Source: Bryoerythrophyllum caledonicum
Taxonomy: Eukaryota > Streptophyta > Bryopsida > Pottiales > Pottiaceae
Direction of reading: 5' to 3'
DNA: 64,000 bases
Assembly: GCA_963971425.1 (NCBI GenBank)
Contig: OZ020515.1
Location: 13,780,291 to 13,844,290, forward strand
In this document: piece by piece, positions 1 to 64,000 of the stretch
How positions within the stretch are numbered: position 1 is the first letter of the stretch
Layout of the letters: each line of letters starts with the position of its first letter
Position numbers and translations under genes: made by a program
The notes under the pieces: model-generated
What the model was told of the DNA's origin: nothing
The model's input: only the letters and a program-made list of their open reading frames with translations
Database searches by the model: none

Positions 1-264
1 TGAATTTTTGGGGTGCTTCTGGTGATGCGGAAGCGCTGCCAAAATTATGTTTGAATCACAAGGTCTTATTTAGTTTTGGGAAAAAGGCCAGCCTCTTGCA
101 CGAGGCATTATAAGGCATAGATTGGATTTAGGGTTTCCTCTAGGAGTAGCTAGTGGTAGCTATTTGAAGGCCCAAGACAACTTTAACACGGTAACATATC
201 CGGATCCGTGTTGGGAGGGGATAGTAGGTTGCTTGGGGGAGTGATCTATGTATATGATGCATTG
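1..264. other. No gene recognised
   Basis: No open frame with recognisable similarity is seen here. It may be the 5' untranslated or LTR part of the decayed Ty3/gypsy element that follows, but no matching second LTR was found in the window. Confidence 0.4.
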
Positions 265-386
265 TATGGCCATATTTGTTAAATTGAGACATTTCACAAA
301 GTTTGAGACTTCAATCTCTACTACTCTTCAGTTTAAGGTCACTCATTTGAGACTCTGAAATGTCTCAATTTAATGAATATGGCATT
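265..386. repeat. Short inverted-repeat element (MITE), copy 1
   Basis: The two ends are inverted copies of each other: the left end contains TTAAATTGAGACATTTCA and the right end contains its reverse complement, both preceded by a GCCATATT-like tip. The whole unit is about 120 bp with no coding capacity. Two related units of nearly the same length lie at 19682-19800 and 34832-34948. Size, terminal symmetry and dispersal indicate a MITE; the parent transposon is not identified. Confidence 0.75.
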
Positions 387-869
387 TTGTGTGTTTGTGT
401 TAATGAGTGGTGAAAGTGCGGGAGAGCAGGTGCCATAGTCACCTTCTTCTTGCTCTTCGTCATTCTTGTGAGGGGTGAAGGTGTGGGATAGTGGGTACCG
501 TCGTTGCCCACTTCTTACCCTTGTCAATTTTCTTGTAAGAGTGATTGGAAGAGTTGTGGGATTTTGGGTGCCATAGTCACCTTCTTCTTGCGCTTTGCCA
601 CCTTTGGGGAGTGACTAGTAGAGGTATGGGATGGTGAGTGACCTTGTCGCTTTCTTCTTGCACTTTGGTTAGGAATTTAAATTGTGGGGATGTTTGACTA
701 GGCTTTGGGTTGTTCTTATCAAATTGTTGTGCACACCATTGATGTGTTGCATCACGTCGAGTTAAGTGTGGCATATTATGATAGTGAACAAGAAGTACAA
801 TTCTAGTATTTCCCTAATTTAGGGTTAACATCCATTGTAAGTCCACATAATCTAACCATGTAAAAAGAG
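387..869. other. No gene recognised
   Basis: The stretch contains a loosely repeated phrase (about 100 bp, including GTGCCATAGTCACCTTCTTC at 431 and 569) but no supported coding region. It lies between a MITE and the gag region of a decayed retroelement and may be its 5' leader. Confidence 0.35.
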
Positions 870-878
870 TGGGTTGTA

Positions 879-2740
879 TTGAGCATATGGGACATGGATA
901 GTGGAGGTAGCAAGAAAAAATTAGAAGAGTCTAGTGCATCTAAGGTAGAGATTAGCACCGAGACACTTACCCAGTTGATTTCTTGTCTCCAAGATTTGCG
1001 ACTAAAAGCCTCATCATCCAAGGGCAACTCAAGTGGTGGAGAGTTTGAGTTATTCTCTGAATCCCTGCAGCACCGGGTCCCAAGACTTACGCAAGCCAGG
1101 CACCAAAGTGATGAGTAACAAATCCGTGAAGTGTTGAACCTCACTTGGTGGTGTACGCAAAGTTCGGGTGCTATGGGCAAAGGAGAGTGTCTGTGCACCT
1201 CTTTGTCGTGCTCGAGGACAAATAGAAACTGGAGACCTTGTTATTGGAGATAAGACAATTGTCTTGAGGAACGCTGGGTCAAAGTACGGCGTACGCTGTG
1301 GAAGTGGAAGATTTCCGTCGAGAAGATCAATCGCCCACTTTCTCCCTCATCTTTAGAGAGTTTGAGAGTGAGGGCTTTTTATTTCACACTACATGGCAGT
1401 GGAAAGTAGGTACGTGGCGAGAGCGTGCTAGCAGCCTGTGGGACATTCTCACCGTGAAGTTATTGGATTGGGAGGTTCCAGCGACCATCTATGCTCCTCG
1501 AGATGAAGGACATGCATGAGGCATGGCGCTTCTTTGATTGACCGTGCTAGTTGACAACCTCGAGGAGTGGAAGGGGCCAGGGTTCACTAGGAGGAACACC
1601 TCTTTCGCGGTAGGTGTTGGCAAACAAGATCGGTCAACAAGAGAGGTTGAGAACCAACCTCAGGAGATAGAGGAAACAATTCCACCACCATTTGTAGAAG
1701 AAAATGAGTTTGTGGTAGAATCTTTGACATCTGGTGCAAGTTCCCCACCAAGAAAGCCTTTGCAATCATATTTTGTTTGGGAGCAGATGCTTGAATCACC
1801 ATACGGAGGAGGAGGAGAACGAGGGGTGCGAGGGTTTTTGGGTGCTACGGGGACTATTGAAGTGGATGACTTCAAGAGGGACTTCACCATATGGTGTGAA
1901 CTCCAGAAGTTTTGCAACCCCAACTTCCACCCTTACATGGTGTGGAGGGCGTTATTTGGGTGTGTAGAGGGAGCTCCGTTAGCGGATTATGGAGAATTCG
2001 AGGCGGCTCACCTCACGGAGATATTGGCATGGAGGGATTTTGTATGCACCGAATTACGCGGACGTGTTTCGGCGGAGCTCCGAGTATGCCATCACTTGTG
2101 GAAAATGGGAAGAAGGAGAAGGGCACGAGTAGTGCCGAAGACTTGAGCCAACCGATGAAAACGGTGGCTATTCCACTTCCATTTACGGCCGTATTCTTCA
2201 CACAGATCGGTCAAGACTATCTAGGTCAACGGGCGGATAAGATGAAGGCATTGAGGTCTTTTGCGCAAGGAGGAGATTCGTAGTCTTTGCGGGAGGCTCA
2301 TATGAGATTGCGGAGACTGATTTCTGCTACTCACGGAGTCACGGAGCAGCAAGCGGTGCAACACTGGTACAACATCCTAGAAAAGAAGTTAAAGACCTTA
2401 ATTCGCAATGAGGCATTGCGTGTGGGCGAGCCACCGACTTTGAGATTTGTGTTCGAGACTTCCGAGAGAATTGAGATCAATTTATTGGAGGAGAAAGCCG
2501 CCATGGGATTTCTCAAACGTGAAGAGAAGGTTTATGAGAAGGTCAAGGTGGCCAAGGCTCCGGTTCCATCCTATGCCACCGACAATGGGCATTATGCTTT
2601 AGTTGTGGCAAACCGGGGCATTTAAGGAAGGATTGCAAGGAAAGCAAGTCCTCTACCCTCCAAATCGGTGGCTATTGCTCTGGTTGTGGTGCCAAGGGGC
2701 ATTCCGGGGCTAAGTGTTGGAAGCTTCACCTTGAGTTGAA
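879..2740 (+). pseudogene. gag: Gag-like region with zinc knuckles (broken)
   Basis: Several frames on the plus strand form a decayed gag. They include an acidic Ser-rich start (879-1118), an aromatic-rich stretch (about 1298-1519), a capsid-like region (1538-2146, continuing in another frame to about 2280) and a helical segment (2287-2625). A TAG stop at 2281 and frameshifts separate them. At about 2610-2725 two CCHC-type knuckles can be read across frames (a CGxxGHLRKDC-like one and CSGCGAKGHSGAKC). The region would form the particle shell and bind RNA. It is read as gag because it directly precedes the protease, methyltransferase and reverse transcriptase of the same element. Exact boundaries are uncertain. 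Confidence 0.6.
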
Positions 2741-4290
2741 GCCTTCTGGAGGCAAGGGAGCCAAGGCAAGCAACAAGGCGAAGGAGTCTAAGTCTTCCGG
2801 AGGAGACAAGAAAGGTTGGAAGGCCAAATTCGCAGAGTTGGTGGCTAAGATGGCGGCTATAAGCGCGAATGCTGCTTCAATGAGTAAGAAGCTTCAAGTC
2901 ACTCATAGTTTTCATGCTAGGGGCGGATTTATGCCCGATGATGACGAATTCGGGGATTGTATGCTAAGTGGCATGACACTTGCTATCACGGATGGCTCAC
3001 GGGAGGCTTTTGTCCTTACGCGGAGTCAAACACCGGTGACCAAGGAGGTTCCACGTAGAGCAAGTCCAACCTTGGATCCTCAACATGGAAAGGACAACCG
3101 GAAAGCTCGATTGCTAGTCTTTCACGTTGGAGGAGATGGTGCCAACATATTCCATGGTGCCTCCAACGCGTCCGGGGTGTCAACAACTCGCCCTACCGTT
3201 TGGATTGTAGTGCTATCAACTATGGTGGTGATAGAAGCGGCATACATGGTTTATGAGGATTCATTATTTTTTGCTAAATTGATGTCACAAGGGGGCTTCA
3301 GTCCGACAACGGTCTTCAAGATGGCGGCTCAAATGTATAAGTTGGGTGACTACACGGTTGTCAATGCGTTGAAGTCTTGAAGACGGAAGTACTTGGAGGA
3401 GAGGTGGATAAGAGTCAAGAGGACAACGTGGAAGAGCTGCTTTGAGCAGCCATGCGTGTCAAGACCATGGCCGCCAGACCAACAATCGAGAGGTCATCCA
3501 TTACACCTGGTGTGGTGGTGGATGACAACTCTCGAAGGATTTTCCAACTTGTTGGAACCAAGGGAGGGTTTTTGTACCTCGACGAGTGTTGTTGGATTCA
3601 GAAGCTCAACCATTGATGCTGGGAGTATTTGCCCTTGAGGGGTTGGGTTTGACTGGGGACACTTTGGAGAAGTGTTCACGGACAATTAACACTTTCATAG
3701 GGGGTACGGAGCATGCTACGGGCATCACGAAGGCGGGGTTTATTTTATGACTCAACGAAAATGATGTCGAGGATGCAAACTTTATTAAGGTGAAAACTAT
3801 AGTAACGGAGGCCAAGTCATATGATGTCTTGGTGGGCTTGGCCGTGCTATATCCCATGGGGTTCACCTTGCATTTCTAGGAGGAAACCGCAAGTTATAGA
3901 CCAGGATGGCAAGTAGAAGATGGACGGAAGGCCCAAGTGCCAGCTCGTTTTATTCGAGTTATGACTGGCAACCTTGCAAATGTGTTTGCCTTCTCGGGAG
4001 GCATGAATGTGAGACCACTATGGTTTCACGAGGATTTTCATAATTTCTCGATGGATACTCCTATATTTCATGAGATGGATGCCTATGTGGGTGACACAAG
4101 TGGTAGAGACACGGAGACGTATCAAACTGGCATCAAAGTAGCATGGTAGACCACGACTCAACTTCAAAACGATGTTGAGCAAGTCGTTGAAAATGCTTGG
4201 TAGGATTCTATACTCCTACAAGTTGAAGATGGCTCTAGAAGGGACCAAGCCTTAGGACCACCTCTAGACACTTCCACCATTCACTGGAAG
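2741..4290 (+). pseudogene. Linker and retropepsin-like region (broken)
   Basis: A Lys/Ser/Gly-rich stretch follows the zinc knuckles (2741-2860) and runs into an open frame ending at 3378-3380. Around 3585-3960, read across frames, is a protease-like segment: a hydrophobic strand followed by LLDSEAQPL, where an aspartic retropepsin has DSG. It is followed by SYDVLVGLAVLYPMG and YRPGWQ, a pattern typical of retroviral-type proteases and their C-terminal part. The DSG-to-DSE change fits a G-to-A mutation and would inactivate the enzyme. Stops occur at about 3747 (TGA), 3878 (TAG), 4147 (TAG) and 4200 (TAG). The assignment rests on pattern and on position between gag and the later pol domains. 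Confidence 0.55.
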
Positions 4291-5310
4291 GCACTAGAAG
4301 ATGGTATTGTATTGTTGGAGTTATTCGGCGGGATTGGAAGTAGCTTGGCGGCAGTGCTGCAAGCATGTATTAAGGTTAAACGCTACATCTACGTAGATGT
4401 TGATGAGGCAGCAAGGCATGTGACTAAACGACATTCACGGCAATTGAGGACCCAATTCTGGAACTTATTGGCCACTAGTGCCATCAAGACTTCTTTTTCC
4501 ACCCTTGTTGGTGATATTGCTTTTCTTTCAGCAGAAGACATTTACCGTGTTGGCCATGTGGACCTTGTCATCACGAGATGGCCATGTCAAGGATTGTCAA
4601 TGGCTGGACATTAGAACGGGTTGAAAGATACTCGTTCTTTGCGATTTCATGATATGATTCGCGTATTGCGTTTGCTTCAAACCTCTAAAAAACGACCACC
4701 AGGTTACATTGTGGAGAATGTATCAGTGGTGAGTAGCTCGTGGTCGAGGACATTGGAGGGCATGCACCGCATACACCAGACTCTAGGTTTGCCCGTATTG
4801 TTGGATGCGGCTGCGATGGAATCTCAATCACATCGCCCGCGATTGTGGTGGACGAATTTAACACCTCAAGAGTTGTTATAGTTCGCTGTGAGTCGTATTA
4901 AACGGCCGGATGTCTATATGAATGATATTTTGGATCCTCACAGGGCACCGCGGCGTATTTACCATGACAACTAAGCACCTTTGGCGGTCGTTAACCGCAA
5001 AAGAGAACCACGAAGGACACTGCCCACGTTGGTTAGTTTTGCTCGGTCGTATGCCTTTAAGGATAACGGCCAGAATCTTGTTTGGCATTCCTTATCTCAA
5101 GAGATGGTGGAGCCCAATGCGGATGAACGGAAGAGAGCCATGGGATTTTCCACGGGCACTACTAATGCGCCCGGGATCTCAGAGCAACAACGTCGATTTT
5201 TATTTGGGCAAGCAATGGACTTAAATTGTTTGACGTGGATCGTTTCGTTGCTAGTGGAAGAACAAAAGCGGTTGGCTTCTAGTTTTATCCAGTTACATGG
5301 GGTCTTATGA
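4291..5310 (+). pseudogene. C5-cytosine DNA methyltransferase domain inside the retrotransposon pol (broken)
   Basis: The translated segment shows the conserved DNMT motifs in order. These are motif I LELFGGIGS with a following acidic VDVDEA, motif IV DLVITRWPCQG with the catalytic Cys codon TGT at 4585-4587, motif VI GYIVENV, and motif VIII QSHRPRLWW. The C-terminal motifs are ERKRAMGFSTGT and FLFGQAMDLN, equivalent to motifs IX/X. The length, about 330 codons, is that of a DNMT catalytic domain. It would transfer a methyl group from S-adenosylmethionine to cytosine C5. It lies between the protease-like region and RT of the same element and shares its strand and decay pattern. TAG stops at 4612-4614 and about 4879, and a frameshift near 4930-4970, make it non-functional here, although the catalytic PCQ and ENV are kept. 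Confidence 0.85.
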
Positions 5311-7352
5311 GTTGCAGGTGGCCGGAGAACCATTTGTGTATGTTAGGGTGACAGGCAAAGTGGTTGGAGGCGAGAAGACCTTGGCACCTCATTCATGGAA
5401 CATGTGGGGCTCCGTAAACCTTTTCTCGACACCCAAGACTGAGGATCCTCTCTATGGAGTGAAGGATTGGAGCCAAAATAGGGAATTGGCCCACAAAACA
5501 AAGGATTTGGAGGAAGTTGTGGAGAATATGTTTGTGAGAGAACATACAAGTCACCAAAGAGAGACAATTGGCAAACTATGCCAATTGGAAGGACTTGGAA
5601 GCTTGGATACCACTAGAAGGAGAAGAATCTCCTTCGTATGGCATCCAATAGCAACCAAGGGTTGAGAACCGTGCTCCAACGAAACCGAAGGAGGTGGTGA
5701 CTAAGGAAACTTGGAAACCAGTAGTTGGCCTAGCAGATGGAGCAGTGGAAGTAGAAGAACATGAGTTCCTCAAGGAGTACTTAGATTGTTTTGCCTTTAG
5801 TCTTGAAGATCTTGGAGTGTTGAAAGGGCAAGAAGTACGTATCAACTTGACGGACAATGCACCAATATACCGAAAGCCGTACAAGTATAGCGACGTTGAA
5901 TGGAGGATAATACGCGCTCGTACGGAGGAGTTGGTGGCTGCAGGGCTAGTGGAATTGGCTCCATCGGATAGTGAGTATGCATCGGCGACGGTTATGCCAT
6001 CCAAGAAAGATATCTACGGTAATTGGACCGAGAAGAGGATGTGCGGGGACTATAGGAGGATTAATAATATTCACCAAGTCGGATCGTTATGCCATGCCAA
6101 CGTCGGAAGAGAACTTTGAGGCTATTGGTCATGCCAAGGTGTTTAGTACGTTGGACTTGCGCTCTGGATACCACTAGATTAGACTGAGAGAAGAAGGCAA
6201 GGAAAAGACCCCGTTCTGGGGCATTGCAGAGATGAGAAAGACCGATTGTTCCAATGGAAATTCTTACCATTTGGATTGAAGAATGCGCCTGCCGAATTCC
6301 AGAGGATTATAGACCGAGTATTCTTGGGCTTGGATTTTGTGAGATGCTACATGGACGACATCGTTGTCTTTAGCACGAATCGAAGGCAACATAGGCTACA
6401 CTTAATGTAAGTGTTTGCTAGATTGAGGCTCCACGATTTAAAGTTGCACCCTGGTAACTGCAAATTCTACTTCGACCGCATCGAGTACTTAGGCCACATG
6501 ATATATCCAAGTGGATTAGATGTGGTAGCTAGCAAAATTGAAGTAGTGATGTCTATTCCTAGACCAAGAGATATTAGTAGGCTACGTGCATTCTTGAGGT
6601 TGTGTGATTACTATAGAAAGTTTGTGAAGACTTTCTGTGCTATTGCCAAGCCATTCACCATGTTGACAAGGAATGATCAACGCTGGGTATGGGGAGATGA
6701 GCAAAAGGCGGCCTTTCAAGAGTCGAAGGACTGCTTGGCATCGGCACCAATACTTCGAAGGCCAATAGCCGGAAGAACGTATCAGCTACACACAGATTAG
6801 AGCACATTGGGAATTGGCGCGGTGTTGACGCAAATGGATGACGACTAGGAGTTTGTCATTGCGTACGCCAACCGGTCCAACAATAATGCGGAGGCCCAAT
6901 ATAGCTCGTATGAAGGAGAGTGTTTGGCTGCCATATGGGCAATTGCTCATTTTCGATGTTACCTCTATGGTAATGAGTTCTTGTTAGTCACGGATCATCA
7001 ACCTTTAAAGTGGTTGATGAAGTCTAACAAACCAACAGGCAAACTAGCGCGGTGGGCCTTGATGTTATTGGAATACGACTTCAAGGTGGTGCACAGAGCG
7101 GGATTGGTCAATATGGATGCCGACGGCCTTAGCTGCAATCCGATTTCAAACCAAACAAATGCTATGGGCGTTAGGTGGCACTGGGAGGATGAGGCCGATC
7201 CGTTGCCTGGTTGGCATTGTTCGGCCTTTCTAAAAATATTAGTGATGAGTGGAGATGATACCGGAGCAGCTACTGTGGCCACAATAGATGAGGATGGGGG
7301 TGAAGAATATGGGGGCGCCAAAGACATCTTTGAAGACATGAATTTGATGTAG
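5297..7352 (+). pseudogene. pol: Reverse transcriptase and RNase H region (broken)
   Basis: After a linker (5297-5665), the RT begins around 5694 with a typical LTDNAPIYRKPY lead-in, then CGDYRRINN and TLDLRSGYH. The next stretch, AEFQRIIDRVF, leads to the catalytic CYMDDIVVFS, with YMDD codons at 6348-6359. Downstream are YLGHMIYPSG and RAFLRLCDYYRKFV, then an RNase H with YQLHTD, SYEGECLAAIWAI and TDHQPLKWLM. This order and these motifs are those of Ty3/gypsy. Stops include TAG at 6176, 6799, 6847 and 7350 and TAA near 6409, plus a frameshift near 6090. The YMDD motif survives, but the frame is not open. Confidence 0.9.
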
Positions 7353-8374
7353 TTTCTGAAGAATGGAGAAGTGGTGCCTACGTGGTCCGCTAAGGAGAGA
7401 GATCGGGGTTGACAACGACCCAAACGGTTTGTGTGGAAGAGGACTCACCTTTTAAGGATGTGGCCGGATGGCACGCGGAAGGTTGTGCCGACTCCATTGG
7501 AGAGAGTGAAGCTCATCAAGGACACGCATAAAGACCTTGGGCACTTTGGAGTGCGGAGGACTTGTAGCTTGCTCCAGCTTCACTATTGGTGGCGAGGAAT
7601 GCAAACTCAAGCTCAAGCTTTGGTAGCCCGGTGTATGGTTTGTAATCGTGTGCAAGCGTCTTTTAAGGCTCCGATGCCACAATTGCAACTGTTGCCAATT
7701 ATGGGCTTGGGATATAGGTGGAGCTTAGATTTTGCTAGTCCATTGCTAGTGACACCTCGACACAATAAGTATGTGTTGGTGATGATCGAGCACTTCTTGA
7801 AATAGATAGAATTGATGGCGTTGCCTAACAAGTTTAGTAAGAGGGCCGCTTACTCTTTTCTTGATTGTATTTTGAGTCGCTTTGGAGCTCCAGCGGAAGT
7901 TCTTACAATCCAGGGAAGGAAATTCTTGGATGAGTTTCAAATGTTATGTGAGCAAGTGATGATAGATCACCGCACTACTTTGAAGGATCACCCCAAAGCG
8001 GATGGATTGGCGGAGCGCATGGTGCAAACCGTCAAGAGGGGGCTTCGGAAGTATAGTTCGAAGAAGGGACATCATCAAGATTGGGACTTGCAATTACCTT
8101 GGATAGCCATGGATTACCGGTTTAGCAAGCAAGCATCTTTGGCGTCCTTTTTTCCTTACTTTTTGTTGTTTGGAAGACAACCAGTGTTACCGAAGGCCAT
8201 TCAAGCAGATGCTGACACTGTGTGGGCTAACATGGACAATCCAGATACGTGGGCTCAAGTGTGTGAGCAACGTGTGGATTTGTTCAAGCGGATGATGCCT
8301 ATGGCATTGGAGAATCTCTCAATTGCTCAACATCGGGATACGTTGCGTTATGCTAGAATACGGGGAAGAGGCTA
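7353..8374 (+). pseudogene. Integrase core (broken)
   Basis: The HHCC zinc-binding part is seen as HKDLGHFGVRRTC followed by a CMVCNRVQ pair (about 7520-7660). The catalytic core follows: WSLDFA for the first Asp (about 7722), then LTIQGRKF where the second catalytic Asp is normally found, and GLAERMVQTVKRG containing the Glu. The missing second Asp and a TAG at about 7803 show it is inactive. The frame stops at the insertion point 8374; the remaining C-terminal tail resumes at 10964. Confidence 0.8.
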
Positions 8375-10963
8375 TGTGAACCAAATAAACCCCCCTTAGT
8401 GGAAGGGTTTATTGGGAACAGTGAACCCTAAACCCTACTCACAAGGTTATCATTGCAAGGAGCTCATGCTCCCACATGCACAAGATGACAAGTGTTGAAG
8501 GTATTCTCTATCATATGGTTAGTAAGACTTACTTCAATTAAGTTAGGTGTTTAATTCAATTAATGCACTTATCTTCACTTACAGTCCCTGACTTCTACGC
8601 CCTTCTTTTGACTTCTGATTTACTGTTATTTTATCTTCCTATTACTTTTCTTTTACTGTTCTTTTACTGTTTTTTTTATTACTATTACGTTCACCTTTAA
8701 TTTTGGTTCAATTTCCCTTCTCCAATTACTTAGTCGTCAATACTGATCAGTAACTTTGATTTACTTCATAAAGATTGTACACTCTTGGTGTAACTTCAAA
8801 GCTTCGTGACTTCTGGTGTAATCCTCCAAATCCGGTTTTTCAAACGCCTATTATTACTAATTTTCCACGACCTACTTAATGAGCAATTCACAACTTCAAG
8901 TAAACATGTGTATTGACCCCCAACCAAGCGACCAACAGTGACTCAACTCACAGAACACACAATTCAACACCTTCATGCACCTTCAACCATTATTCGCTCA
9001 ACCAATCAAAAACAATCTGATGGCATGGTCAATCATCATACGAGGTGCAAGTTCATGGTTGGTTTAAGCAACATAGAATCCTCGATTTTTGGGCAACGCT
9101 TCCGCGTGCATTTTTTCAACGGAGAATTTTTTCCACAACTACATCAAGAGCTACGACGCGGCCTTAAGCATTGAACAAGGAAGAGCACAAGTAAGGAAAA
9201 ACATAAGAACAACAATTCTCTGGGAACAGGGGACCCCCTGCTCAGCAAGCTGAGTAGCTCCTCCACGATCTTCCAAACCACGGCCAACACGACCTCCAGC
9301 TGCGACGTCACTCTCGCATCGCTGACCTCCGGCCCGCGACAACCGGCTTCGCACCTCCACGCGCACTCTGCAGCACTACCCCGAACTCCGGCGAGTCGCC
9401 TCCCTCACTCGTGATCACTTCCCAAGTAGCAGCCCTTCTCACGCACCGCAGCCAGCCGCTCCGCCGTCGCTCTCGGCACCACACTCGCAGACGCCACCAC
9501 GTTGCTACCGCCGCAGCGCCGAATTCACTCTCCTCGCCCTTCCTCGCAGCAGCTCATCCAAAGATCTCCCTCGATTCGGCGCGGCGTCCTCGCAACGCGT
9601 TTGACTCCAGACAGCTGCCCCGTCCACACAGGTGCCACTCCGCACCAACACTCCCAATTTGACGCCGTTCGCAGCGCCACATTACCTCGCAGCCACCGCT
9701 CCTCCGTGCTCAGCTCCTCCACTCACAGTCAACAACCCATCACACCGCCGCGCACACCAACCCACGCGCACGTCCTCACCGCCCAAAAAACATTACAACT
9801 CAACTCATTCTGTGCATGCAGCAGACACCATCATTTACACAGCTCTCGACCCCCGCCCACACTTACACATCACAGACCCAACGAACCCCCTCGTAGACAG
9901 ATCCCTCTTCCCTGAACTCTCCAATCCCAGCCTTGTGATTAAAATCACGGACGCCACCACAGCCGCACTTTCCGACCCTGTAACGCCCACTCACTCCGAG
10001 TTTACTCGGCCGCCACTCCAACGTCGACGCCGCCTCCAGCCCACACTTACGAACTTGTTGCACTCTCAAAACCCTGTTTCGCACACACTCTCATAGGCGG
10101 GGCTCTTCCCCTTCGCTGGTCTTCGTCCAACTCATGCTGCGGCTCTCCGCCATTCCCCTCTCCAGACGCGAGACTCCCACAACCCTAAAAAAACTCTACA
10201 CACAAAAAAAAACGAGAGACCCAAAAAAACTCCCTGTCCGCAGTCACCCCAACGCCCTCGAGCTCCCACGGCAGCCGCGCACGCAACTCACGCTGGAAGT
10301 CCAACGTTTCTTCAGCAGATTCCGGGAAATATTCCTCGAGAAAACCCGAAATTCCCCCTCGCCAGCTCGGGGAAGGAAGAAAACAAAAATTAAAAAGGAT
10401 TTTAAAGGTAACTTTGGCATGCCACTAAGGGCAGCCCATGATAGCCAATAATTGGTGCTAATTTCTCCCCTCGTCACCATCTAAACTTTTCTAATTTCTT
10501 CCAAGGCCATGTGCCACTACTTCGTGCATGGTTTTTAATAGATTAACTACAAGAGTGGCCACATCATGGTTGCACTCCGAGTTTTGTTTACTTTTGTTTT
10601 TTGTTTATTTAATTACTTATTTGTTTAATTACCTCTTTGGTTTTTTATTTTGTTTTTCCCAACGCTTCCTCCCATTGTGTTAAAAACACATGGGGTTTGA
10701 GGTGTCTCCCTTTTTTGCAAGAATTCCTTTCTTCTTCTAAGTTTTTTTTTCTTTTAATTTTTAGGTTTTTAACAAAATTAAATCTCCAATTGGGGATGAT
10801 GACCTCCTTCTAAATTAGGAAATCGTAAGTAAAAGGCCTTTTCGAGCCCTTTAACCACAATAGGTGGTTTAGTCTAACCATCTCACCCTAACTACCACTT
10901 CCTAATGCTATTTAGTTAATCTTAATGCCCAAATGACATCGTGAGCAGTTGTTGGGGCTCACA
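8375..10963. mobile_element. TG...CA insertion with 5-bp duplication, probable solo LTR
   Basis: The insertion begins TGTGAACC and ends GGGGCTCACA. It is flanked by the direct repeat GGCTA at 8370-8374 and 10964-10968. Removing it together with one GGCTA rejoins the retrotransposon reading frame around ...GRGY and PQVRRFTP. TG...CA ends and a 5-bp duplication are the hallmarks of LTR integration. Internally it has AT-rich flanks and a GC-rich, Pro/Arg/His-coding-like centre (9200-10400), but no pol motifs, no primer site and no second copy of its ends. A solo LTR left by recombination is therefore the simplest reading. A non-autonomous DNA element is the alternative. Confidence 0.6.
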
Positions 10964-11392
10964 GGCTACCAACCACAAGTGCGACGGTTTACTCCTAGAG
11001 ACTATGTTTATTTGCAGCAAGCAGCGCCCACCACCTTGGATGTGACAGCGGGACGGGTGATCTTGCGAGTTTATGAGGTCAAGAATTCATGCGTGTTACT
11101 GTTGGAGGGACGTGATGGTAAGATATGGAAGGATCACACGCGCAATTGCGCTCCTTGCCATTTACCACACATTGATGGCACAATAAATGCTGGTATTTCT
11201 TACATCTCTGCTGGATTGCAATGTCAATTGTGTGGTAGTGCCAAACGGGCAGCCACAATGGTCATTTGTGACTTGTGTTCTACGGGGTGGCATCTAGAAT
11301 GTCTAACCCCACCTCTTCTAGAGGTACCAGTGGGTCAATGGTCCTGTCCAAATTATTTAGCACTTTGAGAGTCTACACAAAGAAGGTCTAGC
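10964..11392 (+). pseudogene. Retrotransposon Pol C-terminal tail with PHD finger
   Basis: This open frame continues the integrase of the element split at 8374. The first part (FTPRDYVYLQQ, then VILRVYEV and WKDHTRNCAPCHLPHID) resembles the post-integrase domain of Ty3/gypsy. It is followed at 11222-11356 by a Cys4-His-Cys3 array: CQLC, CDLC, a GWHLEC pair and SCPNY. This is the pattern of a PHD finger, a reader of histone tails. The final Cys is replaced by Tyr (TAT), consistent with a G-to-A change. The frame ends at TGA 11366-11368; coding-like residues continue in other frames for about 150 bp. In this element the PHD finger takes the place of the chromodomain seen in chromoviruses. Confidence 0.75.
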
Positions 11393-12597
11393 CATTAAAA
11401 GTGTTGGAGGCGATTAACAATGAGGCTCTTATTGCATCCGACGTATCTTTTGTCTACACGGTCTGTTAGTGTCTTTTCTATAGGTCGCCTTGATTTTTTT
11501 GGACTTGAGAGGTTTTTCATGATTGGTCGTTCTTCCAGTTTACGTTAATTGTGTGGTTTGCCGGTGTGAAAGGGGCTTTAGCACGGGCAAAGGGGGCGAG
11601 TAAAGGGGTCCTTGTAGACCAATTACTAAATGTTGTAGTCTGGGTATTTACTATTTATTTCTTTTTCCCTAGCCTAGGTTGTTGGAGGTTGATAGTTTCT
11701 TTTGTAAACTATTGTTTTTGTTGTCTATGGACGCAACGGTGATAGTATAGTCACCGTTGCTCCGAGTTTGCCTCTAATTATGCGCTCTCACCTGTTGGCA
11801 CGATGGTATCTTTGCACGATATGTTTATGCATGACACGATATTTATATCTAAGTTTGATATAGCCAAACAATTTTGGTTTCAAATGTTTGGGGTATTGGT
11901 TCGATGTTAATGGAGGTTTGTAGTGCCTTTTGATATTGGTTCCACAACCATTGTAGTCTAGAGAGCCGTATGGTTATTAGGTGTCTATCGTTATCTTCGT
12001 ATATGTGGGCATTATCTTGTTGTATTTTGATTATATTTGCTTGTGCGAGGTTGTCTGTTTCGGGGTTGCATTCGGTTACAGAGATGTTGAGGAGGGGGAT
12101 AATGAGCGGTGGTGTAACAAATCTTCTATCTCAAGGTTGTGCTTGGGGGTGGTGTAATTGTATGATATTGAGGTAATAATTGTTTTGGATTTTAAGGTAG
12201 TATTGTGTGAGGATTTTGGTGTTATGTAGAGAGGCGTTTGGGTAGTGCCAAGGGAAAAGATTTCTTTGCGGGAGCCATTTGTGGTAGGTGGTGTTATTGT
12301 GGGACCAATGACATAGGTATGTTGTATGTTGTTTGCTTATGTTATTGGAATCAATGTACTTTCTATGTTTGTGTGTAGTAATGTTGTTTATAGGATATAT
12401 GGAAGGATTTTTTAATATATGTGGTGGAGGGGCATATGGTCGTGAGTGTGGCAAGTTTGAAGGGTTTAATGGGGGGTTGATGTTGGGATAGATGTCATTG
12501 TGACCCATGATGTATGGGTCTTTAAGTGTATAGTGGGGCGTGAGTGGTGCATGGGTTGGGGCCTATGAGGAGGCATTAGAATTGGCAAAATAATTGT
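11393..12597. other. Unassigned sequence, possible retroelement remnants
   Basis: No intact gene is visible. At 11790-11970 a plus-strand segment reads like a weak, broken retroelement fragment (SKFDIAKQFW, VVPFDIGS) but is too short to assign. On the minus strand 12131-12508 is open, but the product is a low-complexity His/Asn/Pro-rich chain. It may be the 3' end of the neighbouring non-LTR element. Confidence 0.4.
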
Positions 12598-14399
12598 TTA
12601 GCAATATTTAGTGCACTTTTTATTAATTTGTGGGGGGTACCGTAGAATGTCATCCATAAGGTGTGTTCCATTTGGTAGTGTGATTTGTTTTAGATCGGTA
12701 ATGTTTGCTGAAAAAAGTTTTTGTAGGAACTTTGTGGATAATTGTCGGTCAAGTCTAGGGAGGATATGGATTTCATTTGCCCAACTTTCTTCAAGCGGTG
12801 CGGGGCCTAGAAGAAAATCTTCTAGTGTGCTTTTTAGAAATGTTTGGCCTTTCGTTTTGAGTAGAAAAAGTGTGCGGGTAATGGGAGACCGGAGGCAATC
12901 AGATTTTTTAAGTCTTTGGAGGTATTTTCCATAAATGCCGAGGATGTGCCGAAGGAGTCCATTGTAAATTAGACCTAGGCGTCCCTTGTCGTTAAGTGCA
13001 TTCTTGAGTTGTTCTCCAATGCAACGTAGGCATTTTTGAGGGAAAAAGCTTCTAGTCCAAATAATTTGTGGGGGACTTGTGTTATGACATTGGGCATACA
13101 ATTAGGGAGTCCGCATACTTTCTTTTGTATGGCTATGATATTTTTGTCAAGTTTGTTTGTGGCGGGCATCAAATAAGGAACTGCATAGAAACTATATGAG
13201 ATACCTGGGCGTATGACGGTCTCAATCATTTTTATTTTTTGTTGCATTGTGGCCGGGCATAGTGTAAGTTCATTGCATTGTTTAATAAGTTTTGTGGTAG
13301 TAGCGTGGATTTGAATTTTCCATTTTAACGATGGGACTAGGTTTATTCCAAGGTATGTATAGGGTTGGTTTTGGTTGAGAACCGGAATTGGTTGGTTACG
13401 ATAGTGGATATTGGTGGCTTGGATAAGGACTTTGAAGGCAATCGGATTTATTTTGGATTTGTTTGGGCATCCGGTTACTGCACATTTTAAAACCCCAAGT
13501 TCCATCTCGGTCCATAGACAAAATTTGTCTATTTTGTCTAATTGAGTTTAGAGTGATTTAAGGCGACCGGAGATCTCAGATGGCCGCTAGATTGTTGGCA
13601 TATGCGGCTGAGTTTACGGTGACTTTTGAGGTGCCAAAGGTGTAGCCATTGTTATCTCTTTGAAGCCATCTCAGTAAAGGTTCTAGAAAAATAATGAAGA
13701 GGTATGGGCTCAATGTATCGCCTTGGATGGTGCCGCGTTGGATAGGGATAGGTCGTGTTTTACCCAAAAATTATCCTACATATGTGGTGGTAGAATGGGA
13801 GTATATGTTGCCAATCAGTGTGACGGCGTTTTCTAGGTACCCGAGATTGCTCTTAATGGCTAGTAAACGAGGATGGTCAATGGATCCAAACACGTTTTTT
13901 AAGTCAATGTAGAGTATGTAAATGTCTTTATTAATGAATTTTGCATCCTCAAGAGCGGCGAGGGTTTGAAGTTGCCGTGCGGTACTCCTTTCGACCCTTC
14001 TTGGCTTTCGTATAATATTTGGTATTTTTTCCCGTAGGCCGATAATATTGATGTTAGTGTACTAGTGTACAATTTGTAAATGGTGTTAGCTAGGGATATA
14101 GGTCGGAGGTTAGGTAGTACAGATGGGTTGCCTTTTTTGTACAATAAGATTGTTTGACTTGTTTTCCAAGATGCGGGAATTGATTTTTGTTTGCAGCAAT
14201 GAAGGAAAAATAATGATAGAAGGTCATGGAATCTTGGGAGCATATTTTTTAGAATTGAGTTAGGTATATGGTCTGGGCCAGGGGCTTTGTTATTTCCCAA
14301 ATTTTTTTGAACACATATCATATGTGTCTTTGTTATAGTATGTGTAGAGAGGGGTTGTTGGTTCCCCTCTTTCGTCAATGGTAAATCCGTCAAGGTCAT
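12598..14399 (-). pseudogene. Non-LTR (LINE-type) reverse transcriptase, broken
   Basis: Minus-strand frames in order carry RT motifs of a non-LTR element: NKAPGPDHIPNSILK and LYKKGNPSVLPNLRPISLAN (13899-14399), then TIQGDTLSPYLFIIFLEPLL (13576-13767). The catalytic box reads AYANNLAAI at about 13590. A canonical LINE has YADD, so both catalytic aspartates appear replaced by Asn. Further frames (12975-13505 and 12598-13101) give the thumb and C-terminal part (YLGINLVPSLKWK, RPGISYSFY). No endonuclease is seen upstream, so the copy is probably 5' truncated. Stops and frameshifts separate the pieces. It is a dead copy; the clade is not assigned. Confidence 0.8.
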
Positions 14400-14580
14400 G
14401 CCAGAGGTATTGTCTCACTCCGCAAGTGCATGTTGATGTATGTTGTCGTTGGAAGTGACATGTGGGAGTAGTTGGTCTATTATTTATAGTTTGTTGGAGA
14501 TGTATTTTGTTTCCAATGTCACCTCGGCTAGTTAGAATGTTGTTGTATTAATCTAGAATGCAATCTAGTGGCAAGTTTGT

Positions 14581-14699
14581 ATTATTTTTAAAGACTTTTC
14601 TATTGATCTTTTTTGAGTTAGTTTCATATAGTTGACCAAAAATTGTCAACTTTGTAAAACTAACCCAAAAAAGATAACAAGAACAGTCTTTAAAAATAG
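14581..14699. repeat. Inverted repeat / hairpin, arms about 50 bp
   Basis: The arms at about 14581-14633 and 14642-14699 are imperfect reverse complements (shared blocks such as TTTTTAAAGACT, ATCTTTTTTG and AGTTGAC) separated by about 8 bp. A foldback of this kind beside the 5' end of the non-LTR element could be a small MITE or a rearrangement scar. Confidence 0.55.
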
Positions 14700-15190
14700 T
14701 TTTTGCTCTTGCAATTCATTTGGTTTTCAAGCATGTTATTATTATAACTATGGCGGTTCAAAAAGTCATTATACATCAACACAATGCATCAATTATGATG
14801 ATGGCATTTTTTATATTTGCAAGCAAGGAGTCTTAGAAAGTATGGGCATTCGATCGGCCAGGTGGGTTTGTTTCACAATTTCTTTTTGGATCTTATAGTG
14901 CAAAAATGTTCAAGAATCGTCTCCGGGTGAGTAGAGCTACATTTTTATACTTGTGCAATTTGCTTTCATCCATTTAAAGCAAGAAAGATACACATTGGAG
15001 ACGTTGCATTCCTTATTGACTCATCGCTCATCAATCGCGATCTGTGGAATCAAAAAACGAGTGCTCTCTGTGGTTCTAAAAACAAACTAAAGGCCCATAA
15101 CCTATTGTTACAAGAATACCTGACTAATTTATACACCACTCACACGATCACACATGATATAAAACTCTCTAACAGATCCCAGGCCATTTC
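14700..15190. other. No gene recognised
   Basis: A short open frame crosses the right arm of the hairpin (14632-14898) and is Cys-rich, but nothing supports it as a gene. The rest holds nothing recognisable. Confidence 0.4.
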
Positions 15191-15194
15191 ATGC

Positions 15195-15560
15195 TCTGGA
15201 CACATCTCTTTTTATTCCGAAGCACAGATAAACAACAACACCGCTTGACAGGTGTCCGGCAACTGCATAAGTACACCACACGAGAGAGACGACTGGATAT
15301 GACATCTACGTGTGGTGTACATAAGCTGTACGTTCATGCTCTATCTGTCCCCACAGGACACAAACGACTATCAAGGACTATGGCACATGTCTCCATCACA
15401 GACAGGCTAAACTAGGATTGTGGTACATGAGCCCGCCACACTAACTAAACTATGATAACAGATTACAGTACATTACTGTACAGTCTGTACGTGCTCACGT
15501 TGCTACATACTAATGATGAAATGTACATTTATGCTGCATCACCAATAAGTACTGCCCTCA
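15195..15560 (+). repeat. Dispersed repeat, copy 1
   Basis: This block is closely similar, in the same orientation, to 33408-33765. Shared phrases include AAGTACACCACACGAGAGA, AACTAGGATTGTGGTACATG and GTGCTCACGTTGCTACATAC. It has no evident coding frame. In the second copy the repeat abuts a truncated BTB gene exon. It could be a fragment of an unidentified transposon or a duplicated 3' untranslated segment. Confidence 0.75.
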
Positions 15561-17160
15561 ACCCTAAACCCTTAGACTAGCTGCCTTAAAGATCTTAGAT
15601 CACCAACGCCAAGACTTCAAAGTTCCACTCATCACAATTTCCAGCTGATCGATGCGGATGCGACTGAAAGATTTCATGTTCATGAACTCTGATCTCCAGC
15701 ATACAGAATTCAGTCCAACTTTCAAATCAAACTTGCACCAACTTTGACGTGTTCATACTTTGTGCTGTGAGAAATTGCTCACTCAATCATGTATGTATGT
15801 ACGCATGTCTCTTGAGGTTATTCTTAGGATTATTCTCCAGACAACGTCGTGTTTTAAGAGGTAGCAGTGACTTCATTCAAGGAACCACCCGAAAGGGTTA
15901 GGGGGTTCATATAGTCGTATCATATGAATTATAAGAACTTCTTCGTATCATAGGCGGATATTCATGCAAGTAGACTATTCCGTTAGCTGATCCATCGACA
16001 TGCGAAGTCATCAGCTCTTAGGAAGTTTAGATGACCTTTCAGAAAACAGAAACAATGTCATGATTTGTATGCCGGCCATTAACAAATAAGGCACTTGCCA
16101 TGTACGCAATTTATGCTTATTCGCATAAAAGATCAACAGAACTAACAGTAGTCCCATGTATAATATGGAATGCAGACTAACCACAGAAGATTATATAATC
16201 AGCCACACTCGATCTTCAAGAGTGGTGTTCTTGACCGTACCAAGATTTGCACGCATACTTTGTATATATTGATCTCGAAGAGTAGTATCACTGTGTGTGA
16301 AGTAATGACCACTTTCCTTGGTCTGAAAGCTGGACAGGTTAGTCAGTTCTTCAGTCTGAGTCTGTATATATAAGACATTCTTCCGCGGTCACAGTACAAA
16401 GATATAGCCAGAAGTATAGATCCTGTGCTGACCTTCCAGCTTAAAGCAGCTCGAAGTACCCAACACTTGCTACAGACATAGTTTGAGATCGAGAGTCCCT
16501 TTCTTGATGAAATATACTCTGATCGATATGACCGTGGTTGATGCATGGTAACAACCAGCGAGACAAAAATGTGCTAACGGTCTGAATTTTATAGAAAATC
16601 AAGTGAAAACAACTGAAAACGTCTGAGACTGAATTGTAACGTAACCTGTTGCACACTGCATTGACGAGATGTAACTACACTACACAATAACTTGAGCTTT
16701 GATAGATTCACGGTATAAAACCCATTATATTCCATTGTGTTTTATTACAATCAACTGCTGCATGATGAGCGAAGGGACCCACCCCTCCTCCAACACCGAC
16801 ATGCACCATAACAGGACGACATGGCTCCCCTTCGGCGGCAACGACAACAACAGCAGCCTCCACAGAAGCCGACATGTCGTTGGAGAAAAACAAGAAGCTC
16901 AGATACATATGACCCAGGGTGCCTTCTCACTCACGCACACACACATACATGGCTCATATGTACCTGTACTACATCTGGAATAGAGGATGGGACGACTCAA
17001 AAACAACTGGAAACAGAAACGAGTAAGCGAACCGCTACCCACGTGCATGAATCGGCCTAGAACATGCGTCCGACTACGCACACATCGCACGGACGTGAAC
17101 CTGCCGATGTGGTGACTCGCCGGCTGCAACATCACGAGCTGTTCATGCTGCGGACGGTAG
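15561..17160. other. No gene recognised; possible 3' region of the adjacent minus-strand gene
   Basis: No frame with recognisable similarity is present. The sequence just downstream (lower coordinates) of the secreted-protein gene includes an AATAAA-type signal on the minus strand near 16740, which could serve as its poly(A) signal if the 3' untranslated region is spliced or long. A telo-box-like AACCCTAAACCCTTAG lies at about 15557. Confidence 0.3.
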
Positions 17161-17168
17161 GCCAATTT

Positions 17169-17591
17169 CTAGTACAGAACGACAGTCTTCAAGTCGGCCG
17201 ATATGAGGTGGAGGATGTCGCCGAGCAGCGCGAGCAGGGCGCCGACCAGCCCGAGCACCACGTCGACCACCTCGACCACCACGCCGACGGGTACTCCCGC
17301 CTTCACCTTGACTTTGATCACGTTCGATGGTACCTTGTAAACGCCGTGAGCGACGACGCCCTTATGGTCGAGCACGCTGATTTCGAGCTTGAGGGTGAGG
17401 TCGAGTTTCACCTTCACAGTGAGGCCGGCTCCGATCGTATGGCCATTCGCCTTGATTTCCTTGAGCAAATCGTTGTGGACGTCCACATAGTGATCGGCGT
17501 GCGCCGCCACGACGGCCCCGAAGAGGAGCATGAGCACCAGGCTCGCCTTCATGGCACTGTTGCCGCCGGAGGAGGAGCACTTGACCGCCAT
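17169..17591 (-). CDS. Small secreted or membrane-associated protein, unknown function
   Basis: A 140-residue frame on the minus strand in a GC-rich segment. The start is taken at the ATG at 17589-17591 (MAVKCSSS...). A TATA box on the same strand at 17711-17720 would put transcription start near 17685, leaving the upstream ATG at 17694-17696 outside or at the very start of the mRNA. MKASLV at 17551-17553 is another possible start. Residues from about 15 form a hydrophobic signal peptide (LVLMLLFGAVVAAHA) followed by DHYVDV. The mature part has alternating Val/Lys/Leu strands (VKVKLDLTLKLEISV). It ends in a long hydrophobic segment, GVVVEVVDVVLGLVGALLAL. No Cys lies in the mature part. I do not recognise the family. 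The frame is intact and codon use is GC-rich compared with the surroundings, which supports a real host gene. Confidence 0.6.
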   Translation of the reverse strand: MAVKCSSSGGNSAMKASLVLMLLFGAVVAAHADHYVDVHNDLLKEIKANGHTIGAGLTVKVKLDLTLKLEISVLDHKGVVAHGVYKVPSNVIKVKVKAGVPVGVVVEVVDVVLGLVGALLALLGDILHLISADLKTVVLY

Positions 17592-17710
17592 TGCGAAGGA
17601 ATCGATCGAAGGCGGAGTAAAACGCGGGAGATCACGAGGAGGTGCAGGAGTAGCTAGCGGACTAGTGCAGGAGCAGTGGTGAGCGATGATTTGCATGGGA
17701 GCTGTTGGGC

Positions 17711-17720
17711 TTTATATAGG
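17711..17720 (-). promoter_or_regulatory. TATA box of the secreted-protein gene
   Basis: On the minus strand the sequence reads CCTATATAAA, a strong TATA box, about 120 bp before the chosen ATG. It is the basis for rejecting the upstream in-frame ATG at 17696. Confidence 0.6.
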
Positions 17721-17729
17721 TCTGAGCGG

Positions 17730-19681
17730 AGATGCACTAGTAACTAGTGCTGTGGCGAAACGATGACTAGATCGGGCGATGGAGCTTTATCGACGTGCGA
17801 AAGTTGTCCATAATTTTGACTTCTTGTGGCTACTGGTGCAGAAGGAGCAGGTGGAACTCTGAGGATTATCCACACTGGGTGGATTTTCGTCATCATTTGC
17901 ATGCAATCGAGACGAGATCATGCATCATGTAGTTTGAAGGAGAGCATGCATGTACGAACATCGCTAAAAGTGGGTCACCACGTCGGTTTCCTCGAAAGTA
18001 ATATCACTCGTCCAGTGTAGAGGCATCTTTCTCAAGTCAATACCATCATCGTGCATTCTCTGAAACATCACTTGTAACTCTAGTCAGGTCTGACAACTCT
18101 TTGAAGACCATAGACCATTGACTTGGCGAATCCATGTGTGCAGACATCTGGAGTGCAGCCATGTTGGTGTTTATGCGGAGCGCTTGCATGCTTGGCCTCT
18201 CATCAAGCATTTTATCTACCGTATTTAGGACATTGTGATCGATGAGAGTGATCAAGCTTATTATTATAGTTTTTAAGTCTTTTGAGACTCCCAAAGAAGT
18301 CTGGCATCTGGACGAGTCGCACGTTTCTTAGATTTGGTAGGACGAGTCTACCTCACAAATTTTCTTATGAATACTCTAGATGGCACTTCTGAAAGTCTTA
18401 TGGGAGTACATTTTTTTTTTTATAAGTTCGACATTTGATGAAATAGATATGTTACCTAGAGCATTTTTTTTTTTTTTTTTGGGTGGGCAGTTTAGGGTGT
18501 TTTACTAGGTTACCAAAACGTTTTGAGATTTTGAATACAAGCAACTCCAAGAAAACTTTTTCCTGCCAAAGACACCAAATATACTTAAAAGTTAAATACA
18601 ATGAATACTTATAAATACTATGTCACATACTTTACAATACTTCTTAGATTGGAAAATGATGCTCACTAGAATTTAATTGAAATTTGTCTCTAAGAAACTC
18701 TTTGAATTTGGGAGATTGGTAAGAGGGATGATACATACGTCCAAAATCCGGGGCCCCGGATCGTGGACGTCACAGACATCCGTCTTGTCCGAGATGTTGT
18801 CTGAATGCGGTTAATTTGGCAGTTGCCCAATTTACCTCCGGTTGGGGACCGGTTGCCGCTCGGTCGATGCGTGGTCGCCCTGCGACCGCCTCGGTCGTCC
18901 GACGACTTGGGTTGCAACCGAAGCGGCGTCTAGTCGGTTGTTGGGTCACTTGGGGCGGTCGCTAGGCAATTGGGCCCCAACCGCGCCAACCATCCGGCGA
19001 CAAAGGCACACCTGAGGCGATCGGCATTATAAGACGGAGTTGTCTGCGTAGACAGATAGAGCCAAAGATAATGGACGGATAGAAAGGACGGAAAGACATG
19101 ATGGACACCACCCTTATCGGATATTTAACAAAATCTGGACAAAATCACCATTTGTGGACCAATTAGACTCTGAATTCTAATCGGCTGCCCGCCGATGCAT
19201 CTCTTTGTATGAAAATATCAAACGGTCATAACTTACTCAAATTTTGTCCAAATCAAGCTTATGAGGTGTTTATTGACATCTACATTTCCCGTAGATGCCA
19301 AATAAAACATCTCATATGCTCCATTTGATTAAAAATTGAGTGAGTTAGGTACTTTAGAAGATGATTTATAAGACGCTTTGGCAGCTCTCGGCTGGCAGCT
19401 GACCACTATTTCTGGACTTTCATTTGTCTATATTTTGTTAAATATCCGTTCCTTATCAAACAGATGCCTAAAATATTTTTCAAATGTTTATAGAATATTC
19501 CTTGAATATGTCTAAATATTCTCAAGTAATATGAAATACTCCAAAATATTCCTTATCGGACAGACGGACACCAAACAATCATGGTAAAAGAGGTATAAAT
19601 AGTTTTTTTTAAAATCGTTAAGTTACAGACGTCACGCGGAGCTCTTGGATGGTCGTCATGTCCTGTCCGAACAACCTAGAA
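17730..19681. other. No gene recognised; includes an inverted repeat at 19113-19463
   Basis: Nothing coding is supported. Long T-runs lie near 18412 and 18465. A GC-rich block rich in GGTCG words lies at 18745-19020. GGATATTTAACAAAAT at about 19119 recurs in inverted form at about 19430-19448, with related CTTATCGG and GGACACCA words nearby and again at 19550-19580. This suggests one or two MITE-like elements of about 350-450 bp. Confidence 0.4.
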
Positions 19682-19800
19682 CGCCATGTTCATTAAATTG
19701 AGACATTTCAGAGTCTCAAATGAGTGACTTTGAACATGACTATAGTAGGGATGGAAGTCTCAAACTTTGTGAAATGTCTCATTTTAACGAATATTGCCAT
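19682..19800. repeat. Short inverted-repeat element (MITE), copy 2
   Basis: Begins GCCATGTTCATTAAATTGAG and ends in ATTTTAACGAATATTGCCAT, with an internal GAAATGTCTC arm that pairs with GAGACATTTC on the left. Length and arm sequence match the copy at 265-386, here in the opposite orientation. Confidence 0.75.
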
Positions 19801-20830
19801 CTAGATTGGTAGTAAGGGTTATTGGAAATGTATAGAAGATGATGAACTTTGATTGGCAGATGAGCTATTGGATACCATGATAATGGACGAGGGGTTCGTC
19901 GAAGATAACACGTTAATGGATGAAGTTTGAATTGAGGATATCTCTATACTCCCACTTTATAGAATGTATAATGGTATGTGACTCTCTCGTCCAATCTTGA
20001 TGCGTTTTAAGAAATTAGCATTTTGTCTTTCCAAGAGATTGAAATGTCAGTTTATTTAGGCTGATAAAAACTTAGCTTCGAAGGCGGCCTTTATTTTGGT
20101 TGAAACTTGAGATGGGAACCTTAGGATGAAATGACGTTGAGTAAAGACAAATTTGAAATTATTCTTAGTTTTAAAATTCACCTAAATCTTTTCGTTAAGA
20201 TATAAGGCTAATTTGGCTAAATCCAACTACCTTTGTGCATAGTTCATATGCTTGGATCCTAAATACTCTAAGGTTAATAGATATAGTTATTGGTTTTGGC
20301 CCTAGGGACCAAAATTAGTCATTAATACATGACCAACTTGACTACAATAGAGTATGACTTGGAAGAATGATTTTATGATTGGCCAAAAATAAGACTCTTA
20401 TCCAACATGGGTTTATACTCTCGCCAAGATTTGTATAATAAAGAACTACATCCATAAATGAAGAAACGACAATGCAACCCACATGGTGACACTTTTACAA
20501 GAAGACTTCATCTTATTGAGAGTTGGACTCGGTATAAACTAGCTGCAAAAGTATTCCTCCCTCGGATGCCCCCAAATTTAATTCTCAACTACTTCCCTAA
20601 TACTATTTATAGCGATACAGTTTGGGAAACTCTTTACACTACATGTAATCATCTACAAGTCTCTGGAACACCATAATCTTTAGACGAACGCCTCATCTCA
20701 CTTCGCCATTTATCCATGTGTAATTTGTAGTGCAATACCTGTCTCACCAAGAACAACAACCATAGTTCCAAGTTTAGTAGAAAGGTCACCTTATTGCTTC
20801 CCTAAAAAAATCAAAGCAAGTTCACAGAAA
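19801..20830. other. No gene recognised; short possible retroelement gag scrap
   Basis: A 72-codon plus-strand frame at 20458-20676, continuing past a stop with LDERLISLRHL, has the flavour of a retroelement gag fragment but no decisive motif. The rest holds nothing recognisable. Confidence 0.3.
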
Positions 20831-20945
20831 TCACTACAAGAAAGCCTTCACACGGGTTATTTTTTACTAGTGAACTCTTTCTTGTAGTAAAGATCCCAAC
20901 CTTCTTATTCCTAGTGAACATTGAAGACTTTCTCATAGTAAATAT
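20831..20945. repeat. CACTA-type terminal repeats (MITE remnant)
   Basis: CACTACAAGAAAG at 20831 faces CTTTCTTGTAGT at about 20879-20890, and related TTTACTATGAGAAAG words lie just beyond on the complementary strand. CACTACAAGAAA is the typical tip of plant CACTA (En/Spm) elements. The block lies directly after the last recognisable exon of the minus-strand exostosin gene and probably replaces or interrupts its 3' end. Confidence 0.55.
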
Positions 20946-22226
20946 TCGGACCTGGATGAAAGTAGAGAATGCATCGTCGCCTGTTGGGGAGTCGCACACA
21001 ACCGCCCACACATCGGTTTTCTGCTTCAGCTTCTGCCTCTTCGCCTCCAGCTTCACAGCATTGTGGTAAGTGAAGCGCTGCCACATGCCTCTCACAGCTG
21101 ACATCATGGAATCCACCTGCGTTTCATTTATGCCCTGCCATCAAATAACCATGAGTTTAGACCTCTTTTTCTCATTTCGGAAATATCAGCCCTAACATTC
21201 ATGACCTCTCCTTTTTCATTCTGCTAACACTAGTTCTAACGTAAGGTAAAAGACCACCAAACTCTTCCATACATAGTTGAGACACCACCAAGCTCTCCCT
21301 CCGATAGCTATTAAGAGTGTAGTAATACAATGAAAAGAGGGAGTTGGCTACCTTACTGAAACTTTGGGTGATTTTAGAAATGACTCTAATGTGTTACTCA
21401 TAATTGAGCCAACCTCTTTTATCAACTTCCAAGTACACATGAAACATACCCTTAATATAGAGACAAGGTTGTGGATGTTATCTTCTGCGACGCGCACAGT
21501 GAAGCTCTCATACTCAAGCACATTCTCAAATGGTAGATGAATACCATCCTGCGCCAAACAAAGCCATGTTCAATATTCACAAACCACTTTTCTACTCAAG
21601 AACAAAGGTGACGATATTCACCTTTATTATTACAATTGTTTCTTCTCAATTATTATTAGATAAGGAATACTATAATTTCTTCAGTTTTCTCACTACAGAT
21701 TGTGCTATCTGTTTCACCATTTGCATGTGACAAATGCCCTGGATGAATATGCGGCATCATGTGGAGGGTGAGGTACCTGGATGATGACAGGAATGCAACC
21801 GCTGAGAATGCTGTCTTCCATGCGCACACTCCATCCGTCTCCTGGAAAAACTCCACAAAACCTGGACTTGGAGAGCTCCAGTTTGTACTCTGGACTGCGT
21901 TGGAACTTCACCACCACATCTTGGGATGCTTGCCGCCCTAGAAGCCCCTTATTATCACGTTGGGACCCAAGTTCTGCCGCCACTTTCTGCCTGATGCCCA
22001 TGCTGTACCTGTTGGCAATCTCAAACTCAAACCTTAGCTACAATCTTCCCAAAAGAACTCAGTTACAATCAAGCGTTGGTATGTAATGTAAGGTAGAGGA
22101 CAATGTTAAGACTTGTAAGATCAAACATGTTGGATATGACTTACAATGTAGGGAGTCTTATTATCAGACGGTTGGTTCACCTCTGAAAAGATGGAAATGT
22201 ATATTAGTTTCAGGTTACCTGGATTC

Positions 22227-22424
22227 TGTTGGAACTTCTGTGCTCTCGACCCTCGTCATTCGTCCATGCAGATTGTTTCTCATCCATGTACAACTGTACA
22301 TTCATTCCTCTGTGTCAACATTGACAGACTTATGTATATATTCACTGCTCTCGGCCAAGCCTGATCAGAGCGCACTTGCGCTGCTCCTTTAGATCCAGAC
22401 GTTAAGTACTTAGCACTTTCTACA
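22227..22424 (+). repeat. Copia 5' LTR
   Basis: Starts TGTTGGAACTTC and ends CACTTTCTACA. It matches 27195-27392 except for about five substitutions clustered around 22320-22345. It is followed directly by the primer binding site. Confidence 0.95.
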
Positions 22425-22442
22425 TGGTATCAGAGCTGATGG
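22425..22442 (+). other. Copia primer binding site
   Basis: TGGTATCAGAGC directly abuts the 5' LTR and is complementary to the 3' end of plant initiator tRNA-Met, the usual copia primer. Confidence 0.9.
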
Positions 22443-22638
22443 TTAAGACTAGCTAGAGTGGATCCTTGAGAGAGTAGAGAGAAGGTAGTGTCCAACTAGA
22501 TCTGAGTCAAACACTGAGAGGCAAGTTGAATCTGTAGGCAATGCCACCGAAGTTGATTGTAGATCTGGGAGGAGAGAGAGAGAAGTCCTCAAGGAGGATA
22601 GTTAAAGGAGAGTCAAGCATAGTTCCCTACCTAGCAAG

Positions 22639-25600
22639 ATGGCAGAGAACTCAGCAATAAGGGAGGGAGAGAAACTGATAGGAGACGAAAACTATTACAT
22701 TTGGAGTTTGAAGATGCGAGCCATTCTTAGAGGAGAAGGAATGTGGCCCTTCACTGAAGCAGAGAAGAATCCAATGAACTTCCCAGTTGTGTTTGATCAG
22801 GTGGAGTTGACAGAAGCACAGTTTCTGAGGAGGAAATTTTTAGCATGTAGACTGATTTTATTATCTGTAGCTAATGATCTTGTGGATACTATTGCAGAAC
22901 ACACAGATCTGGCAAAGATCTGGGCAGCACTAAAGGAGCAGTTTTCGTCGGGAGACAAGGCCCAGATCTTATCATTGATGGAAGAGATCTCAACATTGAA
23001 GATGGCAGAAGGTGGATCCATTATCGAGTACATCAAGAAGGTGAGAGAATTGCGCAACCGCCTGATTAGCATGGGGCAGACACTTGACGATATGCTTCTT
23101 AATCAGATCATTCTCAACGGCCTACCACACTCCTACGACGGCATAGTGCAAACTTTGACGAACCTTGACACCGATCTGACATTTGCAAAGCTGAGTGCGA
23201 AGCTGACAACCGAACACAACCGACGTCGTCAACGAGACCAGCTGCACGGGGAAGATGAAGCACTAGCGACAACATACGGACGTGGCAGAGTCTACGCACA
23301 GAACCAACGTGGAAGAGGACGCGGGAGATGGATGCGAGGGAGAGGTCCATTCGAGTACCGACCACCTTTCTGGCAAGGAGGGTATCGGCCTACTGCTCCA
23401 GGCGGGTATGGGTACTACCAACAGCCAACGGCAAGCAACACTCGACCAAATGCACCTGCAAGTTCGAATGCTGGAGTAAACCACAGGCCGCCGCTGTTAT
23501 GCTATTGCTGTGGAAAACCTGGCCACATAGCGCGCAACTATAGGGAAGCGCTACACAACCAGAATGAAGGTATTGAGTATGCAAACTCTGCAAAAATGTT
23601 TGATGAGTATTACTATGATCCAAATTATTATTACGATCTGTATCATCAGATAGGTAATAATCCATGGTATGTTGGTCGTGGTGCCACTACACATGTAGCA
23701 TCAAATGTCTCTAAGCTTGATAACCCGCCAAAGTCCTCTGGTTATCATCATGTTGTTAAAACGAGAGGAGGAGAAACTCACATCGTTGAGGGAACCGGCA
23801 CTTCTATTCTTCACACCAACGTAGGGGAAATAAAGCTGGATAACGTTCACTACGTCCCGAGTATGAAGAAAAATCTTCTATCTGTTGGATCCATTGCTGA
23901 TTATGGTCACATTTTTATATTCAATAGTGTGCATTGCTGGATACTCAAGAACCACCAAGTGATTGCCACTGGCAACAGAGACATATCAAATGGATTGTAT
24001 TATTTTCAAGAAGTTAAAGAAGAAGCCTTGACTGTAGACGACACCAATATTGCAGACCTTTGGCATCGTCGTCTTGGACATATAAGCTATTCAGGTTTGA
24101 GCTTCCTCTCTAAATCTCAACATGTAGCAGGAATGCCTACTATAGACGTTAATTACCGAGTATGTGCATGTTGTCTTGCCAGCAAACAACATAGAGAAAG
24201 GTTTCCAAAGAAGTCAGAAACGCGCAGCTCACATCCAGGAGAACGTATACACACAGATGTTATTGGACCTTTGCAGCAACCTTCATTGAGTGGATCACGC
24301 TTTATACTAGTCTTCACTGATGACTTCTCACGCAAAAGTTGGACATTCTTCTTCAAATACAAGAGTGAGACCTTTGATAGATTTCGCACATTCAAACAGA
24401 AGCTCGAACCTGAGACAGGCAACTCAATAAGAGTATTACGATCTAATCGCGGAGGAGAGTATATGTCATATCAATTCCAACAATATTGCACGAGATATGG
24501 TATACATCGAGAAATAACTCAAGCGCAAACACCTCAACAGAATGGAGTGGCAGAGCGACGGAATCGAACTCTCATGGAGCGTGCGAGAAGCATTGCTGTA
24601 GAAAGCCAATTACCTGTATATTTATGGACGGAAGCAGTATCGATGGCAAACTTCCTCATCAACCGGAGCCCAACAAGGAGCAATTTTGGCATCCCTCGAG
24701 AGGTCAGCTTCACTGGTAAGTCACTTGATCTTAGCAACCTGAAAATATTTGGCTGCGTAGCGTATGTTCATGTGCCTGATAAAGACCGTAAGAAGCTAGA
24801 CACCAAGACCACAAAAGGAATATTTGTGGGCTATGACATGGAGTCTAAAGCGTATCGCATATATGATCCACTACGTCGGAAAGTCATCATTTCACGTGAC
24901 GTTGTATTTGACGAAAGCAAGGTCGGATTTCACCACCTGATACAGCTACAATATGACAAACTATCTCGATTTGTCACAAATATCTCCTTAAGCAACAATG
25001 ACCCACCCACTGTAGCTCCAACCTTGGCATCGCAACCAACCCATGACCTTCCTACTTTCCCACCTCAAAGTTGTAGCGTTATGAATAGACAAACCAACTC
25101 CAACAGTGAGCAAGCTGCACGAGGAGCCACCACGATCACATTAGCCTCGGGATCAACGCTAGCTGAACATGATTGCCGTGAGCCTCCTAGTAGTGACGCT
25201 TCCCCGACCACGTCACCACTCCCTATCGTGCCAATTGTACGTGATCAAGTACAGCCTCTACAAGGAGGCAATACCCGGCGATCCCCAAACCTGGAACAAT
25301 CCAGAATATCTCTAGTTGAGACCCAAAGCAAGACCTCAACAACCTCAGCACTGGAACATGACCAGGCCTCTGCTCAAAGCTCGCCTTGCACACAACAAGT
25401 GGTGGACATCCCCCACCAGCAACCAGCACTTGGATCCCGCTACCCGAAGCGTACAAGACAGCCATCGAGCAGGCTGCAGAATTTCTGGACGTTTGCAACG
25501 GTAGAAAATGAAGAGCCAACTAGCTATCAACAAGCCATATTACACCCCGGTTGGCAAGCTCCCATCCAAAGTGAAATCAACTCTATTCTCAGAAACAAAA

Positions 25601-27080
25601 CCTAGGATGTAATAGATAGGCCAATTGATAAAAAAACCCATTACAGCAAAATGGCTTTTCAAGATCAAGAAGAATGGAGATCAAACAAAGTTGAAAGCAA
25701 GGATTGTTGCGCGGGGGTTTCAACAACGCGAGGGAGTTGATTATCAAGACATCTTTGCCCCGGTGGTACGTTGGTCAACCATTAGAACCATTGTCGCTCT
25801 AGCTACAAAGAATAATTGGCCTTTGCATCAACTTGATGTATGTACAGCTTTTCTCAATGGCACCTTGAACGAGGATGTTGTGATGGAGATCCCAGAAGGT
25901 TTTCCATGCGTTGGAAACCCCCTTAAAGCTTGCCATGTCAAGCGAGCACTATATGGTTTAAAGCAAGCACCAAAGCCATGGTACTCTCGCATTGATACTT
26001 GGCTTGTCTCCCAAGGCCTGACGCGCAGACAATATGATCCGAACCTATACCACTCCACAAAAGACGGCAAGCGCACATTTATACTTCTTTACGTCGATGA
26101 CTTACTCATTACGGGCGACGACTTCGAACTAATAGTGTGCCTCAAAGCCGCGCTTAAACGTGAATTTGAGATGACGGACCTTGGAGATGCCAATATTTAT
26201 TTAGAAGCTGAAATACGCAGGTGTAGATGCGGCATTTTTCTCACTCAAACCAACTACATACACAAGCTGCTAGTTAAATATGGTCTCACCTCCTACAACT
26301 CAAGCCAGCTCCCGTTAGATCCCAACCTCACCTTGCAGAAGGACATGGGTGCGGACATTGTTAACCCCGAACTATACCGTTCACTTGTTGGGAGTTTGAT
26401 ATACCTAACAAATACGAGACCAGATGTATGCTACGCGGTCAGTGTTGTCGCACGCTACATGGATGAACCGCAGATACCGCACTTCCAAGCTGCAAAACGC
26501 ATTCTTCGCTACCTTCAAGGTACATCAGATTATGCGCTCTATTTCCCATCCCTCAATACAGAAACCCTTCACACTTATACGGATGCGGATTGGGGACGTG
26601 ATCTTGACTCACGAAATCCACGTCCGGCATTCTTCACAAATTTGGAGATGCCTCTATCTTCTGGACCAGCAAGCTTCAGCCAACTGTATCTCTTTCTAGT
26701 ACCGAAGCTGAATACCGCGTGTTAACAGATGGATCAAAAGATATTCTCTACTTCCGCAAGCTTCTTGAAGAAATTGGTGTCAGCATTCATCAACCTACAC
26801 CTGTATTGACAGACAATCAATCATCTATCAAACTGGTTGACAACCCAATTTTGCACTCACGAACTAAGCACATTGGAATCCACAACACTTTATTCGTGAA
26901 ACGGCAAAAGCCAGACAGGTCCAGGTTACCTTCACACCAACGGCATCACAACAAGCGGACTTCCTTACAAAGCCGTTGAATATCAGTAAATTCCTCATCA
27001 ACAGGCAAAGTGCAGAGGTACTCCTATTCTCTCATCATGACTGCTCTCTTCATGTCGTCCCATCACGTGAATATTCTTAA
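22639..27080 (+). pseudogene. gag-pol: Copia Gag-Pol polyprotein, broken
   Basis: The first frame, 22639-25605, has a gag (WSLKMRAILRGEGMW), an RGRGRGR-rich stretch and a zinc knuckle CYCCGKPGHIARNY whose last Cys is Tyr. The protease reads WYVGRGATTHVA, where an active copia enzyme has DSG. The integrase has an intact HHCC (WHRRLGHI...CACC) and the first Asp (HTDVIG), but RSNRGGEY replaces RSDRGGEY, so the second catalytic Asp is Asn. TAG at 25603-25605 replaces an expected Trp codon, and an extra A in the run at 25629-25636 shifts the frame into RT. RT (25625-26610) has LDVCTAFLNG and YVDDLLITG. Further shifts near 26615 and 26900 break RNase H (YTDADW, SLSSTEAEYR). None of protease, integrase or full polyprotein is functional. 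Confidence 0.92.
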
Positions 27081-27180
27081 CGCTGAGGAGTCTTCCAACT
27101 GCTCTCTCCATCGATGCTGATCCCCGAAGATGTAACGTCGGTTCTCTCACTTTATGACCTCGCCTGATTCTGATATGTCA

Positions 27181-27194
27181 AGAGCAAGGGAGGG
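27181..27194 (+). other. Copia polypurine tract
   Basis: AGAGCAAGGGAGGG lies immediately before the 3' LTR and is the expected plus-strand primer. Confidence 0.8.
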
Positions 27195-27392
27195 TGTTGG
27201 AACTTCTGTGCTCTCGACCCTCGTCATTCGTCCATGCAGATTGTTTCTCATCCATGTACAACTGTACATTCATTCCTCTGTGTCAACATTGGCAGGCTTA
27301 TGTATCATTTCACTGCTCTCGGCCAAGCCTGATCAGAGCGCACTTGCGCTGCTCCTTTAGATCCAGACGTTAAGTACTTAGCACTTTCTACA
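27195..27392 (+). repeat. Copia 3' LTR
   Basis: Same 198-bp sequence as the 5' LTR with about five differences, ending CTACA and followed by the target duplication GATTC. Confidence 0.95.
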
Positions 27393-29179
27393 GATTCCGG
27401 CCGACCATTTTCGTACTCACCCCCAAGTTGCCATTGAAGTAGAGTAAAGTGGGTCGCTCTTGACGAGATCTGCATCGATCAACGTGCATGCTAGCAACTT
27501 ACTGACAAGAGGTTCATGAAATAATACTCTCCTTCATCAGGTTTAGAAGCATATAGTACCTGGATGAGAACTTTTCTAGGGTAGGATACGGATCCGGAGC
27601 CTTCCAAGCTGGCATGACGAGGTCTTTTCCGGGGTCATAACAAGGGTGATCACCGCGCCACTCTCGTGGAATGGGGTCCCAATTGTCGAAAGGATATGCA
27701 GAGGTGGAACCCTTGTGCTTCGCAATTTTGTTGCCCCAATGAGCTAACATCATGCTCCTCCATATCTCCTTCGGCGCCGCGCACGCTCCCTCGTCCCATG
27801 GAAAAAAACTAACCATTCCAAGGATAAGGCACCAACATTTTATAAACAGACTCGAGATGATTTTTTCTTACATACCCAGATGTGGTCACGTCCTCCGGAG
27901 CGGTTCCAGTAAGGAGAGGTCTGTTGAATGTGAAAGTAAACCTTCTTGCTGTAGTCTCCAGCATAGTATTGCCTCAGATCCATGTGCTTCTCCTGCAAAA
28001 TCGTATCATGAAGAGAAAAAACACTGGTGGAATTGCCAGTTGTGCTACCTCCTTTCGATCACTTTCTATTCTATTTTCCCTCCACTCATGTCACAAATTG
28101 AAGGATGTAGCCTTCATCTATCATGCGTGCAATAAACGAAAGAGTTCTGATAAACAAAACCTGTGTACTTAAATGTGGAGCTGCATCTGCTTGTTCCACA
28201 ATGCACGCGTGTAAGAGAGGCACGTAATAGAAATCAGCTTCATCTCCGTTTGTAGTCCGGTGCTTACTTGCAAGCAGGCTCTCATACAATGCCATCTGTA
28301 GGAATATGAAATCAGGATCAAAGTTAAAAAACTTCACTTTCATCTTTCTCTCAAATCACAATTGCTACGGTAGATAATACGACCGCCAACAACCTGGGTA
28401 CACAAATTTAATAGAACCTCTGCGGTTTTAGGGTTCAGGGTTGAAGTTTTCACAATATGACGTACTGTTGTAAAAATGAACGCAGTTTCTACCGTGCCTC
28501 AGTTTTTACATACTTAGCTGTTGAAGGAAAAATCATACCTCTGCACCGTAAAGATTCTCAGTCCACCAGGTAACGTTCAGATCAGTGTAGAGCCGGTTCA
28601 CACACTGATATTTGAAGTGTCTTTCCTACGAGGCAAAAGCTTTTTCCATCAAATATTCAAATATTCCTACAAGGCCATTTGCAACTGATAATAAGGGTCA
28701 CTACATGAAGCTAACCCAGAATCTACCAATGGATTATTATGATCACCAAACATGTGAGGCCTACTCTTCACCCCCCTCTGCTCTCTCTTCTAACCACTTT
28801 CCAATAGAGCCTAATACACAGAAGAGGTACCAAAAAACTCAACATTTAGCACAGAAGTGGCAATTGTAGCGAAAACCGCCTATACAACATAAGTAGGATA
28901 TATACAAACCTGAAGCAATTGTGAGCTGAACTCTGCAGGAAGATCATACACGTAAACCAGGGGACGTTTCTTCAATGTGGTTGCGTTTCTTTCGTTTGAA
29001 GCATTGACGGTTGGGAGCCATAATGGTCGTCCCTTAGGGCGAGGCCCAAAAGATGGCACACTGCAATCAATGCCATACCAGCCTTCTCTGCACTGCAACC
29101 ACAACGATCTACATGCAAAATCTCCAGCAGAACGTTTAAAATGGCAATAAATACTAGGAAGGGCTGTAATTCATGCAAA

Positions 29180-29515
29180 ACCTTTCTAAATGCATGAACT
29201 CTAACATTTCAAGTTTGTTGGTGCCCTTTCTGTGTTCTGGTAAAAGGCCATGTTGTGTGGACGCAGTGGGGCATGTTAGATTCGTCACATGAGCAGAGAA
29301 AAACAACAGAAAGCGGTCAGCATAGAGACAGCACAATTGGCAGCGTGCCAGTTGTGCTTTATCTTCCTCTTACCACTTTCTATTGTCTTTCCTGTACTCA
29401 TGTGGTAAATCAAACATGCCCCACTGCGTCCACACAACATGGCCGTTTACTAGAACACAGAAAGGGAACCAACAAACTTGAAACGTTAGAGTTCATGCAT
29501 CTAGAAAGGATTGCA
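29180..29515. repeat. Foldback element in exostosin intron 4
   Basis: The two halves of this block are reverse complements over about 160 bp. TGTTGTGTGGACGCAGTGGG on the left pairs with CCCACTGCGTCCACACAACA on the right, and ATGCATGAACTCTAAC pairs with GTTAGAGTTCATGCAT. It lies wholly inside the intron between exons 4 and 5. Related, more diverged stretches are visible in other introns of the same gene (about 28018-28110, 28780-28860 and 30090-30230). Confidence 0.8.
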
Positions 29516-30721
29516 CAACAAACTGCAAAATCAATGAGAAAACACTGTTACTAACCTTACAGTAACCCTGGTGACAAACGCCGTTGTCACTACACTGATT
29601 CACACAAAAGCTCTCCGAGGCGCTCCCACACAGCGCGCCCCACCGCCCATCATACTTACAGTCGCACTGCGGATCCTTGGCACGAAACGTGCCCTCACTG
29701 ACGTCTCTTGCACCCGCGTTGCACCAGCCCTTGTGGCTCTTGTTGCCATAAATGTAGTCTGTATCCGCCCTCGTCCAGTCCACAGTAAACCCATCCTCCC
29801 TGCAAAGAATAACATCATAGTTAGAATCAGCTTCTAGAAAGTCTTAAAATACTCAGCAGATGAGGAAGCTGTGGGTTGTTTACTTGAGGTGGAATCCACA
29901 GGCTTCGGCGACTGGTCGATCAGAAAACTTGGTGTTGTTGCCGCACAGACAGAAGGATGTGCGCTTCTCACAGAATGCGGGGCACATGGACACCCCCCAG
30001 GAACCGAAGGGCTGCGCTTCCGTGACGTCTCTGTTGCACGCGCGGTGGACCTCTTGTTCGCAGCTTGGTCCTGTTCAATTGATTGGTGAGTTTCTTTCTT
30101 TGCCAATTGTGGCGTCTCTCTCTCTTTAACCAATGTATACTTTGTTTTTCTCGACTCATGTGATATATATGACACGCATCTCCGCGTCTACATAACATAG
30201 CATGTTTAGAACACGAAAAACAGTATCGAAAAACTCACAATTCACATCTAGACAGTAGCAGCACCAACCAATTGAATAGGTCATTATCCCACACGCACCT
30301 GAGAACCCCAGTTCGCACCGGCATTGCGCAACCTCTCTGTTGCACATGCCGTGCCCGTTGCACCCCATAACACAGTCCTTCTCCCAAAACTCCTGCCCCA
30401 TCATAAAACATGAAAAACCTGCAAAATGGTGGAAGAACCTAAGAAAGCGAGAGAAAGAGAGTGAATACTTACTTCGACAACAGAGACTGGAACCGCGAAA
30501 TTGCCACATTGTGTGAACCAGCGACCGACTTCGGATTTCCAGGTGGCATTCCGGTACACAATTGCGCCATCCTCGCTCTCACGATCAAAATTTTCGATGG
30601 GGTGAAAGACGAGTGCGCCTGGCTCCGCAAAGAAAGTGGGCGTCACGAAGATGTGCGTCGCCACAAGGAGAGCAACCAGAGATACTCCCACTTGCCATGG
30701 TGACGCCCGAATCGAACCCAT

Positions 30722-32381
30722 TATTTCATGTTCTCCATCGCCTCAGCAACCAGCGATTGAAAGCTAATTCATGCCCTCAACTCAAATCTGTTGAGAAGAA
30801 GGCAAAATTTGGGAGCAGAACATTCGAACGTGACACGCACGTCTTACGATCCATGACAAACGCAACAAGTGTCGAAATCCGAAGTTCTACAAAATGAGAA
30901 GGGCGTGGTTTCTAATCTGAAACTGGTAGTTACTCCATATGCAAGGTACATGATTCCGCAGCAAATGCTTCAAACGCGAGTGAACCCACGAGATGAAACC
31001 GCCATTCGTCTACGAAATTGGAAGCTTCGAGAGCGAGCGATTTTGGAGGTTCTGTTGCGCAGCTGATGTTAAAGGTCAATTGTAGATCCCCCTTCGTGCC
31101 GCCCCTTCTTGCTTTTTCAAGCAGTTTAGAAGCATCCTTTTCCACAGTCTGCTTAAGAGAAGGGCGACACTTTTCGAGTGAGCAGCGACATGGTTGCTTG
31201 GAGTCTGAGGCTGGTGAGGTGCAGGCGTTACTGCAAAGTGGGGCCATCAGTTTCTATAACTGGTCATCTCACAGAGTTCGACAGAAGTCTGCAGCCATGA
31301 CGCCGATGCGAAAAAACTGTCGCTCACAGGAGACTGACGAATTTGTAGAGGTTACTGAGTATTCGTCATGAGAGATTGAGAGGTTCCTTGTCATATGGCC
31401 GGGTAATTTGTATATTTTATCATCGATGTGAAGGATTGCCAGGTTTATCATGATTTGGAAACGGAACGTGAGCATTGTGTGGTCGTTGCGGTTGCTCACT
31501 GATCTCGGAGAGCTTCTTGAGGTGTCGCAGCTCTTGTTGCATGACCAGCTCGTATTACAGCTGATGTTGAAGTAGCTCGTTCTGCAATTGCAGTAACATG
31601 AGCCACGTAATGGAGTTATTTAGAGTTATACTGTGACTTTTGACCTCTTTTCCCATTTATCAGCCCTGAATAGTTCTAAAGAAATCCTTCCAAATTATTC
31701 TACAAATGACTCTATTTTAAAGAAGAATTGCAGCACTTTTACAGGAGGGAATTGCAATGATTCCAGGGAGGAAATGTAGCCTATCTTTTAACATGACTTA
31801 AGCATTGACCAACAAAATTATAAGTGATGACTCATAAAATTATAAGTAATGTGGTCACCGGCTATCCTCCCTGACATCTAGGAAGGATATAGAAGGGAGG
31901 GATTTAGAATCATCCAACCTAAGCAACTGGAAAAGTTTCGAACTTGGCTGTTCATCCAATGGTTCATAAGAGAGAAGTACTGTTTAATCCCATCCAGAAA
32001 ACGAGAGCGCTAGTGAAATAGAGTGGTTCAAGGAACAAAATTCCATGACCATATATGTATTCAGAGAAGCCTTCAAACCGGAAGAGTCATTGCGAGGAAT
32101 GCCATTTGATCATTCCAAAGCAAACTCTCTAATCTACGCTTTTGATTAAGAATACACCTCCTAAGAACACTCGGTTTTGGACCAGCAAGCTAGCTGACCT
32201 ACGACGCTGTGCAAACTGTCACTCTCAAAACAGCGAGGTCAAGCAGAAAAAACAAGGGTGTCGATGGCCGTGGGAGGGATTCCTCCCTGGATGGTCATCG
32301 CACAGTGAAAGCTTTTCATCTTTTGAGCTGTTTATTTTTACATCTGAAAATGTACAGTTCCTCCAGAGCGCTTGAAAATCA
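30722..32381. other. Upstream region of the exostosin gene; no gene recognised
   Basis: Overlapping frames of about 105-117 codons exist on both strands at 30930-31371 without recognisable motifs. On the minus strand at about 31420-31600 a Gln/Leu-rich stretch (LQLQNELLQHQL, stop, YELVMQQELRHLKKL) looks like a broken coding exon of unknown origin. The exostosin promoter should lie just above 30721, but no clear TATA box was identified. Confidence 0.35.
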
Positions 32382-33418
32382 TCAGTTCGGTGGCTTCTTG
32401 ATAGTAAGCTCTGCCCGCAGATGAACAATACCGTCACGGAAATAGGGGGAGTCCTCAGCAATGAATTCCTGCCACTGCATGCCAAACAAGTTCCGGTACC
32501 CTACTGCTTTGCCACCAGTATATACATAACTCCCTTTGGACTTGGGCATGAACTCCCAGTTGGGCTTCATTCTTGCTGCGAACTCGTAGTCGACAGCAAA
32601 GCTCACGGAACCTTTTTCCTGTCGAACCAGTGATCTAGGATTAGAATTCAGCACCCCGGATCAATAGTTCACAGATAGAGACCGAGTCAAAGAATAAGCG
32701 AAGTGGCAGAAACACTAGGGCGCACCTGTCATCATAAGAAATTATCCAATTGTCGGAGCAAATGAAATTATTACCTGCATCCCAAGGAAGAGTCCGAAGC
32801 ATTTGCACTGGCCTTGTTGATCCAGGTTGCAATGAGCGGACAAGAAGAACCCTAGACCACCCAAATGAAAAGCCTGAGAATAGACGCGTCCTTGAGGATA
32901 GAGGGCACGACACTCGTCAATCTTCAAGTCTAAATAGACTAGGCACTGACATGATGAGTCAAAATCCACCACTTCAAGTTTCACTGGCCTGTGCTTGTAC
33001 GCCCGCTCAATTCATTCCAGAGTAGCACCTTTACCGTGAATTCGGAACTTCTAAGCTATTAAACAGGACTCACTATTACTATGAATTACTGGGCAGTGAA
33101 AGAGTAAATGTATTCGGTTAAACTTTACTGGAGAAAATTGATTTAACTGTGCAGGAGGAATCGATATCTAATGAATGAAGTTTCAATAGGATCTGGGACA
33201 CCAAAACAATGAAATCTAAGGTTCCTCATGAATCACTAATGCATAGAACAAGCAAACAACCAGTACAAGCATGAACACCCACCGCGTGATGTCTTTGTAG
33301 CGGTTCGCCAGGTAAGTTCGGGCAGCATCTGTCAGAGGCTGAACAGCTTCTGCAAGGAGAATGCTGAAAGGAAGATCAAGATAGAGTAAAGCAGACTCCG
33401 ACGTCATGGACACATCGC
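32382..33418 (-). pseudogene. LRB/POB1-type BTB protein gene fragment
   Basis: Three minus-strand exons match plant LIGHT-RESPONSE BTB / POB1 proteins. They are: (A) about 33418-33283, SALLYLDLP...AVQPLTDAA...RYKDIT, the end of the BTB domain; (B) about 33012-32775, [16 protein letters not shown]...[15 protein letters not shown]...GLFLGMQ; (C) 32618-32382, [16 protein letters not shown]...[12 protein letters not shown]...LRAELTIK and stop. B and C join in phase with good GT-AG sites. Missing are the N-terminal exons and the BACK region between A and B, for which only about 270 bp are available. The 5' side of exon A abuts a dispersed repeat. In the family the protein is a CUL3 substrate adaptor in light signalling. 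This copy is partial and presumably dead. Confidence 0.8.
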
Positions 33419-33765
33419 TTTTTATTGCGAAGCATAGATAAACAACAACACAGCTCAGGTGCCCGGCAACTACATAAGTACACCACACGAGAGACGATTG
33501 GATATGCCATCTACGTGTGTTGTACACAAGCTGTACGTTCACGCTCTGTGTCCCCACAGGTCATAAACAACTATCTAGGACTACGGTACATGTGTACATC
33601 ACATGGCAGATGTCTACATCACAGACAGATTAAACTAGGATTGTGGTACATGAGCCCGACAGACTTACTAAATTATGATTGGAGATTACTGTACAGTCTG
33701 TAGGTGCTCACGTTGCTACATACTAATGGTGTACACCTATGCTGCGACACCAATAAGTACAAGTG
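33408..33765 (+). repeat. Dispersed repeat, copy 2
   Basis: Same orientation and high similarity to 15195-15560, beginning at GGACACATC and extending to CACCAATAAGTA. Its left edge coincides with the point where similarity of the BTB gene to its family ends. Confidence 0.75.
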
Positions 33766-34065
33766 TCTCACAAAAGTTCTTGGCTACTGTCTGGAAACTT
33801 AGAAATCTAACAATATCTTTTAAACTAGTGGCAATTAGTAGGCCAGATTTTTCATAGATACCATATTTGCTTTCAAGAATATGTAATCAAACTTTCATAC
33901 AATGAAAATTACATTGTGAGCAAAAAGTAAAACAAGTGTGGAGAAACCATGGCCAAGAACTTATGTTGATTACATATGAAATCATTGGAACACAAACTAA
34001 ATTTGGAACAAAAAGCTAGTATGTAGTAAATGATATTTTGTACATCCTATACAACTACTATAAAT
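33766..34065. other. No gene recognised; 3' flank of the Tc1-like transposase
   Basis: AT-rich sequence after the transposase stop. I could not identify the terminal inverted repeat of the Tc1-like element here. Confidence 0.35.
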
Positions 34066-34831
34066 CTACCAACTTGTGTATCCACCCTTAGCTACAAGAA
34101 GATAAACTACTCTTGTTGGCATTGTGCAAATGAGTTTTTGTACATATTCTATTTCAATGCTTTGCCAAACAGCCTGGATCTTCTCCCACAAGTCATCTCT
34201 GCTTGTTGGCAAATTACTAGACAACCTTAAGCGTCTATCTACTTCATTCCACAAGTGCTCGATAGGATTTAGATTAGGAGATTGTGGTGGCCACTCTATC
34301 TCATAAAAATCTTGCCGACCTAGATAGCATTGCACAAGAATAGATGTGTGCTTTGGATCATTATCATGCTAGAAAATTATGTTTGCCTCATCAAGACCTT
34401 GTCTCTCAATAGTATCCAACAACTGCAAATCCAAAATGTTGAGATAAACTTGCGAATTCATAATGCCATCAATGCGGTACAAGTTTCCAACACCTGCCCA
34501 ACTCATGCATCCCTATACCATGATGGTACCACCACCGTGTTTAACCGTAGGTTGCACATGACTATCACGTAGAGGCTCTGTATGACTTTTCCAACACCAT
34601 TGATGGCCATCTGAACCAAAAAGATTGAATTTCGACTCATCTGACCAAATTACATGACTCCAGTCTTCTACAATACAATCCTGTGAAGCCTTTGCCCATC
34701 GTAATCTCTTTTGTCTATGCTTCTTTGTCAGCAGCGGTCTTTTACTTTTCACTTTTGATCCAAGCCATTGCCTCCGGAAACATCTACAAATAGTCTCATC
34801 ATTCAACTGAAGATCCAGAGTTCTCAATAAC
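34066..34831 (-). pseudogene. Tc1/mariner-type transposase, broken
   Basis: The minus-strand product reads like the catalytic half of a Tc1 transposase. It has LNDETICRCFRRQWLGSKVK and KKHRQKRLRWA, the first Asp in VIWSDESKFNLFG, then KHGGGTIMV, the second Asp in HDNDPKH, and the Glu in PPQSPNLNPIEHLWNE. This gives a DD34E-like triad. The frame is interrupted by TAG at 34513-34515 (expected Trp in MVWGCMS) and by TAG near 34371 (before HDNDPKH). The N-terminal DNA-binding domain is missing because a MITE-like element occupies 34832-34948. No activity is possible. Confidence 0.9.
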
Positions 34832-34948
34832 ACCATATTCATTAAAATGAGACAAATTGTGAATTTTGAGACTATAAGCCTATTATTTCGGAACAATAAC
34901 CAACGTGTATAGTTATTGCAAACTCTAAAATACAATAAACAACATATG
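34832..34948. repeat. Short inverted-repeat element (MITE), diverged copy 3
   Basis: Left end CCATATTCATTAAAATGAGAC matches the tips of the copies at 265-386 and 19682-19800. A weaker inverted end, AACAACATATGG, occurs about 117 bp later, giving the same element length. It interrupts the Tc1-like transposase upstream of the catalytic part. Confidence 0.5.
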
Positions 34949-35522
34949 GAAAAGCATCACTTAGCGGTTCCCCTAACATTATAAGGGCAAAATTCTAAAT
35001 GTTTATCTTCGAAGAAAAGATAATTTACTGAATTTGGGCCAATTATCAACAAGTTAGGGAGTGCCTATATTGGAAGACAGTTCTCTTAGAGTACATACTA
35101 TTGTGTTATGTTTCAAATAATAACTAAAGACTTAGACATTAAGTTAATTGTTAATTTAAAGTGATATGACAAGATAGATCTATCTTCGCTACTACCATAG
35201 AGAACCAACCATTCACCAAAACTAAATGCTCTTGAAAAATGGCAATCTAAAATAAGAAATCACAAGTGCTAAACAAAGGTGATAGCATGGTAGAAGGCAA
35301 AAGCAAAGTAAACATGCAACGGTTCCGACTACAAATTAATAATAGTAGAATACCATACAAAAATACAATGATTTAGAAAAATATGCACAAACGAAATGAA
35401 TCATTTAGAAAACTTTATTTATAAAATCCAAACAACTCACTGCTGGCTATACACGGAGACAACTTCCCGAATAGATTCTAGAAAAATCAACCCTAAGAAA
35501 CTGAATCATCATATAATATTGT
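34949..35522. other. No gene recognised
   Basis: AT-rich sequence without a supported coding frame. The missing N-terminal part of the Tc1-like transposase was not recognisable here. Confidence 0.4.
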
Positions 35523-35915
35523 CTACTCAAGTTCTAGGGCATTCAGACGCAATGCCTCTTGCGCTTTAAATTTTGCATAACCAATCATGATTTCCCTTCT
35601 CCGAGAATAAGGCTTAAAACACCAATCCGGGTCAACTGCCAGCACACTCTCAGAAAGTGATGACATCGGACACAGACCAATATGAGCCCCACGACCATCA
35701 CAAACTCGAGACGGAACAAACTTCACTTGATTCGTTGATGGTCCTGCGCTTCGAAGCCTTGGCTGTACACCCACAGATTGAGTTTAACACCTCACTGATC
35801 GACTGGGACGAGCTATGTCCTTCATAGCACCTTGAGAACGTGTAGCGGAATACCGACTTTGCTTAGCGGGTGGCTGTCTACGATCGGAAGAATTAGGCAC
35901 ATCCTCCTTCTCCAT
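35523..35915 (-). pseudogene. Hypothetical protein, 131 codons with one internal stop
   Basis: From an ATG at 35913-35915 the minus strand reads MEKEDVPNSSDRRQPP and continues to a TAG at 35523-35525, broken only by TAA at 35784-35786. The C-terminal part contains VKFVPSRVCDGRGAHIGLCP, WCFKPYSRRREIMIGYAKF and ends LNALELE. I do not recognise the family. The Mutator-like terminus begins about 15 bp upstream of the ATG, so this could be a host gene whose 5' region was hit, or a gene of another element. Confidence 0.4.
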
Positions 35916-35930
35916 GTTTAGATGGACACA

Positions 35931-36122
35931 ACGATGCTATCTTGTGAGCGGTGAGCGGTGAGCGGCGAGCGGCGAGCGTACAAAACTCTGAAAACTAGAA
36001 AAAAATCACAGTTTTTTATTTTAAGTGTGAAATTTTCGGCAATTTGGGCAAAACTATGAATTTTGGAGCACTTTTCTTTTCTAATTGCTAAATTAAGTAA
36101 ATACCCTATAACCGTGGTCACT
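35931..36122. repeat. Terminal repeat of Mutator-like element 1
   Basis: GCTATCTTGTGAGCGG is followed by tandem heptamers (GTGAGCG/GCGAGCG), an AT-rich stretch and ATACCCTATAACCGTGGT. The same order, inverted, is seen at 49680-49864, and the tip is shared by 43000-43045 and 48754-48795. It lies about 540 bp beyond the stop codon of the transposase at 36660, a spacing similar to that at the right end of the second element. The opposite end of element 1 was not found. Confidence 0.75.
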
Positions 36123-36289
36123 TGTGGAACAATTTTTTTGGACTATTGGGCCTTCTTCTCTTCTTGTGCTTTTGTTACAATGTACGTCTACTATTTTTAA
36201 ATTTAGAATGATCACATTTAAATCTTGTACATCAAGTTTAAAATTTTGGTTTAGGCATGACAAAATTTATTATGTATAAATATCCACTA

Positions 36290-36440
36290 ATTTGAACACA
36301 AGGTATATTGCAGGGTATCACATAGGTATCAAAAGGGTATTGCCTAGGTTTATAACGGGTATCACATAGGCATTACTTGGGTATCATCCATAAAGGGTAT
36401 TACAAGATCATCACATGGGCAGTAAATGGGATCACTTACA
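36290..36440. repeat. Cluster of short GGGTATCAC-type repeats
   Basis: Imperfect copies of GGGTATCACATAGG and GGGTATT recur about six times in 130 bp, inside the terminal region of Mutator-like element 1. A related cluster in inverted orientation is at 43380-43450 in element 2. They may be subterminal transposase-binding repeats. Confidence 0.4.
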
Positions 36441-36659
36441 TAAATCCAAAGGGATTTTTAGAAAAGGTTCATAGTCTCCACTTTGAATTCAACTAGTACA
36501 AAACTCTCCATTGCGTACGGTAGTATATGTGAAGTACGCCAATTAACAAACTCAATAAGTACATGAACTAAATTCACGTCCACGTCTACGACTCTGCAAC
36601 TACGTCTGAGCAATCTAAGATTGTAGATTTTTTTGAGAAATACGACATCATTGCCTTTC

Positions 36660-39600
36660 TCACTCTTGTTCGACAATGTTTGCAAGCTCTAGAATCCGCA
36701 TGACTTCATTGAAGCTGTAGCTTGGAGCATGTATGAATAAGTCCTCTTTGTAATCCATTTTACAAAGGTAACGTAAGATGTAATAGACATGCTTGCAATA
36801 CTTCCATTGTCCCTTCTTTCCCAATGCCTCCGATTGCATCTTCAAAAAATCACGGCATGAACACCCCGGAAGGTCTGTGAAGGTGATGCAATAGGACTTG
36901 TCCTTTCCTGAATGAAGAGTGATAACGCATCCCCATCCGGGATACGGTATGGCATAGAGGTTGGAGACGTAACAATTATTCATAAGAGCGGCGCTTGACC
37001 ACTTGTTGCGTTGCTCAGTCGTTGGAACATCTGTTGTTCTACGAATCGCATAGCCGTTTCGAAAGGTGTGGTAAGAATTCGGGTTCACTGGAATAGGAAA
37101 GTGCGATCGCGGAAGGGGCATGTCCATAGACACTTGGAATTGTCTTCGTGGTGAAAGAACTCCACGCTGATGCAACTGGAAACCTACTTCTTCCAACGCT
37201 TGTACCTCCTGCACTGTTAAATTAGTGCCAAGCTTCACAGGCCAAGTCATTGGAATTGCTGGCCAATCAACCACAAATGGTTTTTTTGACCCCTTCACAC
37301 AACGATTAATGTCATCAGGACAAAACTAGAATTCAGCTGAGACATTCCGTGGTGATCTATAATCTTTCTTCATACCAGCATATGTGGGGGCTGGAGTCCA
37401 ATGACTGCCACGCCCAACCTTAGTGTTGCACTGCTCACCAGTGTGAGCTTGCAAGGCTTGGCATTTTCGAGCAGACTTTTTTGAGAGGCGGGCAATGTGC
37501 CACTTCGATGGATCACAATCCGATTCCAAAACGGATGTTGTATGTTGGACTCCAAAGTCTTGTCTAGTGAAGGCTTCTTCAATACGCGCTCGAGTCACCC
37601 TTCGGCCATCACGGGGGATAGAATAATTTACCGTATCAGATCTGTGGGAATCATGGGCAGACCCAGGTGGCATGTCAAGCTTGCGCTTGGTGGACCCAAA
37701 AATTTCTGCTCCTTCTAAGCCGTCCGTCCTGGTTAGTAGATCCTCAGCCCCAGGAAAGTTCCTAACAGCCTCAGCAATGAATTTACGATCACCTGAACGT
37801 TGCGCAGACCGCAAACGAAGCGTACCTTTGTCCGGGCCTTTACCAGACGTGCCACCCTTCAACCATGTCCGATACATGGTGATCTGCATGAAAGCACGAA
37901 TGAGGTCGTCCACGGTTGCCGCGTACAAACATGTCATTGTATTTCCAGATTGTTGCAGCCACTGGTTGTGGACTGTTTCCGCAAGGTTGCAGGAAGGCAT
38001 GTCGGCTCTCTCGTCAAGCGTGAGATCCTGAGAAAGTACAATAAATGTCACAAAAATGATCAAAAGTCTCACTTATATTGAACATGGGAGTTTTTAAAAG
38101 TAATGGATAAAGAGGGCTTACAAGTTGCATAGCACCGCCCCATTGTCGATATCGAAAGTGCCAGAATGCCATCCAATCTTCTAGGGCACGACGGCCAGTT
38201 TCGGTTGTGGCACCGGAAGACACCCACCATGCACGAATTTCGTTGTACTGCGCTTCAGCCTCCTCTTGAGTCTTTGCGTTCTTCCAGACTTTGCAAAGGG
38301 CGATGTGTTGCTATCTGAAGCTGGGTAGAATGTTTTTGTTGGTGGCTGGCTGAAGACATTTGGTCCAATGAAATAAGCAAGTCCGTTCTTTGTTATCCAT
38401 AGACTTCTCCTTGTCGCCGGAGCCATAAACTCGCCGGACGGCGTGCCAATTCGCTCCAGCGCTATCTGCCATAAAGCCTTTGAAATTTGTCTTCTCTAGC
38501 CCGTGGTTCTTCATTGTGCCATTCAAATTCTCCCAAAATAGTTGTTGGGCTTCAGCGTCCTCCGATTGCATGTCGCACATGGCGATTGTCATGACTCTAC
38601 AATACTTACTATCATAGACATGGCATGCCATGGTAGTCCAATCCTTCACTCGCTTTACATGATCAAACATCAACCAACAATCTTCGAGATCCCCCCGGCT
38701 TGCATACGCTTTACAAGGTCGACACCACTACCTGGACGATCAACAGACATCTTAAAAACAAAAACTTTACCTTTAGATTGACCTGGAAACTTGTTTTCGT
38801 GGATAAACTCGAACTTGGACGATTCCTTCAGGTCCATGATGTTGTCCATCACACCTTTTCCTCCGCTATAGAACCTCTTGCATGTTGACACAAGGTTTCT
38901 GATGTTTGGAGAAGAAAGAGTCTCGAATTGATCGAGGACAGCATCCATAGATGCTCCGGCTAGGCCCGACGATCCAGAGCCCGGACGGATCAAGTAGTTG
39001 GAGAGGAACGTCTTACTCGCAGCCATGATGATAGCGGAATTAGTACCCTTTGGTGTTCGCTGGACTTCCTTTGCAACGCAATCGTGCATGACGTCCATTG
39101 CGGTTTGATCAACGCCTTTTGAAATGGGATGATGATGATGCCCAAGATGGATGGCGACACGCGTGCGTTCTGGATCGCTAGACGTAACGTAATAAATTCG
39201 AGCATCACAAAAGGCGAGACAAATTGGAGGGGTTTGACACAGCTTACATGCCAGCGTTGATTTGTCGGATGGTGCTCCGTTCAATGGAAATGGGGTGAAG
39301 GCAAACCCGCTCCACTCGGTTTGATTCGTGCGACCATCATTCCTGCACTTGTAACCACAATGAAAATTGGGGCATTGAAGATGTCCGGTACATGTTGACT
39401 TCCGATACGTGAGGCCGAAATCGTTCTTGATATTTGTCGTCATAGTCCTACACCATGTGTGACCGTCGTACTGTTTACTCATTCCATCGAGGCCTCCTCC
39501 AAATTGCGGAGGAATATCCTCTGGAAGAGGTGGCAATTCAAATATCACGTCTCCATTATATTTTGGAGGCAGATACTTCACTCGCTGTAAATCCAGGCTA

Positions 39601-40220
39601 TCTAAATCAAGACGTGATAATTCAGACCTGGACCCCTTTCTAAGACTAGTTGTACGGACATGCAGAAGGATACTTCGTACGTTTCTAGACGTAGGATGGA
39701 CAGGAGGCTTACCTAAGGATACAAATGGAGACATTTCGGACTTGGAAGGAAGTAGAGTAGACACATCGAGAGGAGTTGATCTTTGGGAAAGGAACGGGTT
39801 GCTTGACTGACCTAAGTTCAAGCCAGAGACATCGTCATCCTCAGTATCGCTCAGAATGTGGACGCTTGGGTTGGACATTGTGCCCAAACCAGGCCCAACT
39901 AAAGTATCACCGGATTCGACCGGAGGAGTCATAATGGCTGTGGATGCGTGACCGGACATTTGAGCATCTGAGACTCCGTATACTCTGAATGAACCGCGAC
40001 ATAAATTCCACACGAATCCTTCGGCATCATGGTCCTTCACTTGGTAAATGGACTGGACGAGATTGAGATTACTATCAAACACCTCTTCTTCAATTTCAAC
40101 TGTTCCAATCCTATATCCAAATCGAAGACATAGCAATGACTCGCGGACAATGACACTGCCATCTTGAGAAACGGACATAATAAACGGAACGCCCCCTTGA
40201 TGAGAAGTTAGTGAAGCCAT
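36660..40220 (-). pseudogene. Mutator-like transposase with SWIM zinc finger, slightly broken
   Basis: The minus-strand frame starts at ATG 40220. The N-terminal half (to about 38700) has an acidic Ser-rich region and then a Cys/His cluster (STCTGHLQCPNFHCGYKC, CKLCQTPPICLAFC, IHLGHHHHP) typical of the DNA-binding part of this transposase group. The catalytic part follows: WLMFDHVKRV, FKGFMADSAGANW with an Asp, and CLFHWTKC. One intron of about 85 bp is inferred near 38120-38035 (donor GTAAGCC, acceptor before DLTLDERADMP). The C terminus has CSCRDFLKM...YCKHVYYIL, a CxCxnCxH SWIM finger, and ends LELANIVEQE. Breaks include a 1-nt change in a G6 run near 38693 and TAG stops near 38313 and at 37326. 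It would catalyse cut-and-paste transposition if intact. Confidence 0.85.
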
Positions 40221-40797
40221 AGACCTCGACTCTCAATGATTGATTCCTCAGCTATGGACGATGATTCAGGAATGCGCAAACACTAAGAGGCTTTCTTAGC
40301 GTCCTCTTTGAAATGAAGAAGTTCATAAAGTGTAATTACCGTGGAAACATGTATTCATGGAAATGGCTATTGTCATGCAGTCTTTCAAAAGTGTCATGAA
40401 TGAATATGACAAAAGGCTAAGAACAAGAAACTTAGATTAGCAAAGCAATGAAATTAAATATAGAACAACTTTGCGTATGCCTCTTAAAGGTGTAGGGAGT
40501 ATTGCGGCGCTATTCTAAAATTGTTTTGGTAAAAGTGAAGTATAATTTTATACGACGGCTGATCCATAAAATAGAAAGGGCACGCCATGTGGGATGTAGT
40601 TTGAGTTCAAAATAAAGGCTGACAACATCATTTAATATAGCCAAAGCACTTGCGCTCGCACATGTGAAGGCTGCGATAAGGATTCATAAAACCAGACAAT
40701 CTGTCGAAGGAGAAGCGTCAATAAATTTAGGGTTGTGTTAACATGGTGGGGATGTTTTTGTAGAGTGGACTCGATAGTTTGAGATTTAGTGCTGAGG
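40221..40797. other. No gene recognised; 5' flank of the Mutator-like transposase
   Basis: The second terminal repeat of element 1 should lie in or beyond this region, but no heptamer cluster was found. It may be lost or displaced by the insertion that follows. Confidence 0.4.
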
Positions 40798-40998
40798 ATG
40801 GCTAGGAACGTTAGAGGGCGGAGACGAACAACACATTATTCAAATTCCAAGGAAACCGCTGCATTGAAAAAACGTAGAGTACAGAAGGCCTTATTGGAAT
40901 CTCAAAATAGAGAAGTAGACAAACCTGATTGGGCTGAGCGATTCAGAGAGTTGAAAAGTATCCACGAAGGAGACCCTCGAGTATCGTCAAGGGTTCAG
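40798..40998 (+). CDS. Possible first exon of an unidentified gene
   Basis: An open stretch from ATG 40798-40800 encodes a basic protein start (MARNVRGRRRTTHYSNS, then a Lys/Arg-rich helix with KPDWAERFREL). It runs into CAG at 40996-40998 followed by GTATGT, a good splice donor. No continuing exon was recognised downstream, where the sequence becomes AT-rich. It could belong to Mutator-like element 1 (divergent from its transposase) or to a disrupted host gene. Confidence 0.3.
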
Positions 40999-42456
40999 GT
41001 ATGTCTCTATTTGATTGACTAGTTGTGATCTACTTATATAGTGTGGAAAGCGTAGGGTTTGTGTCAATCATCTTTTGATATTTGGTTTTGCTGCTTTAAA
41101 TGTTTTGTAGGTGTAGAGCCAATATATGAAAAAGGGATTTTTTCTTTAAAAAATAGCTTAAAGGGTTTGAAATAGTTCAAAAAGTAGATAGTTAGTGATA
41201 AAAGTTAAGGGAAACTTTAAAAATAAGTGAAAAATTTAAAATAGCTTAAAGGAAACAATGCTAGTATGAAAGGACTTAAAGAAAAGACTTAAAAGAATAG
41301 TCACACCTTTTAATTAGTTGAAAGGGTTTAAGCAAAACTTGAAGGGGTGGAAGGAAACGAAAGAAACCTTTTAAGAAATAGTGTCTCTTCATAGTTTTAG
41401 CTTAAGTGGAGTAGAAATTCATTTTGAATTCACCACATTTGAAGAAGCAATTGTGAGTTCTAGCTTGGAGCTAGCAAATTCTTGCGATGGTTGTAAGAGT
41501 TTTTAAGTTAATACATATTGTGTTGTGTAAATTTGTATTGATTCTAATTGATTAAGTAACTTTGCACATGTGACTTGTGAAAGTGAGTCTTAATAATTAA
41601 GAAGTCGAATTTTAATTGATTATAATATCTTAAATTGATAAACAATTTAAGAAGATTTAAATGTTGCACTTATTGAATAAGTGACATTGAAAGAAAATAA
41701 AATACATTCAAGAAACTAAAAATATTTATGACTAAGAATTCTTATAATAATAATTGAATTACAAGATAAGAGTTCTTATATTTAAAGTGCATTAATTAGT
41801 CTTAAGGAACTAATTGCATGAAAGAGAGTAATGTTATTTTAGAAGAATGCAATTACTTTAATTTTAAGAGTAATGTATAGTGGATTAAATCAAAGGAATT
41901 AAATTTGATTGAAAGTGTATGTGTTAGAGTATTGATCTCAAAAATGATCATTCCTAAACTTCTAAAAAGTGTGATTGTTGAAGTTAATGTGTTTTGATGT
42001 GGAATCCACTTGGAGCTTAAGAGATTAGCCGTGGACGTACGTGATTAAAGATGGAGCAAATTGCATGAAGTAAGCTTTTCAGTTATAAAGAAGAATTAAT
42101 GAACGAACAAAGCAATGAGTTAAGGAATGGATAAATTCCATTCGCCTAGCAAGGCATAGTTAGAGGTTTGGGCATACACACAAGAAAGACAAGAGCAAGG
42201 CTCTTGTCGCAATCACTCTTTTTCTTGGGATAATATAAAAATTCTCAATCCTTTAAGAGTGTAGATTGTTTAACCCATAAACCTTTAAAATGATGCATTA
42301 TAGCTTTAAATTTATTATAGAAAACATTTTTATGTGGTAATTAGATCAAAATTACTTAAACATTAGATGCCAGACCATCCCGGGAAGAATTTAGAATCAT
42401 ATGGAAACTTGTGTGAGTCTTGGGTGTTTTGCGTGAGTGTAAATTTACGGTTTACA
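40999..42456. other. AT-rich region, probable 5' LTR of the Tat-type element
   Basis: No coding frame. The segment ends GGTTTACA just before the primer binding site at 42463, the place where a 5' LTR must end. No second copy of this sequence was recognised downstream of pol, so its start and identity as an LTR remain unproven. Confidence 0.4.
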
Positions 42457-42462
42457 TTTTTT

Positions 42463-42483
42463 TGGCGACTATGTTGGGGATGG
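42463..42483 (+). other. Primer binding site, Arg-tRNA type (Tat/Ogre-like)
   Basis: TGGCGACTATGTTGGGGA closely resembles the TGGCGACTCxxCTGGGGA site of plant Tat/Ogre-lineage Ty3/gypsy elements, which is complementary to a tRNA-Arg 3' end. It lies about 200 bp before the first accessory ORF and fits the lineage suggested by ORFs ahead of gag. Confidence 0.65.
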
Positions 42484-42999
42484 TATCGTCAATTTTAAGT
42501 AGTTTCTAATTTTAAAAAAGTGTCTTCGAGAAAGATATTGATGGCTTAAATTAGCTATCAATTGGAAAAAATTAAAAGCATTTAATGAGTGATTTATTAA
42601 AACAAAAACTTAAAAAAACTAAGTTGATTAAAACATTGGAGTGTACATGGGAGACTATACAAGTGGAGTATGTCTTTCCCGTAGGAAGTAATTGAAGGAA
42701 ATTTGTGTGATTTCTTCAACGGGCCGTATTTATTTGGAGCTTTATATCGCGTTTGTAGAGCGGCCTACTACGGTCAAGGTTTTCAATTTTTTGGAAACTA
42801 TCCGAAGATTGATAAACCTTTTAAAGAAAAATTTGAGCAATTGCCTGTAGAGATTAAAGGAATAATTTTAAGTAAAGTCTGGAACAAGGGTGAACAATTT
42901 AACGAGTTAATTGTCAAGAATAGTGATTTATACTTAAAATATCAATTGCACTTTTTGTTTGCTCAATTTGGTCGATTGAAATTTCAAATCCAACCCAGG

Positions 43000-43115
43000 A
43001 TTGCTATCTTGTGAGCTGTGAGCGGCGAGCGGCGAGCGGTGAGCACTGAATTTTTTTGTTTTTTTTTTTCACAATTTTTTACAAAATTTGAAAGCAACGC
43101 CTATGGCCGTAGGTT
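43000..43115. repeat. Left terminal repeat of Mutator-like element 2
   Basis: Tip GCTATCTTGTGAGC followed by four heptamers of the G(T/C)GAGCG type, then an AT-rich stretch and CCTATGGCCGTAGG, parallel in order to the other ends of the family. Confidence 0.75.
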
Positions 43116-44067
43116 ATATATAGTCTATCTTAACATATGAAAAAAATCATGTAAAACTCTACAATATTTGGACATATTGAAGTCTGAATTGTTGACAACT
43201 TGATGGGCTTAGAGCAGCAATTTTTGTTCAAATTGAAAGGGGCACTTATGGGTTTGGAGTTTAGATTAGGATAACAAAATAAGTTTGAATTACTCATTGG
43301 TCGTATTTGTATTTATTTCATTGAGAATGGAACTCTCTCGATAATAGGAAAATTAAAAGGATTAATAGAAGGCCATACCCTTACAATACATAGATGATAT
43401 CCATATAATACCGGGACAATATCCATATAATACCTAGGTGATACCCGAGGTGTGGGAACCACCTTTAATTGAGAATTTGTAATACTTCAATAAAAATTGT
43501 TTGATACCGACGATTGCGTATGGTACGAAGCACAGAAACACATTCATGTTGTGTAGCATACTATGAAAGACGTGGTGAATGATCTAAACACAATAGATAA
43601 ACGATTGTACTGAAGATATAAAAAATCAACATGCATTGTTAAATAGATAAAAAACCAAATGGATAATTGAGGTTTCCTCCCCTGATAGATCGTCCGAGCT
43701 ATCCTCATAAATACCAGGCGAACTACTATCCGTACCACTACCAACCGCTTCTCTGTCTATGAACTGCTCTGCTGCGGACCTGCGCTGGGCTACTTGTGAA
43801 GTCGGTGGAGGAGATGGTTACGCAGCCATCGCATGTGCAATGCCCCAATCCCAAGGATTCATGTGATACGAGCGAGGCGGACTCATCAAAGACCGTGACA
43901 AGTGCGATAGCACCCCTGTCTGAGATGTTGATGGTGAAGCCATCAACAACGTCGACCGACTACATCGATTAAACAAAACGTTGATGTCAACGAATTAAAA
44001 AGATCAAAAGGAGTAAACTTCAAAGCAAATTCATTTAACAAACTTCAAGACTCTAAACTTACTTACA
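43116..44067. other. Left internal flank of Mutator-like element 2; no gene recognised
   Basis: Contains a cluster of ATATCCATATAATACC-like repeats at 43380-43450 and the region beyond the last recognisable exon of the minus-strand gene. Sequence near 43720-43960 could contain further coding exons, but none is supported. Confidence 0.35.
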
Positions 44068-45960
44068 AGTTCTCTTGCGAGCTCTCTTCACCTCGGGCTC
44101 GTCATCATCAACCTCCAATGGACGTTTTCTAGATCCTTCTTGAACCGGTGGCATAACTGCTGACTCGACTTCCATGGTACTCGGAATCAAAGGGCGCAAG
44201 ACCTCATCCACCAAATCAGCGTCCTCTTCTAATACGAGGATGTGGCACTTGAGGGCCTTACAAGCCTTGATGGATGCACCTATTCAATTGAAATAAGTAC
44301 GATGGAGTTAGCAGCCGATGGTAATTAAATAATGACTGAAGAAGAAGTCGGAAGAACGCTTACTAGTTGATGCTCTAAGATCGAGGACGATCTCATCTTC
44401 GTCTGGTAAATATCGAAATGACGCATCACCTGCAAAAGGGGCACATAGACTTGAGACTCTTGAGACTCAACAGTGACGCGATTTGAAACAATATGAAAAA
44501 TACAGAAACTTTCAACAACAAATATGGAATTCACATACCTCCTTGAAGAATTCCTCACCGTTCGCCGGATTTGCAATGGCCAACATACGTGTGAATGTAG
44601 TCTGACAAACAATCTTCTTCTTCTAGACAGCATCGGTGTAGAGTCTCACCAACTCCGCTGGACTTCCAACGCGATCAACACCAACACCCGTGACAAGGCT
44701 GTCCTTATAATTCCGTATGCACTCTTCTTGGGCAGCAATAATCTCCCGCTAGAAACCAACAATCGTGAGTAATAGATGTAAACAGAAAATGATATCTGAA
44801 TAAGGCAACAATAGTCGAGGAAGTTCAGTTGTGCACTGAGATGCTTACCTCAAACATGAGCTTCTCAAATGCGTCATATGTCATGTGGTACCATTTCTTT
44901 GTTGCCTTCTTCCCCCACTCGTGCACGCTTGCTTTGTAATCGTCCTCGCTGATCAAGCCCTTCAACTGCTCAAAGTCCAACAAGCCAAAATGTTGGACCC
45001 TCTTCAGCTCATGTGAGATATGTTGCGTGACGTGATCAGCCTCTTTTTGTCTATGATACAAGAATCACTATTAATGAACGTGCAAGTACAATATCACTGT
45101 GATATACCGAAGTCAACTTTGAAAACAATAACAATGCGTAATGCAGAAATATCAAATCCAAAGAAGAGGTGGCATCCGACTTACTTGTTAAGATCAGTCA
45201 TGGCATTGAGAAGAATATGGCGGTTTGCCAAACATGGCTCTAGAACCACTGCCCTGACCGGTGAATGAAAGATGAAGTCTCGAGAGTGCATTTGGGATAT
45301 CACCTCCATCCACGTAATATGCCGGTGGTTGCCATCCCAGACAAAAAAATTCTTGTTAGAGAACGACTGCAACTCCGGGCGACTCTCCAACATTGCCTCG
45401 AACTTGCGATCTTCCTCTTGCCAAAGTGCAGACCAGTTGGCTCGCTTGGAAGGAAGCACGTTTTGTTCACTCAAAGAAAAACTCTTCACCGCTGCATAGA
45501 AGCAGGCAGATCCGGGTCGATATCCCTTCACGAACTCTACCTTGAGCTTCTCAACATCACCCTTCAATGGGAGACGAACCTCCGTCATGGGTAGCATGCG
45601 GCATAGGGGAATGAGGAGCTCCTCGACTGAAGGATAGAGAGACCTCTGCAGGACATCTGCCATGTCCCCCGAATGGACTCTCTCAACACTTGCTCGGTCG
45701 ATTCCATCCTGGAGTCGGCCGCCATGTCATTCATTTCTTCCTCCACATGTTGATTCACTGAGTCTAAACCGTCACTACTAGATACAGTCCCCACTTCATG
45801 ATGTATCGTCTGTAATTTGACATTACAAAAAGAAAACTTAAAATTAAAGCCACACACAGCCCAGCCATCTCTCATCTCAAATGCACCAACTTACCTTATC
45901 GATGCTAACAGAAGCTCCACTCATGATGACCCCACCTTCAACACTCCTTGAGCGCTCTGG
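44068..45960 (-). CDS. Multi-exon gene carried by Mutator-like element 2, unknown function
   Basis: Exon-like minus-strand segments with GT-AG borders run from about 45960 down to 44068. They are ...SGASVSIDK; IHHEVGTVSS...MADVLQRSLYPSVEELLIPL...FFVWDGNHRHITWMEVIS (45181-45810); KEADHVTQHISHEL...HEWGKKATKKWYHM (about 45055-44850); REIIAAQEECIRNYKDSL...RLYTDAV (about 44750-44541); RYLPDEDEIVLDLRAST (about 44431-44370); and KACKALKCHILVLEEDADLV...RKRPLEVDDDEPEVKRARK (about 44282-44068). DGNHR resembles the core of ParB-like proteins. VLDLxxxxxxxIKACKALKCHILVLEED resembles the AdoMet-binding motif of DNA methyltransferases; both are tentative. A 1-nt change near 45663 and a TAG near 44625 suggest partial decay. 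The basic C terminus could be a nuclear signal. Confidence 0.45.
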
Positions 45961-46054
45961 ACTCACCGGCGCCTGCATTCAACAAACATGATATTAGTGA
46001 TAGCATGATGACATGATATAGGTGATAGTCTGATGACGTGACAGACTAAAATGC

Positions 46055-47262
46055 AACAACCTGGCAACAACGTATCGCAAGTCGAGGCATACATACTACG
46101 ACGAACACACGAGCTTGAACAATGGGGATCAAGGTCAGGACAGCTAACCAGGATTAAGATAACAAATCTAGGGTGGCCCGAGGGACCCTCGGATCCGAGG
46201 GTCATCCCAGACGTGAAAACAAAATAACAAATTTCACCTGAGCTCCACCGACAGGAGATCAAAGGCGATCAATTTACCTACATGAACTGTCGAGCGACAC
46301 CGAAGCTAGATGAACAAGGGAGCAACCACCTTCATATCCATGTGCACATACACCGACCAGCACACGAGCTTGAGCAAGCCTGACTTCAACTGTGAGGAAT
46401 AACGATATATAAAAAAGAAATCTGGGGTGACCCGAGGGACCCTCGGATCCGAGGGTCATCCCAGACGTTGAAAAAAAAACCAAACTCACCTGAGCTCGTG
46501 CACGTGGACCTCGAAAGCGAGCAGGTTCCACACTGAACTCCAAAGCTGGATCGAAGCTAGATGAACGAGGGAGCAACCGCCTTCAAGTCGAGGTGCACAT
46601 ACACGGACCAGCAAACGAGCTTGAGCAAGCCTGACTTCACTTGTGAGGCATCACCAAGAATAAAAAAAAAGAATCTGGGGTGACCTGAGGGACCCTCGGA
46701 TCCAAGGGTCATCCTAGACGTTGAAAAAAAAAAACCAAACTCATCTGAGCTCGTGCACGTGGACCTCAAAAGCGAGCAGGTTCCACACTGAACTCCAAAG
46801 CTGGATTGAAGCTAGATGAACAAGGGAGCAACCGCCTTCAAGTCAAGGTGCACATACACGGACCAACAAACGAGCTTGAGCAAGCCTGAGTTCACTTCTG
46901 AGGCATCACCAAGAATAAAAAAAAAGAATCTAGGGTAACCCGAGGGACCCTCGGATCCGAGGGTCATCCTAGACGTTAAAAAAAAAAACCAAACTCACCT
47001 GAGCTCGTGCACGTGGACCTCAAAAGCGAGCAGGTTCCACACTGAACTCCAAAGCTGGATCGAAGCTAGATGAACAAGGGAGCAACCGCCTTCAAGTCAA
47101 GGTGCACATACACGGACCAACAAACGAGCTTGAGCAAGCCTGACTTCACTTCTGAGGCATCACCAAGAATAAAAAAAAAGAATCTAGGGTGACCCGAGGG
47201 ACCCTCGGATCCGAGGGTCATCCCAAACGTTGAAAAAATAAACCAAACTCACTTGAGCTCAT
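46055..47262. repeat. Tandem repeat, about five units of 254 bp
   Basis: The palindrome CCCTCGGATCCGAGGG (one copy with a mismatch) recurs at 46186, 46440, 46693, 46948 and 47202, a spacing of 253-255 bp. Units include a run of A, GAGCTTGAGCAAGCC, and CTCACCTGAGCTCGTGCACG. The first unit is more diverged. The array lies just upstream of the minus-strand gene of Mutator-like element 2. On that strand each unit contains CGAGCTCAG followed by GTGAGTTT, a good splice donor, so repeated promoter or first-exon units are possible. Confidence 0.85.
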
Positions 47263-48149
47263 GACCCAAATATGGACCTCGGATCCGAGGCCCATTTTGG
47301 AGGCCCTAAAAATTTTCAAAAAACTTGAAAGATCTCAATCTAGCAACAAAACGAAATCCCAAAATATAATTTATATTTTACAAAGAAAATTTACTCGATG
47401 GTTGAAAGTAAGAAGGTGAAGATGAATGTTATTTTTGAAGAATGTTTTGGATTTATTTTCATATTCATTTTTGTTTATCAAACAATGTTTCTAGAATTTC
47501 CAAGTTTTTCATTAGCTCAAAGGGGAGTTTTGGATCCAAAGGCTTTCTTTGGGCCATTCAAAAGTTTGAAAAGAGTTAAAAATATTTGTATACTCTTATG
47601 GAAAAAAAAATTTGAAAAAATGAACTTGATAAATTGACTCAGATTATCTGAACAGAGCAACAACAGACGCAAACAAATTTTGTGTCTTGACGATAACTAA
47701 GATAGTTGATATTTTTGAATAAATTTTTGGGTTTAATTTCATATTTAAGGCTTCTTAGCTAGCACGCCATCTAGCACTTTGATGGAAGTAGGAATAAAGA
47801 CATGCCTATAGAATATCAAAAACGGACATTTTTATTCCATTCAACTATATGCCTGCAACAAGGCAACAACAATAACATTCTCTCAAGTACCCAGGGTCAA
47901 CACATTCCCATGTGCAAGGTATGGAAAGAGTCTAAGACACAAGAGGAGGCTGAAGCACAATACTAAGTTATATAAAAGTGGTGGTTTTCTTTGGGCGCTA
48001 GTGCCGAGAGCAAGCGTCTTGCTCTTGAGGATTGGATTGTAATATAGACAATGGGACTGCACAATGTAACTTGTAAGTACTCTTAATGCCTTATACATTT
48101 GGAATCAAGAACTATTTAGAAATCTAATTAAAATTTACATAAGAATTGT
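47263..48149. other. No gene recognised
   Basis: Starts with a further CCTCGGATCCGAGG palindrome (about 47278) without the rest of the repeat. Short AT-rich frames at 47398-47637 and 47883-48098 show no recognisable motif. Confidence 0.4.
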
Positions 48150-49022
48150 TGTGTCCTCGCAAGATCTCACGCTTGATGAAAGAGCAGGCATGCCATCTTT
48201 CAGCCTTTTAGATACATTCTATTATCATTGCCTCGTAAAATTTGAAACCACCATGAGGTGTTTGTATGCGGCTACCATGGACAATATCATCCGAGCTTTC
48301 ACAAAAATCACTTCATATTGAGCCTGGTTAAAACATGGCACGATGAAAAAGGTCACAACATAGGTACGCTTTGGTAGCGATCCATACAATGTTCAGGTGA
48401 CTCCAGATTTATTGCAAAAGTTGTTCAACACTTTCCTAGGCCCTTCCAAGACATGCAGACTAAAATGTGCGGAGATCTTTAAGTCTACCAAAACCAAGCT
48501 TGACATGCCACTCATGTCACGCCACAATTTTCATTAATTGGATATGATGAATTTCTCTAATCCACAAGATGGAACAAGAGTGACTCGAACAAGTACAGAA
48601 GAGGCCTTCAAATTATGGACTAGATTCAACAGTTCTACATACAACTTCAGTGTGGAATTGGTGTGTGATCCATCAAAGTGGTTTATTGTTCGCGTGCCGA
48701 AGAAATTGACGCAAATATGCCAAACATTGTATGCTCACATTGATGAGAAATGCGCCACTCGCCACTCGCCGCTCACTGTTCACAAGATAGCGTTGCTCCC
48801 ATCACGGACTACCCCGCATGTATGTGCCCAGATTTCTTGAAGATGTCAACAGAGGCGTTGGGAAAGAAGGAGCAATGGAAATATTGTAAGCATGTGTACT
48901 ACATTTTACGTTACTTGTGTAAACTGGACTACAAAAAAGACTTGTTCATGCATGCTCGAAGCTACAGCTTCAATGAAGTTATACGCATACTAGAGCTTGC
49001 TAATATTGCAGAAATCGCATGA
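48150..49022 (+). pseudogene. Mutator-like transposase remnant (3' part)
   Basis: The plus strand carries the C-terminal third of the same transposase as at 36660-38040. It reads DLTLDERAGMPS, then MRCLYAATMDNIIRAF, DGTRVTRTSTEEAF, CDPSKW and FLKMSTEALGKKEQWKYCKH, ending RILELANIAEIA. It has stops near 48320, 48360 and 48535. The segment between the HxDEKC and CPDFLKM parts is missing and replaced by a piece of the element's own terminal repeat (48754-48795). The SWIM finger keeps C, C and KH. Not functional. Confidence 0.85.
48754..48795. repeat. Solo Mutator-like tip inside the transposase remnant
   Basis: GCCACTCGCCACTCGCCGCTCACTGTTCACAAGATAGCGTTG contains the family tip (CACAAGATAGC) with heptamers in inverted orientation. 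It sits where about 250 codons of the transposase are absent compared with the 36.7-38.0 kb copy. Confidence 0.65.
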
Positions 49023-49679
49023 TGATGTGCGTCACGGCATAAATTTTAATACTCTTTCTATATCTAGATAGCTGATGTGGTGTCAATATTCCAACTGCGT
49101 GACTATAGGTAGTAGTTTATTTATTTTTGTTTTTTTTTCAAACCGCAAAGGAGTTGTTTTGTTGACAACTTCCGACAGTTCCGTTAGATAGAGCTAGCAT
49201 ACCACAACGGGGATTCAAACCCTACACCTTTCCATTTGGAGAAGTTGGATAACTCTCACCATCACCCAGTAGTTTAAGGTTTTCACAGACCGTTGGTATT
49301 TCTATAGAAACATCTTATGTTATTGCTTCAAAAAATAAATTATCTTACTCCACATCTAGTACTCTAGCACTTCATTAGAAGGTTATGGTTTATAAATTGC
49401 CATCCTATATCAAAGTACAAATGTAATCCTCAAAAGAAAAAAAAGCACAGAGATTAAAATTCCATGACATGCATAAAAACATGGAAAAAAAACTATCAAT
49501 TGTCAATGTATCCACGGCTACATGGTACTTTCTTAATTTAGAAAATTTTGCAACATTTAAGGCCAAACTTCATAGTTGTACCACTTATCGAAAAAAAATG
49601 TGACACACCTTTAAACTAAAAAAAGGAATTCTAAAAGACCGAAATAAAGGAAAAACACGTAAATTCGCAGTATACCACG
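49023..49679. other. Right internal flank of Mutator-like element 2
   Basis: AT-rich, no coding frame. It corresponds in position to the 36123-36659 flank of element 1. Confidence 0.4.
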
Positions 49680-49864
49680 GCTATAGGGTATTTTCTAAAA
49701 TTAGAAGTTTTTGAAAAATATGTCACCAAAATTTGATGATCTGCTGAAAAAACCTCGAATTTCACTTTTTTCCCAAAAAAATGACAAAAAAATTCAAGAT
49801 TTTAGGATTTTTTATGCTCACCGCTCGCTGCTCGCTGCTCACCGCTCACAAGATAGCGTCGCTG
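49680..49864. repeat. Right terminal repeat of Mutator-like element 2
   Basis: Inverted relative to 35931-36122. ACCACGGCTATAGGGTATTTT is at the inner side, then an AT-rich run, heptamers of the CGCTCAC/CGCTGCT type and the tip CACAAGATAGC. It is directly followed by the AAATCCAACCC target duplication. Confidence 0.8.
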
Positions 49865-50246
49865 AAATCCAACCCATAATTTCTAAAGGATTAGGAGCAT
49901 GGAATGGTTTTAAAGTAGATAGAAAAACTTATGTTTTTACCTATGGCATGCAAAATTTAAGAAGTCAAGTTCTAATTCCGGATTTTATTTGTAGAGATCC
50001 TTATCATCCAGAATCTATTTCTTTTGGATTATTATGTATTTAGATTGTGAGTTCTTGTAAAGAAACTTTTAAGAGAATTATTAACTTGTCTTACACGATT
50101 TTTGATTCTTTACGAGAGTGCACAATCTAAATAGAAAAATTAAAATTAAAATTGAAAAATTAGGATCATTCTCTCAACAAAATCTTAAAAATTGGTGATA
50201 GAAATTTAACCAATTTCAAGCATATGGAAAATTCCTTGAGGAAATC

Positions 50247-50741
50247 ATGTCTTTTCCATGGGAGTTCAACCGGAGAAATTTGAGTGATTTCTTTGGTGGG
50301 GCATATTTGTTTGGAGCTTTGTATAGAACTTACAAAACTGCTTATTACGGACAGGGGTTCCAATTCTATGGAGCTCATCCTCGAGTAGACAAGTCTTTTA
50401 AGGAGAAATTTGAGTCATTACCTCTTGAGTTAAAACAAATCATTCTTAACAAAGTATGGAATAACGGAGAGGGTTTTAATGAGATAATTGTCAAGAAGAA
50501 TATTTTATACTTAAAATATCAGTTGCAATTTCTATTTGCTGAAAGAGGAAAGTTGAAATATCAAACTCAACCGATAGGGTCAAAAGGAATAGGGTCGTGG
50601 AACGGATACAGGTTTTCAAGGCAAACTTTTGTCTTTAAGTATTCTCAAAGAAATTTTGAGAGTAATACCTACGAACCTACTTTCTTTTTAAAGGATCCTA
50701 AGGAATTTGATGAGATTGATTTAAAGACATTATGCATTTAA
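50247..50741 (+). CDS. Accessory ORF a, copy 2 (164 aa), unknown function
   Basis: An intact 164-residue frame from ATG 50247 to TAA 50739-50741. The product begins MSFPWEFNRRNLSDFFGG, has YLFGALYR, AYYGQGFQFYG, a Phe/Lys/Glu-rich middle (VDKSFKEKFESLP, IILNKVWNNGEGF) and GSKGIGSWNGYRF, and ends DLKTLCI. There is no signal peptide or membrane segment. Codon use is AT-rich like the following gag-pol. It is about 70% similar by eye to copy 1. ORF b starts 4 nt after its stop. I do not recognise the family. Its preservation while much around it is decayed suggests it was needed by the element. Confidence 0.65.
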   Translation: MSFPWEFNRRNLSDFFGGAYLFGALYRTYKTAYYGQGFQFYGAHPRVDKSFKEKFESLPLELKQIILNKVWNNGEGFNEIIVKKNILYLKYQLQFLFAERGKLKYQTQPIGSKGIGSWNGYRFSRQTFVFKYSQRNFESNTYEPTFFLKDPKEFDEIDLKTLCI

Positions 50742-50744
50742 GAA

Positions 50745-51059
50745 ATGGAATCGTCAGCTGAAACCTTAAAGGAATTACGAACTAGGTTGAAAAGATTGCT
50801 AATAGTTTATTCAAAAATTAAATACAATGAATTAAAATTGTTTAATCTCTTAAGTCAAGAAATAGAACACTTAAGAGAGGAACATAAACATTGTCCAAAA
50901 ACAAACATTATTATTAATCATCTTTTAACCAGGTTTCAATATCCTAGAGAGTTAATAGTGGAGCCATTACCTTTTATTCTTAAAGTAGAACTTTTTACTA
51001 TAACGTCATGGCATCACTATTCATATTTATACAATGAGAAGGGTGAGGCCCAATACTAG
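50745..51059 (+). CDS. Accessory ORF b (104 aa), unknown function
   Basis: An intact frame starting 4 nt after ORF a and ending at TAG 51057-51059, 26 nt inside ORF c. The product starts MESSAETLKELRTRLKRLL and looks largely helical, with Leu/Lys/Glu heptads over residues 1-50 that may form a coiled coil. It continues HCPKTNIIINHLLTRFQYP. No known motif. A truncated relative (SSCKETFKRIINLSYTI) follows copy 1 of ORF a at about 50047-50130. Confidence 0.5.
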   Translation: MESSAETLKELRTRLKRLLIVYSKIKYNELKLFNLLSQEIEHLREEHKHCPKTNIIINHLLTRFQYPRELIVEPLPFILKVELFTITSWHHYSYLYNEKGEAQY

Positions 51060-51318
51060 TCATAGAAGAACTCAATTGATTGTAAACTTAAAGGGAAAGT
51101 TAAATTACTACGCGCATGTTCCACCCTATGACACTCGTTTGTTAGAAAAATTAGAGGTTGAGATTGACGAACAAATAGGAGAAGCAGTGGCAAATGAGTG
51201 GATAAGTGCACAAGAAATGAGTGATATAATAACTTTGTATAAATATCCAAGGAATAAAAAAAAAGATTTCAAGATAATAGGATTAACAGAGGAAGGATTA
51301 TATCTTTGCCTTCATTAA
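51034..51318 (+). CDS. Accessory ORF c (94 aa), unknown function
   Basis: Frame from ATG 51034 overlapping the end of ORF b by 26 nt and ending TAA 51316-51318, about 58 nt before the gag start. The product starts with a basic patch (MRRVRPNTSHRR), continues KLNYYAHVPPYDTRLLEKL and a Glu-rich helix, and ends EEGLYLCLH. No recognised domain. The overlap and close spacing of ORFs a, b, c and gag resemble a compact polycistronic leader. Confidence 0.45.
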   Translation: MRRVRPNTSHRRTQLIVNLKGKLNYYAHVPPYDTRLLEKLEVEIDEQIGEAVANEWISAQEMSDIITLYKYPRNKKKDFKIIGLTEEGLYLCLH

Positions 51319-51376
51319 CATAAGTGAGTTTTTAGCTTAAGAGAGTTAGAGATCCTTTTACATATGGCAATTGTCA

Positions 51377-54300
51377 ATGTCAGCTAAGGGAAAAGGAAAA
51401 GTAGAAGAACAAAAATTAGCACAAGCGGAACGTTATAGAAGAAGGGCAGAAATGTGGGAAGGACTCAAATTCTTAACAATCAATCCCATCTTTAATGTTA
51501 CACCTTCTCCTAGAAACTTAGAAAATAGAGTTCCATATGAAGACTTAAAACTCCGTAGTACCTCGAGAGGAAGTGCTAGTAATAGTAGTAGTAGAAAGGA
51601 AGAAGAAAACAAATCATCATCATCATCGGAGTCATCTAGATGGTCTCCACCTCGTAGATTACTTCCTTTTTCTACTAGTTCTCCAACTTTTTCATCTTCC
51701 TCAAGTTCTACCGAGAGTTCATCACCTTCAACCCCTCCTACTCCTGAAGCAGTTAGAAATAATTTTGTTAATATGGCACATCATAGAATGTTAAATATAG
51801 CTCCTTTTCCCATATTTTATGGTGACTTAGGAGAAGACCCAGACTCATATTTGGAGAGATTTCAAGTGGTTGCTACGGCAAATGACTTACCTGTTGATAA
51901 ATACATAACTAGTTTCCCTGGAAATCTAGTAGGGGAAGCTCAAAGATGGTATATTGCTTTAAATCCTAAACCTGCTAATTGGGATGCTTTAAAAGATGCA
52001 TTTTTAGCTAGGTTTAGACCGCAAGCCTACCACAATACTTTGCAAGACCAATTACAGAGTTTTCAAATGTACCCTACAGAGACCATCGCAGGGTATTATA
52101 CTTGTCTTAGGAATTTGTTAAACTGATGGCGTGATCATGGAATGCCTGAACCTTGGATTGTTAATACTTTTAGTAGGGGATTGTTAGAACCTATGTGTAT
52201 CTATCAAGTAAAACTATCCAATCTTGCAACTTTAAATGAAGCTTATGAAGCTGCACGAAATTGGGAAGCTGCTATGCAGCGATCCAATATGTTACAAAAT
52301 AATCCTCAATACCGTGATCCCTATCTTTTAAATATTCCTTATCAAATTGGAATGGATAATCGTGGTAGAGATTACTACCCTAAAGCAATACTTAATGAAC
52401 CGCCTTTAAGTATAAGAACTACACCTACTACGACGCAACCATTAGCATTAATGCCTCCTCCTAATAGTAAAGAATCTGAATTGAAGGCATTACAAAAACA
52501 GTTTAAGGAATTGTCAGTGCAAATTAATGAGGGTAGAAATAAAAGACCTAAAGCTACTAACCAAAGAACTAATATATGGTGTAGTAATTGCAAAGGTCAT
52601 GGACATTTAACCACTGAGTGTAGATATCCTATAAATAGTGCACCTTATCTTAAATGTGCTTATTGTGGTGCAAAGGGACATGATATTACTACTTGTAGAA
52701 ATATAAAAGAAGTCAAAGCTCTAGTCCAAGATCAACCTTCTAATAACCAAAAACCGCCCTACCGCGTCACGTCTAAACAACCTTTTACAAGGCCAGGAGA
52801 CAATAGAAATCCTAGAGGAAATAACAATTATAGTCAACATCAAACCTGGAAAGGTCCTAATCAAAATCAGAATAAGGAAATAGTATGTTATAGATGCGGA
52901 GAGCCTGGGCATTATTCTAGGGAATGTCCCAATCCTCGACAACAAGTTGGATATAATCCAATTTGTGGTCGATGTGGTCAACCTGGTCATGTGTCTACCT
53001 ATTGCCCTGCTATTATCACTGAATTTCCCAATGTAAGGAAAAAAGTACAAATACAAGAAGTAGAGTCATCTAATTCTAGAAATGTTAATTACATGGCAAT
53101 AGCAGAACCACACGATGTTTTTATTACTAGATCACAAGCAAGGAAAGCTTTGGAAAAAGAACCAATTAGTAGCTCTGAAAGTGACTATAGCAAAATCAAA
53201 ACCAAACCGATAGTTGGTAGAGATGTACCAATTATACTTAAGAGACCTGAGGTGCTTAAACCATCACCTCAAATAATTGAAATAACTAGTAGTGACTCTC
53301 GAGCAAAATCTGTACAAATTCCTATACCAGTTAAAGAAGTACCTCAACCTCCAATTGTAGAAAAACCAAGTACTTCTATGAAACCACTAGAGCAACCTAT
53401 TTTTTATAGACCATCAAAGAAAATAGCTAAAGAACCATCATTGTCTTTAAAAAAGAGAAAACATAATAGAATCATGAAGTTAGCTGTAGGAATGAACCCT
53501 TATGATATACTCACAGATTTGGATAGGTTACAACCTCAAATATCATTGAGACAATTACTTGCTTTATCACCATATTGCAAAAATGAATTAACATCCTCAT
53601 TAATTCGTAAGAGAGCTAAAACAATTGAAGAGAGTAATGTTAAAACTCCTAAAGCAAAAATAAGAAGTGAGGCAAGTAAAATTCAACTTGAAGTTGTAAA
53701 TGTCCATGATATTTCCTTAGATCCGGGAGCACCTACAGTTGATGTGATTATAGATGGAACTTTGATTGATGGAGTACAAATAGATAGTGGAAGTAGTGTT
53801 AACTTAATGAATGTTGATACTATGGAAGAGTTGGGTATAACTAACATAGTTCCTACTCCCATTATCTTAAGAATGGCCGATCAAAATAGAGTCAAACCTT
53901 TAGGAAAGTTGATACAATTAAGTACAATAATTGGTGGAATTGATTATAAAATTGACTATATTGTATTTAAGGTAAGTGAATCTATATCTACTTATCCTAT
54001 CCTTCTTGGTAGACCATGGCTATCACTAGCCAAGGCCAAGGATGATTGGGGTAAAGGAACGATAACAATAGGGAAGGGTAGAAGTAAAATTATCCTACCT
54101 ATGTTTCCAATAGAGTATCACGGTGAGTCTAAAAATGAGGATTTGGATTGGACAACTGAGGCCGAATCTGAAACTGAACCAGAAGATACTAATATTGTTT
54201 TAGAAATGCCAACCTTTAAAAGTTTAAGTCCTGGAGAGTATTTTGTCCCTCCAAGTCAAGTGGATGACTTGGATGCTGCCATTGAGGCATGGCAAAATGC

Positions 54301-57220
54301 ACCAGTTTTTAATGTTGCTATAGAGAAAGAATCTCATAATGAACCTCCATATATATCAGATTCTGATGAATTAAAAGGGGACAAGAAAATACCTAGTGTA
54401 CGTCCTTTAATAAAAAATACCATGGAAATGAACTTAGGCACTAAAAAAGATCCTAAGCCCATTAAAGTATGCGATAGGTTAAGTCCTCAAGAGTATGGTG
54501 AATGGCATGAATTCTTTAAAAAAGAGAAGGATGCCTTTGCATGGACGTATAAAGATCTTAAAGGCATACCTCCAGATGTTTGTCAACACAAAATCATTTT
54601 AGAAGTGGATGCTAAACCGGTTCGACAGAGACAATATAGGATGAATCCAAAATATTCTTTAATAATTAAGGAAGAGATAGATAAGTTGCTCGAATGTAAT
54701 TTTATTTATCCAGTTCCATTTAGTGAGTGGGTGTCACCTATAGTAATTGTCCCAAAAAAGAATGGTAAAATTCGTATTTGCCAAGATTTTCGGCAACTTA
54801 ACAAAGCAACTAAAAAAGATTACTTTCCTTTGCCATTTTCGGATGCCGTTTTAGATGGTGTTGCGGGACATGAGTGCTATTCATTTTTAGATGGATTTTC
54901 GGGGTATAATCAAGTTCAAATAGCCCCAAAAGATAGACCCTTAACTACTTTTACAACTGACTGGGGAACTTTCGCATATAATGTCATGCCCTTCGGATTG
55001 TGCAATGCTCCAGCTACATTCCAAAGGGTCATGACACAAGCATTTACAAAATATTTAAGAAAATTTATGGAAATATTTTTAGATGACTTTTGTGTGTTTG
55101 GGTCAAAGAAGGATCACCCAACGGCTTTAAAACAATGTTTTGATAGTTGTCGTGAATATGGTATCTCCATAAATGCTGCTAAATCGGAGTTTGTCACTGC
55201 GTGGGGTAGATTATTAGGTCATATAGTATCCATAAAGGGAATAGCAGTTGACCCTGATAAAGTAGCCATTATTATACAAATGGAAATACCTGAGCATTTA
55301 ACCGCACTTAAGGGATTTTTGGGTGCAACGGGTTATTATAGACGGTTTATTTATAAATTTGCATTTATAGCCGCACCTTTGAATGCTTTAACAAAACAAA
55401 CTTTAACACCAGGAGTATGGACAGACGATTGTACTAAAGCCTTTAACAAGTTAAAACGCCGTCTTAGTAAAGCACCCATTCTAATTCCACCAAATTGGTC
55501 CAAACCTTTTGAAGTGTATGTTGATGCTTCCAATGTAGCGATTGGAAGTGTTTTAAGTCAGAAAAATTCTAAAGGTCATGATAGGCCAATTTACTTTGCA
55601 AGTCGACAATTGAGTGCCACAGAGAGGAATTATTCCGTGACAGAACGAGAAGGTCTTGGCATGATCTTTTCTGTTCAAAAGTATAGACATTACTTGTTGG
55701 GATATAAATTTACCTTTCACATTGATCATGATGCTTTAAAGTACATGATCAATAAGCCTCAACTAAGTGGTCGGATTGCAAGGTGGGTTTTGTTATTACA
55801 AGAGTTTGATTTTACTATTAATGTAAGACCTGGGAAAATACATCAAAATGCAGATTTTTTATCACGACTTAGTGAAACTATAAATCCAGAATCCATTGAT
55901 GATAGTTTTCCGGATGCACACCTCTTTTCCGTTCAAGACGGCATTGATGTGGTTGATGTTATTCCTAAGGAATATGCGGATATCATTTATTATTTAACTA
56001 AAGGAACATTTCCACTAGAGTATGTAAGTAATGATAAGACTAAGTTAGTTCATCAATTTTTACCATACACCATGATTAGTGGAGTTCTTTATAAAAGGGG
56101 TAAAGATGATGTCTTAAGGCGTTGCATAAATCCTAGTGAAGTTGAAATGATATTAAAAGGATGTCATAGTGATGCATGTGGGGGACATTTTGCGGGCTGG
56201 GCAACCGCACAAAAAGTGTTAAGGGCCGGCTATTGGTGGCCCACGCTTTTTTCGGATGCCACTAAATATGTAAGGAAGTGTGATCCTTATCAACGTGTCG
56301 GTAAACCAACTGCCACTAAAGCAATGCCCTTAAACCCGATCTTAGCACAGATTCCCTTTGAAAAGTGGGGGATAGATTTTGTGGGACCCATTAAACCTCC
56401 TAGTAGAGAAGGTCAAAAACGTTATATTTTAGTCGCCACAGAATATGTGACTAAGTGGGTTGAGGCAATTGCAACTAAAACAAATGATGCAAATAGCGTA
56501 GCTAAATTCATCTATGAGAATATCATTACTAGATTTGGATGTCCCAAAGAAACAGTAAGTGATAGAGGGACTCATTTCATTAATGATACTATCGAAAAAA
56601 TGTTAAAAAATTATTTTATCAAACATAGAAAATCATCACCTTATCATCCTAGAGCAAATGGTCAAACCGAAAAATCTAATGGCATACTTTGTAAGATCAT
56701 CACTAAAACACTAGAAGGTAATGCATCTAATTGGGATTATGAGTTAAACAACGCATTATGGGCATATAGGTGTACCATAAAAACCACAACTAAAGCAACT
56801 CCTTTCCAATTAGTCTATGGATTAGAAGCTATGTTACCAATAGAAGTGGAAGTACCTTCACTACGTGTCGCAATCTCTGAGAGACTAGAAAATGTTGCAT
56901 CCTTAAAAGAGCGATTTGACACTTTAGAAAGGCTCGATGAAATAAGGGCTCAAGCCTTTATGAATATGGAAGCCATTCAAAAACAACGTAAAACTTACTA
57001 TGATAGCAAATTACAACCCAAAGTCTTAAAAGACAATGATTTAGTATTATTGTATGATAGTCGATTTCAAAAGTTTCCAGGTAAGTTTAAAATGCGTTGG
57101 TTCGGTTTATATAAAATTCTTAAATCTTATCCGAATGGATCGGTTGAATTACAAGACTTTGCTGGGAATGTGCATGCAACGCGCTATAACGGGTATAGAT
57201 TGCGAAAGTACATAACTTGA
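51377..57220 (+). pseudogene. gag-pol: Gag-Pol polyprotein of the Tat-type element, one internal stop
   Basis: The frame runs from ATG 51377 to TGA 57218-57220 (about 1,948 codons) with a single TGA at 52124-52126 inside gag (LLN, stop, WRDHG). Order: a Ser-rich N terminus; capsid (FPIFYGDLGEDPDSYLERF, WDALKDAFLARFRP); four CCHC knuckles at about 52578-53006 (CSNCKGHGHLTTEC, CAYCGAKGHDITTC, CYRCGEPGHYSREC, CGRCGQPGHVSTYC); protease with IDSGSSVNLM (DSG at 53783-53791) and YPILLGRPWL; RT with KIRICQDFRQLNKAT, YSFLDGFSGYNQV and FLDD near 55080; RNase H with VYVDASNVAIGS and HIDHDALKYM; integrase with HSDACGGHFAG, WGIDFVGPI, VSDRGTHFIN and HPRANGQTEKSNG. All catalytic residues seen are intact. 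Apart from the stop it could be active. Confidence 0.92.
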
Positions 57221-57236
57221 GGGCAAGTTATAGTTT

Positions 57237-57248
57237 AAAGAGGGAGAG
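57237..57248 (+). other. Candidate polypurine tract of the Tat-type element
   Basis: AAAGAGGGAGAG lies 17 nt after the pol stop codon. It is a reasonable plus-strand primer and would put the 3' LTR start at about 57249, though no LTR match to the 5' side was found. Confidence 0.4.
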
Positions 57249-60200
57249 TAAACCTCTAATGGTGTGATTTAGTAAGTAGTCCGGAATGACTCTAAACTAC
57301 CAATGGGGAAGTGAGTAAACGTCTAAATTTTGAACCTTTTGGAGTCCATTGACTAATAATTTAGAATTCCTCACTTGAAAGGATGTCCCACAAGTAATAA
57401 AATAATTACTTGTAGTATGGAAAAATTTTTTTTAAAAAAAATCAAATAAAACTTACAAAAAACCAAAAATAAGTTAAAAATTTAGTAGAACTTTGGAAAA
57501 TGGATAAACCAAAAAGTAAAGAGTCCATAAAAAGTTAAAAACTAAAATCTAAGGGCTAATGATAGAAAGTTAGAAGACTCACAAGAAAGAATAAGTTAAC
57601 TTTAAAGGAATATTTTAAAGTAAATGGGAACTTTAAAAAGTACTGAGTCTTAATCCCTAAAGGACTGATGTCCCCTCGGGGGACATTTTGAGTTTAGGAA
57701 AGGTACCACGTTCTCAAATCTAGGCATTATTATCTGAGATTTTTTAATGAATGGCCAACTTTTGATTAGCTTTGCGTAGACATAAATTTCGTAGAATTTC
57801 GACTTACGATTCAAAAGTTACAATTTATTTTCACTTACATATACAAATAGTGCAGCAGTTTAGTGTGACATGTCACAAATACTGTCACCAAACTTTAATA
57901 ACTTCTAAATTCAATAGAAATTCGAGTTCTTGTCCATTTAAAAGAAAGAAAATGTCCTCTTCGAAAGGAAATTGAGATCTTTGCATCTACCGAACGGATT
58001 TGTGAATTTCAAATATTTGAGAAGGATATGATATATGCAAAATATAAAGTGAATTGTTGATTCTCGGCACATAGTTGCATTGCAGGATTTTTTAGGACAT
58101 CTTCTACACCTCTTCTACTTCTAAAATTTGGTGCACATGTGCCTAACATGATCCTTTTCAAGTTAACATAATAAAATCACGGCCCGTAGTGCAAATAGTT
58201 GCCATAGAAGGTGGTCGAAGTTTGTTGAAGGTGTATAGTATGACCTCAAAAAGAGATTATGTCGTACTTTAAAGGCTAATATCTTTCAATCCGTGCGGTC
58301 AAACTTACCAATTTTTTTATCACACTTCTCATACAAGTCTAGTACAAGATCCTACGGTTAAAATTTAAAAAAAAAAAAAAATAAAGAAAAAAAATAAAAA
58401 ATGATTTTGTATCATTTTGTGTTGAATGTGCTGAAAATGGTAGTTTTGGAGTGTTTTTGAGGAAAAATTGCCTTGGTCCTTTAGGGGTTGAAAAGTAAAA
58501 ATTGATAGCTTAAAAAGTAAAAGCTAAAAAAGTTAGAATTGATAAAAGTACAAAGGAATAGAAAAATCTAAATTTAATTTGAGAAATAAAAACCAGCCAT
58601 TTTAAAAGGGAAAATTGATAAAATTAGGGAAGAAAAAAGGAATTAAGTAGAAGTAATTAAAATAATAACTAAATAAAACATCAAAGGTCACAAATTTGAA
58701 AATCGTAAGTAGTGGAGCTTTAAAAATCAGTCTTCAGGGTGAGACTAGGGGAATAAATTTAAAATGAATAAATTTAAAAATAAAATAAAATAAGAACAAA
58801 AATAAAAAATAATAATAAATATGGGATACGGTATAATTACAAGTATCCATACTATAGGAAGTACAGTCTCGGAGTATGTAGGTCCTATGACGTGCATGAC
58901 ACTCTCGTAAGCCTAGGACTGTGAGAATGATTGCACAGACGTGACAACCAAAGTCCCAAAGTGTGGGAAAACAGTTACATGATTGAAATTTTAAGTTCCT
59001 ACACTTGACACAAGTAGTTTTGAGTGAAAGATATTAAGAAATAATTATGCAAACTACTCAATTCAAATAGCTAGTAGTCCCCACCAAACAAGACTGACCA
59101 AGAAATTGTACAAGATAGTAAGTTACTACAGTTGGTTATTGAGGCGTCGCATGTGCATGAGATACTTGAGAGAATTGAGAACTCTAACTGACGCGCGCGC
59201 AAGGTTTGAGGAGTGACGTGCAAGATTGGAGCAGCGAGAAGGCGCGGAAAGAATACAGGTAAGAGTCATCTCAATACATCGGAAAGGTTTTGCGAAGAGC
59301 TGCGCCTCTTAGTCAAGGAAATCAGAGAATACAAGGAAGAACTTGAAAATATTTGAAATTGGCAAGTAGCAATTGTTGAAGCAGTTCTTGTTGATTTCAT
59401 TGTTTATCTTCCTTATCGTTTTTGAAAATTGCAAGAGTATAGTCTAAAACCCTGATGGCTTCCAAGGAGGTCCAAGTAGTATGTTTTGTAGAAGAAACAA
59501 TGATCTTTGGTCATAAGCCACTAGTTTTAGAATTTTTTTGAGAAAGTTAAGCCATGCAGTCCAAAATATTGCCTATGCTCACAACTTACAAGATGTATAA
59601 AATTGCTTTTGTTGTGAATACCCTAATATGGTGTTGATAAAAAGATCAGGAGTAGCGATTGCAGAAACCCTGCAAGTGGAAGTCATTACGGCGTTTTTAT
59701 TTGTACTAACAAAATGTGTGCATTGTTCATTAGGAGTAAAACGCATGACTCTGTGAAAGCATTTGGTTTGCATTTGGAGTCTGCATTTGGAGTCTGCATT
59801 CGGAGTGGAGGTAAGGAATGCATATTCCCGTCAACTTTGAGTCAGCAAGATGAAAAGTCTTTTAGGGATATTGCGTTTGCTTAAAATTTGCAAAACAGTT
59901 AGACCAAAACCTATTGTCTATACACATGTAGCCAAGAGTAATAGTCGACGTTCATGAAAAAGCTGTCTGTTAAAACTCAGAGTTAAACTCAGAATCTGTA
60001 AAATGGTCTAAGTCGGTAAATAGACGTTTTGGACAACGATCATGAAGACATATGTATGAAAAGCAGAAAGTACACGTTGAGTTTTGAAGTTCTAAGATCA
60101 GAAAGAGTAAAAAAGAAAAGATCAAATGAGTAGCATACAACCTTAATAGAAACTCCCAACTGCTTAGACTATAAGAAATAACAGGAATCCGAGTATTAAA

Positions 60201-60388
60201 AGAGGTAACTGAACAACTTTGCCGAGAGATGTGAGGTTGAGTGTCTGAATCATAAATGAAGGAATCAATGTTATATTAATGCCTTTGAGAGAACTCCAGC
60301 CGAAAAAATTCATCAAAATAAAGTAGAATAATATGTCCTAGCTTGTAAGATAGATCAATGCTATCAGCTGTCAAGTGAAAGAGCCACC
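57249..60388. other. AT-rich noncoding region after pol, possibly LTR or 3' leader
   Basis: No coding frame is supported. It holds a perfect hairpin ATGTCCCC-TCG-GGGGACAT at about 57668-57686, A-rich tracts (58366-58400) and many AAAAGTTAAAA-type words like those in 41100-41350, which hints at related LTR material. The part from about 58840 is less AT-rich and leads to the long decayed ORF. Confidence 0.4.
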
Positions 60389-63300
60389 TTGACGCCAAAA
60401 GAATATTTTGTATTGAGAATGAGTTCAGGCAGTGGAGCATTAAGCAACAGACAGATTGATGAGTTGGTAGAACAATGTCGAGTAAAGAGACGAGCAAACG
60501 AAATGGTGAACAAAGCAGCAACGGAGCGATCGGTAGTACCGTCACCTTTGATGATTATTCCGGAGGAGGTCGTGGATCCGAATCAATCCAAGCTAGAGAA
60601 GGCCGGATTGTGGGACTTTATATGCAAACGATGGCCTATGGCGGATCCTGAACGTGTGTTGGCTTACTGGAAAGCTTCAAAGAAGTTATCACAGGACGAG
60701 TTCAAGATTCAAGACAGTCTGGTCTACTTCAACTTGGAGACTATTGCTCAACATTTTCCAGGACTATCCACTTTAGGACCTACATTAATAGGAGTTCAGT
60801 TGTTGGACAAAACAGAGTTGTTGCAGATTTTCGAGAATCCAGAAGCAGCATCGGTACCAGTGGGATTTACCATCCATCGTGCCAAAGAATATTGGCAAGA
60901 TTGGTTACGGTATGTTAATCAACGGCTGCTTATGGCACCAGATGGAGTTAGTGTCATCCCTACTACAGGATTAGCAGCTGCGTACCGAAGCTGGGAGGGA
61001 GAGCAACTTAACTGGACCAAGATTATTTAAAATCAGATCAAGCTGGAGATCTATTCAAAGAGTACAAGAAACAAGCTTTTCTTTCACTGCTCAACTTATT
61101 TATCCGAATTCTGCCCAGCACTAGAAGAGGAGGGTATAGCAAGAATGCCAACAGAGAAGAAGAGAACTCCTGCTAAGAAGAGACCAAGGACTCCTGTATC
61201 AACTCAGGAGGAGTACGAGGTGGAGGATGATCCCACAGTATTTGAGATGTCAAGACATCCAACGCCTAAACCACAGTGGGCACTGGTGATAGTCAATCAA
61301 GAGAAAGTACAAGAGCAAGTCGTGATGGTTAAGGAGGATCCGTAGGAGATAGGCGAACCGATGCTACAAAATGATCTAGAGGAGACACCACAAGACAGAA
61401 CGCCTACAGGCTCTGGGAAGGACTCGAACGGGCAACCTTTGGAGCAGAATAGAAGCACAATTGAAGATTTGGCGGCGCGCTTAAAACGACTGGAGGAGTC
61501 TGGGAAAAGACTGTAGAGTCTCAAAAAACGACGGTGGTACATCTCCCTGGACCAGTGATTGATGAAGGTACCCAGAAGATGGAGTTTGAAGCCTTGAGAC
61601 GACAAATGAACGAGGGGAGTCAGCTACTTGCAGCCACTAGAGAGGTCGAAGTGCAGTTGAAAAAGGAACGGGACGAGGCACAGAAGCAAGCTGCGATGTC
61701 TGCGGCAAATGCCATTGAGTGGAAAAGGCGTTGGGAAGACTTTGCAGGTAAGAAAGATCACTATGATCAGCTTAAACTGGAGGTGGGCCGCATAAATAGA
61801 GAGGCTCATGAAGCCAATCAGACAGTGAAAAAAATCACTGCAATACACAAGTATCAGATGGAACGAGGAGAAACGCTTTCCCGTGAGAAAGCTGAATTGG
61901 TGCAAGCGCACCATAGAAAGCTGCAGGAGAAAGACGTTGCAGTTGAGATGGGAGTAGTTTCAACACTTGAGCAGAGTGTGCAGACTCTTATAGCCGCAAA
62001 TGCTCAGTTACTTCACCAATTTACTACAGAGATGACTTCAAGGTTGAAGCTCCAGGGCGCCCTATGGCAGCAAGAGCTTGACTCTCCCTATCCGTTTTCT
62101 CTGTTCAAAGCATATGAGTTGCAGAGAACTACTTTCCTACGTATCACTGACTTGGCACTAGGAGCTAAGTTAAGTGACGGGGAATTTGATACCTTATGGA
62201 AAGGTGCTGAGCCGTTTGCTAACATGTAGAATCTCACGTGCGAGATGATAGCAAGAGCTGATCTCGATCTTGATAACCTCAATAAATGTCTTCTACCGAT
62301 TGGTGACCTTGGCACTAGAGTGCTACAGTATTACATGACTTTAGAGGCGCAGATTAATTACAATAGGAAGGCAGAATAGCCTACAGAGGCTTACCGAGTG
62401 GTGCGCATCCCAGAATTCAAGCTGATGGTAACACCCGAGAATTTTGAGTCTATCCCGGAATGGCGCCGAACACTGGAAAGCCTGTTGGGATGCGCATCAG
62501 AGAAGAGATAGGACAACGTGGCGAAATGACTGCAGGTCATTATGTGTTTACACATCATTGTGCGCACCAAAGGTTGTTACGAGCACTACATGGTGCCCGG
62601 AATCAAATGATTGACACGGAAGATTTCCGGAAGCAGGTAACTCTTTCTACTCCACCTTTGGATTACCAGTCACCTGGCTGGATTGGTGCAGCTACATCAG
62701 TAACAGGGTCTGTACTGAAGCAAAGATATTTAGGGAACTATGATATGATGTTTGACTGTGAAGATGAGAAACCCTTTCCTACATGGCCAGCCATTGAATG
62801 GATCCTTGAGGATGTGGGCTTATCTGTGAAGAATTGGAAGGCATGGGATCAAGTGTATCCAAAAGCCTCACAGACATGGACACACGTTATCCCAGTAGCA
62901 GTTGCTACTAATCCTCACCTCTGCCTGTTACATGGACCAAGGAGATACAAGTGGGCGCCAAATGCGCGCTTGGACACTGTACCGTACAACTGGCCTCTGG
63001 TGCCAGGGACATTCGCTACTCCTCATGAGTGTGCCATATCTTACCGGGCGTATTTTGAAGCTCATAAGCATCATACAGACCCGGTATGCTTCCGAGCAGC
63101 AACTTTCTGAACTTTTTTGCGTACGTATGTGCGTACTGCAAACTGGTTATCAACGTCAACAAGTTTGATGAGGCAAAACTAGAGTTTCTGATCTGGATGA
63201 AGCTGCAGCAAAAACCGGCCCGTTGGTTACGTTTGTTGGAAGCAATGGCTCTCACTCAATTCCTTATTGGAGCTAGTTCGGTATTTACTTTAGAGTTCTC

Positions 63301-63487
63301 GCCAAAACGGCAGCATCAGATTACGACCTGGCTGACGTACCAGATAACCCATGCAACGCACCTCATGAATGATGAGGATGTGCGGCGTAATATGGAGGAG
63401 ATGGAATTACAAAGTTATCTCCAAGATCTGGAAGTAGCTGATGAGTTCAAGCACAAGACGCCGAAGCTTGACATACGTCGTCGGTGA
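60389..63487 (+). pseudogene. Long decayed ORF after pol, unknown function
   Basis: Open segments follow each other on the plus strand: 60389-61345 with TAA at 61028-61030, on to a TAG at 61513; 61534-62229, with TAGs at 62227 and near 62380; 62460-63110; and 63086-63487. Together they look like one ORF of about 1,000 codons with four to five stops and about three frameshifts. The N-terminal part has GLWDFICKRWPMADPERVLA and WQDWLRYVNQRLL. Then comes a Lys/Pro-rich linker (EKKRTPAKKRPRTP), a long coiled-coil region (VEVQLKKERDEAQKQAAMSA, then NREAHEANQTVKKI), and a C-terminal part with WILEDVGLSVKNWKAWDQVY and WLRLLEAMALTQFLIGASS. No known domain was recognised. Base composition is less AT-rich than the upstream gag-pol, so it may be another element's gene. 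Confidence 0.5.
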
Positions 63488-64000
63488 ATGATGTGTGTAC
63501 TGATGCGGAAGTTCTCTCATGTGTGTGACAAGTGCCGAAGTTAGGCAAGAGAAGAGCAGACTATGGAGATTCAAGCGGAGTAGAGCAGAACTTGATGATA
63601 TTACTAGCGCGCAGGTGTTGAAGAGCAAAGTTGACGCTTTTGGAGTTACCTCCTTGCTACTTATCAACGATGAAAGCTCATGTAGTTGAAACTTTGAATT
63701 TTTAAATTCGGGTGATAAGTAGCATGACAAATCTTATGAGGATTGAACTCTTTATTTTGACCTGTGAACGATGTTTTATTATCAAAACTTATGATTATGA
63801 TTACAGGACTTGGTTGAGTAAGTTGCATGATAAATTGTCATAACTTGGTAACAAACTAAGAACTTAGTTAAAACTGGAAAGAATCAACTTGCATGTCATC
63901 CTGTGGTGGGATGAGACAGAGTCGAAACTTTACATGATGCTAAAATTAATATATGACTTGCTTTGTGAGTATGTTGATGGTTCATTGAGTAATAGCTGGA
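63488..64000. other. No gene recognised; contains a 12-bp inverted repeat
   Basis: TGCTACTTATCA at 63655-63666 and its exact reverse complement TGATAAGTAGCA at 63713-63724 flank 46 bp. The second copy begins TG, as an LTR would, but no counterpart upstream was found. Confidence 0.35.

Follow-up and report, generated by a model that had tools for sequence, protein, structure and literature searches.

It was found that positions 1520 to 11836 of the window (the whole stretch of 64,000 nucleotides analysed here, on the 40-Mb contig C2) hold a decayed Ty3/gypsy element in which a DNMT3-type cytosine methyltransferase domain (DNMT; 4291-5301, unrearranged) sits between the protease (PR) and the reverse transcriptase (RT). 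Its parts are listed below; L009, an intact copy, and L013 are other loci of the same family in this genome.

1520..2589, + strand: gag region in two broken frames (tblastn against the intact ORF1 of L009, 61% and 72% identity)
2589..3377, + strand: CCHC zinc-knuckle region of gag (57% identity to L009 ORF1; PF00098, E 1.4e-5)
3559..4200, + strand: retropepsin-like protease region, in the frame shared with the DNMT (a single 581-column match spanning PR and DNMT, 73%)
4291..5301, + strand: DNMT3-type C5 cytosine methyltransferase domain with three internal stops (motifs, database and structure matches, tblastn)
near 4312, + strand, frame of 4204: motif I, LLELFGGIG
near 4582, + strand, frame of 4204: motif IV, PCQ
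near 4714, + strand, frame of 4204: motif VI, ENV
near 4831, + strand, frame of 4204: motif VIII, SHRPR
near 5110, + strand, frame of 4204: motif IX, EPNADERKRAMGF
near 5206, + strand, frame of 4204: motif X, GQAMDLN
5285..5648, + strand: tail of the gag-PR-DNMT frame 3' of the DNMT, here in another frame (58% identity over 107 aa, to 5605)
5649..5651, + strand: TAG, then CAACCA, the stop between ORF1 and ORF2 (read in the window sequence)
5652..8374, + strand: RT, RNase H and integrase (H2C2 and core), with stops breaking the frame (925 columns at 79% in tblastn with L009 ORF2; Pfam: RNase H, H2C2)
8375..10963, no strand assigned: nested insertion with TGTGA...TCACA ends and GGCTA flanks (duplication; both edges read by eye)
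10964..11362, + strand: last part of the integrase ORF, closing with a PHD finger at the C-terminus (83% identity to the L009 ORF2 end; PHD, E 1.1e-9)
11599..11836, + strand: B1, one B copy from the set of split direct repeats (identity 91.6% with the B of L013 and 72% with that of L009)

In the translation of 1501-8600, the DNMT motifs stand in the usual order, as the earlier note had read them at 4291-5301. Since three internal stops (4612, 4879 and 4972) and frame shifts (after 5285 and elsewhere) break the frame, the copy is dead. A 368-aa stretch of the window DNMT, with X written at its three stops, was used as the query for searches. It gave 173 protein database matches (best E 1.1e-161), and its best solved structure was human DNMT3A (E 2.7e-6). 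Judged by these matches, whose strength is far beyond chance, the stretch is a DNMT. In Pfam, the first of the three broken pieces matched PF00145 at E 0.24, and the other two had no match. Intact relatives were therefore used instead; PF00145 reached 6.6e-14, above the cut-off, in the DNMT of L009. The reading of the window was also extended, the element passing the nested insertion to the PHD finger (~11362) and the B repeat. The insertion, about 2.6 kb in the integrase end of the element, is probably a solo LTR; no terminal repeats were found inside it. The B repeat at 11599-11836 is its sole match in the window, where the A repeat described below had none. Upstream of gag, a 68-bp direct repeat occurs four times at 395-670 (60-72% alike) and probably lies in the leader of the element. 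Another gypsy-like element at 53003-57217, whose 1405-aa open frame is 27.7% identical to L009 ORF2 and in which a DNMT was not seen, is an ordinary control inside the same window. Decayed frames reading like a LINE RT lie on the minus strand at 12131-14414.

Is this an isolated copy? The genome searched comprises 437 Mb in 894 contigs. A Pfam DNMT search gave at least 123 scored matches among 1054 candidates, many of them in open frames of 1000-1710 aa. With the L009 DNMT as the query, at least 117 scored matches were found among 2141 candidates, 87-100% identical and nearly all across the full 345 positions; 68 of the 117 had no inner stop, as counted from the table of these matches. The copy numbers are lower bounds, the best candidates having been scored, and the window copy is absent from the 117. 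Twenty loci of 10 kb were fetched, mostly picked from the Pfam search for long frames, and the sample therefore favours intact copies. One of them (L028) was excluded from the element set, as it holds a different, bacterial-type methyltransferase. In 17 of the 19 ten-kb element loci, gag, PR, DNMT, RT, RNase H, integrase and a PHD finger are complete on one strand, and this order agrees with the placement of the DNMT between a retropepsin-like region and RT that had been claimed for the window. The two incomplete loci, L018 (without RT) and L019 (without integrase and PHD finger), both keep gag, PR and DNMT. Among the shorter loci L002-L008, RT lies 3' of the DNMT in six of seven, L002 being the exception.

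The order expected of Ty3/gypsy elements (gag, PR, RT, RNase H, then H2C2 and rve integrase) was found, with Pfam scores of PR and gag below the cut-offs (Asp_protease_2 in an intact copy, E 0.0024). The rve (DDE) integrase was found by Pfam in intact copies, and the tyrosine recombinase PF00589 was absent among their Pfam matches. No introns were seen in the DNMT of intact copies. Two classes make up the family, a (L009-L022) and b (L023-L027), with 51-54% identity between their DNMTs; both have a PHD finger at the C-terminal end of the integrase. The window copy belongs to class a, and its B repeat is nearest to that of L013. L025 (contig C872) and L026 (C847) represent one insertion with identical flanks on two small contigs, which points to duplicated or allelic contigs.

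In the intact copies, ORF1 is 1353-1371 aa long from stop to stop and crosses gag, PR and DNMT unbroken, with the DNMT at its end; the DNMT is thus not a separate host gene. ORF2 (1041-1047 aa) follows in the same frame after one TAG and runs from RT to the integrase-PHD end. Of 21 listed loci, 19 have this stop as TAG CAACCA (class a) or TAG CAATCA (class b); in L006 and L017, the frame terminates elsewhere. The window copy keeps TAG CAACCA at 5649-5651, and a class b contig from a metagenome bin (L036, see below) has TAG CAATCA. The earlier note had supposed one Ty3/gypsy polyprotein and proposed a search for intact copies with RT, DNMT and integrase in one frame. Gag, PR and DNMT do share one frame, and the three domains lie on one strand in 17 of 19 loci, but Pol needs readthrough of the TAG in most copies seen. 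Because the TAG separates them in intact relatives, DNMT and RT do not form one open frame; in L016 and L017, there is no stop between the two and the frame is open. Both stop contexts fit CARYYA, which I take to be the readthrough signal of the tobacco mosaic type. RNA folding 3' of the TAG was no better than that of shuffled sequences (z -0.7 to -1.6, four sequences). Provided that readthrough operates here as it does in other retroelements, Gag-PR-DNMT would be the main product and Pol a minor one, so that with a leaky TAG 3' of the DNMT the enzyme would be made at the level of Gag.

The repeats are ordered A1-ORFs-B1-A2-B2 (split direct repeats) instead of forming two identical terminal LTRs. 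In L009, A1 (372 bp) lies at the start and is 100% equal to A2, and B1-A2-B2 lie 3' of ORF2; class b has the same repeat order with an A of ~365 bp and a B of ~106 bp. Within class a, A1 was checked in L009 and in part of L013 (199 bp, 100%). A script recovered both B1 and B2 in 14 of 19 loci, and there the two are 95-100% identical. With the B of L009 as the query, no B repeat was found in L017, L019 and L020 and one was found in L018 and L022, partly because of this query; another search revealed a pair in L018 and L020. The ends examined begin with TGTCA and finish with CGACA (TG...CA). Each of the five separate insertions that were tested lies between 4-bp target duplications (CCTC for L009, AGCA for L023, GTGC for L024, TCTA for the one insertion seen as L025 and L026 on two contigs, and TAAC for L027). 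In class b and in the L009 group, B1 is immediately preceded by a purine-rich run. PAT/DIRS elements have split direct repeats, and the A1-ORFs-B1-A2-B2 order is common to them and the moss family. In contrast to the tyrosine recombinase and the lack of target duplication in DIRS/PAT elements, the moss family has an rve integrase and 4-bp duplications. In the arrangement of its ends, the family thus resembles PAT/DIRS elements, yet its integration has the look of a DDE integrase at work. I would guess that B-A is the ancestral LTR and that the integrated form is permuted.

To which family does the enzyme belong? A profile of 35 aligned sequences matched DNMT3A (4.5e-22) and DNMT3B/3C (3.5e-20 and weaker) best in the PDB, and DRM-type enzymes (5.5e-12), DNMT2 (3.5e-7) and HhaI (1e-6) at lower scores; no chain named DNMT1 or CMT was among its 58 PDB matches. 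A fold model of the L009 domain (mean pLDDT 79, pTM 0.83; residues 224-231 and 236-274 poor) was compared with the PDB, and all 50 listed rows were DNMT3 enzymes or their complexes, the best being 8tdr_A (DNMT3A, E 1.9e-17). By score and predicted fold, DNMT3 appears to be the nearest of the groups compared with the methyltransferase, ahead of DRM, DNMT2, DNMT1/CMT and bacterial enzymes. It has the DNMT3 catalytic fold and motifs in common with host DNMT3 and DRM enzymes but differs from them in being borne by a mobile element and free of introns in the intact copies seen. Moreover, DRM has a rearranged motif order, unlike the element DNMT. In the 35-sequence alignment, the W and P of motif IV are invariant and the C, the Q and the ENVP are nearly so. 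Each of motifs IV, VI and VIII was present in 24 of 25 frames scanned; 21 frames have X, 19 have IX and 13 have I as matched by a strict pattern. Since the frames were picked for parts of IV or VI plus VIII or IX, the motif counts cannot be taken as independent.

Between the DNMTs of L009 and L013, which represent two subfamilies, dN is 0.071 and dS 1.57, giving a dN/dS of 0.045 with dS near saturation (pS 0.66). The ratios elsewhere in this pair are 0.056 (gag), 0.097 (PR), 0.020 (RT), 0.010 (RNase H) and 0.023 (integrase). Synonymous sites are saturated between classes a and b. In young pairs (dS up to 0.15), the median ratio of the DNMT (0.17) is similar to that of RT (0.168). In pairs with dS of 0.15-1, the median for the DNMT (0.177, 20 pairs) far exceeds that for RT (0.024, 43 pairs), the copies compared being different ones. 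L003 has a higher ratio (0.44-0.50 in the pairs shown). By the ratio of 0.045 between the two subfamilies, the DNMT is under purifying selection. CpG depletion was considered as a footprint of self-methylation and rejected, since the values are not specific to the element (coding sequence of L009 0.50, L013 0.78, L024 0.80; in the window, element 0.75, DNMT 0.96, 8-kb blocks 0.55-0.78). No clear host DNMT3 gene was found in the genome with a human DNMT3A query (at least 150 scored matches of 479 candidates), and the examined part of the 150 rows coincides with element copies or long element-like frames. A 47-residue piece at C4:23472028 in this search may be a host exon.

Relatives were found in other streptophytes. 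Among 120 of the 173 matches of the window DNMT that were listed, a metagenome protein is 81% identical over 64% of the query, and proteins of Calypogeia fissa and Sphagnum troendelagicum are 46% and 48% identical. The DNMT part of L009 ORF1 gave 56 proteins (7994 candidates scored), of which 13 are from Marchantia polymorpha (Mp_4g09160, Mp_8g17980, Mp_6g11220, Mp_8g15430 and nine MARPO entries); others named are one from Sphagnum fallax, three from Closterium and one transcript-derived entry (GHRQ01002908). No protein named as from K. nitens was among these 120 or these 56. Since the relatives in Marchantia, a model plant, are listed as hypothetical protein-coding genes, counts of bryophyte 'DNMT3 genes' may include transposons. 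Viral contigs gave one distant match (30%), and prokaryote genomes gave one, the contig L036 (CADCWO010000201.1) in a bin named as a cyanobacterium. L036 belongs to class b and matches the moss copy L024 at 94% identity in the DNMT and 99% in RT; a second gag match lies past its PHD end. From these identities, it looks like moss contamination of the cyanobacterial bin.

The relatives have two layouts. In layout 1, that of the moss family, the DNMT lies between PR and RT; RT is visible after the DNMT in Marchantia P0133, Closterium P0168 and P0173, and P0151-P0153, and in many other proteins assigned to layout 1 gag precedes the DNMT, the frame ends after it and no RT was seen. In layout 2, the DNMT lies before the integrase, and after RNase H where the frame includes RT (P0154-P0156, P0158-P0160, P0166, P0167, P0170-P0172 and P0176, all gypsy-like; supported by Pfam for three proteins). 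A PHD finger follows the integrase in all four fused examples scanned, one of layout 1 and three of layout 2; for P0152, the precomputed domain list has none. In a tree of 38 DNMTs, the layouts lie on opposite sides of one branch supported by 100/99 (19 and 11 rows; eight rows without a layout are uncounted). An RT tree of 18 rows weakly agrees (85/80; short rows dropped, P0175 taken as layout 1 by a weak DNMT match), and in an integrase tree of 16 rows the two layouts are not set apart. The two layouts may have arisen when related gypsy elements acquired a host DNMT3 independently, in two captures rather than in one capture and a move, as the split in the DNMT and RT trees would suggest. Against this stand the RT-RNase H-integrase-PHD set common to both layouts and the unseparated integrases, in trees built without DNMT-free gypsy or host DNMT3 outgroups. 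I regard two captures as having nearly even odds.

Almost certainly, judging from the sequence comparisons, the window holds a dead copy of a large moss Ty3/gypsy family whose Gag-PR frame ends with a DNMT3-type enzyme. The best explanation as a whole, to which I give a probability of about 0.8, is a gypsy family with a leaky TAG and a packaged DNMT that would methylate cDNA. Most ribosomes would stop at the TAG and yield Gag-PR-DNMT, and a few would read through it and yield Gag-PR-DNMT-RT-IN-PHD. The particle would then take up the DNMT in Gag-like amounts along with the RNA and the new cDNA, and the enzyme could methylate this cDNA, with CG as the most likely site, ahead of integration or at that step; the earlier note had likewise supposed that the element's own DNA copies may have been methylated. 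This methylation step, taken by itself, falls a little short of an even chance on the sequence evidence. The PHD finger may help to choose a chromatin target. Host genomes silence transposons through cytosine methylation, and a methyl mark may let the new DNA pass as self. Several observations weigh against this explanation: the frames open from DNMT into RT in L016 and L017, the ordinary RNA folding 3' of the TAG, the unspecific CpG depletion, the yeast test of the Klebsormidium gypsy DNMT (no activity, called inconclusive), the near-saturated dS between L009 and L013, the DNMT ratio far above that of RT at dS 0.15-1, the lack of a clear host DNMT3 gene for comparison in the human DNMT3A search, and the choice of loci by long frames. 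A wider reading would see a streptophyte-wide gypsy lineage with a working DNMT3 since before the split of zygnematophytes and bryophytes, in which a leaky TAG sets Gag stoichiometry for the enzyme, cDNA is methylated within the particle, and a sister group moved the enzyme beside the integrase. If true, each new copy would enter the genome already marked; the reading is doubtful in its full extent.

Alternatively, the DNMT might act not on cDNA but on host chromatin at the insertion site, setting heterochromatin, from a pre-integration complex with the integrase-PHD, where copies are tolerated. The PHD finger in both classes and in the three layout 2 proteins scanned, as well as the DNMT before the integrase in layout 2, would fit this; the moss DNMT, however, lies on the Gag side of the stop and not beside the integrase, and I consider such a role unlikely. 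Somewhat less probable still is that the DNMT fold is kept for binding nucleic acids or methylating RNA in Gag-like packaging, DNA methylation not being the point. The fusion to Gag-PR is in line with it, and an RNA role has been raised for the LINE-type DNMT in the text of PMC5890265, but the catalytic motifs are kept in the 35 aligned sequences and, for IV, VI and VIII, in 24 of 25 frames that had been picked by motif parts. That a host DNMT gene or exon landed by chance in one gypsy copy, as the window alone could have looked, is refuted by the at least 117 near-full-length DNMT copies in the same genome, the same domain order on one strand in 17 of 19 loci and the relatives in other bryophytes, leaving it a negligible probability and sustaining the earlier note's view that this is no chance insertion.

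The preferred reading, a gypsy family with a packaged DNMT, concerns a kind of element that is already known, and what is new here is the land-plant variant. The link to de Mendoza and colleagues (2018) drawn beforehand was right: KnitGypsy-Dnmt3 elements of Klebsormidium nitens are described in PMC5890265 as gypsy elements with a DNMT3 under purifying selection (Ka/Ks under 0.2) and, in a figure legend, with a DIRS-like repeat arrangement. A yeast test of this DNMT found no activity and is called inconclusive in that paper. KnitGypsy-Dnmt3 and the moss family have in common the gypsy domains, an intron-less DNMT3-type domain, DIRS-like repeats and purifying selection. However, the former is from an alga and the latter from a moss, with relatives in liverworts. 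The text of PMC5890265 places the algal DNMT in the Pol polyprotein ORF, while the moss DNMT lies on the Gag side of the TAG; compared by that text alone, the two layouts may prove to be the same. The words 'PHD' and 'readthrough' have no occurrence in its main text. The dinoflagellate SymbioDIRS-Dnmt3 and SymbioLINE-Dnmt likewise carry a retrotransposon-borne DNMT but belong to other retrotransposon classes, the DIRS type having the tyrosine recombinase PF00589 according to the text of PMC5890265, in contrast to the DDE integrase of the moss family. A passage of PMC12344493 citing de Mendoza mentions retrotransposon DNMT3s ('Copia' and 'DIRS' in its wording) in streptophytes and dinoflagellates. 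No earlier land-plant report of such an element was found in the literature searched (titles and abstract openings, with preprints and most subscription papers outside). An element type known before from algae is now extended to land plants, where a multi-copy transposon family whose repeats are still identical in copies keeps a methyltransferase under selection. With one TAG dividing Gag-DNMT from Pol, the amount of enzyme per particle becomes a testable prediction.

The host was taken to be a land plant, and plastid accD identifies it as a moss. Contig C894 has a plastid stretch read as atpB, rbcL and accD, and the identity of its accD is 96% with a cluster named after Timmiella anomala, a moss, 86% with a cluster of Sphagnum and 84% with Physcomitrella. 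Two types of rbcL exist in the assembly, one in L037 (C821) and the other in L038 and L039 (C590 and C894), and some contigs may therefore come from another plant. The excluded locus L028 (C14 near 16016000) has a GC-rich island (59-69%) at ~2000-8000 with AT-rich flanks. The island carries a full-length bacterial-type C5 methyltransferase (TIGR00675, E 3e-69), and four other ORFs of L028 scanned had no convincing NCBIfam family. The island is possibly viral or bacterial DNA in the chromosome.
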